This document shows positions 1-64,000 of a stretch of DNA of 64,000 bases, piece after piece. Position 1 is the first letter of the stretch. Every line of letters starts with the position of its first letter. Position numbers and translations under genes: made by a program. The DNA comes from Tildeniella torsiva UHER 1998/13D (lineage in GTDB: Bacteria > Cyanobacteriota > Cyanobacteriia > Phormidesmidales > Phormidesmidaceae), in the NCBI GenBank assembly GCA_019358835.1, contig JAHHIH010000009.1, positions 1-64,000 on the forward strand. Direction: 5' to 3'. The notes beneath the pieces were generated by a model. The model made no database searches. It saw only the letters and a program-made list of their open reading frames with translations, and had not been told where the DNA came from.

Positions 1-77
1 CGAACTCAGTCGTGAAACGCAGCTGCGGCGAAGATAGTGAGGGGGTTGCCCCTTGTCAAAATAGCTCGATGCCAGGT
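1..77 (+). rRNA. rrf: 5S ribosomal RNA, 3' part (cut by window start)
   Basis: The sequence from base 1 matches the 3' two-thirds of a cyanobacterial 5S rRNA: CGAACTCAG, then GTGAAACGC, the GCGGCGAAGATAGT segment, the GGGGGTTGCCCC hairpin, and the conserved AATAGCTCGATGCCAGG end. The 5' part lies outside the window, so this is the last gene of an rrn operon read on the plus strand. The exact 3' end is uncertain by a few bases. A strong terminator follows within ten bases. Confidence 0.93.
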
Positions 78-85
78 TCCTCTTT

Positions 86-127
86 AACAACCCTCTCGAC
101 CCCCTAAGGTCGAGAGGGTTGTTTTTT
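86..127 (+). terminator. Rho-independent terminator of the rrn operon
   Basis: A perfect 16-bp inverted repeat (arms 86-101 and 108-123, loop CCCTAA) is followed by a run of T to 127. It sits just after the 5S rRNA 3' end and should end the ribosomal RNA transcript. Decayed IS DNA begins immediately after it. Confidence 0.93.
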
Positions 128-129
128 AT

Positions 130-725
130 CTATGCCTGTGAGGTCACTACTGACTCTAAGCATGCCTGGCAATCGCTGCGAATCACTTGGATAGAGACTT
201 TACAACAACGGAACCTGATCGGGTGTGGGTGGCTAACATGACCTACATTTGGACGACCGAAGGCTGGCTGTATCTGGCAGTCATCATTGACCTATTCTCT
301 AGGCAGGTGGTGGGATGGTCGATGGCCAAGCATATGCGCACTGAGCTGGTGCTGACGGCCTTAGGAGCGGCCCTAGGGCAACGCCAACCGGCTCCATCGG
401 GGTTGCTGTTCATTCTGACCGAGGCTCTCAATATGCCAGTAGTGAGTACCGGGATGCACTTCAGCAGGCTACGATAAGGGGCAGCATGAGCCGTCGAGGT
501 AATTTTTGGGATAATGCGGTGGCTGAAAGCTTTTTTTGCACGCTCAAAACCGAGTTGATTCATCCCAGGATCTTTTTGACTCGAATGGTTGCCCGCACCG
601 TTATTGCTGAATGGATTGAGGTTTTCTATAACCGACAGCGGTTACATTCGATCCTTGGATACCTACCTCCAGTGCAGTTTGAAGACGACTATTGGCTCTC
701 CCTAGAGGGCTTGAAGGCAGCTTAA
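130..725 (+). pseudogene. IS3-family transposase (OrfB) remnant, frameshifted
   Basis: This is the integrase-core half of an IS3-family transposase, broken at both the reading-frame and sequence level. TTDSKH (about 146-163) is in one frame. LDRDFTTTEPDRVWVANMTY (187 on) is in a second frame. HSDRGSQYAS through NAVAESFFCTLKTEL to the stop at 723-725 is in a third frame. Two single-base deletions, near 163 and near 410, explain the shifts. The first catalytic Asp of the DDE triad, normally WV-D-ITY, reads Asn here (VWVANMTY). The N-terminal region and OrfA are absent. It lies directly after the rrn terminator. It cannot encode an active transposase. Confidence 0.85.
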
Positions 726-727
726 AT

Positions 728-1085
728 TACCTGTCTTTTTTCTTGAGTCAAGATCAGTTCTACTTCGCTGCCGCAGTGGGGACAACGGTTCACTTGCGCC
801 ACCACCACTTACTTGGTCGGGCGATGCGCTTAGTTCACGGCCACTGCTCGCATGACCTACTCTTACCGTTCGCTGGCTTTGGTTTGGCATAGGACAATCT
901 GAGTTTGGCTTGAAGCCCTTCGCCGGAGGAAAACTTGGAATTGCGCGACGTTTTCTGGATGTTCTGGAGGCGTTTGCTTTTAAGCCTCAGACTTCTGCCT
1001 ACAAGGCTTGCACCACCTGCTACAGCTCTCGAATTAGAGCATCTTTCTCCTCAGAATTGAGGCCTTCTAAGGGCGGCAGGTCTCT
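728..1085 (-). pseudogene. IS66-family transposase N-terminal remnant
   Basis: Read on the minus strand, pieces of an IS66 TnpC N-terminus appear in order. DLPPLEGLNSEEKDALIREL starts at 1082. A QVVQAL coiled-coil stretch follows, interrupted by TAG, TAG and TGA stops. Next come KTSRNSSK (equivalent to the family's NSSKPPS) and finally VNRCPHCGSEV, the zinc-ribbon start, near 760-790. The pieces lie in different frames, so the copy has several stops and frameshifts, and the catalytic DDE domain is missing. It points opposite to the adjacent IS3 remnant. The family call rests on these motifs only. Confidence 0.72.
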
Positions 1086-1281
1086 TATGCCAAAAGTCTA
1101 CCACCCTCGCTCATTCGCTGGTACCAATCAACCCAGTTGAACAATTACCTTACTTAAAGCTTAGGCCATCAACCTGTCCGTAACCCTCCCTTGTATGCAC
1201 AACGCCGTTTCGCTATAAAAATTGCTCTTACTGATACTTGTCTATCGGCTAGTAAACCGCTAAAAGCCTGAAACTACGGTA

Positions 1282-1364
1282 CGGAGAGGGTGGGATTCGA
1301 ACCCACGGTCCTTGCGGACACCCGATTTCAAGTCGGGCGCATTCGACCACTCTGCCACCTCTCC
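1282..1364 (-). tRNA. tRNA-Ser (anticodon UGA)
   Basis: The minus strand folds as a tRNA: acceptor GGAGAGG (5' end at 1364) pairs with CCTCTCC (1283-1289), with G as discriminator base. The anticodon stem CCCGA/TCGGG encloses loop CTTGAAA, giving anticodon TGA. A short extra arm (GTCC GCAA GGAC) marks a class II tRNA, and the T loop is GTTCGAATC. CCA is not encoded. The anticodon reads UCA-type serine codons. Confidence 0.95.
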
Positions 1365-1644
1365 TAAGGAGATATGCCTATTATGCAAGCCATCTCACTT
1401 ATCTGTTATATCACTCCAATGGCAGACTCGAAGTCCAATCTCGGTGTTTACGGGTGAGGGCAACTCCTGCCCTTTAGTGGTGTGCCAGACAATTCACAGG
1501 CACAAGGGAAGTCGTAGAATGCGGCCGCCTTCGTCACAATGTTTTACATTAATCACGTCTGTCTTTGGAGCCACAGCGCCACCCGAATGCGAACCCTTAT
1601 GGTTTGCCGGTGGCCATGTAATGTCGGCCTACTATATAAAAGCT

Positions 1645-2298
1645 ATGAGTCAATCCATGTTCTCGACCTGGCCTGTTTCTGCCAGTGCCTCTAAGGCTGC
1701 TGTTAAGCCCGAACAGCTGACTAGCACAGAACTGGTAGCCATCTGCCAGCAACGGCTACGGCCCGAGCGAATGATGTTTGCCGAACTTCTGCGCCGCTAT
1801 CAAGGTCATGTGGATAAGTTGCTCTACCACCTTGCACCCGATTGGCCTGATCGGGCGGATCTCGCTCAGGAAGTTTGGATTCGGGTGTACCGCAACATGC
1901 GCCGCCTAAACGACCCTGCCAAGTTCAAAGGCTGGCTAGGCCGCATTACTACCAACTTGTTCTATGACGAGCTACGGCGGCGTAAGCGCAACCGCGCTAC
2001 TCTCTCCCTTGATGCTCCCCTGGCCCTCGAAGATGGCAGTATTGACTGGGATGTACCCGCTAGTGCTCCTGGTCCTGTCGACACCATGATGACTCGAGAA
2101 TTTTACGATCAACTGCATCGAGCCATTGCCGACCTGCCCGAAGTCTTTCGCACGACTATTGTATTGCGTGAGATCCAGGGGCTTTCCTACGAAGAGATTG
2201 CCGAAATGACTGGAGTGTCGTTGGGTACTGTTAAGTCTCGCATTGCCCGTGCTCGGCAGCGGTTGCAGGCTGACCTGCAACCCTATCTTGGTCATTAG
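1645..2298 (+). CDS. sigG: ECF (group 3) RNA polymerase sigma factor, SigG type
   Basis: This is an extracytoplasmic-function sigma factor of about 217 residues that directs RNA polymerase to stress promoters. Region 2 shows LLRRYQGHVDKLLYHLAPDW, then DLAQEVWIRVYRN and KFKGWLGRITTNLFYDELRR. Region 4 near the C-terminus shows LPEVFRTTIVLREIQGLSYE and the helix-turn-helix GVSLGTVKSRIARARQRL. The frame is open further upstream. ATG 1645 (MSQS...) fits the family N-terminus; ATG 1621 is an alternative. A TATATAA just before 1645 could be a promoter element. The next gene is a probable anti-sigma factor, the usual partner of SigG in cyanobacteria. The SigG subgroup name is from remembered family similarity. 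Confidence 0.9.
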   Translation: MSQSMFSTWPVSASASKAAVKPEQLTSTELVAICQQRLRPERMMFAELLRRYQGHVDKLLYHLAPDWPDRADLAQEVWIRVYRNMRRLNDPAKFKGWLGRITTNLFYDELRRRKRNRATLSLDAPLALEDGSIDWDVPASAPGPVDTMMTREFYDQLHRAIADLPEVFRTTIVLREIQGLSYEEIAEMTGVSLGTVKSRIARARQRLQADLQPYLGH

Positions 2299-2480
2299 AA
2301 CATACACATTTGGGGTGCTCTGCCGACCAACCTTGCATCTTGTAGCAATTCATAGCGCATTTGGGAACCGATTGGGAACAAGAGCATGCCCGAGTGAAGG
2401 TAAACGTCTCTGTCTGAGGACGTATATTTTGCTAGTTAGAATTCTCCTCCGGAGGATACCGGTTTTAAGGAGTTGGCATT

Positions 2481-2528
2481 ATGATCAGTAGCGGCGGTAA
2501 TAACTGTTTTAATCTAGTGGTCTGCTAG
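2481..2528 (+). CDS. possible 15-residue leader peptide
   Basis: A short frame, ATG at 2481 to TAG at 2526-2528, encodes MISSGGNNCFNLVVC. It has an unusually good Shine-Dalgarno site (AAGGAG, 2467-2472) about 8 bases upstream, better than those of its neighbours. A small palindrome, TCCTCC/GGAGGA (2445-2456), lies just before it and could mask or release ribosome binding. It ends 61 bases before the anti-sigma start, so a translation-coupled leader is possible. There is no family match, and chance is a real alternative. Confidence 0.25.
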   Translation: MISSGGNNCFNLVVC

Positions 2529-2589
2529 ATTGGTTCGTTAGCTCGCCACGGTCGTTATTTAGTTGCTTATTCCAGGTGTTGTTTTTGGT

Positions 2590-3165
2590 ATGGCTACTTT
2601 TCCCTATACGCCTAGCCAGGTTCAGCGTTCATCCTTCAGCGGTGCTGCTGACTCAGATGAGTCTTCGATGACTATATTGCCCTGCTGTCACGATTTAGAT
2701 GCTATTAAGCGCGATCGCTTCGAGCTGCTAAGCGCCTATCTTGACGGCGAGGTCACCCCCGAAGAGCGCCAGAAGGTGTTGTGTTGGCTTCAGCAGGACG
2801 ATGGTGCCCGTGTCCTTTACAATCGTTTGCTCGCCCTGCGTCAGGGCCTGCGTACCCAAAGCGTTTCATCCGATTGTGACGCAGAGGCCACCCTTGTTGG
2901 CGTGTTCCACTGTCTTAACCGTCGGCTCAGGTTGGTAGCTATGGCCGGTCTTGGAGTAGCCGCCATCGGTGTAGTTAATCTTCTGTCGGGCGGGGCTGGC
3001 ACGGGCCATTCTTCTTGGAGGATGGCGACTAGTACTCCACCTGAGGCTCTGCAAATTGCCCTTGATAGGCCAGCTTTTCCGATTCCTGAGGCATCATCGG
3101 CCATGTCTACCGATTTAGGCAACCCTATTGAATCTGGTGGTCTTCCGATCGATTCTGAACTGTAG
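2590..3165 (+). CDS. probable anti-sigma factor, membrane anchored
   Basis: The protein is about 191 residues. Its cytoplasmic N-terminal part carries RFELLSAYLDGEVTPEERQK, the helix typical of RseA/zinc-finger-like anti-sigma domains, and a pair of cysteines (PCCHDLD). One transmembrane segment follows at about residues 115-135 (LVAMAGLGVAAIGVVNLL), then a Ser/Pro-rich tail probably outside the cytoplasm. It lies downstream of the ECF sigma gene in the same direction, which supports sequestration of that sigma at the membrane and release on stress. ATG 2590 is chosen; TTG 2563 and ATG 2671 are alternatives. The cognate pairing is inferred from position. Confidence 0.8.
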   Translation: MATFPYTPSQVQRSSFSGAADSDESSMTILPCCHDLDAIKRDRFELLSAYLDGEVTPEERQKVLCWLQQDDGARVLYNRLLALRQGLRTQSVSSDCDAEATLVGVFHCLNRRLRLVAMAGLGVAAIGVVNLLSGGAGTGHSSWRMATSTPPEALQIALDRPAFPIPEASSAMSTDLGNPIESGGLPIDSEL

Positions 3166-3196
3166 CGGCTTCGGTTAAACTTACCTCTACCAAAAA

Positions 3197-3246
3197 ATAG
3201 AACGGATTAGGGCTGATTGAAAGCCTCAATCCGTTCTGTCTTTATT
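3197..3246. terminator. bidirectional terminator between anti-sigma gene and ndhO
   Basis: The arms AGAACGGATT (3199-3208) and AATCCGTTCT (3228-3237) form a 10-bp stem, extended by GGCT/AGCC inside. The plus strand continues GTCTTTATTATTT. The minus strand continues ATTTTTTGG. It can therefore stop transcripts from both convergent genes. Confidence 0.85.
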
Positions 3247-3283
3247 ATTTCGATCTACTTACTGCCTGGTTCGCCAGGTAAAT

Positions 3284-3502
3284 CTAAAACTTTTCTAGCT
3301 GGTCGAGGCGCAGCCAGATGTTTGGAGTTGGCACCTCACCAAACTTGACTAGGGCATAGTCGTTACTAGTCTCTAAAATTTCCCCTCGGGTCTCAAACAG
3401 GTAAGGCGGAAATCGAGTATCGCTAGCGGTGGCCTCCAGGCTGTTTTCGAGCTTGTCGCGCACGGCTCGCACTAGGTCGCCACGCTTTAGAATTGCTGCC
3501 AT
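3284..3502 (-). CDS. ndhO: NAD(P)H-quinone oxidoreductase subunit O
   Basis: NdhO is a small subunit (72 residues) on the hydrophilic arm of the cyanobacterial NDH-1 complex on thylakoids. That complex takes electrons from ferredoxin for cyclic flow and respiration. The sequence matches the family over its full length: KRGDLVRAVRDKLENSLEA, a central PPYLFETRGEIL, and the C-terminal PTPNIWLRLDQLE. The start is ATG at 3502, since the open frame upstream has no similarity. It is followed by the bidirectional terminator. mutM lies upstream on the same strand, 71 bases away. Confidence 0.95.
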   Translation of the reverse strand: MAAILKRGDLVRAVRDKLENSLEATASDTRFPPYLFETRGEILETSNDYALVKFGEVPTPNIWLRLDQLEKF

Positions 3503-3573
3503 AGATCTATTTACTGTCAACCTCAGCCTTACTGTACACGAAATTTTCCGGTATCTCCTTAGCGCTATCTGTC

Positions 3574-4425
3574 TTAGCGCTGGCACTGAGGACAATAGTG
3601 GGCCGATCGCCCCGCTAGCTTGAGCCGACAGATGGGGGTAGCGCACAGGCGGCAGGGTTCGCCTTCGCGATCGTAAACCCAGGCAACCCCGCCGTAGTTG
3701 CCGTTAACGCCGTAGATATCGCGGTAGTCGCTAAAGGTAGTGCCCCCTGACTCGATACTGGTGATAAGCACCTCAAGGATGGCGCTGTGCAGCCGCTGGA
3801 GCCGTTTAGGGCCAATGCGATCGCTGAGGGTGAGCGGCCTGAGCCCGCTTAAAAACAGCGCCTCGTCGGCGTAGATATTGCCAAGGCCTGCCACCAGCCT
3901 TTGGTCGAGCAGAGCATTTTTGATGGGGCGATGGCTGCGGCTGAGCCGCTGGCGCAGGTAGGCCACCGAAAAACTGTCGTCAAAGGGTTCTGGCCCTAGG
4001 GCTTGTAGACCCGTCATCACGCTTGCGGGAATCGCCCCAGGGGGCACCCACCAGAGGCGACCAAAGGTGCGCTGATCGACGTAGCGTAGCTCGTGGTTAT
4101 CGCTGAGCCAGAGACGCACTCGGCAGTGGGTCTGCACCGGGGTTTTGGGGTCGAGCCAGAGCAGTTGCCCGGTCATGCGCAGGTGAACCCCCAGGTAGCC
4201 GCCCGGGCTGCCGTCGGCCTGGGTAAGTTGCCCCAGCAAATATTTTCCCCGGCGGTGCCAGGCCGATAGGCTGGCACCGATAATACCGGCTAAAAACGCG
4301 GCTTCATTGTGGGCGGGATGGGCGATCACACGGGCCAACAAGACCTGCCCCCCCTCCAGCCGATGACCTGGCGTTACCCGCGCCAGACCGCGCCGTACGG
4401 TTTCAACTTCAGGTAATTCTGGCAA
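3574..4425 (-). CDS. mutM: formamidopyrimidine-DNA glycosylase (Fpg/MutM)
   Basis: MutM is the DNA repair enzyme that removes 8-oxoguanine and formamidopyrimidines and nicks the abasic site. It is 283 residues, the normal length. The N-terminus is PELPEVETVRRGL, with the catalytic Pro exposed after Met removal and Glu next to it. Conserved RRGKYLL is near residue 57, and DQRLVAGLGNIYADEALF is in the helix-two-turn-helix region. The C-terminal zinc finger has four cysteines (CRLC...CPQC). It lies between psaE and ndhO on the same strand, with the psaE terminator upstream, so it probably has its own promoter. Confidence 0.97.
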   Translation of the reverse strand: MPELPEVETVRRGLARVTPGHRLEGGQVLLARVIAHPAHNEAAFLAGIIGASLSAWHRRGKYLLGQLTQADGSPGGYLGVHLRMTGQLLWLDPKTPVQTHCRVRLWLSDNHELRYVDQRTFGRLWWVPPGAIPASVMTGLQALGPEPFDDSFSVAYLRQRLSRSHRPIKNALLDQRLVAGLGNIYADEALFLSGLRPLTLSDRIGPKRLQRLHSAILEVLITSIESGGTTFSDYRDIYGVNGNYGGVAWVYDREGEPCRLCATPICRLKLAGRSAHYCPQCQR

Positions 4426-4509
4426 AGGTTAACCTTGGGCTGCTGCCCCCTCACGGTGTGTTTCTGAACTGTAGCAATCGCTTTAAGGGATAGGTGGACA
4501 AAAACGCCC

Positions 4510-4551
4510 CAATAACTAAGGCCCGTGCCGAAACACGGGCCTTAGTTATTG
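4510..4551 (-). terminator. terminator of psaE
   Basis: A perfect 18-bp inverted repeat (4510-4527 and 4534-4551, loop CCGAAA) lies 60 bases past the psaE stop. On the minus strand the hairpin is followed by GGGGCGTTTTT, a delayed T run. A stem this long fits a highly expressed photosystem gene. Confidence 0.85.
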
Positions 4552-4612
4552 GCTACATGATCCCCGTCAGAGCACTGAAGGCAGCTTTCGGCAGGGGCTA
4601 GAGAGCGATTGC

Positions 4613-4831
4613 CTAGCTAGCAGCCTTTTTAGCTGCCTTGGGGGCCTCAACCTCTTGTAGCTCAGCCAGCGCGAAGTTGTTGGTGTTGATGCCGGCGTAG
4701 TTAACCTTCTCAAAACGCACTACCGCGGGGTATTTGATGCCGCTTTGGTCGATGGTGGCAACGGTGCCGACTTCCCGGAACCAGTAAGACTCTTTGCGGA
4801 GAATGCGAACTTTAGAACCACGTTGAACCAT
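4613..4831 (-). CDS. psaE: photosystem I reaction centre subunit IV (PsaE)
   Basis: PsaE is a peripheral photosystem I subunit on the cytoplasmic side of the thylakoid that helps dock ferredoxin and supports cyclic electron flow. The 72-residue protein begins [17 protein letters not shown], continues [20 protein letters not shown], and has the conserved [13 protein letters not shown]3-like core, with a short Lys/Ala-rich tail. ATG 4831 is chosen: it has an AGAGGG Shine-Dalgarno 8 bases upstream, while TTG 4837 adds two extra residues. The gene diverges from the PAP-like operon across a 369-bp intergenic region. Confidence 0.97.
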
Positions 4832-5200
4832 GAACAATGCCCTCTTGAAAATTAATATTAATGGCAGCTTGCCCAGGCCAAACCCCAGCCCAGACTCATT
4901 GCAAAAAGCCGTGGCTAAGCTTGGATAGGGGGTTATTCCATGTCCATCAGATTACTACGAGTCTTCAGCCTCATGGCACCAGCGGGTTTAAGTTTTATTG
5001 CAGTCACAAAAACAGGATCCACAGGAAACAGAGAAGCTCGTGGAGCAATTGGTTCACAGCTAAGTCCAGCAACCTATAGACTGCCGGGAGGACAAAAAGA
5101 TGCTAAGGCGATCGCCCTAATTCTTTTGGCCACAATTTTGTTTACATTTCGCAATGTAAGGGCATATTAGTGATATCACCCTGCGGGAGACTTGCTCAGC
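4832..5200. other. psaE / PAP-like operon divergent intergenic region
   Basis: This 369-bp region separates two divergent light-related transcription units. It holds the psaE leader, an HIP1 site (GGCGATCGCC, 5108-5117), and near the right end an inverted pair of TTACATT boxes with a fitting promoter (entered separately). A 76-codon open frame at 4940-5170 has no recognisable similarity and is not called. Confidence 0.6.
5141..5170 (+). promoter_or_regulatory. promoter of the PAP-like operon with inverted TTACATT boxes
   Basis: A -35-like TTTACA (5141-5146) and a -10-like ATATTA/TATTAG (5164-5170) are spaced 17-18 bp apart. The -35 element is part of a perfect inverted repeat, TTACATT TCGC AATGTAA (5142-5159). 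Each half matches the TTTACA(T/A)(T/A) core of the HLR1 element bound by the response regulator RpaB. However, canonical HLR1 is a direct repeat with 2-bp spacing. RpaB control is therefore an inference. Confidence 0.5.
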
Positions 5201-5677
5201 ATGCTCACTAACGTCCAGGCTTTAGTACAAACTACCGATGGTCGCTATGCCTCCGACCAAGAGCTGATGTTTTTTCAGCAATACCTGGGCTCCGTTGGCA
5301 CCCGGCTGCGAGCCTACCAAAAAATTCAGGGGGCCGAGCAGCAGATTATCAGTCAGGTTATGACTCGACTCAAGGTTCAAAGGCCCGACATATTTTTGGT
5401 GGGCGGGCAAGATTTGGCCGCCAAGTGGCAGCGAGATACTGTACGAGTGCTGCGCTACAGCGCCACGGCGCTGCTGCTCGACGATTTGGAACGGTTTAGG
5501 GATACCCTGCTGCTGTGGTTTCAAACCATCATGCGAGCCTTTGGCGCCCAGGAGAGCTGCGATCTGACCTATGCCGCCATGCAGGAGGTGATGGCCCAGC
5601 ATCTCAGTGGTGAAGAACTAATCCTGTTTTTACCTATCCTAGAGCTGAGTCGTACGACCCTGGGTGGGGCTGTCTAA
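5201..5677 (+). CDS. phycobilisome-like (globin-fold) protein of a PAP-like operon, first copy
   Basis: The protein is about 158 residues with helical phycobiliprotein-like character: ELMFFQQYLG, RLRAYQKIQGAEQQIISQV, and the diagnostic WQRDTVRVLRYSATALLLDD at residues 76-95. In true phycobiliproteins the equivalent segment is C-x-R-D with a bilin-binding Cys. Here that position is Trp76, so no bilin should attach by the usual bond. ATG 5201 is chosen, 10 bases after GGGAGA. It opens an operon matching the order of slr0144-slr0147 plus slr0152 of Synechocystis, which is linked in the literature to photosystem II assembly. This first phycobilisome-like gene appears to be extra. The function is inferred. 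Confidence 0.78.
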   Translation: MLTNVQALVQTTDGRYASDQELMFFQQYLGSVGTRLRAYQKIQGAEQQIISQVMTRLKVQRPDIFLVGGQDLAAKWQRDTVRVLRYSATALLLDDLERFRDTLLLWFQTIMRAFGAQESCDLTYAAMQEVMAQHLSGEELILFLPILELSRTTLGGAV

Positions 5678-5982
5678 GACCTGTTAAAGCTTGGCAGAAG
5701 CGGCCATATAATTTGGCGCTGACCGATAGCGTAATCGATACAACACTGTTGCCCAGATCGCCAATTGCAGCGGTTTGGGCGCTTTGATTGGAATAGGGTA
5801 TTACTACGTTTTGTATCGTGGCGGAGGGGCAGGGGCAGCGACGATGCCCTCTGTCTGGGGGGTTTAGCCCGAGGCAGGCGGGTTGGCGCTGGCGCGATCG
5901 CACGCCAGCGCTGTTAATTTGGCGTCGGCTTGGGCACATTACAGCTATCACTGAAAACAGTCTTACAAGGCCTGTTCGATAT
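5678..5982 (+). other. 305-bp gap inside the PAP-like operon
   Basis: No gene is seen. The following frame is open from 5818, but that extension looks compositionally unlike protein (Arg/Trp/Gly-rich) and lacks a ribosome site. There is no clear terminator. A second promoter for the downstream five genes could lie here, for example around the AT-rich stretch 5790-5815. I cannot identify one firmly. Confidence 0.4.
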
Positions 5983-6666
5983 ATGGTTATGTCCACCGAG
6001 ACCGCCCACCGTCTACACCAAAAATTCCCCAAAAAGCATAACCACTATGCCCTGCGGGATTTCTTTCAGTTCAATAGCGAATACGGCACCATTACCGACT
6101 GGAACGACGCGCGCAATGTGCTCACCAGCGAAGACTTTATTATTGGCCTGCTAGAGGGGCTGCAAGAGGAAGTCGGCGATGCCTCCTCGGCCATCATGTA
6201 CACCGTGGGGCTGGAGTGGGGCAAAATCGACTCGCTACAGTTTGAAGCCTGGTTTGAGCGCGAGTTTGCCATGAGCCCCCGTCGCGCCAACCTGATGTTT
6301 TTGCTCGAAACCTGGTGGTGGCCCTACATTTCCCAGGGCTGGGGCCGATGGGAGGTCGACATGAGCGATCGCAAGCAGGGTTTCATGTTCATCAATCTGT
6401 TTGATTCCGCTGTGGCCCGTACCCTGGGCGACGTGGGCAAGCCCGTCTGCCACCTCTATGCGGGTCTGTTTGCCGGATTTTTCACCGAGATGGTGCGTAA
6501 GCAGCTGAGCTGCATTGAAATTCAGTGCTACTCCATGGGCGAGACCTACTGCAAGTTTTTGCTGGGGGGCCGCGAGCGCATCGACGCCGCCTCTTTCTGG
6601 ATGAATGAAGGGGCCAACGCCCGCGACATTGAGAAGCGCCTGCGGGCTGGGGAAGGTGGCCAATGA
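5983..6666 (+). CDS. V4R-domain protein (Slr0144-like)
   Basis: The protein is about 227 residues. Its C-terminal half has the V4R (4-vinyl reductase) domain signature: HLYAGLFAGFFTEMVRKQL, then CIEIQCYSMGETYCKFLLGG near residues 178-197, with three cysteines as in small-molecule-binding V4R domains. The N-terminal half has YALRDFFQFNSEYG and ASSAIMYTVGLEWGKID. In Synechocystis two V4R proteins of the slr0144-slr0152 operon associate with photosystem II assembly, possibly binding chlorophyll precursors; the ligand is unproven. ATG 5983 or 5989 could start it. Its stop overlaps the next start by 4 bases (ATGA at 6663-6666), showing translational coupling. Confidence 0.85.
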   Translation: MVMSTETAHRLHQKFPKKHNHYALRDFFQFNSEYGTITDWNDARNVLTSEDFIIGLLEGLQEEVGDASSAIMYTVGLEWGKIDSLQFEAWFEREFAMSPRRANLMFLLETWWWPYISQGWGRWEVDMSDRKQGFMFINLFDSAVARTLGDVGKPVCHLYAGLFAGFFTEMVRKQLSCIEIQCYSMGETYCKFLLGGRERIDAASFWMNEGANARDIEKRLRAGEGGQ

Positions 6667-6962
6667 GCATGTTTCCCGAAGAGGCCCAGACTTCTCAACC
6701 CTGGCTGAGAGAAACGGTGCAGTCCTTCTTTCAAGCCGTGGCCTGGGACGGGCGATCGACCCTCGCTATGTCAGGCTTGGGAGCCACCGCCCGGTCAGAG
6801 TCAACCATGACCATGACCGTTAGCGATTTCTTCCAAAACATCGCCTGGGACGGTCAGCCCACCATTGGGGTACCGATCTCTCCCCTAGCGGCAACGGCCA
6901 CTCCCACCGCTGACCCCAATCTCGATTTGACCCTCGATGGGTTCTCTGACCTATTTGGCTAG
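6663..6962 (+). CDS. small two-repeat protein of the PAP-like operon
   Basis: This is a 99-residue protein of unknown function built from two copies of one short motif: TVQSFFQAVAWDGRSTLAM (residues 18-36) and TVSDFFQNIAWDGQPTIGV (52-70), a 34-residue period. The rest is Thr/Ala-rich and low complexity, ending LDGFSDLFG. There is no signal peptide or membrane segment. It is translationally coupled to the V4R gene before it. By position it matches the small gene slr0145. Repeated aromatic amphipathic motifs suggest a bivalent binding peptide that bridges partner proteins, perhaps the phycobilisome-like or V4R products. That role is inference. Confidence 0.75.
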   Translation: MSMFPEEAQTSQPWLRETVQSFFQAVAWDGRSTLAMSGLGATARSESTMTMTVSDFFQNIAWDGQPTIGVPISPLAATATPTADPNLDLTLDGFSDLFG

Positions 6963-7041
6963 TTTGTCGGTCCTTGGCCTGCTAGCCGACGGTAAGCGCC
7001 ATCAGCCCAACCACCTGCGCCCCACTTCCCGGAGATTTGTC

Positions 7042-7530
7042 ATGACTTTTAAGCTCGATACCCTATTTGACTCACCCGACAAGCAGTACCTCGACGCCGG
7101 TGACCTCAGCACCTTGAGTCAGTACGTCAGCTCAATTCCGGAGCGCATGGCCGTCTACCGCACCCTGCGAGATCAGGAAATTGCCATAATGCAGCCCATT
7201 GCCGATGCCCTCCAGCAGCAGGCAGGTCACCCCGAGCCCTTAGTCGAGCGCAGTATGCGCAATGGGCTGATGGTGCTGCGCTACGCCGCCATGGCCATGC
7301 TGCTTGACGACGATGGCTTTGTGGAAGAGCGCTTGCAGGGCTGGCTGCCAGAGATGGTTAAAGCCTACGAAACCCAGGCGGTCGATCAACAGCTGTTTCA
7401 GCTGCTGATGCAGCAGTTGGCTAAAGTCTTTTCGCCGGCCCAGCTCAACCTGCTCAAGCCCAGCCTTGAAAAAGCCAAAAGCCTGATGCTGAACACTCGC
7501 GAAACCGTCACCCTAGCCGGGTTGCTCTAG
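7042..7530 (+). CDS. phycobilisome-like (globin-fold) protein of the PAP-like operon, second copy
   Basis: The protein is about 162 residues and homologous in layout to the gene at 5201-5677: LDAGDLSTLSQYVSSIPERM, then RTLRDQEIAIMQPIADALQQ, and the phycobiliprotein-like helix SMRNGLMVLRYAAMAMLLDD at 71-90. The chromophore Cys position is Ser71, and the Arg-Asp pair is Arg-Asn, so bilin binding is unlikely. ATG 7042 follows GGAG with 7-base spacing; the open frame before it overlaps the previous gene and is discounted. It sits where slr0146 sits in Synechocystis. Its likely role is as a protein-protein scaffold in photosystem II assembly. Confidence 0.82.
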   Translation: MTFKLDTLFDSPDKQYLDAGDLSTLSQYVSSIPERMAVYRTLRDQEIAIMQPIADALQQQAGHPEPLVERSMRNGLMVLRYAAMAMLLDDDGFVEERLQGWLPEMVKAYETQAVDQQLFQLLMQQLAKVFSPAQLNLLKPSLEKAKSLMLNTRETVTLAGLL

Positions 7531-7619
7531 GCCTAACTAGCCGCTGGGGGTTGCCCCTGCCCCGCCTATGGTTGGCGGGTTTGACCACCATCATCACTAC
7601 CCTGTGAAGGACATTAACT

Positions 7620-8282
7620 ATGGTTTCTGTTGCCGATTTACTCACCGATGGCCGGCTGCCCGGCAACTACTTTGCCCAAGATCTCTACGTGCGGGGCTCG
7701 ACCGAGCTGGGCCTGCTGGAAAATCGGCGCGGCGATCGCCTTTTGGCGATCCCTGACTCGCTGCTTCAGGCGATTTACTCTGGGCTAGAAAAAGAAACCG
7801 GCCAGGCCTCGCGGCTGGTGCTCTACAACTGTGGCCGCTGGTGGGGCAAAAACTTCTACGCCCGCTTCTGTGAAGAGCTGGCCGACTACTATAAGCAGCC
7901 CCTCTCTAGCCTGTCGATGGCCGAATTTCTCCAGTCGCTACAGCAGTGCTGGAAGACCCACGGCTGGGGTCAGATTCATCTGGATATTACCTACCGCGAT
8001 CGCGGCTTTTTGGGAGTTGAAATCTGGCATTCTCCCTTTACCGCTACGGCACCCCAGGGCCAAAAACCAGCGGGCGATCTGGAGCGCGGCATTCTTGAAA
8101 TCTTCTTTAGCCAGCTCACCGGGCGCGAGCTGCGCTGTGCCCAAACCAGCTGTACCGCTAAGGGCGACGACTGTAACCGCTTTATTCTGGGCTTAGAGAA
8201 GCGGCTACAGCCCGTAGAAGCCCTGGTGGCCAATGGCCAAGCGCACCAAGCCATTATGCAAACCCTTATGCAGCAGGGGTAA
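7620..8282 (+). CDS. V4R-domain protein (Slr0147-like)
   Basis: The 220-residue protein is homologous to the V4R protein at 5983-6666. Visible marks are a middle LVLYNCGRWWGKNFYARFCE, then the C-terminal ILEIFFSQLTGRELRCAQTS followed by CTAKGDDCNRFILG (about residues 168-190), the cysteine pattern of V4R domains. ATG 7620 follows AAGGA with good spacing. It corresponds to slr0147 of the Synechocystis operon. Together with the preceding gene it forms the second phycobilisome-like/V4R pair. The GTG-started kinase gene begins 8 bases after its stop. Confidence 0.87.
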   Translation: MVSVADLLTDGRLPGNYFAQDLYVRGSTELGLLENRRGDRLLAIPDSLLQAIYSGLEKETGQASRLVLYNCGRWWGKNFYARFCEELADYYKQPLSSLSMAEFLQSLQQCWKTHGWGQIHLDITYRDRGFLGVEIWHSPFTATAPQGQKPAGDLERGILEIFFSQLTGRELRCAQTSCTAKGDDCNRFILGLEKRLQPVEALVANGQAHQAIMQTLMQQG

Positions 8283-8289
8283 ACAAACG

Positions 8290-10116
8290 GTGGCCCTCAC
8301 CCGGCAAATTCGGCGATCGCAGTATTACATTCTAGGGCTGGTCGGGCACGGGCAGTTTGGTCGCGTCTACTGCGCCATCCACCGCAAAACCGGTGACTTG
8401 GTAGCCATTAAAGACCTTCACAAAGACCGCTTCCCCACCCACAAGTTTTTGCGGGAGCTGCGGTTTTTAATTAGCCTTGAGCATCCCAGCATTGTCACCT
8501 GCCATGCGCTGGAGCACTCCACCAGCGGTCGCCAGCTGGTACTGGATTACTGTGAGGGCGGCACGCTGCGATCGCTGCTCGAAAGCGACACCGTACTCAC
8601 CGTTCAAGAGGTGCTGGGCTTTGTCCTAGATATTCTCGCGGCCCTGGAGTGCGCCCATCGCCAGGGCATTGTGCACTGCGACATCAAGCCCGAAAACATT
8701 CTTATGGAGCTGGTGCCCGGCGGCTGGGTGGCGCGGGTGTCTGACCTGGGCATTGCCCGCCTCAGCCAGGAGGCCACCCAGGCCGATATGGGCCACACCG
8801 GCTCACCGGCCTATATGGCCCCAGAGCGGTTTTATAACCAGCATCCTCCCGCCGCCGACCTCTACGCGGTGGGCATTATTTTGTACGAGCTGCTGTTGGG
8901 CCAGCGGCCCTTTTCGGGCACCCCCATGGAGCTGATGGTGGCCCACCTCAATCGCCCGCCGGTTGTGCCGACCCAGGTGGCCGAGCCCTTTAGCCAGGTG
9001 CTGCGCAAAGCTCTGCAAAAGCTATTGCCCAAGCGATACCTCAGAGCCCGCGACATGCGCGCCGATCTGATGGCTGCCTACCAGGCGTACGAAACTCAGG
9101 GGGGGCTGGGGCAGCCTGCCTTTGCCAAAACGCTGCCGGAGTTAGATTTAGCGGCAGATTTGCCCTTTGTAACGCTGCCTCATTCCACCAGTGTGATGGG
9201 GCTGGTGCCTCTGCCCCACCAGGGCCATCTGCTGGTGACCTGTAGCCAGCAGCGAGTGTGGTTTTATCACTGGCCCCAAGCGGGCATGACAACGCCCAAA
9301 GATAGCCAAGGGTTTACGCTGCCCGCCCCCGTGCAGCGGTTTTTGCCGACTCCCCAAGGTGGCCTATTGGTCACTACCGAATCGCTGCATCTGCTATCGA
9401 TGACCCACGGGCTGGGCTGCATTGCCCACGGTCTTTGCCCCGATGGGGTAGCGGTTGCCCCCCATGGGCGTTGGTTTGCCACGGCCCAGCCGGCGACCGA
9501 AAATTCCTTTGCCGTGTCTTTACGTCAGCTGACGATGTCGTCGGGGCAGGGGGTGAAAATATCGGCCCCGGCAACTGTGGCGATCGCTGGCAACAGCGGC
9601 GATCGCTTAATTGCCCTACTGGCTCCAGATAACCGCCACGCCGCGCTGGTTGTGCGCCGAGGCAGCCGTACGCTGTTTCACGCAATAACCCGCCGGGGCA
9701 CCTGCCTGGGGTCGGTTTCAGCCTCGGTGCCCCTGCATACCCTGGTGCCCACCCAGACCCCCTATCGCTATCTGGCCCTAGAAGAAAACTGCCCCAATAC
9801 CTTGCTGATTGTCGATCTAAAGCCCTTTAGGATGCTGCGATACCGGCTCGATATCGCCCCCCAGTGGCTGTTTGAAACCGCTGTGGGCTATGGCTTACTG
9901 AGCCAAGAAGGGGGATTTTCGCTGATTAACGACGAAGGTCGCATCATTAACCGTACGGCCGGGCTGCCGCGACCTCAGGCCATGGTAGCTTGCCACTCTA
10001 AGACCGGCGCCGATGGGCTAGCACCTACCCAATATCTATGGAGTGTGAGCGCAGGTCAGCAGAGCCGAATCTACCCGGTGGATTTAGCCCACCTAGCTCC
10101 CGATATTCTGTTTTAG
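8290..10116 (+). CDS. spkG: Ser/Thr protein kinase, SpkG-like, with beta-propeller-like C-terminal half
   Basis: A eukaryotic-type protein kinase of about 608 residues closes the PAP-like operon. The kinase domain (about residues 11-280) has all key motifs: GLVGHGQFGRV loop, VAIK lysine (about 41), HCDIKPENIL catalytic loop, SDLG for DFG, and APE. The half after about residue 300 has no transmembrane segment. It shows repeating short beta-rich units (GHLLVTCSQQRVWFYHW, GGLLVTTESLHLLS), suggesting a degenerate beta-propeller. GTG 8290 is chosen, after the upstream stop; ATG 8233 would overlap the previous gene by 50 bases. Position and kinship point to SpkG (slr0152). The substrates are unknown. 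Confidence 0.88.
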   Translation: MALTRQIRRSQYYILGLVGHGQFGRVYCAIHRKTGDLVAIKDLHKDRFPTHKFLRELRFLISLEHPSIVTCHALEHSTSGRQLVLDYCEGGTLRSLLESDTVLTVQEVLGFVLDILAALECAHRQGIVHCDIKPENILMELVPGGWVARVSDLGIARLSQEATQADMGHTGSPAYMAPERFYNQHPPAADLYAVGIILYELLLGQRPFSGTPMELMVAHLNRPPVVPTQVAEPFSQVLRKALQKLLPKRYLRARDMRADLMAAYQAYETQGGLGQPAFAKTLPELDLAADLPFVTLPHSTSVMGLVPLPHQGHLLVTCSQQRVWFYHWPQAGMTTPKDSQGFTLPAPVQRFLPTPQGGLLVTTESLHLLSMTHGLGCIAHGLCPDGVAVAPHGRWFATAQPATENSFAVSLRQLTMSSGQGVKISAPATVAIAGNSGDRLIALLAPDNRHAALVVRRGSRTLFHAITRRGTCLGSVSASVPLHTLVPTQTPYRYLALEENCPNTLLIVDLKPFRMLRYRLDIAPQWLFETAVGYGLLSQEGGFSLINDEGRIINRTAGLPRPQAMVACHSKTGADGLAPTQYLWSVSAGQQSRIYPVDLAHLAPDILF

Positions 10117-10214
10117 AGCTTTTAGCTCACTGTTTTAGCAGAAGCATTGAATCGTTCACCCTGCGATCGCAGGTTAGTCTAAACTTTAGGGCTGTTGTTG
10201 CAAGAACTACCCCT

Positions 10215-10604
10215 ATGCTGGAGTTTATGACCCTGCCCAATAATCTGCTGCCCCCAGTAGCGCCCTACTCCCACGCGGTGCGGGCGGGAGACTTTTTGTT
10301 TGTCACCGGGCAGCTAGCAGAAGATCCGGCCACGGGCGAAGTGGTTAAAGGCCCCATCGAAGAACAGACCCGTCGAGTGATGGATAACCTCACCCTAGTG
10401 CTTGACCACGCGGGCAGCGGTTTTAACAAGGTGGTCATGGCGAGGATATTTGTTACCGATTTTCGCTACTACGAAACGGTCAACGCCATTTATCAGTCTT
10501 ATTTTGGTGACGCTCCCCAGCCCAGCCGCACGACGGTGGGGGTCACGGCCTTAGCGGGCTATGGAGATGTGGAAATTGATTTGATTGCCTACTGCGGTGA
10601 GTAG
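10215..10604 (+). CDS. ridA: RidA-family imine/enamine deaminase
   Basis: The 129-residue protein is of the YjgF/YER057c/UK114 (RidA) family. It hydrolyses reactive 2-aminoacrylate-type intermediates from PLP enzymes and protects metabolism. Family marks are LLPPVAPYSHAVRAGDFLFV, VTGQLAEDPATGEV, EEQTRRVMDNLTLVLDHAG, and the C-terminal PQPSRTTVGVTALAGYGDVE with the conserved Arg and Glu. ATG 10215 gives the standard family length, while the longer open frame overlaps the kinase gene. It is probably a separate unit from the PAP-like operon, as about 98 bases separate them. Confidence 0.95.
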   Translation: MLEFMTLPNNLLPPVAPYSHAVRAGDFLFVTGQLAEDPATGEVVKGPIEEQTRRVMDNLTLVLDHAGSGFNKVVMARIFVTDFRYYETVNAIYQSYFGDAPQPSRTTVGVTALAGYGDVEIDLIAYCGE

Positions 10605-10613
10605 GGACATAGA

Positions 10614-10740
10614 TGGGTAGGGACAATGAGGGTTCCCTGTCCATCTATAGAATGTGTTTCAGTGGAATGTGTCTCGGTGACCGATGACGCTGGGCCAGTC
10701 CGGCGCTGCGCAATGGCGCCATTGGCGGACTGGCCCAGCG
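10614..10740. repeat. two stem-loop repeats after ridA
   Basis: Stem 1 is imperfect, ATAGATGG (10611-10618) with CCATCTAT (10640-10647). Stem 2 is a perfect 15-bp inverted repeat (10688-10702 and 10726-10740) enclosing a further 14-bp palindrome, CAATGGCGCCATTG (10711-10724). There is no T run after stem 2, so it may be a REP-like element rather than a simple terminator, though it lies between convergent genes. Confidence 0.6.
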
Positions 10741-10783
10741 CTCCGCATCAAGTGCCTTGACTGTTTACCGGGTCAGTCCTCCC

Positions 10784-11137
10784 CTAGCCAAACCCAAACA
10801 TAGAGACGAAGCAGGCCCCGTTGACCAGGGCTGTCAGCACAGCGGCAATGACAACCCCCTTAGACCTGGCGATGAGCTGTCGCCGCCGGAGGGTAATGAC
10901 TAACGGAATCACATAGAGCAGCTGCCAGAATAAGAAGCCTGCCGCTCCAATAAACCAGGGAATAGCAAACGCGTAGTCGCCAATGCCAATTACGGCCAAC
11001 AACAAGCCTAAAAGAAATATCAGTGCCCCTGCTATGGCATGGCAGCCCAGCACCAGCAGCATGCCCTTAACAATTTCTAGAGTTTCACTGGGGGGCGCGG
11101 GGTCGTTTTGGGGTGGGGGATCGGTGGGGTTAGTCAT
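10784..11137 (-). CDS. small membrane protein of the lgt-like/radical SAM operon
   Basis: This 117-residue protein is of unknown function. A Pro/Asp-rich cytoplasmic start (TNPTDPPPQNDPAPP) precedes three predicted membrane helices: GMLLVLGCHAIAGALIFLLG, AIPWFIGAAGFLFWQLLYVI, and a C-terminal VVIAAVLTALVNGACFVSMF. A basic loop (TLRRRQLIARSKG) lies between the second and third. Its ATG overlaps the stop of the radical SAM gene by 4 bases (11134-11137), so it is translationally coupled to it. It is likely an accessory or anchor for that enzyme; this is inference from the coupling. Confidence 0.8.
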   Translation of the reverse strand: MTNPTDPPPQNDPAPPSETLEIVKGMLLVLGCHAIAGALIFLLGLLLAVIGIGDYAFAIPWFIGAAGFLFWQLLYVIPLVITLRRRQLIARSKGVVIAAVLTALVNGACFVSMFGFG

Positions 11138-12570
11138 GGCGCTAGGGTGGGAGTGGCGGCTTGAACTTCGGCCAGTTTAGCGGCCCCAGCACTGCCCTCC
11201 CGATAAAACAAGTTGTAGGTATCGAAAGGGATGATGCGGCCATCAGGGTGGACGATGTGAATGCACGATCGCTTCACCGATCGCACGTCAAAATTGTAGG
11301 CATCGAGAAACTGCACAATCATAATGCGAAAAATATTCTCGTAGCTGATGCCGCTGGGCACTGGCACCTGGGGCAGGCAGCAGAGCAATTGCTTCAGCGC
11401 ATTGGCGGCCGTAGCGGGCGAGTGGCTAGTGGAAAACAGCTCGAAGATCTTTTGCTTGAGCTGGGGGTCTTGCTCGTAGAGCACCGAGTTAGGCATCATG
11501 TCCACAAAAGTCGGAGTCGAGAACATGCCCGTCAGCGGGATCACCTGACCCTTGACCTTGAGGGCGTAGGCCATGGCCAGCGAGTCGGGATGACAGGGCA
11601 CCGGTAGAATATCCTGCGGCTTGAAGTGGGGGCTTTGATCGAGGATGGCGCGGCGTACTTCGGTGAGGGTGTAGCGATCGCGCCCCGCCTCAAACCCCTC
11701 TAGCCTTCCCGCCGCCTGAATGGGCTGAAACGTGACACCGCGCACGCACCGCTGAGCTAGGGCATAGTCAATGATTTTGCCAATTTCGTGGTCGTTGAGC
11801 CCTTTTTTGACCGTGACAACTAAGGTGGTGGAGAGGTTGAGATCGTTGAGGCGATCGATCGCCTGCTGCCGCGTGGTGCGCAAGTCAGTTCCCCTCAGCT
11901 CTCGCAGGGCTTTTTCCTCAAAGCTGTCGAATTGTAGGTAGATCTCGGTGCCGGTTTTGTACTCGGCGAGGCGATCGCAGAACTCCGCATCTTGGGCAAT
12001 CCTCAACCCGTTGGTGTTGATCATCAAATGCTGAATCGGTCGGGCCTTGACCAGCTCCAGCACTTTGAAGAATTCAGGATGCAGGGTGGGTTCGCCGCCG
12101 CTAAGCTGCACCACCTGGGGGCTGCCCTCGTTGGCCACCACGGCATCTAACATGCGCTCGATCTCGGCCAGGGAGCGGTGGCGGCGGGGCTGCTGGGCAG
12201 CGTTGTGCTCCTCGGCACCCGAGTCGGCGTAGCAGATGGGGCAGCTCAGGTTGCAGCGATCGGTCAGCTCAATCAGCGTCAGGCAGCTGTGCTGCTCGTG
12301 GTCGGGGCAGAGACCGCAGTCATAGGGGCAGCCGTAGCGAATCGGGGTGTTGAACTTGAGCGGCATATCCCCCGGCTTAATAAACGCCTGGGTTTGCCGA
12401 TAATACTCTTCGTCGTCAGCGATCAGCACCTCTTCGCGCCCGTGGGTGGGGCAATGTTTGATCAGATACACGCCCCCGTCTTGAAAGACAATTTTGGCCT
12501 CAACTTTGCCCAGGCAGCGAGAGCACAGGCTGTTGGTCAGGGCGTAGAACAGGTAAGGGCGGGTAGGCAT
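11134..12570 (-). CDS. radical SAM protein, Tes/MJ0619-like
   Basis: The protein is 478 residues. An N-terminal Cys-rich region (Cys16, 19, 40, then CPYDCGLCPDHEQHSC at 81-96) could hold extra metal sites. The radical SAM core follows, with CNLSCPIC (Cys106, 110, 113) for the 4Fe-4S cluster, the SAM-binding VVQLSGGEPTLHPEFFKVLE, and INTNGLRIA. This layout resembles the large-radical-SAM group containing MJ0619 and archaeal tetraether synthase (Tes) rather than short activases. The exact reaction is unknown. It is flanked 10 bases upstream by an Lgt-like gene and coupled downstream to a membrane protein, which hints at a membrane lipid or lipoprotein substrate. Confidence 0.88.
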   Translation of the reverse strand: MPTRPYLFYALTNSLCSRCLGKVEAKIVFQDGGVYLIKHCPTHGREEVLIADDEEYYRQTQAFIKPGDMPLKFNTPIRYGCPYDCGLCPDHEQHSCLTLIELTDRCNLSCPICYADSGAEEHNAAQQPRRHRSLAEIERMLDAVVANEGSPQVVQLSGGEPTLHPEFFKVLELVKARPIQHLMINTNGLRIAQDAEFCDRLAEYKTGTEIYLQFDSFEEKALRELRGTDLRTTRQQAIDRLNDLNLSTTLVVTVKKGLNDHEIGKIIDYALAQRCVRGVTFQPIQAAGRLEGFEAGRDRYTLTEVRRAILDQSPHFKPQDILPVPCHPDSLAMAYALKVKGQVIPLTGMFSTPTFVDMMPNSVLYEQDPQLKQKIFELFSTSHSPATAANALKQLLCCLPQVPVPSGISYENIFRIMIVQFLDAYNFDVRSVKRSCIHIVHPDGRIIPFDTYNLFYREGSAGAAKLAEVQAATPTLAP

Positions 12571-12580
12571 GGGGACGCTG

Positions 12581-13321
12581 CTACAAAACTGTGACCTCTC
12601 GCCGCGAGAGCTGGCGTAACCCGTAGGCTATTCCCAACAGACAGGCGAGTTGAATAAAGCTTAGCCCCAAGAGCGGCTGAGAGTCGGGTTTAAGAAAATC
12701 AGCCGCAAAGCGAAAGCCAAGGTAGCCAACCAGATAGAGTTGAAACAGTCTGCCGTTAGGGAGATCGCTTTTGCGATACCAGGCCAGAAACACGCCCAAG
12801 GCAATTAAGAACCCGATTTCGTAGAGCTGGGTGGGGTGGCGGGGCAGGCCGTCGCCAAAGTCGATGCCCCAGGGTAGGGCGGTGATGGTGCCGTAGGTGC
12901 GATCGCTCAGCCCGGTTAAAAAGCACCCCACCCGCCCGATCGCCGTTCCCACCAGCAGCGGAAACACAAAGGCATCGCCGGTCGATCGCGTCAGACCAAT
13001 CCATTTTTTGGTCAGCTCCACGCCGATTAGCCCGCCCAGTAGCGCCCCCACTACCGTTTTGCCCTGCAAGCCCAGCAGCAGCCACGATCGCCAGTCGTCT
13101 CCCAGCAAATCCACATGCTGGAGCAGCACCAGAACCTTTGCCCCCACCAGCGCCCCGATCAGCCCACCCACCACCACCGAGCTGCGCTGGCTTAAGGGGA
13201 TAGCGTCCTTGCTGACGTTGCGGCGCAGCAGCCCCATGGCGACCCCGTAGGCCACTACCTCAAACACAAAATGGGGGTGGAGCTTAAACGCCCCCACCCC
13301 CAAATAAACCGGAAACACCAT
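12581..13321 (-). CDS. prolipoprotein diacylglyceryl transferase (Lgt) family protein
   Basis: The protein is about 246 residues and a polytopic membrane protein of the Lgt family, which normally moves diacylglycerol from phosphatidylglycerol to lipobox cysteines. Visible are the family signature GRVGCFLTGLSDRTYG (with the catalytic Arg), the RHPTQLYE motif, and several hydrophobic helices. ATG 13321 (VFPVYLG...) is chosen; the upstream part of the frame lacks similarity. It is the first gene of an operon with a radical SAM protein and a small membrane protein. Whether it is the housekeeping Lgt or a specialised paralogue cannot be decided from this window. Confidence 0.87.
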   Translation of the reverse strand: MVFPVYLGVGAFKLHPHFVFEVVAYGVAMGLLRRNVSKDAIPLSQRSSVVVGGLIGALVGAKVLVLLQHVDLLGDDWRSWLLLGLQGKTVVGALLGGLIGVELTKKWIGLTRSTGDAFVFPLLVGTAIGRVGCFLTGLSDRTYGTITALPWGIDFGDGLPRHPTQLYEIGFLIALGVFLAWYRKSDLPNGRLFQLYLVGYLGFRFAADFLKPDSQPLLGLSFIQLACLLGIAYGLRQLSRREVTVL

Positions 13322-13416
13322 AGATTGACGCGAGTAGGTGGGGTGAACCGCAGTGTAACCCAACAAAGTCAACCTGTTGGGTGCCGCTGGTGCTCTGGCC
13401 AACCTGCCTTTGGACG

Positions 13417-14625
<1,209 letters not shown>

Positions 14626-14807
14626 TTCCCTACTTTCGTTAGACGATTCGTTTATGCAGCCGTCCTGAGCGGACGACTGGCTGGGCCAAAGCCTGGGGTT
14701 CTAGATAGAACGGTAACGCTCTGGCCATGGCTATCTTATATGGAGTTGCCCGCCCTGCACTATGGCGGTTTAGCAAGATCTGATGACATAGGGAGTAGAC
14801 GTAGAAC

Positions 14808-15299
14808 CTACGGCTGTTTCCCCATAACTCGAGCATACCGATCTAAAAATTGTTGAATCAGCATAGGTGAAGCTCGGAAAGACGTCTGCTGTAACCGACC
14901 AATGGCGCTGGGAAAGTCAAGCAGCCTTTCTGTTCCAGCTCTAAACAAGACTCCCAGTAGACCTGTGACTGTTAAGCTCTGAGATATCGCAGCTTGCCTG
15001 GTCTCCCAGTCGTCCAAAATTATCAGGCTTGCTTGCAGGCTGACGGCTAAGGATATGGCCTCTCGCTCACCTCGACCCAGCTTGGTTGGCAGGTTGTCGA
15101 TCAATTGGGGCACCAGCTGAATGCTTAGCCAGTCCGGCGGTGCTTCGATCCACGCCTGGATCAACCCATAGTTTTGCTCTGCCATCAGCTCATCTTTAAC
15201 GCCTGTAGGAATGATGACTGACTCAAAGAGCGCTGGCAGTAGATCAGTCTCACCAATCAAGATTAAGTAACAGATTGGTGAGGTGTCGCAAACGACCAT
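14808..15299 (-). CDS. PIN-domain (DUF3368) toxin, VapC-like
   Basis: The 163-residue protein is a putative ribonuclease toxin. The PIN fold shows the first acidic residue in VVCDTSPICYLIL, the middle acidic site in GRGEREAISLAVSL (about residues 77-90), and the third in LIILDDWETRQAA. These are the metal-binding acids of PIN nucleases, in the DUF3368 subgroup. Its GTG/ATG start at 15299 shares one base with the stop of the upstream antitoxin gene, the usual arrangement for antitoxin-toxin pairs. Confidence 0.88.
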   Translation of the reverse strand: MVVCDTSPICYLILIGETDLLPALFESVIIPTGVKDELMAEQNYGLIQAWIEAPPDWLSIQLVPQLIDNLPTKLGRGEREAISLAVSLQASLIILDDWETRQAAISQSLTVTGLLGVLFRAGTERLLDFPSAIGRLQQTSFRASPMLIQQFLDRYARVMGKQP

Positions 15300-15568
15300 T
15301 AAGACTTGGCCAGAGCGCGATCGATAGCCGTAAGATCTTGCTCAAGGTCAGCCTCTGTGTAGTGTAAGTAGGCTCCGTACTCCTTGAGTAAGGTGTCAGT
15401 GGCTAACCTTGATGGCAGCTGAAGCATACGTTGAACCTCAGCCGCATTGATGAGCTTTGAGCGGTAGGCTTCAACAGCAATGGCTTCTAGGGCCTTTTGA
15501 GACAGGCTACCCAAGTGCGCTTGCAAGCGCTGCTCAATGTCATTGGGGATATTGATGGTGATATCCAT
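15299..15568 (-). CDS. UPF0175-family antitoxin
   Basis: This 89-residue protein of the UPF0175 family is typically found before DUF3368 PIN toxins. It begins with a ribbon-like DITINIPNDIEQRLQAHLG, then KALEAIAVEAYRSKLINAAE. The C-terminal part, LLKEYGAYLHYTEADLEQDL, is the conserved toxin-contact stretch. It is first in the operon and overlaps the toxin by one base. It probably neutralises the toxin and represses the promoter in the 100 bases upstream; autoregulation is inferred from the class. Confidence 0.87.
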   Translation of the reverse strand: MDITINIPNDIEQRLQAHLGSLSQKALEAIAVEAYRSKLINAAEVQRMLQLPSRLATDTLLKEYGAYLHYTEADLEQDLTAIDRALAKS

Positions 15569-15688
15569 GAGTAACCTTTGGCAGGAGGGCTAGAGCATAG
15601 CAACCTTATATTCAAGATAGCTTTTGGACTGAGAAAACGTCTCTGGAACTTCGTTGGCCAAGCAAAGCTAGAGCCAATGGCAGATGAT

Positions 15689-16951
15689 CTACAGATCTAC
15701 TGGCTCATCCTCTATGGCTGATGGGAGAGCGATCGGGGCAAAGGCTTTAGTGTCATCCTGATCGAGTTGGTGGGCGAGGTCAGCGGATTCCAACCGTTCT
15801 AGAAACGGCAAAATCTCGCTAAAGCTGCGAAACCCTAGTTGTTCCAGGTCTTCAAAGGTAATTGTCTCGTCAGAAATTGGCCCTCGCTGTTCCAGAAAGG
15901 CTCGAACTCGTTCTTCTTGAACGCTGAGGGCAGCCCGTTCTCTCAATTCTGGGGCAGCAGCCTTTAGACCCTGTGCCAATACCTCTGAATCAATTAAGGT
16001 GGCCCGCATGTTGGCGGCTGTATCGAGCACGGTATTGCCGAGCCGATTAAACAGGCGGGGCTTGCCTAGAGATACTTCGCAGAAACGTTTGGCGGCTTCT
16101 GGGGTAAACGGCAGCACCGATCGCGGATCGTTGGGGTCGGTGCAGTTGTTGTTGATGCGAGCGCTGTTGAGGTAATTGATCAGCATTTTGTAGGTCGTGG
16201 GGGGGTCAAGTTCTTTAAGTTCAAGTTGTAGGTCAAACAACCCTCGCTCGCTGGTCAGCAGATCTCCAGTAATACCCATGGCGTGCCCGGTCAGCATAAA
16301 CCAGGCCCGCCCTTTCAACATGCCCTGGGCATCATGCATCATCTGTCGAACGGCGCTGGGGTTGCGCTTGTCTAAGTCATCAATGGCGATAACAACGCCC
16401 TGGGGATATTTTTCTTGGGCTCGCTCTAGCAGCGTGTCTAGGCTAACGGTGGGGTAGAGCGGCTTGGTAATGGGCAAATCTTTTTCAGCCATTTTTGCGC
16501 CAATGCCCAGGCTACCGCTCACCTCTGCGCTGCGCTCTTTAAGAATTTTGGCGGTCGGAATCCCCATTTGGTAGAGCTGGCGCTGTGCCCATTCGTCATC
16601 GGCCATTTCGCGGGCGACGGCAATTAGGGCGGTGGTGGCCAGGTCGAGATCAGCCGGTAGAGAAATGTAGGCGGTCAACATCTGCGGACGCTTGCGGCGT
16701 AAGACAGAGAGCACCTCACGCAAAAAGGCGCTTTTGCCAATGCCAATGCGGCCATAGACCAAAACCCGTCGCCGCTCTCGACTTTGAAACAGGTTAAACA
16801 CCCGCCGCAGCTCAGCTTCGCGCCCGGTGAAGATGTACCGTAGCGTTTCACTTTCGAGGTCAGGTGGGCTTTCTGTAAACGGAATTTCACGTAGGCCCAG
16901 CCCCTGCACATTGCTGGTTGACTGATCAAAAATATCGTCGGCTGTGGTCAT
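15689..16951 (-). CDS. AAA/ORC-type ATPase of a TPR-ATPase module
   Basis: The 420-residue P-loop ATPase has Walker A GRIGIGKSAF (residues 67-76) and Walker B VVIAIDDLDK (186-195). A following AWFMLTGHAMGITGD segment resembles a sensor region. An entry motif before Walker A (FTGREAELRRVFNLFQ) resembles the start of ORC/CDC6 or STAND ATPases. The C-terminal 90 residues look like a winged helix (ISDETITFEDLEQLGFRSF). No membrane segment is visible. Its ATG overlaps the stop of the TPR gene by 4 bases, so the two are translationally coupled. It may be a regulatory or defence ATPase that receives signals from the TPR partner. The function is unknown. Confidence 0.8.
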   Translation of the reverse strand: MTTADDIFDQSTSNVQGLGLREIPFTESPPDLESETLRYIFTGREAELRRVFNLFQSRERRRVLVYGRIGIGKSAFLREVLSVLRRKRPQMLTAYISLPADLDLATTALIAVAREMADDEWAQRQLYQMGIPTAKILKERSAEVSGSLGIGAKMAEKDLPITKPLYPTVSLDTLLERAQEKYPQGVVIAIDDLDKRNPSAVRQMMHDAQGMLKGRAWFMLTGHAMGITGDLLTSERGLFDLQLELKELDPPTTYKMLINYLNSARINNNCTDPNDPRSVLPFTPEAAKRFCEVSLGKPRLFNRLGNTVLDTAANMRATLIDSEVLAQGLKAAAPELRERAALSVQEERVRAFLEQRGPISDETITFEDLEQLGFRSFSEILPFLERLESADLAHQLDQDDTKAFAPIALPSAIEDEPVDL

Positions 16952-19134
16952 GCGGGCACCTCGCTCGTCTGCTGCTCTGCCCGTTGGGCTGCCTGGTAGA
17001 GGTTATCCACTTCTATCACCCTGTTTTGTCGATCGAGCTGATGGTAAAGGTCACGGGCTTGCTGTAGCTCGGCCATGCCTTTTTTGAAATAGCCCTGGGA
17101 GGCCAAGACACTACCCAACCCATGACGACTTTGGGCAATGCCGGGCTGATCGTTAAGGTGCTCGTATAGGCGCAGGGCATCGCGGTAGTAAAGACGAGCA
17201 TTATCCCAGTCAGATAGGGTTTCGTGGGCGCGCCCGGTTTGATACAGCGCATTGGCATGGGCTAGTTGGTCATCCCCTTCGCTGAGTAGTCTGACGCTGT
17301 TGAGCAAGAGCTGTAGCCCCTCTTGCCACTGGCCTTCGCGTACTAGGCGGCTACCTAAAACAGATTGGGTAGTGGGTAGCGCCTGCCAGATTCTTTCGCG
17401 ATCGTAATGCTCTGGGTTAATGGCATCTAAAGCGGTTTTATAGGCTTTGAGTGCGTCTTGTAAGTCGCTAGCATTCTGATTTAGCTCAAAGCGGCGCGAT
17501 AGCGCATTACCCAGCCGATACTGAGAGTCAATAAAGTCTGGGCTGCCGGGCACGGCGACTTCCAGCGCCTCCTTTAGCAGCGTAATGGCCGTATCTAAGT
17601 CGCTTGAATTATCCGTTAGCGAGGCTTGTATCATTAACGCCTTTGCTAGGAACCCTTGGTTTTGGGCCCACCGGAGCGGAAACGCATCTTGGGTGAGAAC
17701 CTGTGCCGCTTCTTTGTACAAATCAACTGCTGTTTTTAGATTGACTAGCTGCTCGCCAAGAATGCGATTGGAATAGGCATTGCCGAAATTATTTTGTGTC
17801 GTGGCCCAATTTTCTGGGAAAGCATCGCGGGTATAAACCTGAAGTGATAACTCATAGGCAACAATTGCCTGCTCTAGGTTTTCGGCTCGATCGCCTCGAA
17901 TGCGATTATTGTAAGCACTACCAAGATTGTTTTGTGATCTTGCCCAATCCTCTGGAAAAGCATCGCGAGTGTAAACCTGAAGTGACAACTCATAGGCGGC
18001 AATTGCCTGCTCTAGGTTTTCGGCCCGATCGCCTCGAATGCGATTATTGTAAGCATTACCAAGATTGTTTTGTGATCTTGCCCAATCCTCTGGAAAAGCA
18101 TCGCGAGTGTAAACCTGAAGTGACAACTCATAGGCGGCAATAGCCCGCTCTAGGTTTTCGGCTCGATCGCCTCGAATGCGATCGCAATAAACAGTTCCCA
18201 TATTATTTTGTGTCGCAGCCCAATCTTTTGGAAAAGCATTGTGGGTGCGAACCTGAAGTGACAGCTCATGGGCCACGATAGCCTGCTCTAGGTTTTCGGC
18301 CCGATCGCCTCGAATGCGATCGCGATAGGCAATTCCCAGGTTGTTTTGTGTCACAGCCCAACTTTCTGGAAAGGCATCACGGGTGTAGACCTGAAGTGAC
18401 AATTCATGGGCCGCGATAGCCCGCTCTAGGTTTTCAGCTCGATCACCTCGAATGCGATCGCCGTAGGCATTGCCGAGGTTAGTTTGTGTCGCGGCCCATT
18501 CTCTTGGAAGAGTATCCCGAGTGCGCACCTGAAGTGATGATTCATAGGCCACGATCGCCCGCTCTAAGTTTTCGGCTCGATCGCCTCGAATGCGGTCGCA
18601 ATAAGCATTACCAAGATTATTTTGTGACCTCGCCCAATCTTCTGGAAAGGTATCAAGGGTGTAGACTTGAAGTGATAACTCATGGGCCGCGATGGCCTGC
18701 TCTAGATTTTCGGCCCGATCGCCTCGAATGCGATCGCGATAGACATTACCAAGATTATTTTGTATCGCGGCCCATTTTTCTGGAAAAGTATCGCGAGTCA
18801 ACACCTTCAATGCAACTTGATAAGCTACAACACTCAACTCTAGGTTCAAAGCCCGATCGCCCAGCGGAAATCCCCAAACTGCATTCCCAAAAGCTAAAAA
18901 CAGCGATGCGACTTCTTGTCTATCCCCAAATAGACCATCATTTTGCAGCTTAGGGAATATATGGGGCAATGCCTCTAAAAGGTATTTGTCTAGCTTTGCT
19001 AAGTTTGCCTGCAAAAACTGATCAACCTGCCGCTCGTTCCCCTCAGCTTTGGCATGGCACTTGCCAAAGGCACGCATAAACTGGGTCGCATTGCGAGTGG
19101 GTATCGCCTTTGGCTGTCCAAATCCTTTGCCCAT
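16948..19134 (-). CDS. TPR-repeat protein with near-identical 46-residue repeats
   Basis: The protein is 728 residues. After an N-terminal domain (about 1-75) come nine TPR-like units of 46 residues. Seven carry the almost invariant core DRIRGDRAENLE (or NNRIRG...), ending in SLQVYTRDAFPEDWA. A more diverged TPR region follows (about 480-728). Two adjacent DNA copies (17867-18004, 18005-18142) differ at only about three bases, so the array has expanded recently. The repeats encode the HIP1-bearing string GATCGCCTCGAATGCGAT. It is coupled by a 4-base overlap to the AAA ATPase gene. It is likely a protein-binding sensor or scaffold. The start at 19134 is ATG but unproven. Confidence 0.85.
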   Translation of the reverse strand: MGKGFGQPKAIPTRNATQFMRAFGKCHAKAEGNERQVDQFLQANLAKLDKYLLEALPHIFPKLQNDGLFGDRQEVASLFLAFGNAVWGFPLGDRALNLELSVVAYQVALKVLTRDTFPEKWAAIQNNLGNVYRDRIRGDRAENLEQAIAAHELSLQVYTLDTFPEDWARSQNNLGNAYCDRIRGDRAENLERAIVAYESSLQVRTRDTLPREWAATQTNLGNAYGDRIRGDRAENLERAIAAHELSLQVYTRDAFPESWAVTQNNLGIAYRDRIRGDRAENLEQAIVAHELSLQVRTHNAFPKDWAATQNNMGTVYCDRIRGDRAENLERAIAAYELSLQVYTRDAFPEDWARSQNNLGNAYNNRIRGDRAENLEQAIAAYELSLQVYTRDAFPEDWARSQNNLGSAYNNRIRGDRAENLEQAIVAYELSLQVYTRDAFPENWATTQNNFGNAYSNRILGEQLVNLKTAVDLYKEAAQVLTQDAFPLRWAQNQGFLAKALMIQASLTDNSSDLDTAITLLKEALEVAVPGSPDFIDSQYRLGNALSRRFELNQNASDLQDALKAYKTALDAINPEHYDRERIWQALPTTQSVLGSRLVREGQWQEGLQLLLNSVRLLSEGDDQLAHANALYQTGRAHETLSDWDNARLYYRDALRLYEHLNDQPGIAQSRHGLGSVLASQGYFKKGMAELQQARDLYHQLDRQNRVIEVDNLYQAAQRAEQQTSEVPA
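17867..18142 (-). repeat. near-identical 138-bp tandem repeat pair in the TPR gene
   Basis: Units 17867-18004 and 18005-18142 are head-to-tail copies that differ at roughly three positions. Units on both sides are clearly related but more diverged. The unit encodes 46 residues exactly, so gain or loss keeps the frame. Confidence 0.9.
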
Positions 19135-19988
19135 AACACCCTTTGCGCCAGCTCACACGTCATCAACAGTGTCGTAAGTTCAATAGTAGTGCCATTTTCT
19201 CAAACCACCTATCGCATCCCCAGCGCTTATGTAGCGGTGGCCAGTTCGCTTGAGACATAGACAATCGCCAGCAGCAAAAACTGGGACAGCGAACTGGCAT
19301 ATAGCCATCGCCGATAGGCTATCTAGGAAAACGCCCTAATCTTTGTGGCGACGGCTGTAGCAGCGCTTTGGATAGCGCAAAGTGCTGCGTGCCCATCGTC
19401 TAACCACTCGGCAAAGATGGGCACGGGCTTTTTGCCGTTGTACAGCGTCTCACCGTTACCTGAGTCACCGCCCGAGTCTCTGTCATCGCCGACACCTTTG
19501 ATGTCGTACCGCAATGCTTTAGTGTTGCGGCTGCATGCGTTAGTTTGAGGCCGCAATGCTTTAGTGCGATCGCTCAACATCTGATTGTGAGGCGGCAACT
19601 TGTTAAATTGCGGCGCGACAATGCTGCTGCAATCTAACAATCCTTCAAGTTGTCAATCCACAATGCTTCTGTCATAGAGCAACTTCGAATATTCACCCGC
19701 TGCACTCTTACCTGTTCAATCCACAATGCTTTTGTCATAGAGCAACTTCGAATAGTCGTTCGTTACACTCTGATCTGCTCAATGCACAATGCTTCTGTCA
19801 TGGCAGCACATCAGTCAGTCACGCGCTGCATCATGACTGTTGCACCCAAACTCGCTTCAACCCATTGCAACATTCATCCAACTCTGGGGGCATACGCAAG
19901 AGAGTAGGAGTGCAGAAGTAATAGCTGATATACCCGCGGCTGCAATTTGCTGCCATGCTATGAGGGTTGTCGTCAACGCGGTTTTGCT
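19135..19988. other. 850-bp non-coding region rich in degenerate short repeats
   Basis: No convincing gene is seen. An 11-bp inverted repeat (GCCAGTTCGCT 19240-19250, AGCGAACTGGC 19288-19298) comes first. Then at about 19510-19600 there is a block of 21-bp periodic repeats with core GCAATGCTTTAGTG. Then three 63-bp tandem repeats lie at 19653-19841. Both frames across the repeats stay open for 85-105 codons, but the products show only the repeat. A promoter for mazG should lie near 19900-19985. Confidence 0.6.
19653..19841. repeat. three 63-bp tandem repeats
   Basis: Units start at 19653, 19716 and 19779. Units 1 and 2 are close copies (both contain CACAATGCTT, then GTCATAGAGCAACTTCGAAT). 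Unit 3 is more diverged after CACAATGCTTCTGTCAT. 63 is three times the 21-bp period seen in the block just upstream. Confidence 0.85.
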
Positions 19989-20849
19989 ATGGTTTCTGCG
20001 CCCTCCTCGTCCGGCAATCCCCAGGGCATCTCTGCTACCCCTCGCGTCGCCGTCCTCGCCGCCATAGAACGACTGATTGATGTGATCGCCCAGCTGCGCC
20101 ACCCCGAAACCGGCTGCCCGTGGGATTTAGCCCAAACCCCCACCAGCCTCATCCCCTACGTAATTGAAGAAGCCTACGAGGTGGTGGATGCCATTCAGGT
20201 GGGCGAAAAGGATGCGATCGCCGAAGAACTCGGCGACCTGCTGCTTCAGGTGGTGCTCCAGGCCCAGGTGGCCAGCGACAACGGCGACTTTGACCTGGGC
20301 ACCGTCGCCACCGGCATTGCCGACAAGCTGGTGCGCCGCCACCCTCACGTTTTTGGCGATGCCTCAGGCGAAACCCCTGAAGAAGTTAGCCAAAACTGGG
20401 ATCGCATCAAGGCCGCAGAAAAGGGCATTGCCCACGAGCCCAACAAGCTCACCCCCAAGTTGGTCAAATACAGCCGCACCCTGCCGCCGCTGATGGCCGC
20501 CAGCAAAATCTCCCACAAAGCCGCCAAGGCCGGGTTCGAGTGGGAAACCGTTGACAATGTGTGGGACAAATTTCACGAAGAACTCGACGAGTTTCGCACC
20601 GCCCTGGCCCACGAGCCGAAAGCAAACCAGCAGGCGGAACTGGGCGACCTGTTGTTTACCCTGGTGAATCTGGCCCGCTGGTACGACCTCGACCCCGCCG
20701 AGGCGTTGCAGAGCACCAACCGTCGCTTCATCCAGCGCTTTGAGCTGGTGGAGACGGTAGCAGAGAAACCCCTTGGGGAGTATGGAATTGAAGAGCTAGA
20801 GGTGTTGTGGCAAAAGGCGAAGGCGCAGTTGGCCAAGCCTGAAGGCTAG
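19989..20849 (+). CDS. mazG: nucleoside triphosphate pyrophosphohydrolase MazG
   Basis: MazG cleaves (d)NTPs to NMP and pyrophosphate, removing damaged or non-canonical nucleotides. At about 286 residues it has the two-MazG-domain layout. The first domain has CPWDLAQTPTSLIPYVIEEA (the EExxE metal site begins here) and EELGDLLLQVVLQ. The second has KFHEELDEFRTAL and QQAELGDLLFTLVNLARW. The end, YGIEELEVLWQKAKAQL, is typical. ATG 19989 is chosen; a longer frame adds only unconserved residues. The short N-terminal extension before VAVLAAIERLIDVI is Ser/Pro-rich and variable. Confidence 0.96.
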   Translation: MVSAPSSSGNPQGISATPRVAVLAAIERLIDVIAQLRHPETGCPWDLAQTPTSLIPYVIEEAYEVVDAIQVGEKDAIAEELGDLLLQVVLQAQVASDNGDFDLGTVATGIADKLVRRHPHVFGDASGETPEEVSQNWDRIKAAEKGIAHEPNKLTPKLVKYSRTLPPLMAASKISHKAAKAGFEWETVDNVWDKFHEELDEFRTALAHEPKANQQAELGDLLFTLVNLARWYDLDPAEALQSTNRRFIQRFELVETVAEKPLGEYGIEELEVLWQKAKAQLAKPEG

Positions 20850-20873
20850 TGCTGAGCAGTGCTCTACATCCAT

Positions 20874-21007
20874 GTAGGGGCGAATGGCATTCGCCCTAAC
20901 CAATTGAGAGCCTTGGCCCAAGATGTAAGCTCAGAAACCGAGGCAAAATCCAGTTTCGTCAAACGACGGCATCCGTTTAGGAAGGGCAAACAACCGTTTG
21001 CCCCTAC
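20874..21007. repeat. pair of REP-like palindromes downstream of mazG
   Basis: 20874-20898 reads GTAGGGGCGAATGG, then CATTCGCCCTA, an imperfect palindrome. 20983-21007 reads AGGGCAAACAA, then CCGTTTGCCCCTAC, the same design in opposite orientation. Each carries GTAGGGGC at its outer edge. They resemble short palindromic repeats dispersed in cyanobacterial genomes and lie between convergent genes. Confidence 0.75.
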
Positions 21008-21015
21008 GAAGGGCT

Positions 21016-21234
21016 CTATCGCGGCGCGTCGGGTTTGTAGTAGTCGTTGGCGTTTGGCGTTTGGCTGCCGCCGTCTTTGTTGATGCAGCCAGCCTTATCC
21101 ACATACCGGCAGACCCGTGCGTAGAGCCTGGCCCGGTTGCCCGGTGGGCCAGCGGAGAAGAGGACGCGATCGCCCCCCACAACGCCCACCAAAATTTTGA
21201 CGCCGCACACGGGGCAAGTTTGGGGAGCAGCCAT
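21016..21234 (-). CDS. small zinc-ribbon-like conserved protein
   Basis: The 72-residue protein is of unknown function. It opens APQTCPVCGVKILVGVVGGD, a Cys-x2-Cys knuckle. A second pair is more spread out (RVCRYVDKAGCINKD), together giving four cysteines able to bind zinc. The middle FSAGPPGNRARLYARVC is compact and basic, and the tail is polar (TPNANDYYKPDAPR). I recall similar short proteins in cyanobacteria but no assigned role. It lies alone between mazG and cofG on the opposite strand to mazG. Confidence 0.7.
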   Translation of the reverse strand: MAAPQTCPVCGVKILVGVVGGDRVLFSAGPPGNRARLYARVCRYVDKAGCINKDGGSQTPNANDYYKPDAPR

Positions 21235-21302
21235 GGGGGAACCTCGGTCGAACTTGTGAGGATTTTACCTTGTTAGGGGTGAGGGGTGAGGGGGTGATGA
21301 GC

Positions 21303-22310
21303 TTAGGGATCGGTGAGGGAATTGCGCCAGGTTTGCACTAGGGATCTCATGGGTTCGGGTAGCCAGCTATCGTATTGGGGATAGACGGGTAGGCGGGGCT
21401 GGAGTTGCCAGCCGTAGGGGGCGATCGCATCCCCCAGCGACTCCGGCGTAGGATGTTCGTAGTCGGGGTTCACCTCATCCACCGGGCTAATGCCACCCAG
21501 ATCCCTTGCGCCTGCGGTCAAACAATCTAGCAGGCCCCTATGACTGACCAAGTTGGGCGGAATTTGAATAGCGACTTCTGGGGAAAGACATTCTCTCGCC
21601 AGATGCACGGCTCTTAGCATTGCGGCTTCATCAAGCGCCATCCCCGGCTGAAGCTGCTGCTGGCCAGGGCTGTGGGGTTGCAGAATAACTTCTTGAATGT
21701 GGCCATAGCGGGTTTGGAGGGTGGCGATCGCCCGCAGCGAATCTACCCAATCGGCCTCACTCTCTCCCAGCCCCAGCAGCAGCCCGGTGGTGAAGGGAAT
21801 TCCTAGTTCCCCAGCCCAGGTCAGCTGTTGCAGCCGCACTTCGGGGCGTTTGCTAGGGGCATGGCGGTGAACGGTGTCGAGCAGCTGCGGTGTCACCTGC
21901 TCGACCATGAGGCCCATCGACACATTCACCTGCTGAAGCTGCGCCATTTCGTCTCGGCTGAGGGGGCCAGCGTTGGTGTGGGGTAGCAGCCCGACATCTA
22001 GAGCCAGCGCGCAAATTTGGTAAATGTGGCGAAACCAGTCGTCGCGGCGGGGGCTGGTGGGGGCCACCTCGCCGCTGAGCACTAGCACCTCGCACACGCC
22101 CTGATGGCGCAGAGTCGGTAGTTGCTGAACCACATCCGCTAAACTCAGCCAGGGTGACTGGCCTGGGTCAGCCCGAAAGTTGCAGTAGGTGCAGCGGTTG
22201 AAGCACTCGTAGGTGGGCACCAGCGTGTGGGCCCGGCTAAAGGTCACCGTCTGCGGCGACGGCTGAGTTAGCCAACCGCTGCGTGAGTTCACAGCCCTAG
22301 CCTGATTCAT
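21303..22310 (-). CDS. cofG: 7,8-didemethyl-8-hydroxy-5-deazariboflavin (F0) synthase subunit 1, CofG
   Basis: CofG is the radical SAM enzyme that, with CofH, builds the deazaflavin chromophore F0 used by cyanobacterial photolyases and cryptochromes. The 335-residue protein has CFNRCTYCNF (Cys-x3-Cys-x2-Cys) near residue 36. It also has VLVLSGEVAPTSPRR, LPHTNAGPLSRDEM, a SMGLMVEQ segment, and GGISPVDEVNPDYEHP near the end, all CofG marks. No cofH is in the window, so the pathway is split in this genome. ATG 22310 is used. Confidence 0.95.
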   Translation of the reverse strand: MNQARAVNSRSGWLTQPSPQTVTFSRAHTLVPTYECFNRCTYCNFRADPGQSPWLSLADVVQQLPTLRHQGVCEVLVLSGEVAPTSPRRDDWFRHIYQICALALDVGLLPHTNAGPLSRDEMAQLQQVNVSMGLMVEQVTPQLLDTVHRHAPSKRPEVRLQQLTWAGELGIPFTTGLLLGLGESEADWVDSLRAIATLQTRYGHIQEVILQPHSPGQQQLQPGMALDEAAMLRAVHLARECLSPEVAIQIPPNLVSHRGLLDCLTAGARDLGGISPVDEVNPDYEHPTPESLGDAIAPYGWQLQPRLPVYPQYDSWLPEPMRSLVQTWRNSLTDP

Positions 22311-22349
22311 GCCAACGCCCTGGGTTAACCCCCGCCAGTTTAGGTAAGT

Positions 22350-22727
22350 TTAGGCTACTTCCACGATCACCATTTCCACCGGAAAGCCCGCCGCTTTCCA
22401 AGCCGCCACCCCGCCGCGCACGATGGCAACCTTCGAGAAGCCCGCCTGCCGCAGCTGCTCGGCCACAGCGGCGGCTTCATCGTCGGTGTTGCTGTAGATA
22501 TAGAGATCGCGGGTGACTTCAAAGCAGTTAGCGGCGGTGGCTAGCAGCGAGTCGGCGGGCATAGAGATTGCGCCGGTAATATGGCTCTCGTTGAAATCGG
22601 CGCGATCGCGCACATCAATAATGGTTAGCGCCGGTTCGCCCCAATCCAGCCGCTCCTTGAGATCGTAGACGCGAGACTCGGGCCGCAGAGGCGAAGGCTT
22701 AGGCAACAAGCCAAAAAAGCGTTTCAT
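22350..22727 (-). CDS. rhodanese-like protein lacking the catalytic cysteine
   Basis: This 125-residue single rhodanese domain has the fold marks LTIIDVRDRADFNESHITGA, ISMPADSL, and a C-terminal FSKVAIVRGGVAAWKAAGFP. The active-site loop that normally starts with Cys reads YIYSNTDDEAA, so the sulfur-carrying Cys is replaced by Ser. The protein is therefore likely a non-catalytic binding or regulatory rhodanese. The start is set at ATG 22727 (KRFFGLLPK...); the frame is open to 22841 but without similarity. The 322 bases upstream separate it from the divergent mutL. Confidence 0.85.
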   Translation of the reverse strand: MKRFFGLLPKPSPLRPESRVYDLKERLDWGEPALTIIDVRDRADFNESHITGAISMPADSLLATAANCFEVTRDLYIYSNTDDEAAAVAEQLRQAGFSKVAIVRGGVAAWKAAGFPVEMVIVEVA

Positions 22728-23049
22728 GGTGAGGAGGATCCTGGCGAAGGCGTTCCTCTGCAATGTAACAAACCTTAATAGGGTGCGCAAACTTTTATTG
22801 AAAATAGTAGACAAGATAACCCATTCCTTTGCCCATATCAATTGAAATTCTCAATGAACTTCCTTGACCCAGAGCTTGAAGTCTGGGCCGAAGGTTACTA
22901 ACTCAGGCCACTAAGATCGCTAAAAGCCTTGTCATACCGTAGGGTGGGCACTGCCCAACAGCGTTAAACCAGCGCTATTTACCCGGAGCCTATGACCATC
23001 GCTAGATCCTTTGTTCCAGTGCCCAACCCTCGCAGTAGCATAGAATCAG
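22728..23049. other. divergent intergenic region, rhodanese / mutL
   Basis: AT-rich DNA at 22780-22850 probably holds the minus-strand promoter. A copy of the dispersed GTAGGGTGGGCA repeat, with CTGCCCA completing a small hairpin, lies at 22939-22957. No gene is seen. Confidence 0.5.
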
Positions 23050-24792
23050 TTGCCTCGGAGCCGCATTCCTATCCCTGCCGACAGCGTTTCTAATTTAGTC
23101 CCCCCCTCCATACAGCTATTGCCTGGGGATGTCATTCACAGTATTGCCGCCGGAGAGGTGATCGACTCGCTGGCGGCGGTGGTGCGCGAGCTGATTGAAA
23201 ACGCCCTCGATGCGCAGGCTACCCACATCACCCTTGCTCTCTGGCCCGACCAGGGTCGGGTGCAGGTGGCCGACAACGGCATCGCCATGGCGCTAGAAAA
23301 TTTGCACCAGGCCGCCATCCCCCACAGCACCAGCAAAATTCGCACCCAGGCAGACCTGTGGCAGGTGAATAGTCTGGGTTTTCGCGGCGAGGCTCTGCAC
23401 AGCCTGGCCCAGGTTGCTCAGCTAGAGATTTGCAGTCGCGCCCCGGTTGCCGAGTCGGGCTGGCGCGTCATCTACTCGGCCCAGGGGGAGCCTCTAGAGA
23501 CAGTTCCAGCCGCCCTGGCCCAGGGCACGGTGGTGACGGTTACCGATCTCTTTGGGGCCTGGCCCGCTCGTCGCGAGCGATTGCCCACGATGACTCGCCA
23601 GCTCAGCCAGGTGCAGCGCGTTATCCACCATTGTGCCTTGGCCCATCCGACGGTGACTTGGGCGGTGCAGGTTGGCGATCGCCTCTGGCTGGCCATCACC
23701 CCCAGCCCCACCGCTCGGGGCATCGTTCCTCAACTGCTGCGGGCCGTCAGTGAAAGCGATTTACAAGACGGTTGGCAAGCCACCCCCTGGGCCGTGGGGG
23801 AAGCCAATTCCTTAGAGAATCTTCCTTTAAAAGCGGGGATTTATGGCCTGATTGGCCTGCCCGATCGCTGCCATCGCCCGCGACCCGACTGGGTAAAAGT
23901 GGCAGTCAATGGGCGAGTTGTGACGGTTCCCGAACTAGAGCAGGCTGTTGTAAATGCCTTTCGCCATACTCTGCCCCGCCACCGCTACCCCCTAGCGTTT
24001 GTGCATCTCACCGTTTCCCCCAGCGACATCGACTGGAACCGCCGCCCCGACAAATCGACCCTCTACCTGCACCGGCTCGAAGACTGGACGGAGCTTTGCC
24101 AGCGCCACATTGAAACCCTACTTGGACAACATGCAGCTGACTCACCAGAAGCCAGCCAGCAGCGCGTCACCCAACTGCTCAAGACGGCGGAACCGAGTAG
24201 CTCCTATGGCGTGGCTGAATTGTCCGACGGGCTGCCCTATCGCGATCGTCCGGGGAGTTTGCGAGCGATCGCGCAAGTCCACAACCGCTACATTTTGGCT
24301 GAACAGACCGACGGCCTCTGCCTGATCGAACAGCACATTGCCCACGAGCGCGTCCTCTATGAGCGTCTGCAAGCCCAGTGGCAGCTGGTGCCATTAACCA
24401 CCCCCGTTGTGCTGGAGGGGCTCAGGGAGAAACAGCTTGAGCAGCTTGAGCGCCTAGGATTGCCCCCCGAAGAGTTTGGGCCAAATCGCTGGGCCATCCG
24501 AGCCGCACCGGAGCCATTGTGCGATCGCGACGACCTGCCCGATGCCCTGCTCGAACTCAGTCTGGGAGGAAATCTGGACACGGCTCAGGTGGCGATCGCC
24601 TGCCGCACCGCCATCCGCAACGGCGCCCCGCTCGATCTCGCTACCCTGCAAACCCTGCTCGACGACTGGCAGCAGACCCGCAACCCCCGCACCTGTCCCC
24701 ATGGCAGACCCATCTGCCTAACGCTGAGCGAAACCAGCCTGGCCCGCTTCTTCCGCCGCAGCTGGGTGATCGGCAAAAGCCACGGCCTTTAG
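23050..24792 (+). CDS. mutL: DNA mismatch repair protein MutL
   Basis: MutL is the GHKL ATPase that couples MutS mismatch recognition to downstream repair. The 580-residue protein has IHSIAAGEVIDSLAAVVREL then IENALDA (ATP-lid Glu/Asn), VADNGIAMALENL, and STSKIRTQADLWQVNSLGFR followed by GEA. The C-terminal dimerisation part ends in CRTAIRNGAPLD and CPHGRPICLTLSE. The CPHGRP and zinc-like residues suggest the endonuclease-type C-domain. The start is uncertain. TTG 23050 follows an in-frame stop at 23041 and no ATG precedes the conserved core, so a non-ATG start is required. Confidence 0.95.
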   Translation: MPRSRIPIPADSVSNLVPPSIQLLPGDVIHSIAAGEVIDSLAAVVRELIENALDAQATHITLALWPDQGRVQVADNGIAMALENLHQAAIPHSTSKIRTQADLWQVNSLGFRGEALHSLAQVAQLEICSRAPVAESGWRVIYSAQGEPLETVPAALAQGTVVTVTDLFGAWPARRERLPTMTRQLSQVQRVIHHCALAHPTVTWAVQVGDRLWLAITPSPTARGIVPQLLRAVSESDLQDGWQATPWAVGEANSLENLPLKAGIYGLIGLPDRCHRPRPDWVKVAVNGRVVTVPELEQAVVNAFRHTLPRHRYPLAFVHLTVSPSDIDWNRRPDKSTLYLHRLEDWTELCQRHIETLLGQHAADSPEASQQRVTQLLKTAEPSSSYGVAELSDGLPYRDRPGSLRAIAQVHNRYILAEQTDGLCLIEQHIAHERVLYERLQAQWQLVPLTTPVVLEGLREKQLEQLERLGLPPEEFGPNRWAIRAAPEPLCDRDDLPDALLELSLGGNLDTAQVAIACRTAIRNGAPLDLATLQTLLDDWQQTRNPRTCPHGRPICLTLSETSLARFFRRSWVIGKSHGL

Positions 24793-24812
24793 GCGAGGTC
24801 AGGTATCCGCTC

Positions 24813-24878
24813 AGGCACCCGGTCCCTTTTATGATTCCATCAAGCCCTTATTTGCACCGCAGAAGGGACCGGGTGCCT
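24813..24878. terminator. inverted repeat between convergent mutL and GST gene
   Basis: A perfect 16-bp inverted repeat, AGGCACCCGGTCCCTT (24813-24828) with AAGGGACCGGGTGCCT (24863-24878), has a 34-base loop. There is a short TTTT after the left arm but no long T run. It sits between two convergent stops and may end both transcripts. Confidence 0.6.
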
Positions 24879-24895
24879 TGGCTACAAACCCTTAC

Positions 24896-26098
24896 CTACG
24901 CAGCAAAGTTGGCTGGGTCTTGGTCGCGGCGGTGACGAGTGGGCAGCGGGTCGGGCTGAGCGTCCCCGGCTAGAGCAGCGGTGGCCTCTAGGGCTTCGCG
25001 CAGGCGCTTGGCCGCGTAGATCGACATGTCGCGGGGGACGTTGATGCGATCGCGTAGATACCGCAACCCCAGCTCAGACCCAGCCGGAGGCTCGCAGGGC
25101 TCCTTCGTCATGAGATACGTCAACGCACAGCGCAGGGCTGGATCAATCACATCTCTGGCGGCTGGATTGACCTTAATAATGTTGTCTCGGTGCTTCACCA
25201 GGCGAGTTAGGGCCTCAACGCGAGAGGTTTCTGGCTCTTGGTAGGCCACGTCGGGCAGGCCAAACCAGGGGCCGCGATCGACCTGGGCCTGGTTCTGCCG
25301 GGCCTGGGGCAAATCATTCTCGTAGCAGCCCCCCATCTGCGGCGGCAGGTCGTGCACATGGGTGTGAAAGTCGCTCTGGGTACCACGATAGGTCGAGCGG
25401 CTCTCCAACCCATCAAACCAATCTTTGAGACGAGGATTCTCCTCCCGCAGCGAGTAACCCTTGTAGTAGTAAAGGCTGGCATTCATGCGCTCTACGTAGG
25501 GCACAAATACCACATCAGCAGTACTAAATTCCGACAAAAAGAAGGGGCCAGGAGTAGCAGCCAGGGCTTGCTCGACCCGTTGCACCACCCCGACAAACTG
25601 TTCGCCCGCTCGCTGGTCTGCTGCCGCTGATCGAACCGGTTGGCACAGCCACATACACCAGGCTCGAAACAGCAGTCGCTCTAGCTGCCGCAGGGGCACC
25701 ACCGCCGGGTCTTTCATACCCCATTGCAGCGGGCCAAACGCCTGCTCCAGTGCCAGCAAAATATCATCGCTTTCGGTAATCATCCGCCCGTCTAGCTCCA
25801 GGGCAGGCAGCATTCCCGAAGGTACCTTGCGCTTGTACCAGGCTTCCTTTTCGCCGTAGCAAAACATGGTGACCTTTTCAATGCGGTAGGGCACCTGCTT
25901 TTCTTCCAGCCACAGCCATACTTTTTGGCAGTAGGGGCACCAGGCGTGATTGTCGCGGTAGAGAGTGACCCGCACCGCCGACTCAGGCTGGCCAAACAGG
26001 CGTAGCCGAGACTGGGCATTGGTAGAGCCATTCACGTAGTCAACGGAAAAATCGGCCATGTCTTCCAGGGCCGACCAGCTGAGAGGGGCAGAGATCAT
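24896..26098 (-). CDS. glutathione S-transferase family protein
   Basis: The protein is 400 residues. It has an N-terminal thioredoxin-like GST domain with a CPYC redox motif ([20 protein letters not shown], about residues 53-72) and the cis-Pro region [20 protein letters not shown]. An all-helical GST C-domain follows ([20 protein letters not shown]). A long C-terminal extension of about 130 residues is unusual for plain GSTs. The CPYC site suggests a glutaredoxin-like or Omega-type reductase rather than a classical transferase. ATG 26098 or 26059 could start it. It faces mutL across a shared terminator-like repeat. Confidence 0.88.
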
Positions 26099-26201
26099 AC
26101 AGGGCAGCGCACTAACAGTTCACCCCCTGATTGTGACAGGTATTCACCCGCCCACTCACCTTCACGCAGGGGATTCAATCACGCAGGGGATATCAGTGTC
26201 A

Positions 26202-26846
26202 CTAGGCCTTATTGTTCTCGATTGCCCACCGGGCTAGCTCTGTGCGGTTGTTGAGGCCGGTCTTGCCCAGCATGTTGCTGACGTGGCTCTCGATGGTGCG
26301 CTGGCTGACCTGAAGCTCGTTGGCAATCTCGCGGTTGGCCATGCCTCGGGCCACAAACTGCACCACCCGCAGCTCGGTCGGCGTCAGCTCTACATCAAAG
26401 GGCACCTGAATGGCTGGGCTGCCGCCGCCCTTGATTTGCTGTTTGATCAGCCGAGAGGCCTGTTTGAGGGAAGACTCTACCTGGGCGACTAGCTCCTCAG
26501 GCTCGAAGGGCTTGACCATATAGACGTCGGCCCCGGTGTTGAGGCCCTTGACGCGATCCTGGCTTTGGCCTTTGGCAGAGAGAAATAAAATCGGAATCCA
26601 CTCGGTGGAGGGATTTTCTCGCACGTGACGCACGAAGGCGTGGCCATCCATCTCAGGCATCATCACGTCGCAGATAATCATGTCTGGAGTCGTATTCTCC
26701 AGCATGTCCAGAGCCTCTCGACCGTTGCCCGCCGTCTTCACCTCGTAGCCTCGGAACTCAAGATAGTCCTTGACTAACAAGATTAGGTTAGGGTCGTCGT
26801 CAATTAGCAGAAGCTGCTTCTGATCGCCTGGGGTTGAATCCTTCAT
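26202..26846 (-). CDS. response regulator, NarL/LuxR type
   Basis: The 214-residue two-component regulator has a receiver domain at residues 10-125: acidic pocket LLLIDDDPN, phospho-acceptor Asp in MIICDVMMPEMDG (about residue 58), and Lys in MVKPFEPEEL. A linker leads to the LuxR-type helix-turn-helix (LTPTELRVVQFVARGMANRE, then VSQRTIESHVSNML). The pattern fits the cyanobacterial/plastid Ycf29/Rre1-like group, but I hold only the NarL/LuxR class firmly. No histidine kinase lies beside it. The upstream promoter should be within 26847-26990. Confidence 0.92.
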   Translation of the reverse strand: MKDSTPGDQKQLLLIDDDPNLILLVKDYLEFRGYEVKTAGNGREALDMLENTTPDMIICDVMMPEMDGHAFVRHVRENPSTEWIPILFLSAKGQSQDRVKGLNTGADVYMVKPFEPEELVAQVESSLKQASRLIKQQIKGGGSPAIQVPFDVELTPTELRVVQFVARGMANREIANELQVSQRTIESHVSNMLGKTGLNNRTELARWAIENNKA

Positions 26847-27267
26847 GCTCTAACAGTCACTGCGATTAGCTCATCATCAAAATTAAGTATGCCCCTCGGG
26901 GTCAAGTATGCCCCCAAAAGCCCGGTGCACTCACACTGAATAACGCAACACCGCGATCGCTAGGCCCCGCTCCTTGAACCGTGGTTAAAGAGTTTGCACT
27001 TACTGCTGATGATACTTCAACAAACTGATATCAGCGTGCGTTGGCCTGGGGTCGGTTCTAGAACCATCGCCCTTCAACGGCTACTTTCGCAATTAGGGGC
27101 TGTCATCGCCCCCTCAGCATTGGCCCCCACAGCAAGCGGTCGCCCTAGCGCTAGGGCGACCGCTTGCCATCGGTCACGACTTGAATTTGTGCAGCGGTGA
27201 AACACTGGTATTTCGCCGCTGTACTGCGCACCTCGGGGTATGCCCCAGAGCGCTATTTTTCAGGCGA
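26847..27267. other. 420-bp intergenic region with a 36-bp perfect palindrome
   Basis: There is no gene. It holds the promoter side of the response regulator, a repeated AAGTATGCCCC (26884-26894 and 26904-26914), and the palindrome at 27132-27167. Short open frames here have no ribosome sites or similarity. Confidence 0.5.
27132..27167. repeat. perfect 36-bp palindrome
   Basis: The left arm GCAAGCGGTCGCCCTAGC is exactly complementary to the right arm GCTAGGGCGACCGCTTGC, with no spacer. It lies 100 bases past the stop of the fasciclin gene on its downstream side. No T run follows, so it may act as a cruciform or REP-like element rather than an intrinsic terminator. Confidence 0.85.
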
Positions 27268-27960
27268 CTACATCGGCAGCAGCACCGAGTCAATTGCGTG
27301 GATGACGCCATTGCTGGCTTCGATATCAGCCGCTACCACATTCGCTTCGTTGATGGTGACAGACTCTTCGCCCACCATCACTGTCACGGGAGCACCGGTC
27401 AGCGTATCTACCTCCCCAGAGGTCAAATCAGTGGAGCGAACTTCACCATCTACTACGTGGTAGGTCAGCAGCTGCGCCAGCTGATCGCGGTTTTCGGGCA
27501 GCAGTAGCTCCTCTAGAGTCCCCTCAGGCAGGGCTTCAAAGGCTTCATCGGTAGGGGCAAAGACAGTAATAGACAGATCGCTGTTGCTCAGGGCCTCGGT
27601 TAGGCCAGCCGCTTCAATAGCAGCGGTTAGAATCTCAAAGTCTTCGTCACCAGCGGCGATCTCGGCAATAGATTGCTCGGTGCTAGCGGTAGGCTGCTCA
27701 GCATCGGTGGGTTCTTCCATGGCGCTAGGCTGCTCAGCGTCGGTGGGCTCTTCCATAGCGGCAGGCTGCTCAGCATCAGCGGCTTCTTCCATAGCGCCGG
27801 GCTCAGTGCCGGTGGGTTCCTCAATCTCCATGGCGGCAGGTTGCTCGGCCTGGGGCTTGTGAGTATCAGAGAAAGCCTGCTGAGGAAATGCAGTGATAGC
27901 AGCAGGAGCGGCACCGAAAAGTACTAGACCTAGAGCAATGCGAAGAGTGTTCGGAGTCAT
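27268..27960 (-). CDS. secreted fasciclin-domain protein with acidic repeat linker
   Basis: The 230-residue exported protein starts with a signal peptide (TLRIALGLVLFGAAPAAITA). An acidic low-complexity linker follows, with three 12-residue repeats, AMEE(PT/AA)DAEQP(A/S/T), at residues 56-91. One fasciclin (FAS1/beta-Ig-H3) domain ends the protein: FEILTAAIEAAGLTEAL, ITVFAPTDEAFEALPEGTLE, LLTYHVVDGEV and GVIHAIDSVLLP. FAS1 domains mediate adhesion in extracellular or periplasmic settings. The linker probably spaces the domain from the cell. GTTACA motifs cluster upstream. Confidence 0.92.
   Translation of the reverse strand: MTPNTLRIALGLVLFGAAPAAITAFPQQAFSDTHKPQAEQPAAMEIEEPTGTEPGAMEEAADAEQPAAMEEPTDAEQPSAMEEPTDAEQPTASTEQSIAEIAAGDEDFEILTAAIEAAGLTEALSNSDLSITVFAPTDEAFEALPEGTLEELLLPENRDQLAQLLTYHVVDGEVRSTDLTSGEVDTLTGAPVTVMVGEESVTINEANVVAADIEASNGVIHAIDSVLLPM
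27688..27795 (-). repeat. 36-bp in-frame tandem repeats in the fasciclin gene linker
   Basis: Three 36-bp units encode AMEE-x2-DAEQP-x. The second and third are almost identical in protein; the first has Ala-Ala in place of Pro-Thr. Length variation would change only the linker. Confidence 0.8.
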
Positions 27961-28516
27961 GGAAAGTTACGTCCTAACAAGTGTTACAAAAGCCTGGCTA
28001 ACAGCGTTACATAGCTTAAACCAGACCTGAAGAGTTGTAACACGGTCTCAGGAGGCAACTATCCCTCCTCCGATAGAGTTATTTCGTTCCCCAAAAAAGC
28101 AAAAAAAAATGATAATTCCCCTCGCACTGGCTAACAGCCCCTGCTTGGGTTGGCCAAAAAAACAGTGATAGAATTGCTAATTTATACATTGAAATGCAGG
28201 ATATACGCAACGATAGGGCTAATGAGCCAGAATAATACCTGCTCACTTTTCCCTAATTTCAAAAATTTAGTCAACAACGGTAATTCAACAGAGCGCGAGG
28301 ATGATGCGATCGCGAGCGGTCAACTTCTCTCAAGGCCTATGTCGATAGGGGGGCGACTCTAGGGGCGATGTAGTGGATTTGAGCTAGGGCAATTGCTGGG
28401 GCGGTAGCCAAAGACACACTGTGATGTTGGCCTATCCAAAGGCGGCAACATCAAGCAGAAACCAACGACTTCCGCTTACTCCAACAGAGGTTAGCTCTGT
28501 TGGGCGTGAAGGAGAT
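27961..28516. other. 556-bp intergenic region, fasciclin / ccmP
   Basis: There is no convincing gene. It holds GTTACA boxes at 27983-27988 and 28006-28011 and an inverted TGTAAC at 28036-28041, upstream of the fasciclin gene. An A-tract with TGATAATTC (about 28100-28120) is Fur-like in part. A hairpin CCAACAGAG/CTCTGTTGG (28481-28503) follows the ccmP stop on its downstream side. A 70-codon frame at 28150-28362 has no support. Confidence 0.5.
28481..28503 (-). terminator. hairpin downstream of ccmP
   Basis: A perfect 9-bp stem, CCAACAGAG and CTCTGTTGG, with a 5-base loop lies 14 bases past the ccmP stop on the minus strand. No T run follows, so termination by this hairpin alone is uncertain. 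Confidence 0.45.
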
Positions 28517-29176
28517 CTACTCGTGACGCTGGCCACTACTGCTTTGGACTCGCCCAGGCACTGCCTCCATCGCGGCCATAACGGCCCTTTGCGCGGCTAA
28601 AATGTCGCGTTCTTCGCCGCCTAGGTAAAGGCGACCAAAGCTACCCACCGAGCTGATTTGCAGAATGTTGATCATGGCGGCTTTTTCGGCCTCATTGGCC
28701 GCCAACGAGGCGTAGGCTGCGGGTTCTACCTCAAACACGTAGAGAGTTTGACCCGCCACAATCATATTCCCCCGGCGGGTGCGGTTGATTAGCTGCACAT
28801 GGTGAGGGTCGAGGTTGCGAATTACCTGACTGGAAATAATTCGGGGCTTAAGTCGTTCGCGGTAGGTGAGGCCCAGGGCATCGAGCATGGCTCCGCCTGC
28901 GGCGTGCACTTCCCCCTGGTTGCTGGCGTGAATCTCAAGCAGGCCGTAGAGCCGTTCGACAATCAGGGTGCCAGGGCGCACCACTGCGGACTTGAGACCG
29001 ATGTCGAGGATGCGGTTGATTTCAATGCCGGGAGAAATCTCTATCCACAGGGAGGCATCGCCGGGCAACGGCAAAAACCCCAGCGAGACGGTGCCCATGT
29101 AGGCCGCATGCTGGGGTTGGAGATTATCAATGTAAACGTAGCTACGAAGATCGACGCCCAAGGCCCGGTGTTCCAC
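28517..29176 (-). CDS. ccmP: carboxysome shell protein CcmP (tandem BMC domains)
   Basis: CcmP is a minor beta-carboxysome shell protein whose stacked trimers form a large, gated pore. The 219-residue protein has two BMC-like halves. The first carries [40 protein letters not shown] and [20 protein letters not shown]. The second carries [53 protein letters not shown] and [14 protein letters not shown]. These match my memory of CcmP along the whole length. It stands alone, away from the main ccmKLMN cluster, as is common for this gene. Confidence 0.92.
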
Positions 29177-29253
29177 TTTCCTTCCTTGGTAGTATACCGG
29201 GCTGGGGCGATAAGTCGGTGCTTTACCCTCGGGCCTGCCGACTCAGGGGCAGC

Positions 29254-29598
29254 CTAAAACTTAGAGCCGAAGCCTACAGAGGTTGTGCCCATAGCATCGT
29301 AGACAGTTAGCCCCAGGGGTAGGGTTAACTCTCCCGATTCATCTATCAGATCATTGAGGATAGGTAAATTTAATGACTCAGCCAAATCAGTAATACCGCT
29401 GCTGTCTTGGCGGCCTACCTGCTGGTTCAATTCGTCGGCTACACGGTTGAGGCTGTCTTGGCTGTGCTGTTCAACCGCCAGGGCGTCGGCCATGGTCAAG
29501 GGCGTAGTTTGCAGATCGTGGGGGGAAGCCAGAGCTTGCCCTGGTAAAGCGCAAAGCCCAAGAACCGCTGCTGCTGTGAGCCAGTATGAATAGTACAT
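29254..29598 (-). CDS. small secreted protein of unknown function
   Basis: The protein is 114 residues. A clear signal peptide begins at ATG 29598 (YYSYWLTAAAVLGLCALPGQ), with an Ala-x-Ala type cleavage site near LASPHD. The mature part is polar and helical (LAVEQHSQDSLNRVADELNQ), then ITDLAESLNLPILNDLIDES, ending GTTSVGFGSKF. An aromatic C-terminus like SKF is not a proven sorting signal here. The open frame upstream of 29598 is not used because the signal peptide fixes the start. No family was recognised. Confidence 0.65.
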   Translation of the reverse strand: MYYSYWLTAAAVLGLCALPGQALASPHDLQTTPLTMADALAVEQHSQDSLNRVADELNQQVGRQDSSGITDLAESLNLPILNDLIDESGELTLPLGLTVYDAMGTTSVGFGSKF

Positions 29599-29898
29599 AG
29601 GTCTTGTGTGTGAGGGGTTTTGAAGGCTGACGACCAGGAACGCAAACCCTTGCTCTGACAAAAAGGCGACGTGCTGTTTTAGGTATAGCCCGCCCAATTG
29701 GATTGTCAAAACAAACTTATTCTGAGTTCATGAAGCTGCGATGTTATGAAGCAACTGAAACAAACTTCTCAGAATATGCAGAGGGTGGGCATCGGCCCAC
29801 GGGGGTAGCTTGCCCACCCTTCGCCAAGAACCATCACTATCTCAATCAAATGAAATAGTCCCCGAGTGGGAGTAGGGTCTGAACCCTTAGGGCTAGGT
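29599..29898. other. 300-bp intergenic region with GGGTGGGC hairpin
   Basis: It contains the dispersed repeat AGGGTGGGCATCGGCCCAC (29782-29800), which also pairs as AGGGTGGGCA with TGCCCACCCT (29811-29820). This can form a hairpin downstream of the Gfo/Idh/MocA gene. No gene is seen. Confidence 0.5.
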
Positions 29899-30942
29899 TT
29901 AGATATCAACTGGCTGGCCTGTTTCAGCGGCGATCGCGATCGCTTCCATAACCCTAACGAGATCAGTAGCCATTGGCCCCGCCGATATCGGTGAGGGTCG
30001 ATCGTTAGCAACGCAATCTAAAAAGTGGGTGCACATTTGCTTAAGCGGCTCTAGGTGGGCGATCGCCACTGCTTCGGTCTCAAGCCCGCTGGGTACAAAG
30101 GGGGGCTCCTGGGCCTGAAAGTGCCCAGCGTAGAGGGTCAGAGGATGCGCCTGGAGGCTTTCGTCGAAAACCAGGGTGCCGCGATCGCCCACCAGTGCCA
30201 GCCGCCGCTGCCGGTCGGGGTTGGCCCAGCTGACATGAACCATCACCTCTAGGAGATTGCTACCAGTGGCGTTGGGATACAGTAACCTCAGCCAGCCGGC
30301 ATCGCGCAGCCCGGTAGGGGCCTGGGCCGATGGGGTTTGCAGCCACACTGTCCCCCAGGCCGCAACGGTTATGGGGAGTTGCCCCAGCCAGTGATTCAAA
30401 ATAGAAATGTCATGGATCGCGAGATCCCAAAACACGTCGGCATCGGGACGCACCGGGCCAAGATTAGTGCGAGCGGCATAGCCGTAGCGGAGTGTGCCAA
30501 GCTGCGGACATAGCTCGCGCCCCCGCTGCACCGCTGGGTGAAACAGGTAGGTGTGATCGACCATCAGCTGTCGTTCCTGGGTCTTTGCTAACTGGCAAAG
30601 GGCAGCACTGCGGTTGCTGTCTAAAGTGAGCGGCTTTTCGCTCAGCACGTGTAGACCCGCGTTGAGTGCCGTCTGAATCATTGGGTAGTGGGTACTGGCC
30701 GGAGTGGCGATCGCCACGGCCTCTAGGCCCGGATGGGCCATGGCCTGATGCCAGTCGTCGTAGCAGGCTACGGTGTCGCCGAGGGTAAAGCGATCGCGTA
30801 AATTCTCCAGCCGCTGTGGGTTAGGATCGACTATCGCTACCACCCGCGACTCGGGCAGGGCCAAAAAGTTACGCAACAGGTGGCTGCCCCAGCGGCCCAG
30901 ACCAAAGATAGCCAGGTTAATGGGACGGGGCGGATGACTCAT
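29899..30942 (-). CDS. Gfo/Idh/MocA-family oxidoreductase
   Basis: The 347-residue NAD(P)-dependent sugar-type dehydrogenase has the Rossmann start INLAIFGLGRWGSHLLRNF and the first-strand acid VVAIVDPNPQRL. It also has VAIATPASTHYPMIQTALNA and the catalytic VLSEKPLTLD (EKP motif, about residues 98-107). The C-terminal domain includes DLAIHDISILNHWLGQLPIT. ATG 30942 is chosen. It overlaps the end of rnc by 26 bases, so the two are probably co-transcribed. The substrate is not predictable. Confidence 0.92.
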   Translation of the reverse strand: MSHPPRPINLAIFGLGRWGSHLLRNFLALPESRVVAIVDPNPQRLENLRDRFTLGDTVACYDDWHQAMAHPGLEAVAIATPASTHYPMIQTALNAGLHVLSEKPLTLDSNRSAALCQLAKTQERQLMVDHTYLFHPAVQRGRELCPQLGTLRYGYAARTNLGPVRPDADVFWDLAIHDISILNHWLGQLPITVAAWGTVWLQTPSAQAPTGLRDAGWLRLLYPNATGSNLLEVMVHVSWANPDRQRRLALVGDRGTLVFDESLQAHPLTLYAGHFQAQEPPFVPSGLETEAVAIAHLEPLKQMCTHFLDCVANDRPSPISAGPMATDLVRVMEAIAIAAETGQPVDI

Positions 30943-31654
30943 GGGTGAGGGTCTGGCGAAGGCGATCGTAGGCGGCGGCGGCGGCGGCCTGCTCCGCCTG
31001 TTTTTTGGTAGAGCCGTGACCGCTTCCCCAACAGGTTTCCCGAAACCACACGGTGGATGCATAGCGCTGGGGGTCGCCGTCCACCGGCTGCTGTTCCACG
31101 GTGCGGTATAGGGGGAGGGTTTTACTGTGGGCCTGGGTTAGCTCTTGCAGGGCCACCTTGTAGTTTTGCCGGGCCGGATCTTGGCGCACGGCTGCCGCCA
31201 GTCGCAGCAGCGCGTCGTCTAGCCAGGCGCGTACCGACCCTAGGGTATGGGTTTCTAAGTAAAGCACGGCTACCACTGCCTCTAGGGCATCGGCCAAATG
31301 GGTGGGGCCAACCGTCATCCCAGGGGCCACAGCCAGGTAGGGCGCAAGATCTAGCTGCTGGGCTAGTTGGGCGAGGGTGCGATCGCTAATCAGCACCGAT
31401 CGCACCGCTGACAGTTCCCCTACCGAAGCATTGGGAAAATTTTCTTGCAGGCACTCCGTCGCCGCTAGCCGCAGCACCGCATCCCCCAGCAGCTCAAGCT
31501 GTTCGTAGTTATAAGCCGCGTCTACGGACTTGTGGGTCAAAGCCTGATCTAGGTGCACCCAGTTGAGCACAGCAGCGGCAGGTAGGGCAGACTTTTGCAC
31601 CCACTGCTCAAGCTGGCGCTGCCGAAACGGGGGAATATCGGTCACAGTCAACAA
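30917..31654 (-). CDS. rnc: ribonuclease III
   Basis: RNase III cuts double-stranded RNA in rRNA maturation and mRNA control. The 245-residue protein has the nuclease signature ALTHKSVDAAYNYEQLELLG, followed by DAVLRL (metal-binding Glu and Asp). Further in come LADALEAVVAVLYLE with the second acidic site and a C-terminal dsRNA-binding domain (NYKVALQELTQAHSKTLPLY, then GSTKKQAEQAAAAAAYDRL). It lies just past the RNase P RNA gene on the same strand and overlaps the Gfo/Idh/MocA gene. Confidence 0.96.
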   Translation of the reverse strand: MLTVTDIPPFRQRQLEQWVQKSALPAAAVLNWVHLDQALTHKSVDAAYNYEQLELLGDAVLRLAATECLQENFPNASVGELSAVRSVLISDRTLAQLAQQLDLAPYLAVAPGMTVGPTHLADALEAVVAVLYLETHTLGSVRAWLDDALLRLAAAVRQDPARQNYKVALQELTQAHSKTLPLYRTVEQQPVDGDPQRYASTVWFRETCWGSGHGSTKKQAEQAAAAAAYDRLRQTLTHESSAPSH

Positions 31655-31677
31655 ATCGTCAGTAGGGAGAAAATGGA

Positions 31678-32058
31678 GGGAGAGAGGTAGACATAAGCCG
31701 GGTTCTGTTCCTCCGTTGCCGGAGGGGCGGTTATCTATCTGGGACGTTTGTTGCCAAACGCCTCTTGCGGTACATAACAGCGGGGCCGGAAAAAGACCAA
31801 CCTTGCCCCTCGACCTTGCACCCGACCGGGGTTTACCGAGCCAGCACCTCTCGATGCTGCTGGTGCGCTCTTACCGCACCCTTGCACCCTTACCTGTGCC
31901 CCTGGACAAGTCCTTGAGCCATCGGCGGTATGTTTCTGTGGCACTCTCCTCACGGTTGCCCGCACTGGGCGTTACCCAGCAGGTCTGGTCTTTCGGGAGC
32001 CCGGACTTTCCTCAGATTGGCGTTCGCCAATCCGCAACCGCCTGCGCTACCTCCCTCT
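31678..32058 (-). ncRNA. rnpB: RNase P RNA (M1 RNA)
   Basis: The minus strand reads GAGGGAGGTAGCGCAGG at the 5' end, then GAGGAAAGTCCGGGCTCCC, a universal RNase P P4 region. CCGATGGCTCAAGG is in the middle, and near the 3' end come AGATAGATAACCGCC and AGAACCCGGCTTAT. The 5' and 3' ends pair (GAGGGAGGTAG with CTACCTCTC). It processes the 5' ends of tRNAs. The ends are approximate by a few bases. It lies between rpoC2 and rnc. Confidence 0.96.
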
Positions 32059-32228
32059 TGTTATTAGTTTAAGCCCCAGGGCGGAAACGCTACGCCTAAA
32101 ACAGCAGCGGTGGACGCCCCTTTTTTGACCACTGCGCTGACCTGGCTCTCCCAGCAATCCGTCAGGCCGTTCCATTGGGCAACAATTTCTTCAGTTGCCC
32201 GTTCTCCAGTGCTGTAACACCGACAAAT

Positions 32229-32262
32229 AAAACCCCGGCTGAGCTAGCTCAGCCGGGGTTTT
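32229..32262. terminator. terminator of the rpoBC operon
   Basis: A perfect 15-bp stem (32229-32243 with 32248-32262, loop CTAG) has AAAA/TTTT at its ends, making it effective in both directions. On the minus strand it follows rpoC2 by 24 bases and is followed by ATTTGTC. It also insulates rnpB. Confidence 0.92.
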
Positions 32263-32286
32263 GGGGCGATCGCCCTAAAGCTCTAC

Positions 32287-35200
32287 TTAGAGAGCTTCGG
32301 TTTGATCGTCGATCAGCAGGTTATCGTCAATCTCAACCCCGTTTCCCAAGCCAGGGAAGTCACCATTGCCTGCGGCGCGAGCCCCGCCATCATCTAAGGA
32401 CATGCCGCCGATCATCTCATCGTCGTTGAGCATGCTGAGGTTGCCCTCAAGGTCGTAGCTGCGGGCGGTAAAATCGTCCAGCACCACGTCCTGAAGCACT
32501 AGGTCGTCGTCCAAAATGGCCGAATCGTAGGCCGGGTCAAGTTCCGGCGCTGGAGTCTCCTCGTAGGCGTTGTAACCGGTACCAGCCGGAATCAAGCGCC
32601 CGATGATGACGTTCTCCTTCAGGCCGCGCAGCCAGTCCGACTTGCCTTCAATAGCCGCCTCGGTCAGCACCCGGGTAGTTTCCTGGAAGCTAGCGGCGGA
32701 GATGAAGCTGTCGGTATTCAGCGAAGCCTTGGTGATACCCAGCAGTACCGGCGTATATTCCGCCGGAGCACCGCCCGTGATCGCCATGGCCTCGTTGACC
32801 TGCTCTACCTGATAGATCTCTACCAGCTCGCCGGGCAGCATGGTGGTGTCGCCGCCGTCGTCAATCCGGCATTTCGACGACATCTGCCGCACGATCACCT
32901 CGGTGTGCTTGTCGGAGATATCGATGCCCTGGGACTGGTACACCGACTGCACCTCGTTGACCAAGAACGACTGCACCTCCTGTAAAGCGCCCAAAGCCGC
33001 GTCGTGGATGCCCATACCCAGGCTGAGGTTGTACTTAAAGAACACCTCCAGAATCTGGTGGGGGTTAGCGGGGCCGTCGGTGAGGTGCTCAGCGGTGCTC
33101 ACCCGCTGGCTATCCGAGACAATCACGTTTTGGCCGGGGCTAATGGGATATTCGGTGACCACCCCATCGTCCTCAATGATTTTGACCTCTACGGTTTCGT
33201 CATCGCTGTACACCACCTGGGCATTGCCGGGGCGCTCCGATAGCACGCAGGCTTCCTTGGGTTTACGGGCTTCCAGCAGTTCCTCAATTCGAGGTAGACC
33301 CTGGATGATGTCGCCGGTTTTAGCCCGTTCAAACACCAGCAGCACTAAGTTGTCACCCCGCTGCACCAGGTCGCCGTCTTCAATGTGCAGCACGGCACCG
33401 GTAGACACCCGGTAGGGGCGGGCCAGCCGCAGAGAAATTTGGCCCTCGCCAATGGTGGTCACTTCTCCCGACTCTTCGTGGGTTAGGCCAGGAGCCAACT
33501 CGGTGTCGGCTACTACCAGGTCGCCCACTTTCACCGTAGGCTCTTTGCCCTGTAAATCCACCTTCATGCGATCGGCCTCCCGCACTACCAGCACGCGGCG
33601 AACGGCCTCTTGCCCTTTGCGGATACCGCGCACTTCCCCCGCTTCTTTACAGCGAATTTCGGTGCGGGCCACCACTGCTCCTGGCTCAATCTGCTGACCG
33701 TCTTCCACCAGCAGCCGGGTGACGGTGCTGCCCTGGGTTTGATCCGCCACCACGTCGCGGCGAATTACCTGGGTTTCGAGCACCACCATTTGCAGGCGCA
33801 TCAGGTCGGCATCCTGGTCGTCGGGTACTAGCTCAATGTCGGCGACCACGTGGGGCGACTCGTCTTCGATGTCGAGCACCAGCTGGGTGCGCAACAGCTC
33901 AACTCCAACCACCGACTTCACCCGTTCCCCATCTTTGAAGGGAATGCGCTGGATGGCGCGCAGCTTGATCGAACCGGTGGCATCGGCGGCGCTGTCCTGG
34001 CTGGGCACGGTGGGCTCGTTGGGCACCACGTACTCCTCTACCGGGCGCAGCAGCAGAGCGGGGCCATCGGGCGTTTCAACGTACTCGACGTAGCGCAGGG
34101 CGTCGGCCACCAGACCCGGCATCACCTCTTCGCCAGCATTGACTAGGGTACCGTCGCGATCCATCACGTCCTCAGGGGCATCCACCATGTGAATGTCGCC
34201 GGGCTTGACCAAGATCTCGCGCAGAATGTCGTTCTTTTGGGTAACTTCGACCACGCCGCTGTTTTGGCAGAAGATGTCTTTAACGACCTCAGTGCCCGCT
34301 TCCAGGTACTGGCCGTCTTCTACCATCAGCAGAGAAATGTCTTTGTTGACCTCGTGGGCCTCCTCAGGAATCCACAGCAGGGTGCCGCCCTGAACGACTT
34401 CATAGCCTTGTTTACCCTTGCCCTTTTTGGCCACATCGACCCCTGCGAACTTGACGATACCGCCGGTTTGAGTGTGGAAGCGATCGTCTTCGAGTTCGGC
34501 AATTACCTGGCCGCTGGTGACCTTGGCCCCCGGCGTGGCAATTAGGGAGAATCGTTGACCGTGAGCGGTTTCAATGAAGTAGTGCTCGCGCCCCTGGCCC
34601 TGTTCTTTGCGTACCTGGGCCTGGTCGAGCATCACGGAGGCCGTGATGATTTCGACCTCGCGGGTGCCTTTTTCATCGTCGGCCTCGGGCAAACGCACTA
34701 GGCCGCCCCGCTCAGTGGTGAGCTTGGTTTCAGCCAGGGTGTCGTCGGCGTTGACATAGTCACCGTTGCGCACCACCGGCTCAGCACTGGGGGGCAGGTT
34801 GTAGACATCGCCAGCCAGCACCCACAGCAGACCGCCCCGCTGGGCCAGCCGGGTGGTGTTGCCCTGGCGGTCGGTTTTTTCTTCCTGCACTAAACCGGCA
34901 AATTTGACTTCCCCAGCCAGGTCAGAGGTCACGTCCTTGGTGGCTTTCTCGGTCACCTTGCGGGTGCGCCCGGCGGAGGGCAGCTCAGCTAGCAGCTGCT
35001 CTTTTTTAACGGTTTCGCCATCGTTGACGAATAGAATGGTGCCCTGGGGTAGGGATTCAGATTTGTTTTTACCGCTGCCTTCAATCACCACGTCGGCGTT
35101 CGACTCGATCATCAGCGCATCTTCGCCGTAGCGAGTGCGGAAGGCGCGAGTCTTAAGGTTCTTAGGCAGCTTGACGGTGCCATCTTTGCTGGCACGAATG

Positions 35201-36273
35201 CGGGGGGCCACTTCGCCAGTGAAGGTACCGCCAGTGTGGAAGGTGCGCATGGTCATCTGGGTACCCGGCTCACCGATGGACTGGGCGGCAATGATGCCCA
35301 CCGCTTCGCCCAGGTCAACCATTTCTGAGTGGGCCAGACTCCAGCCGTAGCAGAGGCGGCACACGGAGCGGGTGGCTTCGCAAGTGAGGGGCGATCGCAC
35401 CACCACACCTTCAACCCCAGCCTCAGCCAGCATTTCTGCCGTTTCGGGAGAAACCGGGTGGTCTTTTTCTAGCAAGACCTCGCCGGTTTTAGGATGTACA
35501 ACATCTTCAGAAACAACGCGGCCCAGCAGGCGATTTTCCAGGGGAATCAGCACCCGCTCACCGTCGGTCATGCTGCGCAGGGGAATGCCGCGGGTTGTGC
35601 CGCAGTCGTGCTCTCGGATGATCACGTCTTGAGACACATCCACCAGACGACGGGTGAGATAACCCGAGTCAGCGGTTCGCAGCGCCGTGTCAACCAGACC
35701 CTTGCGGGCCCCGTAGGAGGAGATCACGTACTCGGTAACGGTCAGCCCCTCGCGAAAGTTGGTCTTAATGGGGAGGTCAATAATTTCCCCCTGGGGATTT
35801 GCCATTAGACCGCGCATACCCACCAGCTGGCGTACCTGGGAGATGTTTCCCCGAGCCCCCGAGAAGGCCATCATGTACACCGAGTTGAGGGGGTTGTTTT
35901 CCTTAAAGTTCTTCACCACCTGGTCTTTCAGCTCTTCGCTGGTGTCGTTCCAGGTGTCAATGACCTTCGTGAGACGCTCTACTTCGGTGATTTCGCCCCG
36001 AGTGTACCGCTCTTCGGTGATACGAATATCTTCTTCGGCAGCAGCCAGCATGCCCTTCTTTTGCTCGGGCACCTGGAGGTCTTCCACGCTAATGGAAACT
36101 CCAGCCCGGGTGGCGTACTTAAAGCCCAAGTCTTTGATGCGATCGGCCATCTGCGACGTGCGGGCGGTGCCGTAGTGGGTAAACGACCAGGAGATCAGCT
36201 TTTTGAGCTGCTTCTTATCGATAATTCGGTTCCGAAAGGTCAGAGAGGTTTGAGGTGCCCCTTGCTCAGCCAT
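32287..36273 (-). CDS. rpoC2: RNA polymerase beta-prime subunit, C-terminal part
   Basis: RpoC2 is the C-terminal part of the split beta-prime subunit found in cyanobacteria and plastids. It carries the trigger loop and the long lineage-specific insertion. The protein is about 1328 residues. Visible are the start [40 protein letters not shown], and [15 protein letters not shown] (trigger-loop core). A long beta-sandwich insertion spans roughly residues 330-1000. The end has [20 protein letters not shown] then [20 protein letters not shown] 36273 is used. It is last in the rpoB-rpoC1-rpoC2 operon. Confidence 0.98.
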
Positions 36274-36328
36274 AGTTTCGCCCTTGTGTAGTGATGTTCG
36301 TGCTGTGTCGAGTGTTGTGGAGTGGCCC

Positions 36329-38203
36329 CTAGCCTGCGATCGCGTCAAGCACCGCCTTGTTGTAGATAATCCGGCCCGCAGTTGTCTTAATGTACTGGGA
36401 GATCAGCTTGCCCTCGCTGTCTACCCGCACTCGGCGATCGGGGTAAATTTCAGTGATAGTGCCATCCTCAGATTCCATCCGCTCTGGAGACGTGTTCTTG
36501 GGCTGGTCAGACTCTACCTCGCCGTCAAACCGCAGCCAGACCTTGGAGTGAAGATCGACCACGCCCTGCTCGAAGGCCATGATGGCGTCTTCCATGCTGC
36601 CGAAATAGTGGCCCTCGCCCTTAATAGCATCAGGGTTCTCCGCCGTCAGGTAGTAGCAGCCAAGCACCATATCCTGGGAGGGGGTGATAATGGGCTGGCC
36701 AGTAGCAGGCGACAGTACGTTGTTCGACGCCAGCATCAGCAGACGAGCCTCCGACTGAGCCTCAAGGGACAGCGGCACGTGAACTGCCATCTGGTCACCA
36801 TCAAAGTCAGCGTTAAAGGCCGGACACACCAGCGGGTGTAGCTGAATCGCTCGTCCTTCCACCAGAATGGGTTCGAAGGCCTGAATGCCCAAACGGTGCA
36901 GCGTCGGAGCCCGGTTTAGCATCACCGGGTGGCTCTCAATCACCTCTTCCAGCACGTCCCACACGCTGGGGTCATTGTGCTGAATCAGCTTCTTTGCCGC
37001 CTTGATGTTGTTGACGAGCCCCTGGCGAATCAGCCGGTGGATCACAAAGGGCTGAAACAGCTCGATCGCCATTTCCCGAGGCAGACCGCACTGGTGAATT
37101 TGCAGCTTAGGCCCCACCACAATGACAGAACGGCCAGAGTAGTCAACCCGCTTACCCAACAGGTTCTGCCGGAAGCGTCCCTGCTTACCCTCAATGATGT
37201 CGGAAAGCGACTTCAGCGGGCGGTTGTTAGCTCCGACCACCGTGCGACCTCGGCGACCGTTGTCGATCAGCGCATCCACCGCCTCTTGCAACATCCGCTT
37301 TTCGTTACGGACGATGATTTCAGGAGCCAAAATCTCCTGAAGGCGAGCCAGCCGGTTGTTGCGGTTGATTACCCGACGGTACAGGTCGTTCAGGTCAGAG
37401 GTCGCAAAACGACCGCCGTCCAACTGCACCATGGGTCGCAGATCGGGCGGAATCACCGGAATCACATCCAGTACCATCCACTCAGTCTTAGAACCGGTAG
37501 CGATGAAGTTATCAATTACCCGCAGGCGCTTGATCAACTTGGCCCGCTTCTGGCCCTTAGAGTTGGCAATATCTTCCCGCAACTTCTCCGCTGTGGTTTC
37601 TAGCTCCAGATCCTCTAGCAGCCGTTGGAGAGCCTCAGCACCAATGCCGACCTCTACCCCAGCCAGCTCAGTCTCTTCGTCGTAGAGCTGGTCTTCAATT
37701 TCAATCCACTGATCTTCGGTCAGCAGCTGCTTGTAGCTGAGATTCTCGGCATTACCCGCATCCAACACCACGTAGGCGTTGAAGTAGACAATCTGCTCAA
37801 CGTCCCGCAGCGGCATATCGAGCAGAATGGCGATGTAGCTGGGAATGCCCTTTAGATACCACACGTGGGCCACCGGAGCGGCCAGCTTGATATAGCCCAT
37901 GCGGTGACGACGCACCCGCGATTCAGTCACCTCTACACCACAGCGCTCACACACAATGCCGCGATGGCGTACACGCTTGTACTTACCACAATGGCATTCC
38001 CAGTCCTTGGCGGGGCCAAAGATGCGCTCACAGAACAGCCCGTCCATTTCAGGCTTGAGAGTGCGGTAGTTAATGGTTTCAGGCTTGGTTACTTCGCCCA
38101 CGATTTGCCCGTTGGGCAGGGTGCGTTCCCCCCACTGGCGAATGCGTTCTGGGGAGGCTAATCCGATTTTGACGTAGTCAAACCGCTGTTCTAGCTTGGC
38201 CAT
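36329..38203 (-). CDS. rpoC1: RNA polymerase gamma (beta-prime N-terminal part) subunit
   Basis: RpoC1 carries the catalytic magnesium site of RNA polymerase. The 624-residue protein starts [20 protein letters not shown] and has the zinc-binding [20 protein letters not shown] followed by RCGVEVTE. Further on are [20 protein letters not shown] (bridge/switch region) and [16 protein letters not shown] with the three catalytic Asp. It starts at ATG 38203. It lies between rpoB and rpoC2, with 55 bases to rpoC2. Confidence 0.98.
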
Positions 38204-38305
38204 GCTGGGTATCTTCCTTGTAAGCGCGCTCGGTCTGATCAATGCAGGTTAGGCCGACCTCCGGAACTGGGTCAGACACAATTCCGGGGTCGGATCAGGG
38301 ACAGG

Positions 38306-41300
38306 CTAGTCTTCTACTTCCTCTAGCTCTTCATCCCGGGCGATGGACTCATAGGTGGGGCGAGACGGAGTACGGCGACTGTTAACGTCGGCCATGAGAT
38401 CTACCTCGGTGTCGCGACTGGTGCCATCTTCGCGGGTTTCTACCTTGTGCACCGCAATGTCTAAGCAGAGGGACTGTAGCTCTCGCATTAGCACTTTGAA
38501 GGACTCAGGGGTACCCGGTCTTGGAATCGACTTACCCTTGACGATCGCATTGAGCGCTTCATTGCGACCCTGCATATCGTCCGACTTGACCGTCAGCAAC
38601 TCTTGGAGGGTATAGGCAGCCCCAAAGGCTTCCAGAGCCCAAACTTCCATTTCTCCAAAGCGCTGACCACCCTGCTGGGCTTTACCACCCAGAGGCTGCT
38701 GAGTCACCAGAGAGTAAGGGCCTGTAGAACGGGCGTGGATCTTGTCGTCGACTAGGTGCACCAGCTTCAGCATGTAGGCTCTACCGACAGTAATCGCCTT
38801 ATCGAAAGCTTCCCCAGTACGACCGTCCCGGAGCACGATCTTGCCGGGGTCCTCAGGGTTGAAGATCCAGTCTTTGCCGCTGGTTTCTCGCGCCTCCATC
38901 AGCTTGCCGTGAGTAGAGTTTCGAGAGGCCTCCTCTCCGTACATCTCGTCGAAAGGAATTACCTTGAAGCGACAATCAAGGTTGTCGGCAGCCCAGCCGA
39001 GCAGGCACTCGAACACCTGTCCCACGTTCATTCGAGACGGTACCCCAAGCGGGTTGAGGGCGATGTCAATGGGAGTGCCATCGGGCAGATAGGGCATATC
39101 TTCAATGGGCAAAATGCGGGAAATAATTCCCTTGTTGCCGTGGCGACCAGCCATCTTGTCGCCCACCTGAATCTTGCGCTTTTGGGCCACATAGACCCGC
39201 ACCACCATGTTGGCACCGGGGGGCAGCTCATCGCCCTGCTCCCGGGTAAACACCCGCACATCGACAACCCGACCTTTCTCTCCGTTGGGCACTCGCAGAG
39301 AGTTATCGCGCACATCTCGAGCTTTTTCACCAAAGATGGCCCGCAGCAGCTTTTCCTCAGGGGGTTGGTCAGACTCGCCCTTAGGCGTGACCTTGCCCAC
39401 CAGAATGTCGCCCGACTCTACCCAGGCTCCGATGCGAATGATCCCAGTTTCGTCAAGCTGACGTAGGGCATCTTCGCCAACGTTGGGAATTTCACGGGTG
39501 ATTTCTTCAGGGCCAAGCTTGGTTTGGCGGGCCTCGATCTCAAACTTCTCCACGTGAATGGAGGTGTAGACATCGTCATACACTAGGCGCTCACTGAGCA
39601 GGATAGCGTCCTCGTAGTTGTAGCCCTCCCAAGGCATGTAGGCGACCAGAACATTTTGCCCCAGTGCCAGTTCTCCGCCCTCAGTGGCAGAGCCATCGGC
39701 GAGCACCTGGCCCGACTGTACCTTCTCTCCAGGGAATACAATGGGGCGCTGGTTCAGACAGGTATCTTGGTTGGAGCGCTGGTACTTTTGCAGCTCGTAC
39801 TCGTGGACGTTGCCCTCAGGATCGCGAACCTTGATCAAATCAGCGTCCAGGTAGACAATTTCCCCATCGGTGCGGCTGATGATCACCATGCCCGAGTCAC
39901 GAGCCGCCTGGGCTTCCAGGCCAGTACCCACCAATGGGCGCTCAGGCTGGAGCAGTGGCACCGCCTGACGCTGCATATTAGAACCCATCAGCGCCCGGTT
40001 GGCGTCGTCGTGCTCTAGGAACGGAATCAGTGAGGTGGCTACGGAGATAATCTGCACGGGCGATACTGCCACATAGTCCACCTCAGTGGACTCGGTGGTG
40101 GTGAAGTCTTGGCGATAGCGCACCGGAATTGTGCTGCCAATGATATAGCCGTTTTCGTCGGTGGCGATGTCACCAGGAGCGACCCGCAGATCGTCTTCCT
40201 CATCGGCGGTCATGTAAATAGGCTCGACGTCTTTGAAGACCCGACCGTTCTCAGCTTTGAAGAAGGGGGTCTCAATGAATCCGAACTCATTGACGCGGGC
40301 GTGGGTAGCTAGAGAGCCAATTAGGCCAGCGTTAGGACCTTCCGGAGTCTCAATGGGGCAGATACGTCCGTAGTGGGAGGGGTGAATATCTCGCACGGCA
40401 AAACCGGCGCGCTCCCGGGTGAGACCGCCTGGACCCAAGGCGCTAATGCGTCGCTTGTGGGTCAACTCCGCCAGAGGGTTGGTCTGATCCATAAACTGGG
40501 AAAGCTGGCTGGAGCCAAAGAACTCCTTGATAGCGGCTACCAGGGGCTTGGGGTTAACTAGGGATGCTGGGGTAAGCGAGTCTGAGTCAGAAACGGTCAT
40601 GCGTTCCCGAATGATTCGCTCCAGGCGGTTAAGACCTACCCGCACCTGGTTTTGCAGTAGCTCACCCACGGAACGCACTCGGCGGTTGCCGAGGTGGTCA
40701 ATGTCGTCGATGGAGCCGATATCAAATTCGAGGTTGATCAGGTAGTCGATCGCAGATAGAATGTCGGTCGGAGTTAGTACCCGAGTGGCGTCGGGCACGT
40801 TGAGACGCAGCTTGCGGTTGAGCTTGTAGCGACCCACCCGTCCTAGGTCATAGCGTTTGGGGTCAGAGAAGCGCGAGTGCAGCAGTTGCTCGCCGCCAGC
40901 TACCGTGGGTGGTTCCCCAGGACGCAGCTTGCGGTACAGCTCAAGCAGAGCCTCCTCTTCGCTGAACTGGCCCTCTTTCTCAATGGTTTTTTGGAAGTAG
41001 TCAGGGTGACGCAGAGAGTCAAAGATCTCGTTGTCGGTTAGCCCTAACGCCTTGAGCAGCACCTGGGCCGATAGCTTGCGGGTCTTGTCAATGCGAACCC
41101 AAACCAGGTCGTTTTTGTCGGTCTCAAACTTGAGCCAGGCACCCCGGTTGGGGATCAGGTTAGCGTTGTAGGTGCGGCGACCATTTTTGTCGGTCTCAGC
41201 CTTGTAGTAGACCCCAGGGCTACGCACGATCTGGTTAACAATGACTCGCTCTGCACCGTTAATGATGAAGGTGCCGCGATCGGTCATCAGAGGCAGATCA

Positions 41301-41614
41301 CCGATGAAGACTTCCTGTTCCTTAATTTCGCCGGTTTCTTTATTGATCAGCCGGGTGGGCACATACATCTGCACGGCGTAGGTGGCATCCCGCCGCTTGG
41401 CTTCATCAACATCATACTTAGGGCTTTTTAGCTTGTACTGCTTACCGAGGAAATGCAGCTCAAGTTTGCCGGTATAGTCGGTAATAGGAGAAAAGCTTTC
41501 CAGCTCTTCGATCAACCCTTCTTCTAGGAACCAGCGAAAGCTAGACCGCTGAATTTCTACCAGGTCGGGTAGGACAAAGTTAGGGGGAGCTTGGTAAACG
41601 GTGGTTTCAGTCAT
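38306..41614 (-). CDS. rpoB: RNA polymerase beta subunit
   Basis: RpoB is the second-largest catalytic subunit. It is about 1102 residues, with [20 protein letters not shown] at the start. The rifampicin region has [20 protein letters not shown] followed by [30 protein letters not shown] sits in the C-terminal half, and the end has [23 protein letters not shown] 41614 is chosen. It follows tatD by 115 bases and begins the rpoB-C1-C2 run. An antisense open frame (38756-39466) is a shadow. Confidence 0.98.
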
Positions 41615-41729
41615 GGGTCTCCTAGTGCAGATTGGCCAGGTGCAGGTGGCCAAGATCAACGACGCGTCTGGAACGAAAGGGACAGCGGACAACAGCGAAT
41701 AACTCGCCTCGCTGGACTAAGCTGACTGC

Positions 41730-42572
41730 CTAACCGCCCGCCGGAGTTGGCAGTCGAAAATTGTCGGCATCAGCGGATGAAAACACAAGAGTCTTGGGCA
41801 AGTTAAACAACGTCACAGCGTTACGAGTAGTGGTCTGGGCCAAAGCCTCGAATTCAACCTGGCGCAGCTCGGCTAGGTAAGCCGCCACATGATACACAAA
41901 GGCTGGCTGGTTGCGCCGCTCCTTGCGGCGAGGCTCTGGGGTAAGAAAGGGACAGTCTGTTTCGACTAGCAGGCGATCGCTGGGTACCATCTGAGCCGAA
42001 GCCTTAACCTGGTGGGCATTCTTAAACGTGACGATGCCGCTGAAGCTGATATAGAAGCCCAGATCTAAAAACGTTTGAGTCTCGTCTGGGGTACCTGCCC
42101 AGCAGTGCATTACACCTGTAACAGGGCCAACGGTGAGCTGAAACTCTCGAATTACCTCGGCGGTGGCCAAGGCGGCATCTCGACAGTGAACAATAACCGG
42201 AAGCCCTTGGCGGTGGGCAATCGCCAACTGTTGCCAGAAGGCCTCGCGTTGAACCGCTTCATCGTCGGCCTTATAAAAGTCGAGGCCGGCTTCGCCAATG
42301 GCTACAACTCGGCTGTCAGAGCCTGCTAGCTGAGCAATCTGGTCTGCTAGCGCGCTGTTCCACTTGTCCATATCGCAGGGGTGCAGCCCTACCGATAAAA
42401 ACAGCTCTGGGATGCGATCGGCGATGCGCTGCATCGCCAAAAACTCCCCTGGCTCTACACAGGAATGTACCAAAGCCGAAACCCCGGCCTGTCGCCAGGC
42501 CTGGGCTAGTTCGTCAAGATCCCCAGCGAAGGTTTCGAAGTTGAGATGGACGTGGGTATCAACCAGAGGCAT
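41730..42572 (-). CDS. tatD: TatD-family metal-dependent hydrolase
   Basis: TatD-type DNases or hydrolases use two metal ions. The 280-residue protein has the DTHVHLNF motif at the N-terminus, [12 protein letters not shown] with the bridging Glu (about residue 92), [17 protein letters not shown] and [13 protein letters not shown]. All five metal-binding motifs are present, so it should be active. It lies between rpsT and rpoB, an order I recognise as conserved in cyanobacteria. It is likely co-transcribed with rpsT and may be linked to RNA polymerase expression. Confidence 0.95.
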
Positions 42573-42624
42573 AGGGAATGCAGCGACAAAAACGGCAGGC
42601 AGCGTGGGTCAACCCAAAGGGTGC

Positions 42625-42927
42625 CTAAGACGCAGCCCCTACCGTCTCATGAACTTTGAGGGCTCGGGCTATGCGTGACTTCTTGCGCGCCCCCGTGTTG
42701 GCGTGAAGCACGCCACACTTGACGGCCTTATCGATCTTGCTGTAAGCAGCAGCCATGGTAGCTTCGACCTGCTTCAGGGAGTCGGGGCTAGGGTTAGCCT
42801 GATGAGCCTCGACCGCAGCGAGGTAGTTTTTGGTTAAGGTTTTAACCGCCGACTTATAGGAGCGGTTATGGAGCCGATTGCGCTCGGCAACTTCAATTCG
42901 TTTCAGTGCAGACTTAATGTTTGCCAC
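42625..42927 (-). CDS. rpsT: 30S ribosomal protein S20
   Basis: S20 binds 16S rRNA early in 30S assembly. The 100-residue basic protein begins [20 protein letters not shown], then [35 protein letters not shown] and SRIARAL, all standard. The start is GTG at 42927, which is preceded by an AGGGCG ribosome site. The open frame before it (to 42978) is not part of the family. It is the first gene of the rpsT-tatD-rpoBC1C2 stretch and diverges from hisD. Confidence 0.97.
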
Positions 42928-43153
42928 AGTTCGCCCTAGCTTAACAAGATTAATTGACTGGATAAAACATGTTAGCACCTAATGGCGGTATTGGTGTAAT
43001 TGAATGCCCTGGTTGCCTGCCAAATTAGCCTGTAGATCGACTAGGATGTTAGAACGCTGGTGTTGACTGCCTTTCAGGGATACTCTACTTCCCTAGTACG
43101 GGGTCAACCCTGCCAAATTGCACCTTGCTGGTTTATTGGGATTCCTAGCTGTA

Positions 43154-44476
43154 ATGCTCCGCATCACTCATCAGCTAACTGAGGCAAGAACAGAGCTGCA
43201 ACGCATCTGTGCCCGCACCCACGACGACCAGGTCGTTCACAAGGAAGCAACGGTTCGGGAGATATTGCACGCTGTTCGTCGCCAGGGAGACCAGGCGCTG
43301 TTGCAGTACACCGCTGATTTTGACGGCGTTACCTTAGCGGCTGAGGGGCTGCGCTTTTCGGGGGCTGAGCTGGATGCCGCCTATCAGCAAGTCAGCAAGG
43401 GCTTGCTGGATGCCATTCGCCTGGCCTGTAGGAATGTGGAGTCATTCCATCGTCAGCGGGTGCCCCAAAGCTGGGTGCGGTTTGAGGACAATGGGATAGT
43501 ACTCGGTAAGCGCTATACCCCTGTCGATCGGGCTGGGCTGTATGTGCCTGGTGGACGAGCTTCCTATCCAAGCACCGTGATTATGAATGCCATTCCGGCA
43601 CGGGTGGCTGGGGTGCCTAAAATAGTCATGGTGACTCCACCCAGCAAAGCGGGCACGGTTAATCCAGCTGTGTTGGTCGCTGCTCAAGAGGCAGGCGTTA
43701 CAGAGATTTATCGAGTTGGAGGGGCTCAGGCGATCGCAGCCCTAGCCTACGGTACCGAGACAATCCCGCCGGTAGACGTCATCACTGGCCCCGGCAATAT
43801 TTATGTCACCCTGGCCAAGAAGCTGGTGTTTGGCACCGTAGGTATTGACTCGTTGGCTGGCCCTTCGGAGGTGCTGGTGATTGCTGACCACACGGCCAAC
43901 CCCGCCCACGTGGCTGCCGACCTGCTGGCCCAGGCGGAGCACGACCCCATTGCGGCGGCCATTTTGATTACGACCAGCGAAGTATTGGCTGAGCGAGTGG
44001 CGGCTGAGGTGGATCGACAGTTGACTGGGCACCCGCGCCAGACGCTGACGGAGAAGGCGATCGCTAACTATGGCCTAGCCGTCGTCGTCGATAGCCTAGA
44101 GCTAGCCGCTGACCTTTCCAACGGCTTTGCCCCGGAGCACCTTCAGCTAGAGGTAGCTGAACCCTGGGACTTGCTGGAACGCATTCGCCATGCCGGGGCG
44201 ATCTTTTTGGGCCACTCGACCCCTGAGGCGGTGGGTGACTATCTGGCGGGGCCTAACCACACGCTCCCGACCTCCGGAGCCGCCCGCTATGCTTCCCCTC
44301 TGTCGACTGAAACCTTTATGAAGCATTCCAGCCTGATGCAGTACTCGCCGGAGGCTCTGCGGGGGGTGGCCGATGCGATCGCCGTGCTGACCGAAACCGA
44401 GGGGCTACCCTCCCACGGCGACTCCGTGCAGCGGCGAGTGCAGCCCGAGGCCAGCGACGGTGCTTCTGGCATCTAA
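43154..44476 (+). CDS. hisD: histidinol dehydrogenase
   Basis: HisD performs the last two oxidations of histidine synthesis (histidinol to histidine) with NAD and zinc. The 440-residue protein has [60 protein letters not shown] and [13 protein letters not shown]. Near the end come [12 protein letters not shown] (zinc-binding Glu/His) and [16 protein letters not shown] 43154 gives the usual length; TTG 43118 would add an unconserved hydrophobic stretch. It diverges from rpsT across about 226 bases. Confidence 0.97.
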
Positions 44477-44568
44477 GCAGCTAGATCTGATCCCAGCGTT
44501 AAAGATAGGCGGGGTGCCTGGTGCCTGTGGCACAATTAACGGGTTCACGCTTCTGGGGTCTGGGTTGA

Positions 44569-46221
<1,653 letters not shown>

Positions 46222-46337
46222 ACCCTAGTCGCCGCACGATGCGATGTCCCACTGGCGACAATGATTATGGGCGCTTAATCCTGAAGGTAAGCCTTGGTCA
46301 AACCTGAGGTTGTGGCCTGCCGTGAGGTTACCCTATC

Positions 46338-47522
46338 CTAGCCGCAGCAAAGAGCAGGGCTGGTGGGATGCTCCAGAGTGATCCCAGAGGGGCGGCAGGG
46401 GTTGGGTTGATCTTGGCCAACCAGCCAGTAGGTGGCCATGCTGTCGCCGCTTTTGAGGCAAACGGGACCACGGGGCTCTAAGGTGAACTGGTCTTTGAGG
46501 TGGGCATAGGTGATTTCTGACACCTGAATCTTGCCTGCCTGGCCAGTGGTTTCCATGAAGCTGGCGATGTTGACGGTGTCGCCCCAGAGGTCGTAAATAA
46601 ACTTGCGAATGCCGATCACCCCAGCCACGACGCTGCCCGAGTTGATGCCAATGCGTAGCTCAAAGGGGCGACCGTCGGGGCGACGAAACTGGCTGATGAT
46701 CGCCTGCATATCGAGGGCCATTTGGGCGATCGCCTGGGCGTGGTCAGCGCGAGGCGCAGGGACTCCAGCCGCCACCATATAGGCATCGCCAATGGTTTTG
46801 ATTTTTTCGAGCTTATAGATGGCGGCCAGCTCGTCAAATGCAGAGAACATCCGGTTGAGCAGATGCACCAGCTCGCAAGGGGTGAGTTTGGCGGCCACGG
46901 TGCTGAAATCGACAATATCGGCAAACAGAATGGTGACGCCATCGAAGTGATCGGCGATCGCCTGCTCCCGCTCCTTGAGGCGCTGAGCAATTTGAAAAGG
47001 CAGCACGTTGGTCAGCAGTTCTTCAGAGCGCTGGCGCTGGCGACGCAGTTCGGCTTCAGCTAGCTGACGCTCTTTGATTTCGGCCTGGAGCTGCTGATTT
47101 TGAACCTCTAGCTGCTGCTGCTGCCGACGCAGGGCCAGCTGATGCTTGACCCGCAGCAGGACCTCGTAGGCCATAAAAGGTTTGACGATATAATCTGCCG
47201 CTCCCAGGCTAAAGGCCTGTTCTTTCTCGGCTTCGGCATCGCGAGCGGTGAGAAAAATTACCGGAATACTCTGGGTCGCTGGGTCGGCTTTGAGTTGGCG
47301 GCACACTGTAAAACCATCCATGGTGGGCATGGTGATATCCAGCAAAATTAGATCGGGCGGAGCCAGAGCAATGGCGTTAAGGGCTAAAGCCCCGCTAATG
47401 GCCTTGCGGCAGCGGTAGCCTTCGGCCTCCAGAATGGTGGACAAGATTCGCAGGTTGTCGGGAATGTCGTCTACCAGCAGAATGTCTGCATCCTCGTTGG
47501 CATGGGGTACGGCGGTAGTCAT
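46338..47522 (-). CDS. response regulator with class III adenylate cyclase domain
   Basis: The 394-residue protein has a receiver domain (about 14-127: DILLVDDIPDN, phospho-Asp in LILLDITMPTMDG, Lys in YIVKPF) and a Gln-rich coiled coil (about 130-175). A class III nucleotide cyclase domain follows (about 195-370). It has metal Asp in ILFADIVDFSTVAAKL, and KIKTIGDAYMVAAG with the adenine-selecting Lys. DLWGDTVNIASFME carries the matching Asp, which together point to ATP over GTP, and FELRIGINSGSVVAGVIG is also present. It lies 9 bases after the hybrid histidine kinase, its likely phosphodonor. The output is probably cAMP. Confidence 0.93.
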   Translation of the reverse strand: MTTAVPHANEDADILLVDDIPDNLRILSTILEAEGYRCRKAISGALALNAIALAPPDLILLDITMPTMDGFTVCRQLKADPATQSIPVIFLTARDAEAEKEQAFSLGAADYIVKPFMAYEVLLRVKHQLALRRQQQQLEVQNQQLQAEIKERQLAEAELRRQRQRSEELLTNVLPFQIAQRLKEREQAIADHFDGVTILFADIVDFSTVAAKLTPCELVHLLNRMFSAFDELAAIYKLEKIKTIGDAYMVAAGVPAPRADHAQAIAQMALDMQAIISQFRRPDGRPFELRIGINSGSVVAGVIGIRKFIYDLWGDTVNIASFMETTGQAGKIQVSEITYAHLKDQFTLEPRGPVCLKSGDSMATYWLVGQDQPNPCRPSGITLEHPTSPALCCG

Positions 47523-47531
47523 AGGGCGGTG

Positions 47532-50500
47532 CTACAGGGAAACAGGTGCAGTAGGAACAGCCGTCAGGTCGATGATGACATCGAGGCGAAAGTCGTTGAC
47601 CAGAAGGTCTAGCCGCTGAGCTAGAGACTGCTGCTCGGTAGGCAGTTGGGCAATCAGTCGCCGAACCTGCCGATCGTCGGCGGCCTGAGCGGCCTGGTGA
47701 ATTTGGGTTAGCCAGTCGCTAGCCAGATTGCTGAAGTCGTCCGGGGTGAGGGGGCGATGGTCTCTGCTGGAGCTTTGCCCATGGATACTGAGGGAGTCAG
47801 TTGCAGGGGTTTTGGCATTGGCCCCCGCCGCATCGGTGTACTGGTAGGTGAGGCCCAGGCTGCGACCGATGTGCCCTAACAGTTGCTCGCGCTGGAGGGG
47901 CTTGGGCAACACTGCATTGCAGCCCGCCGCAATGCAGTTTGACTGCTGTTCTTCAAACACGCTGGCGGTAACGGCAATAATTACCGTGGTGCTGCCGCCG
48001 GGTAGCTGGCGCACCTGGCGGGCGACGCCGTAGCCGTCGAGCACGGGCATGCGCATGTCGAGGCAAATCAGATGGGGTTGCCAGTCTGTCCACAAATCAA
48101 GGGCTTCTTCCCCCTGGCTGGCTTCGCGCACCTCAAACCCAACCCCCTCTAGCCAGTGGCGCATGAGCAGGCGGCTTTCAGCGACATCGTCAGCCACCAA
48201 GATGCGGTACTGGGGTTGAGAGGGGGCAAGGCAGACAATTGCCCGTTCTGACCTAGGAGGGGCGAGCCGGTCAGTCGTAACAGACCCAACGGGGAGGCTA
48301 ACCGTAAAGGTGGATCCCTCTCCGGGGCGGCTGGCTACGGCAATGGTGCCCCCCATCAGCTGGGCAAAGTTGCGGCTCAGGGAGAGCCCTAGCCCTGTGC
48401 CTTCGGCGGAGCGCCGACCCGATTGGGTTTGCTCAAAGGGTTCAAATAGATAGGAAAGCTCGTTGGGGTCAATGCCGACGCCAGTATCTTGGACGGTGAT
48501 CTCGAGCCAGTGAGTTTTACTGCCGCCGCTGTCGAGCGCCAGGGCGCTACCTCGCAGTCGCGATCGCACGGTAACGCCGCCCTGAGCAGTAAATTTAATC
48601 GCGTTGCCAATCAGGTTGATGAGAATTTGCCGCAGCTTGCCCTCGTCGGCCCACAGTCGGTGGCCGAGGGGCGGCGGCGGCACAACCTCCAGACGAATAC
48701 CCCTGGCTTCGGCCTTGAGCTGGAGCATATCGTCTACAGACTGGAGGAGATAGTGCAGATCGAAGGCCGTTTCATCCAGGCTAATTTTGTTGGCCTCGAT
48801 TTTGGCTAGGGACAGCACATTATTGATCAGCCCCAGCAGATGGTTGCCGCTGCGGTTCACAATGGCAATCAAATCGCGGTGCTCTTCGTTGAGGCTGTCG
48901 TCGTCGTGCAAGATTTGGGTAAAGCCCAGAATAGCGTTAAGGGGCGTGCGCAGCTCATGGCTCATGCTGGCCAAGAAGTCGCCCTTGGCCTGGCTGGCGG
49001 CATCGGCGGCGCGCTTGGCAATGTCTAGGGCCTGGGCCTGCTGCTGGGTTTTGTGCAGCAGGTTAGCCTGCTGCACAGCGGTACCCAGCTGAGCCCCGAC
49101 CTGAAGCACCATTTTTACCTCATGGCGATTCCAGGTGCGGGCCTGGTGGTGAGCGTAGACGCCCAACAGGCCCCAGAGCTGGCTGCCGGCAAAAATCGGT
49201 ACGATGACGTAGGCCCGAATCTGCCAGCGCTCTAGAAACTCTAGATAGCAGCTGTCAAACCCTTCGCTGTAGATGTCGTTAACGCGGTGGTAGGTGCGAT
49301 CTTGGCGGTAGGTTTCGGCCTGGGTTTCTTGCAGATAGGTGTCTTCTAGCAGCAGATAGCCTTCGTCAAAGCCGCTGTTTTGCATTTCGCGGGCGCCACA
49401 GTCGGCCCGATCGATGAGCGACTGACCCGTCGTTGGATCGGCCACAGTCGAGGGGGCCATGGGGTCAGCGAGGGCTTCAGCTACCACAGAACCGCTCCAG
49501 TTATCGTTGAAGCGATAGATCCAGGCGCGATCGCAGCCCACCGCCTGATGAAGCTCTTGGGTGGTGGCGGCAAAAATGGTTTCTAGGTCGAGGGTTTGGC
49601 GCATGCGTTGCACAATGCGTATGACCGCCTTTTCGCGATTGGCCACAGCTCGCACGGCGTCTTCGGCCTGCTTTTGAATGGTGATGTCGCTACAGGTGCA
49701 GACCACCCGTTCGACGTCGCCAGCTTCGTTGAGCTGGGGGTCAACGTTAACCAGCAGCCAGCGGGGCGAATCGGCGATCGCGGCTCTGACCCCCATAATC
49801 ACATCCCCCACCGGGGTCTTTTGGGCAATGGCCTGCTGCACCGGCAGATCGGCGGGCGCAAAGGGGGTGCCGTCTTCGCGGCAAATTACCCCAGTCTGAC
49901 CAAATACCAGGGGAGCGCCATCGGCCTCGGGCAACTGCAAAAACCGTCGAGCCGCCTGGTTGCTGATCAAAATTTCGGCCTGGGGATTGAGCAGCAGCGC
50001 CCCTACCCCCATCTCACGAATCAGGGTGCGAAACCGGCGATCGCTATTTGATAGGGCCTCTTGCTGGAGACGTTGCCACGTGAGGCGCTGGTTGACTCTC
50101 AGCATGATCAGGGCAATCAGCAAAATCAACCCGGCTCTCAGGCCGACCGCTAGGGCCAGCCAGCGCCTGTCTAAATCAGGCAAAATTCCGGCTGCGTCGT
50201 TCAGGCTAGGGTTGGGCATAAATACCGTACCCGCCATGCCGGTATAGTGCAGACCACCGAGCGCCAACCCCAGAGCTAGCACGGACAGGTTGGCCGACCA
50301 GCGATCGCCTTGGTCAGGATGGCGACGAGACCAGAGGGTAAAGCCCAGGGCAACGGTCGAGGCGACCACGGCAATGGCGACCGAAAGCCCCACCAGGGGC
50401 CATCGATAGGTGATGTGGGCTGGCATATCCATAGCGGCCATACCGGTGTAGTGCATCCAGGCGATCGCCAGCCCCATCACAAGGCCCGCCGCAGTCAGGC

Positions 50501-50825
50501 TCAACCAGCTAAAGCCCACCCGGCTGACCAGCCACAGCGCCATCCCCGCCGCCAGCACCGCGTACATCAGCGAGAGCCCGGTGGTGAGCAGATCGTAGGT
50601 GACCGGCAGCGGCAGTTCTAGGGCCAGCATGGCAACAAAGTGAGTAGCCCAAATGCCGGTGCCCATGGCCAGGGCACCGCCCGTTAGCCAGGGCCACTGC
50701 CGCCACCCCGCTGCCGCCAAAATTTGATGCCCCAGGCTCAGCGTGGTGTACGAAGCCAGAATCGCAATTCCAAACGATAAGCAGACTAAACCAGCGTTGT
50801 AATGACCAACAACCGTATAGGCCAT
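47532..50825 (-). CDS. MHYT-PAS-GAF hybrid histidine kinase
   Basis: The 1097-residue membrane sensor kinase begins with an MHYT sensor (residues about 1-215) of several helices. It contains ATHFVAMLALELPL, AWMHYTGMAAMDMP and GGLHYTGMAG, whose Met/His motifs suggest copper or gas sensing. A PAS domain (about 270-390) and a GAF domain (about 412-588) follow. The HisKA H-box FLASMSHELRTPLNAILGFT has its His near 623. An HATPase domain (GTGLGLSLSRNFAQLMGG) and a receiver (ICLDMRMPVLDG, Asp near 923) complete it. The GAF has NDIYSEGFDSCYLEFLERWQ, with Cys in a position used by bilin-binding GAFs. It is coupled to the cyclase gene next to it. Confidence 0.92.
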   Translation of the reverse strand: MAYTVVGHYNAGLVCLSFGIAILASYTTLSLGHQILAAAGWRQWPWLTGGALAMGTGIWATHFVAMLALELPLPVTYDLLTTGLSLMYAVLAAGMALWLVSRVGFSWLSLTAAGLVMGLAIAWMHYTGMAAMDMPAHITYRWPLVGLSVAIAVVASTVALGFTLWSRRHPDQGDRWSANLSVLALGLALGGLHYTGMAGTVFMPNPSLNDAAGILPDLDRRWLALAVGLRAGLILLIALIMLRVNQRLTWQRLQQEALSNSDRRFRTLIREMGVGALLLNPQAEILISNQAARRFLQLPEADGAPLVFGQTGVICREDGTPFAPADLPVQQAIAQKTPVGDVIMGVRAAIADSPRWLLVNVDPQLNEAGDVERVVCTCSDITIQKQAEDAVRAVANREKAVIRIVQRMRQTLDLETIFAATTQELHQAVGCDRAWIYRFNDNWSGSVVAEALADPMAPSTVADPTTGQSLIDRADCGAREMQNSGFDEGYLLLEDTYLQETQAETYRQDRTYHRVNDIYSEGFDSCYLEFLERWQIRAYVIVPIFAGSQLWGLLGVYAHHQARTWNRHEVKMVLQVGAQLGTAVQQANLLHKTQQQAQALDIAKRAADAASQAKGDFLASMSHELRTPLNAILGFTQILHDDDSLNEEHRDLIAIVNRSGNHLLGLINNVLSLAKIEANKISLDETAFDLHYLLQSVDDMLQLKAEARGIRLEVVPPPPLGHRLWADEGKLRQILINLIGNAIKFTAQGGVTVRSRLRGSALALDSGGSKTHWLEITVQDTGVGIDPNELSYLFEPFEQTQSGRRSAEGTGLGLSLSRNFAQLMGGTIAVASRPGEGSTFTVSLPVGSVTTDRLAPPRSERAIVCLAPSQPQYRILVADDVAESRLLMRHWLEGVGFEVREASQGEEALDLWTDWQPHLICLDMRMPVLDGYGVARQVRQLPGGSTTVIIAVTASVFEEQQSNCIAAGCNAVLPKPLQREQLLGHIGRSLGLTYQYTDAAGANAKTPATDSLSIHGQSSSRDHRPLTPDDFSNLASDWLTQIHQAAQAADDRQVRRLIAQLPTEQQSLAQRLDLLVNDFRLDVIIDLTAVPTAPVSL

Positions 50826-51195
50826 CGTGATAGTTTCAACCGCAGACTAAAAAACTTGTCTAGATGCACTTCTAGCTTTCCCCAACTCACTGTACTCTCA
50901 ACAGATTTTTGTATTAAAGATCACAATCTTTTCGGAATTGCATAATTTCGATGAATTGAGATTTGCCCGAGTAGGTAAACCTACTGAAACCCTCTAAAAA
51001 TCCGGGCTGCAATGACTTTCCCAAGGAAAATTCAACGACTGAGTATGGGCTACGTAACTACCGTTTAGACCAGGAATATATCCTTAAGATAAATGCCTCA
51101 TTTCTATAATTATGCTGAGCTTATCTTGAGGGAAACATCTTTTTGGAATGTTTGCCGTCTCCCTTGGGGCAGATGCTAGCCGGGCCTGATCAAAT
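50826..51195. other. 370-bp AT-rich intergenic region upstream of the hybrid kinase
   Basis: There is no gene. A short palindrome AGTAGGTAAACCTACT lies at 50970-50985. A near-perfect inverted repeat, CCTTAAGATAA (51082-51092) with TTATCTTGAGG (51121-51131), flanks a TATAAT (51105-51110). The minus-strand promoter for the kinase should be here, but I cannot fix it. argS ends on the far side. Confidence 0.45.
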
Positions 51196-52953
51196 CTACA
51201 TCCGCTCTAGCACCCGAATGCCGAGCAGCGATAACCCTAGTCTAAGGGTTTTAGCCGTTAGATCGCAGAGCAGCAGGCGAGAGGTGCGCTGAGGTTCTGC
51301 GGCCTGGAGTACTGAGCAGCGATCGTAGAACTGGTTGAACTTTTGGCTTAGCTCAAACAGGTATTGGCAGAGGCGGTTGGGGTAGAGATCTTGCGCGACT
51401 TCCCCCAGCACCTCATCGAGCTGGAGCAGATGGCGGGCCAGGGCAAACTCGCTGTCGTCCTCCAGATGAATGCGAGCTTCAGCGGGCAGGTGGTCAAAGT
51501 CAATGTCGCCCTTGCGGCTAATGCCCTGCACCCGCACGTAGGCGTAGAGCATGTAGGGGGCGGTGTTGCCCGCTAGGGCCAGCATTTTGTCGAAGCTAAA
51601 GATGTAGTTGCTGGTGCGGTTTTGGCTCAGATCGGCGTATTTAACCGCGCCCAGGCCCACCGCCTCGGCCACGTCTTGAATAAATTCCTCGGTCTCATGG
51701 CGTTCTTCGCTCTGAATGCGGCTCTCCAGGTCGGTTCGGGCACGGCTGACCGCTTCATCCAGCAGATCCTTGAGCTTGACCGTATCGCCGGAGCGGGTTT
51801 TGAACTTTTTGCCGTCTTCGCCCTGCACGACGCCAAAGGGCACGTGGGTCAGCTCGACGCCGTCGGGAATCCATCCGGCCTTGGCGGCCACCTGAAACAC
51901 CTGGGCGAAGTGGTTGCCCTGACCCGCATCGACCACGTAGAGCACCCGCTCGGCCCCATCCTGCTGGGTGCGGTAGCGAATGGCAGCCAGGTCGGTGGTG
52001 GCGTAGTTGTAGCCGCCGTCGGTTTTTTGGATGATCAGCGGTAGGGGATCACCGTCTTTGTTGGTAAAGCCATCTACAAACACCACCTTGGCTCCCTGAT
52101 CTTCGACCAGGAGTCCTTGAGCTGCTAATTCTTGGACAACATCGGCCAGCAGGGGATTGTAGAAGGATTCGCCGCGCTCTTGGATAGAGATGTCGAGGCG
52201 ATCGTAGAGTTTTTGGAATTCCTGGCGGGATTGGTCGCAGAGGGCCTGCCAGGCTTTGGTGGCGATCGCATCCCCCGCCTGCAACCCCACTACGGCCTCG
52301 CGGGAGCGGGTTTTGAAGGCGTCGTCCTCATCGAAGCGCTTTTTGGCCTGCTTGTAGAAAGCGACCAGGTCGCCAATATCGACGTTGGAGCCAGCCTCTA
52401 GTGCCTCAGGACAGGCTTCCTTGAGATGGGTGATCAACATGCCAAACTGGGTACCCCAATCGCCCACGTGGTTGAGCCGCAGCACGTCGTTGCCTATAAA
52501 CTCCTGCACCCGCGCAATGGAGTCGCCGATGATGGTCGATCGCAGATGCCCGACATGCATTTCTTTAGCAATATTGGGGCTAGAGAAATCGACGATTACT
52601 TTTTGGGGAGTCTTCACAGGCTCCACTCCCAGACGCGGGTCGGCCTGCATCGCCCGCAGTTGGTCCTCTAAATAAGCGGTTTTGAAGCGCAGGTTGATAA
52701 AGCCGGGGCCAGCGATCTCGGGCGGTTCGCAGAGGTCGCTGACATCGAGCTTTTCGACGATCTGCGTAGCAATGTCGCGGGGTTTCTGCTTTAGCGGCTT
52801 GGCCAGGGACATGGCCAGATTCGCCTGGTAGTCGCCAAACTTGGGGTTGCTCGTCGGCACCAGCATGGGGTCGGTACCCGCCAGGTCGGCACCAAAGGCG
52901 GCGACTAGAGCCTGATCAAACCGGGCAGTAAGTTGTGCAAGTGTAGACTTCAT
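51196..52953 (-). CDS. argS: arginyl-tRNA synthetase
   Basis: ArgS charges tRNA-Arg. The 585-residue class I synthetase has [20 protein letters not shown] (HIGH-type motif HVGH), [20 protein letters not shown] and [16 protein letters not shown]. Further on are [20 protein letters not shown] and the KMSK-region substitute [20 protein letters not shown], typical for this enzyme. The C-terminal anticodon domain ends [10 protein letters not shown]. It starts at ATG 52953 and diverges from the cupin gene. No second arginyl synthetase is visible. Confidence 0.97.
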
Positions 52954-53001
52954 GATGTGCTTTCCCTTAACCCCTGCCTGAAAAATCTGTTTGCTGCTGC
53001 C

Positions 53002-53022
53002 GTAGGGTGGGCACGGCCCACC
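53002..53022 (+). repeat. GTAGGGTGGGC dispersed repeat, third copy
   Basis: GTAGGGTGGGCACGGCCCACC can fold on itself (GGTGGGC with GCCCACC). Related copies lie at 22939-22957 and 29782-29800. It sits in the divergent region between argS and the cupin gene. Confidence 0.75.
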
Positions 53023-53048
53023 AACCCATACACACCGCTATTGACGCT

Positions 53049-53504
53049 ATGCCCTATTCTCACCCGCTGCTGACGGCTGAGGCGATCGCCGCCCTGCCCG
53101 AATCTACCTTTGTCCATCCCCTCAATCCTAAAGCAATCCGCCATGGCAGGTCGCTGGGCGATGCCGTCGGGTTTGAGTACATCGGCGTTCACCTAGTGCG
53201 GGTTGAGCCGGGGCACGACTCGACCCAGTACCACCGCCACCAGGTCGAAGAAGAGTTTATCTACATTCTCTCGGGGCGAGGGCTGGCAGAAATCGGCGAC
53301 GAGACCCTGGAGGTCGGCCCCGGCGACTTTATGGGCTTTGCCGCTGGGGGGCTAGCCCACAGCCTCAGCAATCCCTTTGAGGAAGATCTAGTCTACCTGG
53401 TCGGGGGCATGCGGTTAGAGTTTGACATTTGCGACTATCCCAAGGTCAACACCCGCATGTACCGGCGAGGCGACCAGCGCGAATACGTGGATTTGGCCGA
53501 ATGA
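53049..53504 (+). CDS. cupin-domain protein
   Basis: The 151-residue single-domain cupin has the first motif HRHQVEEEFIYILSGRGLAE (His and Glu metal ligands) and the second motif GDFMGFAAGGLAHSLSN with the last His, so a metal site is likely. Before it lies GFEYIGVHLVRVEPGHDSTQ. Proteins of this kind range from sugar isomerases to sensors, so the role is open. ATG 53049 is chosen. Its stop overlaps the next start (ATGA), coupling it to a DUF429 protein. Confidence 0.88.
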   Translation: MPYSHPLLTAEAIAALPESTFVHPLNPKAIRHGRSLGDAVGFEYIGVHLVRVEPGHDSTQYHRHQVEEEFIYILSGRGLAEIGDETLEVGPGDFMGFAAGGLAHSLSNPFEEDLVYLVGGMRLEFDICDYPKVNTRMYRRGDQREYVDLAE

Positions 53505-54316
53505 ATGACTCAGGCGTTGTTGGGAACCTAGCTCCGAACGAGAATTTGTCCCAGGATTGCCCTCCCTATCACCGCTTTCTTGGGGTCGATCTGGGCTGGC
53601 AGAGTGGGCCTACCGGGCTTTGTTGTTTGCACAGGGACGAGGGTAATTTGCGGCTGGTGGCGCTCGATCGCCTGCAAACGGTAGACGAAATTTTGGCGTG
53701 GATTTCCCACTGGAGCGAGGGCGCGACTAACGCTGTCGTCGCGGTGGATGCCCCGACGTTAATTCCTAACCCAACCGGGATGCGATCGCCCGATCGCCTC
53801 GCCCACAAGCACTTTGGCCGCTACGACGCAGGCTGCTACCCCGCTAACCTAGGCCGCCCCTTCGCCTCAAAACTGATCGCCTTTGGCCTAGCGCTCGAAT
53901 CCCTCGACTTCAGGCATCAACCCCACAGCCCGCCCCAGCCAAAGGGGCGATTTCAGCTAGAGGTGTTTCCCCACCCGGCGACGGTGCACCTGTTTGGCCT
54001 GAGCAAAATTCTCAAGTACAAGAAGGGAACCTTAGCCCAGCGTCGCCCTGAGCTAGAGAAACTACGGCAGTATCAGCTCTCGGTGCTACCCACCCTAGAA
54101 CCTGCCCTCGACCTTAAGGAATCCGATTTACCCGATATTCCGTTCACTGGAGCCGCCATGAAAACGGTGGAAGACCAGCTAGACAGCCTCACCTGCGCCT
54201 ACGTGGCCGCTCACTGGTGGACCTGGGGCGTGGAGCGAAATTGGGTGCTGGGCGATGTTAGCGAGGGTTACATCGTGGTGCCTGCTCCGAACGGATACCC
54301 AACGTTAGGCGGATAG
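53501..54316 (+). CDS. DUF429 protein (RNase H-like fold)
   Basis: The 271-residue protein is of the DUF429 family. It opens FLGVDLGWQSGPTGLCCLHR with Asp in the first strand, then NAVVAVDAPTLIPNPTGMRS followed by PDRLAHKHFGRY, FQLEVFPHPATVHLFGLSK and LDSLTCAYVAAHWWTWG. The acidic residues GVDLG, AVDAP, EVFPHP and the C-terminal EDQLDSLTCAY suit an RNase H-like nuclease, but no activity is known to me. It is translationally coupled to the cupin gene by a 4-base overlap. Confidence 0.85.
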   Translation: MNDSGVVGNLAPNENLSQDCPPYHRFLGVDLGWQSGPTGLCCLHRDEGNLRLVALDRLQTVDEILAWISHWSEGATNAVVAVDAPTLIPNPTGMRSPDRLAHKHFGRYDAGCYPANLGRPFASKLIAFGLALESLDFRHQPHSPPQPKGRFQLEVFPHPATVHLFGLSKILKYKKGTLAQRRPELEKLRQYQLSVLPTLEPALDLKESDLPDIPFTGAAMKTVEDQLDSLTCAYVAAHWWTWGVERNWVLGDVSEGYIVVPAPNGYPTLGG

Positions 54317-54348
54317 CCGACAACCTATTCATTACAGGAAAGTACAAT

Positions 54349-54370
54349 AAATTATAGGAAACTATAATTT
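54349..54370 (+). promoter_or_regulatory. operator-like palindrome with -10 element for the DUF4160/DUF2442 pair
   Basis: AAATTATAG (54349-54357) and CTATAATTT (54362-54370) form a perfect 9-bp inverted repeat with GAAA between. The right arm contains TATAAT (54363-54368), a consensus -10. Transcription would begin near 54375, just ahead of ATG 54389. A repressor bound here would block the promoter, as in toxin-antitoxin autoregulation. Confidence 0.55.
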
Positions 54371-54388
54371 GGGATGCTATGGCTTGAT

Positions 54389-54661
54389 ATGCCCCCTGTA
54401 TCTCACCCATTTCAAAAAGGTTTGTTGGTCGTGCTGATGAACTACAACGACCATGCGCCACCCCATGTTCATGTCAAATATCAGAATGATTACGGCAGCT
54501 ATAGGCTAGAAATTAAATCTCGGCGGTGGATGCAGCCCGGCAAACAGTTACCCCCAAAGCTAAAGCAATTGATCGAAGCCTGGGTAGAAGCCCATGAAGA
54601 GGCCTTGCTGGAGCAGTGGCAGCGAGCGATGCAAAATGAGACGGTTGAAATTGTGGGTTAA
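54389..54661 (+). CDS. DUF4160 protein
   Basis: The protein is 90 residues with the DUF4160 signature GLLVVLMNYNDHAPPHVHVK, where the DH-x-PPH-x-H histidines are the family mark. It continues GSYRLEIKSRRWMQPG and ends in a Leu/Glu-rich helix (LKQLIEAWVEAHEEALLEQW). ATG 54389 is preferred over 54374 because a TATAAT promoter lies just upstream. It is followed 5 bases later by a DUF2442 gene. Such pairs recur in mobile and toxin-antitoxin contexts; the toxin/antitoxin roles are unproven. Confidence 0.85.
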   Translation: MPPVSHPFQKGLLVVLMNYNDHAPPHVHVKYQNDYGSYRLEIKSRRWMQPGKQLPPKLKQLIEAWVEAHEEALLEQWQRAMQNETVEIVG

Positions 54662-54666
54662 AAGTA

Positions 54667-55044
54667 ATGAAGTGGCAAGCTTGGCAAGCTCTGGCTAACG
54701 ACGAAACCTACTGGCAAAATGCTCAAGAGAAGGGCCTATTAAAGGCTGAATGGCTGGGTGAATATTTCCTGCGGCTGTGGTTTGAAGCGTTGCTGGATGT
54801 AGAGATCTACGATCTAGATTTCTACTCTCTGTTAATTGAAGAAAACCCTGGCCCAGCGCTGCTGCCTCTGCGCGATCAAGCGCGATTCCAGTTTGTCAAA
54901 GGAGACTACGCCCTGGTCTGGCCCAATCCAGACACAGGGGCCTACGACGAAGCCGCGATTGACTTAGCGCCCGAATGCGTGCGGTTCTTCTGCGAGCGGT
55001 ACGGTAAGTTGATAAAACCAGCCAAGTCTGTGGCCGTTGCTTAG
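54667..55044 (+). CDS. DUF2442-like protein
   Basis: The 125-residue partner of the DUF4160 gene lies 5 bases before it on the same strand. The family-like part has LLKAEWLGEYFLRLWFEALL and DVEIYDLDFYSLLIEENPGP. It ends FQFVKGDYALVWPNPDTGAY then DEAAIDLAPECVRFF. DUF2442 proteins are small, acidic DNA-associated partners in such pairs. This copy is longer than the typical 80-90 residues. No membrane segment or signal is seen. Confidence 0.75.
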   Translation: MKWQAWQALANDETYWQNAQEKGLLKAEWLGEYFLRLWFEALLDVEIYDLDFYSLLIEENPGPALLPLRDQARFQFVKGDYALVWPNPDTGAYDEAAIDLAPECVRFFCERYGKLIKPAKSVAVA

Positions 55045-55094
55045 AGCAATTTGCCGTAACCCCTTCCATAGCCAAGAGATTACCTACCTCACCC

Positions 55095-56165
55095 ATGCCA
55101 AAGCCTTTAGATATCGATGATTTTCTGCAAGGCTCTGGCCCAATTCTCGACGTGCGCAGCCCAGGGGAATATGGTCGCGGGCACATCCCCAGCGCAGTGA
55201 GCTTTCCCCTGTTTACTGACGATGAGCGTGCTCATGTGGGCACTTGCTATAAACAGGTCGGTCGCGAGGCAGCGGTAGAGCTGGGCTTCGACATTGCTGG
55301 CCCCAAGTGCGGTGAGTTTGTGCGTGCGGCTAAGGCGCTGGCTCCTGATTACCAGCTGCGCGTTCACTGCTGGCGCGGCGGCATGCGCAGCGGTGGCATC
55401 GGCTGGATTTTGGAATTGGCGGGGTTTACCGTCCACCTCCTCGATGGCGGCTACAAGGCTTACCGCCACTGGGTGCGGGAGACCCTAGCAACGCCCAAGC
55501 CAATCTTGATTTTGGGCGGGATGACGGGCAGCGGCAAGACGCAGATTCTCCAAAAACTGGCGGCATTGGGGGAGCCAGTGCTGGATTTGGAGGGGCTGGC
55601 GAATCATCGGGGCAGCAGTTTTGGGGCGCTGTTGCTGCCGCCTCAGCCCTCAACCGAGCACTACGAGAATTTGCTGGCCGAGCAGTGGGCGCAGTTTGGC
55701 GATGAGCGCTCTATCTGGGTGGAGGCCGAAAGCCGCCGGGTGGGCACCTGCCGCATTCCCGATGAGCTGTTTGTGCAGATGGATGCTGCCCCGGCGGTGG
55801 AGGTGGTGCGCTCTGTGGACGAGCGCTTAGATTTGCTGGTGGAAATCTACGGCGAAGCCTCAACTGAGGAGTTGGTGGCGGCAACGGAGCGAATTCGGAA
55901 GCGGCTGGGGGGCGATCGCACCCAAACCGCTATCCACCATATCCAATCGGGAAACCTGCGCGAGGCCTGCGCCATCATTTTGGATTACTACGATCGCGCC
56001 TACCGCCATGACCTAGAGCGCCGCCCCAGAAACATTCCCCAGATTGACATCAGTGGTCTGACCCCCGCTGCCAGTGCCCACTACCTGCATTTAATCGAAA
56101 AAATCTCTCACGTTGATGCCTTAGATGATGCTCCGCTAGAAGCCTCCAAGGAATTGAGACCATAA
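55095..56165 (+). CDS. mnmH: tRNA 2-selenouridine synthase
   Basis: MnmH (SelU) converts 2-thiouridine at the wobble position of some tRNAs to 2-selenouridine via geranylation. The 356-residue protein has an N-terminal rhodanese domain (ILDVRSPGEYGRGHIPSAVS and catalytic Cys in VHCWRGGMRSGG). A P-loop domain follows (ILGGMTGSGKTQILQKL, then LDLEGLANHRGSSFG). Cys and Walker A are both intact, so it should be active. It starts at ATG 55095. No selD is in view, so either it lies elsewhere or only the geranyl/sulfur step is used. Confidence 0.95.
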   Translation: MPKPLDIDDFLQGSGPILDVRSPGEYGRGHIPSAVSFPLFTDDERAHVGTCYKQVGREAAVELGFDIAGPKCGEFVRAAKALAPDYQLRVHCWRGGMRSGGIGWILELAGFTVHLLDGGYKAYRHWVRETLATPKPILILGGMTGSGKTQILQKLAALGEPVLDLEGLANHRGSSFGALLLPPQPSTEHYENLLAEQWAQFGDERSIWVEAESRRVGTCRIPDELFVQMDAAPAVEVVRSVDERLDLLVEIYGEASTEELVAATERIRKRLGGDRTQTAIHHIQSGNLREACAIILDYYDRAYRHDLERRPRNIPQIDISGLTPAASAHYLHLIEKISHVDALDDAPLEASKELRP

Positions 56166-56202
56166 TCACTAGCTTTGAACCCCTGAATCTATGCCCATTA
56201 AA

Positions 56203-56240
56203 AACGCCAGAACCATGGCATGGTTGCCGGTTCTGGCGTT
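56203..56240. terminator. terminator between mnmH and the convergent small gene
   Basis: A perfect 12-bp stem, AACGCCAGAACC (56203-56214) with GGTTCTGGCGTT (56229-56240), lies 37 bases past mnmH. On the minus strand it is followed by TTTTAATGG, so it also suits the minus-strand gene ending at 56305. Confidence 0.8.
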
Positions 56241-56304
56241 GGTATGAGCTGCTATTGGCGGTGAGCCCTCACCAACCTTTGATTGAGGAGGGCCTAACGT
56301 TGTG

Positions 56305-56640
56305 CTAGGAATTGGGCTCGGCAGTTACGTTATCAGCGCCATCTACGGTGAGAGCAACTTTCTTTGCCTGCTCCAGCACGCCTTCAGCGTCGGGGTTGTA
56401 CTTCAGCACCACGGTGGAGCCGGTTTGAGCCACCCAGAGGCCGACCGTGTCAGAGATGTTGGCTTGGTCGAGGGCCAGAGCTACCCGCTTGGCCAGACCA
56501 CTTTCGTCAAACTGCCCATCAATGCCTACCTTGGCAGGATCGATGGAGGCCGCTGTAGCTGCCTGCTTCACGTTGATTTTGGGGGTAGCCTTAGCTTTCT
56601 CTTCTTCTTTTTTGCCAAACAGCTTGCCTAGAAAACCCAT
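56305..56640 (-). CDS. small conserved-looking cytosolic protein, BON-like
   Basis: The protein is 111 residues. A Lys-rich start (GFLGKLFGKKEEEKAKATPK) could bind nucleic acid or membrane phosphate. The rest resembles a BON-like alpha-beta fold (VGIDGQFDESGLAKRVALAL, then DQANISDTVGLWVAQTGSTV and the VLKY strand). There is no signal peptide. Start ATG 56640 has a nearby AGGAG (AACAGGAGATACGTT). I recognise no named family with certainty. It converges with mnmH across a terminator and diverges from leuC. Confidence 0.7.
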   Translation of the reverse strand: MGFLGKLFGKKEEEKAKATPKINVKQAATAASIDPAKVGIDGQFDESGLAKRVALALDQANISDTVGLWVAQTGSTVVLKYNPDAEGVLEQAKKVALTVDGADNVTAEPNS

Positions 56641-56911
56641 AACGTATCTCCTGTTTAATCGAACCAGTTTTTTGTGCAGGTTGCTTTGGTCAAAGTTTGC
56701 TATGCCTGACCAAAGGCCTTAGCTATACCAAGTTGGAACCTACCAGCAAATCGTAAAGAATCGATAAAGGGGTGACAAGGGTCATCGGATACAGTTCTTA
56801 CCTAGGCTTCAGGAATAGGTCGTAGATCTATGGGGCAGAGGCTTTGGGCTAAGATAGACAATTGGCAACGCATTCGCCGCAGTTTTCACCGTTATCGCCC
56901 ACAGGTCTGCC

Positions 56912-58324
56912 ATGAGTAAGGGTACGCTGTTCGACAAAGTTTGGGATTTACACACCGTTGGCATGCTGCCCTCGGGCCAGACCCAGCTATTTATTGGGCT
57001 GCACCTGGTGCATGAAGTCACCAGCCCCCAGGCCTTTGCCATGGTGCGCGAGCGCCAGCTCACGGTGATGTATCCCGATCGCACCGTCGCCACCGTAGAC
57101 CACATCGTGCCTACCGAGAGCCAGGCCCGCCCCTTCGCCGACCCCCTGGCCGAGGCGATGATGCAGTCCCTAGAGAAAAACTGTCAGGATTACGGCATTC
57201 GCTTCTATAACATTGGCTCGGGCAGCCAGGGCATTGTGCACGTGATTGCCCCCGAGCAGGGGTTGACCCAGCCGGGTATGACCATTGCCTGCGGCGACAG
57301 CCATACCTCGACCCACGGGGCCTTTGGGGCGATCGCCTTTGGTATTGGCACCAGCCAGGTGCGCGACGTGCTGGCTTCCCAAACCCTGGCCCTGGGCAAG
57401 CTCAAGGTGCGCCGTGTCGAGGTCAACGGTGAGCTTCAACCCGGCGTGTACGCCAAAGACGTGGTCCTGCACATTATTCGCAAGCTTGGGGTGAAGGGCG
57501 GCGTGGGCTACGCCTACGAGTTTGCCGGCAGTGCGATCGAGGCCATGTCGATGGAAGAGCGCATGACCCTCTGCAATATGGCGATCGAGGGCGGTGCCCG
57601 CTGCGGCTACGTTAACCCTGACCAGATTACTTACGACTATTTAAACGGGCGCGACTTCGCCCCCAAGGGTGAAGCTTGGGATGAGGCCGTGGCCTGGTGG
57701 AATACCCTGCGCAGCGACGCCAATGCCGAGTATGACGATGTTGTGGTGTTTGACGCCGCCGACATTGCCCCCACGGTCACCTGGGGCATCACCCCCGGAC
57801 AGGGAATCGGCATTAACGAAACCTTGCCCACCCCCGACACCCTGCCCGACGAAGACCAGGTGCTAGCCCAAGACGCCTTCGCCTATATGGATTTCACCCC
57901 CGGCCAGAGCCTGAAGGGTACCGCCATTGACGTGTGCTTCATCGGCAGCTGCACCAACGGGCGCATCAGCGATCTGCGGGAGGTTGCTAAGGTGGTGCAG
58001 GGGCGAACCGTAGCCGAGGGCATCAAAGCCTTTGTGGTACCCGGTTCTGAGCGGGTGAAGCAGCAGGCCGAGGCCGAAGGGCTAGATCAGGTGTTTACCG
58101 CTGCGGGCTTTGAGTGGCGCGAGGCGGGCTGTTCGATGTGTCTGGCCATGAACCCCGACAAGCTCCAGGGTCGCCAGATGAGTGCCTCATCCTCTAACCG
58201 CAACTTTAAAGGACGCCAGGGGTCGGCCTCGGGCCGCACTCTGCTGATGAGCCCGGCGATGGTGGCGGCAGCGGCGCTGGCCGGTCAGGTAACCGACGTG
58301 CGCGATTATTTATCCCCCGACTAA
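56912..58324 (+). CDS. leuC: 3-isopropylmalate dehydratase large subunit
   Basis: LeuC, with LeuD, isomerises 2- to 3-isopropylmalate in leucine synthesis using a 4Fe-4S cluster. The 470-residue protein has [16 protein letters not shown], the substrate-loop region [20 protein letters not shown] then [35 protein letters not shown] (first cluster Cys) and [15 protein letters not shown] (two more). All three cluster cysteines are present. ATG 56912 fits the family start. leuD is not adjacent, so the operon is split here. Confidence 0.97.
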
Positions 58325-58435
58325 CACGCTGCCTAGCCGATATAGATAACCTCCAGAACTCCCTACCCATCCACCCCCCCACCCATCTATAACCCTGGAA
58401 CGAAGGTATTGCACATAGCCAAATGTCCGGTGGTT

Positions 58436-58451
58436 GGTGCGGTAGATCACA
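58436..58451. promoter_or_regulatory. candidate CRP-type box upstream of the Crp-family gene
   Basis: GGTGCGGTAGATCACA agrees with the symmetric 16-mer TGTGATCTAGATCACA at 12 positions, with a perfect right half. It lies about 215 bases before the gene at 58668. It could be an autoregulatory or leuC-linked site, but one match of this quality can occur by chance. Confidence 0.35.
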
Positions 58452-58667
58452 AACGTTAACGAACTATTTCCCTGGGCTTAACCTTGGCTGGGGGGTTCCT
58501 TAATTTAGGCCGTCGAAGATGGGGCTGGGCAGGTTGCTAGCGTTGGTGAGGATCCAGCCATTCAGGATGTCGGGTGGTTGGGATACTGCGTCGCCCCCAG
58601 GGCCATTCCCAATCCCAATCCTCAAGCCCCCGCTAGCAGCCTATCCGGGCGAACTCTAGGTACCCCC

Positions 58668-59354
58668 GTGTCTGCAATCGCAACCTCCACTGCCCCCACT
58701 GCCCCCCTTGATTTCCGCAGCCATCAAACCTTTATCCAGCTTCTAGAGCAGCTCTACCGCGAGCGGGCTCTGGTGCCCTTGGCGGCGGGGCGGCCCATTC
58801 CGCTGCGCAGCGATGAGGTGCTGATCATCTGTCGGGGCATTGTTCAGCTGTTCACCATCCAGCACGACGGCAGCGAAACGCTGCTAGGCCTGGCCGGGCC
58901 ATCCATGCCCGTTGGCCTACCCCTGACCACCGTTGACCCCTACTGGGCTACCGCCCTTACCGATGTCGATGTGCTGTCGCTGCCCATGGCCGAAATCGAG
59001 GGCTCGTCAGTGCTGATGGCAGGCATGTTTCGCAACTTGACCCTGAGAATGCAGCAGGCCGAGGCCTGGCTGGCGCTCTCGGGCAAGCGGCTGGTAGCCG
59101 ATCGCCTCAAGCACTTTTTGCTCATGCTGGCCAAAGACTTTGGCCATGTTGAACCCAGCGGCATTCGCATTCCTATGCGGCTGACCCACCACCAGCTGGC
59201 CACCGCCATCGGCACCACCCGCGTTACTGTCACCCGCCTGCTAAAAGATTTCAAGGTCGAAGGCTGGCTAATCATCGACCAGCGCCAGATGCTGCTCCAG
59301 CTTGACCCTCGGTTTCCGGCGAATCAACTGCTGAACCCAATGGCTCAGCGCTGA
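58668..59354 (+). CDS. Crp/Fnr-family transcription regulator, NtcA-like HTH
   Basis: The 228-residue protein has a cyclic-nucleotide-binding-like fold in the N-terminal half (RSDEVLIICRGIVQLFTIQH, LLGLAGPSMPVGLPLTTVDP). The usual cAMP phosphate motif with Arg is not visible, so the ligand may differ. A long dimerisation helix follows, then the helix-turn-helix LTHHQLATAIGTTRVTVTRL, close to that of NtcA. GTG 58668 is chosen, with AGG 7 bases before and near-NtcA length. TTG 58578 would add a Pro-rich extension. It follows leuC and converges with the DUF1350 gene. Confidence 0.88.
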   Translation: MSAIATSTAPTAPLDFRSHQTFIQLLEQLYRERALVPLAAGRPIPLRSDEVLIICRGIVQLFTIQHDGSETLLGLAGPSMPVGLPLTTVDPYWATALTDVDVLSLPMAEIEGSSVLMAGMFRNLTLRMQQAEAWLALSGKRLVADRLKHFLLMLAKDFGHVEPSGIRIPMRLTHHQLATAIGTTRVTVTRLLKDFKVEGWLIIDQRQMLLQLDPRFPANQLLNPMAQR

Positions 59355-59379
59355 ATAGTCCTGACTCCGAATCATTGCT

Positions 59380-60333
59380 CTAACGTTCAACCAGGGCTGG
59401 CTTCAGATCTTCCAAAACATTCTCTGACTCAATTTCGCGATGCTGGAGCTGATGGAAAAACGTCAGCACGGTTTCCCCAGTAGCCCAGTCGGTCAGCCGC
59501 TTAGCAAACTTGTCCAGCAGGTTGAGATCCACTAGCCACGGCCCAACCTCCACCCCCAGAGGTTCGAGGTGTTTGCCTCCCAGTTCGGCATGGACTAGCT
59601 GCTTGGTTTGCAAATGCTGGTAAAGCCAGAGGACATCGCTGGTCGCCGGATGAGAATCCTTGATGCTTCCTGCCACAGTGTCGCGGGTGAAGGAAACCAT
59701 GGCCGTTAGGTTGAATAGGCGGCTGCGATCGATTAAATCGAGGGTTTGCTGGCGGGTGGGCTGTACGCCCAGGCCTAGGCGATCGAGCAGGTGCGCCAAG
59801 GCTTTGACCGGCACCGCATTGGTGGTATCGCTGATGTCGGGGGCCAAGAGCTGGGTGGGCTGGTTCCAGATGGTGGGGGCGGTGGCTAAGCGATCGCGCA
59901 ACCACTCAGCATTCCTAACGCCAATGACCTCGTCGAGGGTGGTATCCGTCGGGTTTAGCTCAACGCCGCACAGCAGCTCTAACAGGGCAATGTATTTGCA
60001 GCCCAGGCTGTGGCCCAGCCAGGCGTAGCGATCGCTCTGGTCATACACCCCGGTTTCGTACCCAGCCTGGGCAGCGAGCTGCGGCAAGTAGGTTTGCAGT
60101 CGTCGCTGCTCCTCTAGCAGGCTTAAGGCAATGCCCCAGTGGCGAAAGCTGAAGCGAAAGGGCATGGCTACGATGGTGTAACCAGCGTCATACAGCTCGC
60201 GCAGCAGGTAGCGGTAGCACAGGGTTGGCAACGAGCCAAAAAACGCTCCACCAATAAACTGAATCACTCCTTTGGGCTGGGGATGCAGAGCCACCCAGCT
60301 AAAGGAAACCGGCTGAAAGGTAAAAGGTTTCAT
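59380..60333 (-). CDS. DUF1350 alpha/beta-hydrolase-like protein
   Basis: The 317-residue protein is a cyanobacterial/plant DUF1350 protein with an alpha/beta hydrolase outline. It has HPQPKGVIQFIGGAFFGSLP followed by TLCYRYLL, then GYTIVAMPFRFSFRHW, and the nucleophile elbow YAWLGHSLGCKYIALLELL (Gly-His-Ser-Leu-Gly). Late residues TVAGSIKDSHPATSDVLWLY and HAELGGKHLEPLG could supply the acid and His. It is probably an esterase or lipase-like enzyme. The substrate is unknown. Confidence 0.9.
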   Translation of the reverse strand: MKPFTFQPVSFSWVALHPQPKGVIQFIGGAFFGSLPTLCYRYLLRELYDAGYTIVAMPFRFSFRHWGIALSLLEEQRRLQTYLPQLAAQAGYETGVYDQSDRYAWLGHSLGCKYIALLELLCGVELNPTDTTLDEVIGVRNAEWLRDRLATAPTIWNQPTQLLAPDISDTTNAVPVKALAHLLDRLGLGVQPTRQQTLDLIDRSRLFNLTAMVSFTRDTVAGSIKDSHPATSDVLWLYQHLQTKQLVHAELGGKHLEPLGVEVGPWLVDLNLLDKFAKRLTDWATGETVLTFFHQLQHREIESENVLEDLKPALVER

Positions 60334-60494
60334 TAAAAACTTAGCGTTACGGCAGTGTGAATAGCGTCGATCAGCCGGGGCAAGCAGGGCTACCGATGGC
60401 TGATGACATTCAAAATTGGGCTGATAGCCTGAGCCGGACGGCTGATGGTTTTAATAGATCGATTAAAGCGGAGGCGGGGAAGCTATCCGGCGAA

Positions 60495-60544
60495 CCAGTA
60501 CCCGAGAGAATAGTCATCTCCTGTCGGGTACTGGGATGGGCCAA
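60495..60544. repeat. 11-bp inverted repeat between DUF1350 and hypothetical gene
   Basis: CCAGTACCCGA (60495-60505) is the inverse complement of TCGGGTACTGG (60534-60544), with a 28-base loop. It lies just past the minus-strand stop at 60549. There is no T run, so a terminator role is only possible. Confidence 0.5.
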
Positions 60545-60548
60545 GCAT

Positions 60549-61382
60549 CTATCGGTTGGTCGGCTCCATGCGGATAGGAATTTCCAGCTTGGAGAGCAGA
60601 TCGCTCACCGTGCTCAGGTTTTCGGCACTGGGGTCTACCTGGGCCAGGGTTTCGGCTAAAACCTCGGCCCGAGCCGTGGGGCTGAGCAGCGACAGGTCAA
60701 TCATGGGCGGGTTGACCAAATCGGGCAGCACCGGGCGATCGCCCGCCACCTCAGCCACGATGACGGGGTCGATGGGGAAGAAGCCGCGATCGGGCTCCAC
60801 CTCATTGAGGCCCTTGCCGCTGGCGAGCTCTAGCGGATAGTTGATCTGGTCAAAGTCGCCGCTGCGAGCCGCGAGGTCATTGGGCAAGAAAGTGCCGCGC
60901 ACCTCGGGGTTGAGCAGCACCTTGACCGGGGTGTTGCTCTGAGACCGCAGGAAAAAGCCCTGGCGCAGAGCAGGCAGCCGCAGTCGTACAAAACCGCGAA
61001 TTTCCACGTCGGGATTGGCTTCACTCAGCAGGCCAGGGCGAGTCAGGTCGGGCAGCAGCTGCACCGAGGCCGTCTGCTTCGCTGGTAGTCTAAACCGGGT
61101 GGTAAAGACCGGAGTCACGGGGCTGGGGTTGACCTCAGTTAGAGCCAGCGTGGTGTTGGCTCCAGCGATGTCAATTGCTACAAAGGCGTTGCCCGCCAGG
61201 GTGCGATCGGGGTCAACCGGGTTGGGGCGGCTGACGTGAAACTCAAGCTGATAGGTAAAGTCGCGGTCTTCTAAATTGGCAATGGTCAGAAAATATCCCT
61301 GCACCACACGGCGAGCCACGGTGGGATCTGCCGGGGGTGGGGCGATGCGCTTGACCAGCAGCTCAAAGGTAGTAATTTCCAT
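60549..61382 (-). CDS. hypothetical protein, 277 residues
   Basis: The cytosolic protein has no recognised family. It starts EITTFELLVKRIAPPPADPT and has a beta-rich middle (YQLEFHVSRPNPVDPDRTLA, FVAIDIAGANTTLALTEVNP). A repeated phosphate-free strand region, IRGFVRLRLPALRQGFFLRS, then GTFLPNDLAARSGDFDQINY follow. The tail is helical (SPTARAEVLAETLAQVDPSA, then SDLLSKLEIPIRM). No signal peptide or membrane helix is visible. A compact all-beta domain similar to lipid- or surface-associated proteins is possible but unproven. It lies between DUF1350 and purN. Confidence 0.7.
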   Translation of the reverse strand: MEITTFELLVKRIAPPPADPTVARRVVQGYFLTIANLEDRDFTYQLEFHVSRPNPVDPDRTLAGNAFVAIDIAGANTTLALTEVNPSPVTPVFTTRFRLPAKQTASVQLLPDLTRPGLLSEANPDVEIRGFVRLRLPALRQGFFLRSQSNTPVKVLLNPEVRGTFLPNDLAARSGDFDQINYPLELASGKGLNEVEPDRGFFPIDPVIVAEVAGDRPVLPDLVNPPMIDLSLLSPTARAEVLAETLAQVDPSAENLSTVSDLLSKLEIPIRMEPTNR

Positions 61383-61497
61383 AGCTTGATTTCACCAAAG
61401 GATACGGCTTACCCAGCGGCCCGGCACCGGTTTAGCAGGGGGTGCCTCTGGCCGTCAGGGTTAGGCCCATTGTGGAATCTGCGCCCTAGGGTCGCCG

Positions 61498-62157
61498 TCA
61501 CCCGAGCGGGTACTTTTGGCTGTTGCATGCCAGCGCAGCCAGGGCGATCGCCGCCGGGTAAATGCGGTGCTCCTGCTGCTGAATGCGGGCCTGGAGTATG
61601 GCGGGGGTATCGCCAGGCTTGACCGGCACTACCGCCTGCATAATCACCGGGCCACTGTCTACCGCCAGCTCTACCTGGTGCACGGTGCAGCCCGCCACTT
61701 TCACCCCCGCTGCTAGCGCCTGCTCCACCGCGTGCAGGCCCGGAAAGCTGGGCAGCAGGCTGGGATGAATGTTGAGCACCCGTTGGGGAAAGGCATCAAT
61801 CAATACCGCTGTCACGCAGCGCATCCAGCCCGCCATAATTACCCAGTCCACACCGTGGGTGCGGAGGGTTTCCACAATGTCTTTATCTAGGGCCTCGCGG
61901 CTGGGGTAATGGCGGTGGTTGAGCAGTACGGCAGGTAATTCGAGGCGGGCCGATCGCTCGGCGACCCCGGCTTTAGGGTTGTTGTACACCACTACCTGAA
62001 TTTGAGCATACAGATCGCCCCTGCTGATCGCCTGGGCGATCGCCTCCAGGTTGCTGCCATTGCCCGAGGCCATCACCCCGAGTTTGAGGGGCGGCTCAAA
62101 CCGGGGCCAGGGGGCAGGCAGCGGCGGCGAAATCAGGTTGGGGGCAGTCTCTGGCAT
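61498..62157 (-). CDS. purN: phosphoribosylglycinamide formyltransferase (PurN)
   Basis: PurN transfers a formyl group from 10-formyl-tetrahydrofolate to GAR in purine synthesis. The 219-residue protein has the nucleotide loop GVMASGNGSNLEAIAQAISR, catalytic Asn/His region VLNIHPSLLPSFPGLHAVEQ (HPSLLPSF), and the Asp loop GCTVHQVELAVDSGPVIMQ. The N-terminal extension before LKLGVMASG is Pro-rich. ATG 62157 is used. It diverges from the metalloprotease gene, with 81 bases between starts. Confidence 0.95.
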   Translation of the reverse strand: MPETAPNLISPPLPAPWPRFEPPLKLGVMASGNGSNLEAIAQAISRGDLYAQIQVVVYNNPKAGVAERSARLELPAVLLNHRHYPSREALDKDIVETLRTHGVDWVIMAGWMRCVTAVLIDAFPQRVLNIHPSLLPSFPGLHAVEQALAAGVKVAGCTVHQVELAVDSGPVIMQAVVPVKPGDTPAILQARIQQQEHRIYPAAIALAALACNSQKYPLG

Positions 62158-62238
62158 AGCAATCGAGAAACGGGGAAATGAGGTCTATCATATGACAACA
62201 TCAAAACCCCCTAGCTTAGGGGTGAAGGAGCGCGGTTG

Positions 62239-64000
62239 GTGAAGCAGAGCATTCGGCTAGGACTGGTTTTTCTCTGGGGCCTGGCGATCGCGGTGACCCT
62301 TTCCCTGGCCTCCCCCAGTCAAGGGGCCATTCCCCAGGCATCCTCGGCAGTTGAGCCAATTTCTGGTAGTCTCTCTGCCCAGGTCAGCGAGCCCCCCCCC
62401 GGCGATATCACTCCCCAAGGCGAGTCCGCTACCTCGGCCACACCGCCAGAAACCACCACCCTAAAATCCTTTGAAGACACGGTCAATGGACTAACGGTCT
62501 CCCAAGGGCTGTTTACGGTTTACCACGACCTCCAGCGCAACCGGGCCTTTCTGGGGCTCAAGCCCAGCCAGCTCAACCAAAACTTACTGCTGATCGCCAC
62601 CCTAGAGTCAGGGGTGGGCGAGGCCGGGCTGTTTCGCGGCTGGCCCGTGAACGACTTCATGGTTCAGTTTCGCCAGATTCCCGACAACCGCTTGCAGGTG
62701 GCAATTCCCAACGCGTTTTTCCGCAATCCGCAGCCCCAGGCTCAGCAGCTACTGCGAGATTCCTTCAGTGATTCGGTGCTGACGACCCTGCCCATTCAGG
62801 CCATCAATAGCGAAACTGGCGAACTGCTCATTGACCTCAAAGACTGGCTTATCGCCCGCGACCCCGCCAACCTAGTGGGCGAGTTCCCCTGGGTGCTGGG
62901 CAGCTACGCCCTCAACGCCGAGGCTTCCTACCTGGGGCCGGTCAAAGTCTTCCCCGAAAATGTCGAGCTAGAGACCGTGCTGGGCTTCTCGGGCGGCAGC
63001 AGCGATGCCAACCCCTTTGCCCTGGCCCTGAGCAGCATTCCCGATGGACGGGGATTCAACCTCCGGGTGCGCTATAGCTTATCGGCGGTTCCCACCCATC
63101 CTGCCTTTCAGCCCCGGCTGGCCGACGAGCGGGTGGGTTATTTTATTACCGCCTACCGGGCTCCCACGCGCCCCGGCAGCTCAGACCCCTTTGTGCGCTA
63201 CATTCAGCGCTGGCAGTTAGAAAAACAAGACCCCACCGCCGCCCTCTCGCCCCCCAAAACGCCGCTGGTCTTTTGGATTGAAAACACCACACCCGAGGAA
63301 TATCGGGCGGCCATTCGCGACGGCATCGAGTGGTGGAACACGGCCTTTGAGCAGGCTGGCTTTACTGGGGCGATCGAGGTGCGCCAAATGCCCGCCAACG
63401 CTGATTGGGACCCCGCCGATGTGCGCTACAACGTGATTCGCTGGTCAGACTCGCTCTACCCCTGGGCTAGCGGGCTGGGGCCTTCGCGGGTCAACCCCCT
63501 GACCGGCGAAATTCTCGATGCCGATGTTGTGCTGGATGCCAGCATTGTGCGGGATCTGGCCCTGGAGTATGACACGCTGGCCGATCGGGGGGTAATTTCG
63601 GGACGGGTCGCTTCGGGAAGTGCCAGTGGTGAAATGGCGCTATGTGGTCATCCCCTGGGCGATCGCCTGATGACTCGGCTCGCCGAGTCTGCTGGACGCT
63701 CCCCCTCACCCCAGCTCGACACCCTCCACTACTGCGCCGGGCTGAGAGCCTCGCAGACCAATGCCTTTGGCCCCCTGGCGATCGCTACCCTCGCGCCACC
63801 GTTCTCAACCCGCGAAGCCAAAGCCGCCTACCTAGAGCAATACCTGCGGGTGCTGACCGCCCACGAGGTGGGCCACGTGCTAGGGCTGCGGCACAACTTT
63901 TTGGGCAGTACCCTGCTGTCTCCCGCCGACCTCAACGACCCGGCCATCACCCAGGCCCAGGGCATGACCAGCTCCATCATGGACTACCTGCCCCCCAACT
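62239..64000 (+). CDS. zinc-dependent metalloprotease (DUF5117/DUF4953 type), truncated by window end
   Basis: A secreted protease is open from GTG 62239 to the edge, 587 codons so far. GTG follows AAGGAG by 8 bases. A signal peptide (IRLGLVFLWGLAIAVTLSLA) begins it, followed by a Ser/Thr/Pro-rich linker. The DUF5117-like body has ARDPANLVGEFPWVLGSYAL and TPEEYRAAIRDGIEWWNTAF, then ADWDPADVRYNVIRWSDS. The catalytic HEVGHVLGLRH (His at about residue 542, HExxHxxGxxH metzincin motif) and the Met-turn SSIMDYLP are intact. The C-terminal domain lies beyond the window. Confidence 0.93.
   Translation, partial: MKQSIRLGLVFLWGLAIAVTLSLASPSQGAIPQASSAVEPISGSLSAQVSEPPPGDITPQGESATSATPPETTTLKSFEDTVNGLTVSQGLFTVYHDLQRNRAFLGLKPSQLNQNLLLIATLESGVGEAGLFRGWPVNDFMVQFRQIPDNRLQVAIPNAFFRNPQPQAQQLLRDSFSDSVLTTLPIQAINSETGELLIDLKDWLIARDPANLVGEFPWVLGSYALNAEASYLGPVKVFPENVELETVLGFSGGSSDANPFALALSSIPDGRGFNLRVRYSLSAVPTHPAFQPRLADERVGYFITAYRAPTRPGSSDPFVRYIQRWQLEKQDPTAALSPPKTPLVFWIENTTPEEYRAAIRDGIEWWNTAFEQAGFTGAIEVRQMPANADWDPADVRYNVIRWSDSLYPWASGLGPSRVNPLTGEILDADVVLDASIVRDLALEYDTLADRGVISGRVASGSASGEMALCGHPLGDRLMTRLAESAGRSPSPQLDTLHYCAGLRASQTNAFGPLAIATLAPPFSTREAKAAYLEQYLRVLTAHEVGHVLGLRHNFLGSTLLSPADLNDPAITQAQGMTSSIMDYLPPN

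Follow-up and report, generated by a model that had tools for sequence, protein, structure and literature searches.

Here, we report that six genes of the cyanobacterium Tildeniella torsiva form a rearranged member of the known slr0144–slr0152 (PAP) system. They account for the greater part of an slr0144-slr0152-type cluster that has been split, with the remainder on contig C7. What slr0144–slr0152 does has been a standing question since 2008. Our best explanation, held with even confidence, is a bilin- or tetrapyrrole-linked sensor–kinase complex that is encoded on the split cluster, acts by phosphorylating its Fe-S subunit, and is older than cyanobacterial photosynthesis; its ligand and its signal are what we infer.

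Genes of the cluster

The six genes lie head to tail and close-packed on the forward strand of the window (the whole 64,000-nucleotide stretch of DNA that was analyzed; Table 1), flanked by a divergent psaE (4613–4837) on one side and, on the other, by a gene of the Rid family with its stop at 10604. V1 and REP overlap by 4 nt, and the GTG start of KIN is 7 nt past the V2 stop. Gene calls were mechanical, with start codons chosen to agree with relatives. Pfam scores were 60.7 (G1) and 32.9 (G2) bits for PF00502 (cut-off, 22.2), 72.1 (V1) and 52.6 (V2) bits for PF02830 (cut-off, 31), and 158 bits (KIN) for PF00069; no Pfam family was found for REP. The genome holds exactly two V4R genes, V1 and V2, both in this cluster. 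The V1 alignment, reaching as far as Sericytochromatia, had 57% mean column identity. Searched by sequence against solved structures, the V4R proteins yielded weak matches only.

Table 1. Features of the cluster and their positions in the window
Feature	Description	Position	Strand	Evidence
G1	Phycobilisome-like globin, slr0149-position orthologue (cyanobacterial bilin biosynthesis-associated globin, BBAG)	5201..5677	+	PF00502 2.1e-16; globin tree 100/100; pocket WQRD
V1	V4R protein, slr0144 type, motifs ETWWWP and QCYSMGE	5983..6666	+	PF02830 4.1e-20; alignment
REP	slr0145-position linker, 99 aa, two FFxxxxWxG repeats	6663..6962	+	Position survey; motif
G2	Divergent phycobilisome-like globin, slr0146-position orthologue, pocket SMRN	7042..7530	+	PF00502 7.7e-08; globin tree
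V2	Second V4R protein, slr0147 type	7620..8282	+	PF02830 5e-14; gene-order survey
KIN	SpkG-type (slr0152) Ser/Thr kinase of 608 aa with a GTG start	8290..10116	+	PF00069 3.4e-46; AlphaFold2; tree
KIN propeller	Predicted WD40-type beta-propeller, after the kinase domain	about 9150-10100	+	AlphaFold2 model and structure matches

Gene order and the split

Approximately 98 loci around V4R genes were surveyed, with genes classed by profile. V4R genes turned up in 54 of the 291 genomes searched in the phylum and in 50 of the 65 in the order; because the sampled genomes are related, these counts do not represent independent events. Within the order, nearly all relatives repeat V1-REP-G2-V2-KIN, which matches slr0144, slr0145, slr0146, slr0147, and slr0152, and the full arrangement in the order is G1-V1-REP-G2-V2-kinase. 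Unicellular and related lineages have V1-REP-G2-V2-FeS-G1-(ferredoxin)-(slr0151-like)-kinase, in agreement with the published annotation of slr0144–slr0152: V4R proteins Slr0144 and Slr0147 (PMC13326532), 2Fe-2S ferredoxins Slr0148 and Slr0150 (PMC7363133), globin Slr0149 (PMC10151467), tetratricopeptide repeat (TPR) protein Slr0151 (PMC4853703), and SpkG, Slr0152 (PMC11863333). REP and G2 were equated with slr0145 and slr0146 by position. Near relatives that a V1-based search gave by name were Nodosilinea and other, allied cyanobacteria of the Leptolyngbya-like kind.

In four other lineages (L051, L058, L091, and L102), the genes are joined as LysR< X> FeS> G1> V1> REP> G2> V2> kinase>. The window thus corresponds to the 3′ portion of a joined cluster of this kind, with the break falling between FeS and G1. 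The survey and the Pfam matches upheld the genes, their order, their homology to the PAP operon, and the V4R and globin pairs as first claimed. They did not uphold the original prediction of an extra phycobilisome-like gene in front and a missing slr0149, since the front globin, G1, falls with slr0149-position globins (support, 100/100) and has moved upstream. A duplicated globin–V4R pair or an extra globin was ruled out by the globin tree and the gene-order survey.

For slr0151, which had been called absent, the genome gave TPR-repeat matches only, with no match to the N-terminal part, and the call stands; this gene is a variable member, since many relatives lack it while retaining the other genes. 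The slr0150-type ferredoxin, likewise a variable member, was not found in the neighborhood of the cluster. The claimed absence of slr0148 is correct at this locus but wrong for the genome, which has an orthologue on contig C7. The module had accordingly been misjudged as reduced to parts free of Fe-S protein: its Fe-S partner is at a second locus and is joined to the cluster in relatives. That the gene missing here lies in the same operon elsewhere counts in part against the original prediction.

The unlinked Fe-S protein

A profile search of the genome placed the slr0148-type 2Fe-2S protein at G000:C7:2773–3249 (E value, 2.5e-80), which rules out a true loss. The C7 locus consists of gene X followed by the Fe-S gene, divergent from a LysR gene; the product of X is a longin/roadblock-like protein with a conserved C-terminal domain. 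The Fe-S gene occupied this second locus (after X, divergent from LysR) in 20/20 genomes of the order examined. All 50 phylum genomes with the Fe-S gene bear V4R genes, and none of 237 genomes without V4R has it; the four V4R genomes that lack it have single, mostly divergent V4R matches. In the order sample, V4R was present in 48/48 genomes with the Fe-S gene, and the two V4R genomes without it were one incomplete assembly and one with a single weak V4R match. In the sampled genomes, the Fe-S gene thus occurs exactly where the canonical V4R pair occurs. For a gene that is out of the operon but never out of the genome, the simplest explanation is that it is an obligate partner. The C-terminal domain of X is also confined to V4R genomes (37/37).

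The Fe-S protein carries T18 and T72, its putative phosphosites. Each is kept in 73 of 80 cyanobacterial sequences, and both are retained in the copy from T. torsiva. Outside cyanobacteria, T18 is found in 29 of 32 sequences and T72 in 22 of 32 (plus 6 with Ser).

The standing of the Fe-S gene as the most faithful V4R partner would also fit a redox complex, in which the Fe-S protein feeds electrons to a reaction on a tetrapyrrole-like ligand held by the V4R proteins and globins and the kinase switches delivery by phosphorylating the Fe-S protein. Phosphorylation of ferredoxin 5 (Fd5) needs SpkG (PMC11863333) and has been proposed as one possible cause of the inactivity of Fd5 with HoxEFU (PMC7363133). 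However, the V4R and globin parts have no known catalytic motif and the cyanobacterial clusters come without a bilin reductase, and we regard this alternative as unlikely.

The kinase and its propeller

AlphaFold2 (24 sequences) modeled the whole of KIN as a kinase fold followed by an all-β second half (pLDDT, 87.7). Foldseek and VIA runs with whole KIN gave kinase domains only, so the C-terminal half was folded separately; alone, it reached a pLDDT of 89.4 with about 28 strands, and 287 of its residues matched WD40-type propellers (Z, 21.3; 3.3 Å). A search of propeller sequence families gave weak matches only. We are confident in the predicted WD40-type beta-propeller of the second half, and the propeller-like half proposed for the kinase is confirmed at the level of the model. 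The PknD protein of Mycobacterium is a Ser/Thr kinase joined to a beta-propeller. Compared with PknD, KIN has a WD40-like propeller and no membrane segment noticed in its sequence, and it falls within a clade of kinases associated with V4R/globin clusters.

The catalytic Lys, Asp, Asn, and DxG of KIN are present (as HCD and DLG variants). In a first tree, the kinase domain fell in an 18-row clade with slr0152-position kinases (100/100). A second tree added 36 other kinases from the same genome and four non-cyanobacterial hosts, a small outgroup; one branch (SH-aLRT, 95) held 18/18 cyanobacterial and 24/26 non-cyanobacterial cluster kinases, together with two further kinases likewise sited at such clusters. 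The first tree, which was built without these 36 kinases, agrees. In non-cyanobacterial clusters, the kinase directly follows V2 in 18 of 27 cases and is within two genes in 24 of 27, against a background of 4 kinases in 139 genes; the Opitutales host of locus L211 has only three kinases above threshold, one of them in the cluster. With the adjacency counts, this host, and the tree, chance adjacency in kinase-rich phyla is unlikely. The C-terminal halves of cyanobacterial cluster kinases also aligned by profile with those of Verrucomicrobiota/Acidobacteriota (probability, 93.5; E value, 2.3e-7). The kinase has therefore been co-inherited with the cluster across several bacterial phyla.

This bears on whether the kinase and the repeat protein are bystanders that share the operon for expression only. 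The kinase is unlinked in some cyanobacteria and the genes downstream vary (our survey; PMC10151467), which would suit bystanders; but adjacency is conserved across phyla, the cluster kinases are one clade, and a motif-bearing linker is kept at one position, and we consider this explanation very improbable. Loss of SpkG in Synechocystis abolishes phosphorylation of ferredoxin-5 (Slr0148) (PMC11863333, PMC10651672), although the activity of SpkG itself lacks biochemical verification (PMC11863333). With co-inheritance of the kinase far beyond cyanobacteria, the SpkG-dependent phosphorylation lends support to signaling by phosphorylation, part of the original prediction.

The repeat protein

The bridging repeat peptide of that prediction is REP, which holds two [ST]VxxFFxxxxWxG repeats (DNA 6726-6751 and 6828-6853) and ends in LTLDGFSDLF. 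Cyanobacterial REP proteins mostly have two, and up to four, [ST]VxxFFxxΦxWxG-like copies and usually an LTLDDFSDLF-like end; a relaxed pattern gave 179 matches in them versus 2.6 expected from shuffling. Of the 80 named loci that the V1-based search yielded, 33 lay beyond the oxygenic cyanobacteria (Sericytochromatia, Myxococcota, Planctomycetota, Acidobacteriota, Verrucomicrobiota, Eremiobacterota, and others). In the non-photosynthetic clusters, the gene between V1 and the globin varies in length and bears an FFxxΦxW-type motif, with 28 strict matches in 4,893 aa of non-cyanobacterial linker (0.1 expected) and 1 match in 48,305 aa of the other genes of the same loci. Two Planctomycetota cluster kinases have similar tail motifs (L215, FFDGFGW; L197, DVLDSFNW). 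The motif may dock core proteins. As a genome-wide docking code in T. torsiva it was rejected: the DNA pattern had 16 matches in the genome versus 36 in the reversed control, and only the two in REP were counted as real. No published description of the FFxxΦxW linker motif was found in a literature search.

The globins and the tetrapyrrole question

The globin tree comprised 96 globins, including one mis-called row (L013) that is long and unreliable. The clade holding G1 has 25 rows, G2 groups with slr0146-position globins, and both are apart from the genome's own phycobiliproteins. Judged by Cys84 and clade membership, neither is a light-harvesting phycobiliprotein. At the bilin site, phycobiliproteins have CxRD, G1 has WQRD, and G2 has SMRN; G1 is without the bilin-attaching Cys but retains Arg-Asp, and G2 is without both Cys and Asp. 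About half of the G1-type globins have CxRD, as do many non-cyanobacterial cluster globins, and PMC10151467 gives it for some cyanobacterial BBAG members only. Both globins were first described as cofactor-free; it is possible that G1 binds bilin non-covalently, and G2 looks less capable of bilin binding.

Bilin binding has been seen in related BBAGs co-expressed with the pathway (PMC10151467), and haem oxygenase or bilin reductase genes stand beside several non-cyanobacterial clusters. Together these suggest a tetrapyrrole ligand, which is plausible by ancestry for the cluster described here. The same adjoining genes would suit a carrier or chaperone, with V4R proteins and globins binding a chlorophyll or bilin intermediate and handing it over in photosystem assembly, REP as scaffold, and the kinase only tuning turnover. 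V4R domains bind hydrophobic molecules (PMC2253512, PMC13326532), and PAP proteins stabilize photosystem II (PSII) intermediates (PMC4853703). Set against this, a Ser/Thr kinase co-inherited in nearly every cluster suggests signaling, and chromophore loading of isolated BBAGs was poor to modest in some cases (PMC10151467); a carrier strikes us as rather unlikely.

Comparison with known systems

Like slr0144-slr0152 of Synechocystis sp. PCC 6803, the T. torsiva system has both V4R proteins, an slr0145-position linker, two globins, and an SpkG-type kinase, with a ferredoxin-5-type Fe-S protein encoded in the genome. It differs in having the slr0149-position globin first, the kinase directly after V2, an unlinked Fe-S gene beside a roadblock-like/C-terminal-domain gene, no slr0151, no slr0150-type ferredoxin in the cluster, and two FF repeats in the linker versus about three in Synechocystis.

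BBAG clusters with pre-PcyA (PMC10151467) share with it an Fe-S protein, two V4R proteins, and a globin in the same order, and were found here to have a motif-repeat linker and a kinase as well; the non-photosynthetic order is Fe-S, V4R, repeat protein, globin, V4R, kinase. Unlike them, the T. torsiva cluster has no adjoining haem oxygenase or bilin reductase, has WQRD and not CxRD in G1, and has two globins. That 2023 study derives the clusters from bilin-reductase clusters. It gives names to the genes for the Fe-S, V4R, and globin proteins and dismisses their neighbors as not conserved; in its main text, a kinase appears only in a reference title and the linker is not discussed.

Proposed mechanism and significance

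In the sensor–kinase complex that we favor, the V4R pair and the globin pair would form a sensor core holding a hydrophobic ligand, for which a tetrapyrrole, linear or cyclic, is the likeliest candidate. REP would be a flexible string with its FFxxΦxW motifs serving as docking sites for core subunits and perhaps also for the kinase, which would be tethered to the core by its propeller. Phosphorylation of the Fe-S protein, which would alter its electron transfer or binding, would be gated by ligand or redox state. Slr0144–Slr0149 interact by affinity purification-mass spectrometry (PMC9880817), and this, with SpkG-dependent phosphorylation of ferredoxin-5 and co-inheritance of the kinase, supports a sensor–linker–kinase complex acting on the Fe-S protein. 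The missing pocket residues of G1 (Cys) and G2 (Cys and Asp) count against this reading.

A role in PSII assembly or repair comes from Synechocystis mutants (PMC4853703, PMC9145668) and would extend to the T. torsiva cluster by analogy with that work; according to PMC10151467, the PSII phenotypes may stem from slr0150-slr0152 and not from slr0144-slr0149. Comparison with non-photosynthetic bacteria suggests that the PAP cluster descends from an older signaling set, in which the scaffold peptide and the propeller kinase may already have been partners of bilin-type globins. Cyanobacteria would have turned that older, bilin-linked module to use in the biogenesis or repair of photosystems. More tentatively, and with somewhat less than even confidence, we propose that V4R, repeat scaffold, bilin-type globin, V4R, propeller kinase, and Fe-S substrate constitute an ancient tetrapyrrole-responsive kinase system, older than cyanobacterial photosynthesis, with the PAP operon as its cyanobacterial descendant and the repeat motif as its docking code.

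As far as the literature shows, with the 2023 study judged on its main text, the new findings are the splitting of the cluster from an Fe-S partner that is unlinked yet faithful, the linker motif that runs through the clusters, the ancestral membership of the kinase, and the restriction of the gene X C-terminal domain to V4R genomes. The findings bear on the origin of phycobiliproteins, since the main text of the paper tracing them to these clusters leaves the kinase and linker undiscussed. If the kinase and motif scaffold are original to bilin-associated clusters, the question becomes which tetrapyrrole signal the kinase reads, and not how PSII is built, and it would be testable in simple hosts.

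The protein of gene X, which lies upstream of the unlinked Fe-S gene (slr0148/ferredoxin-5 type), has an N-terminal part that appears longin/roadblock-like by eye and a C-terminal domain of ~105 amino acids that had no Pfam match. All 37 genomes with this C-terminal domain also have V4R (37/37), and the domain was seen only in V4R genomes. It is also joined to a receiver-like part (L057, L086, and L089) and to pentapeptide repeats (L069, L076, and L243), and both fusion types adjoin V4R clusters in every case. Bet3 is a relative of V4R (PMC2253512). The steady pairing of V4R genes with the longin/roadblock-like gene X recalls the make-up of TRAPP complexes, as a resemblance only.

Some cyanobacteria carry a second kind of V4R-globin-Fe-S cluster (L057, L085, L086, and L089). 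It includes a protein whose receiver domain is degenerate and a linker of divergent motif (xxLINLISWD), and it often holds an additional Fe-S gene. The linker of the Sericytochromatia cluster has three repeats; its two ParA-like proteins were assigned by eye. In Planctomycetota cluster kinases (L197 and L215), the C-terminal tail bears motifs similar to the linker motifs, as though the putative docking motif had shifted onto the kinase.

Features in the window, the T. torsiva genome (G000; contigs C7, C24, and C40), and surveyed V4R loci (L)
Feature	Position	Remark
Gene X and unlinked Fe-S gene	G000:C7:2773-4188 (L167:2767-4188)	
Phycobilisome-like globin, stand-alone	G000:C40:13159-13581	CQRD (bilin-attachment motif, CxRD); comes after a Ser/Thr kinase gene
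Phycobilisome-like globin, stand-alone	G000:C24:326087-326509	CQRD
psaE	window 4613-4837	Divergent from cluster
PIN-like gene and small gene	window 14808-15568	Ends touching; by eye only
Transposase-like reading frames, broken	window 187-725	Near left end; by eye only
Sericytochromatia cluster	L187 (= L104)	Two ParA-like proteins, Fe-S, V1 (V4R), linker, globin, V2 (V4R), haem oxygenase, kinase
ParA/MinD-like ATPase	L200:11864-12640	Between V2 and kinase, Myxococcota cluster
ParA/MinD-like ATPase	L202:11602-12417	Between V2 and kinase, Myxococcota cluster

Outside the cluster, the T. torsiva genome holds two more phycobilisome-like globins (C40 and C24). Within the window, the PIN-like gene and its small partner look, by eye only, like a toxin-antitoxin pair. 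Many congeneric genomes keep psaE in this position beside the cluster; given this and its divergent orientation, psaE and the cluster may share a common control region.
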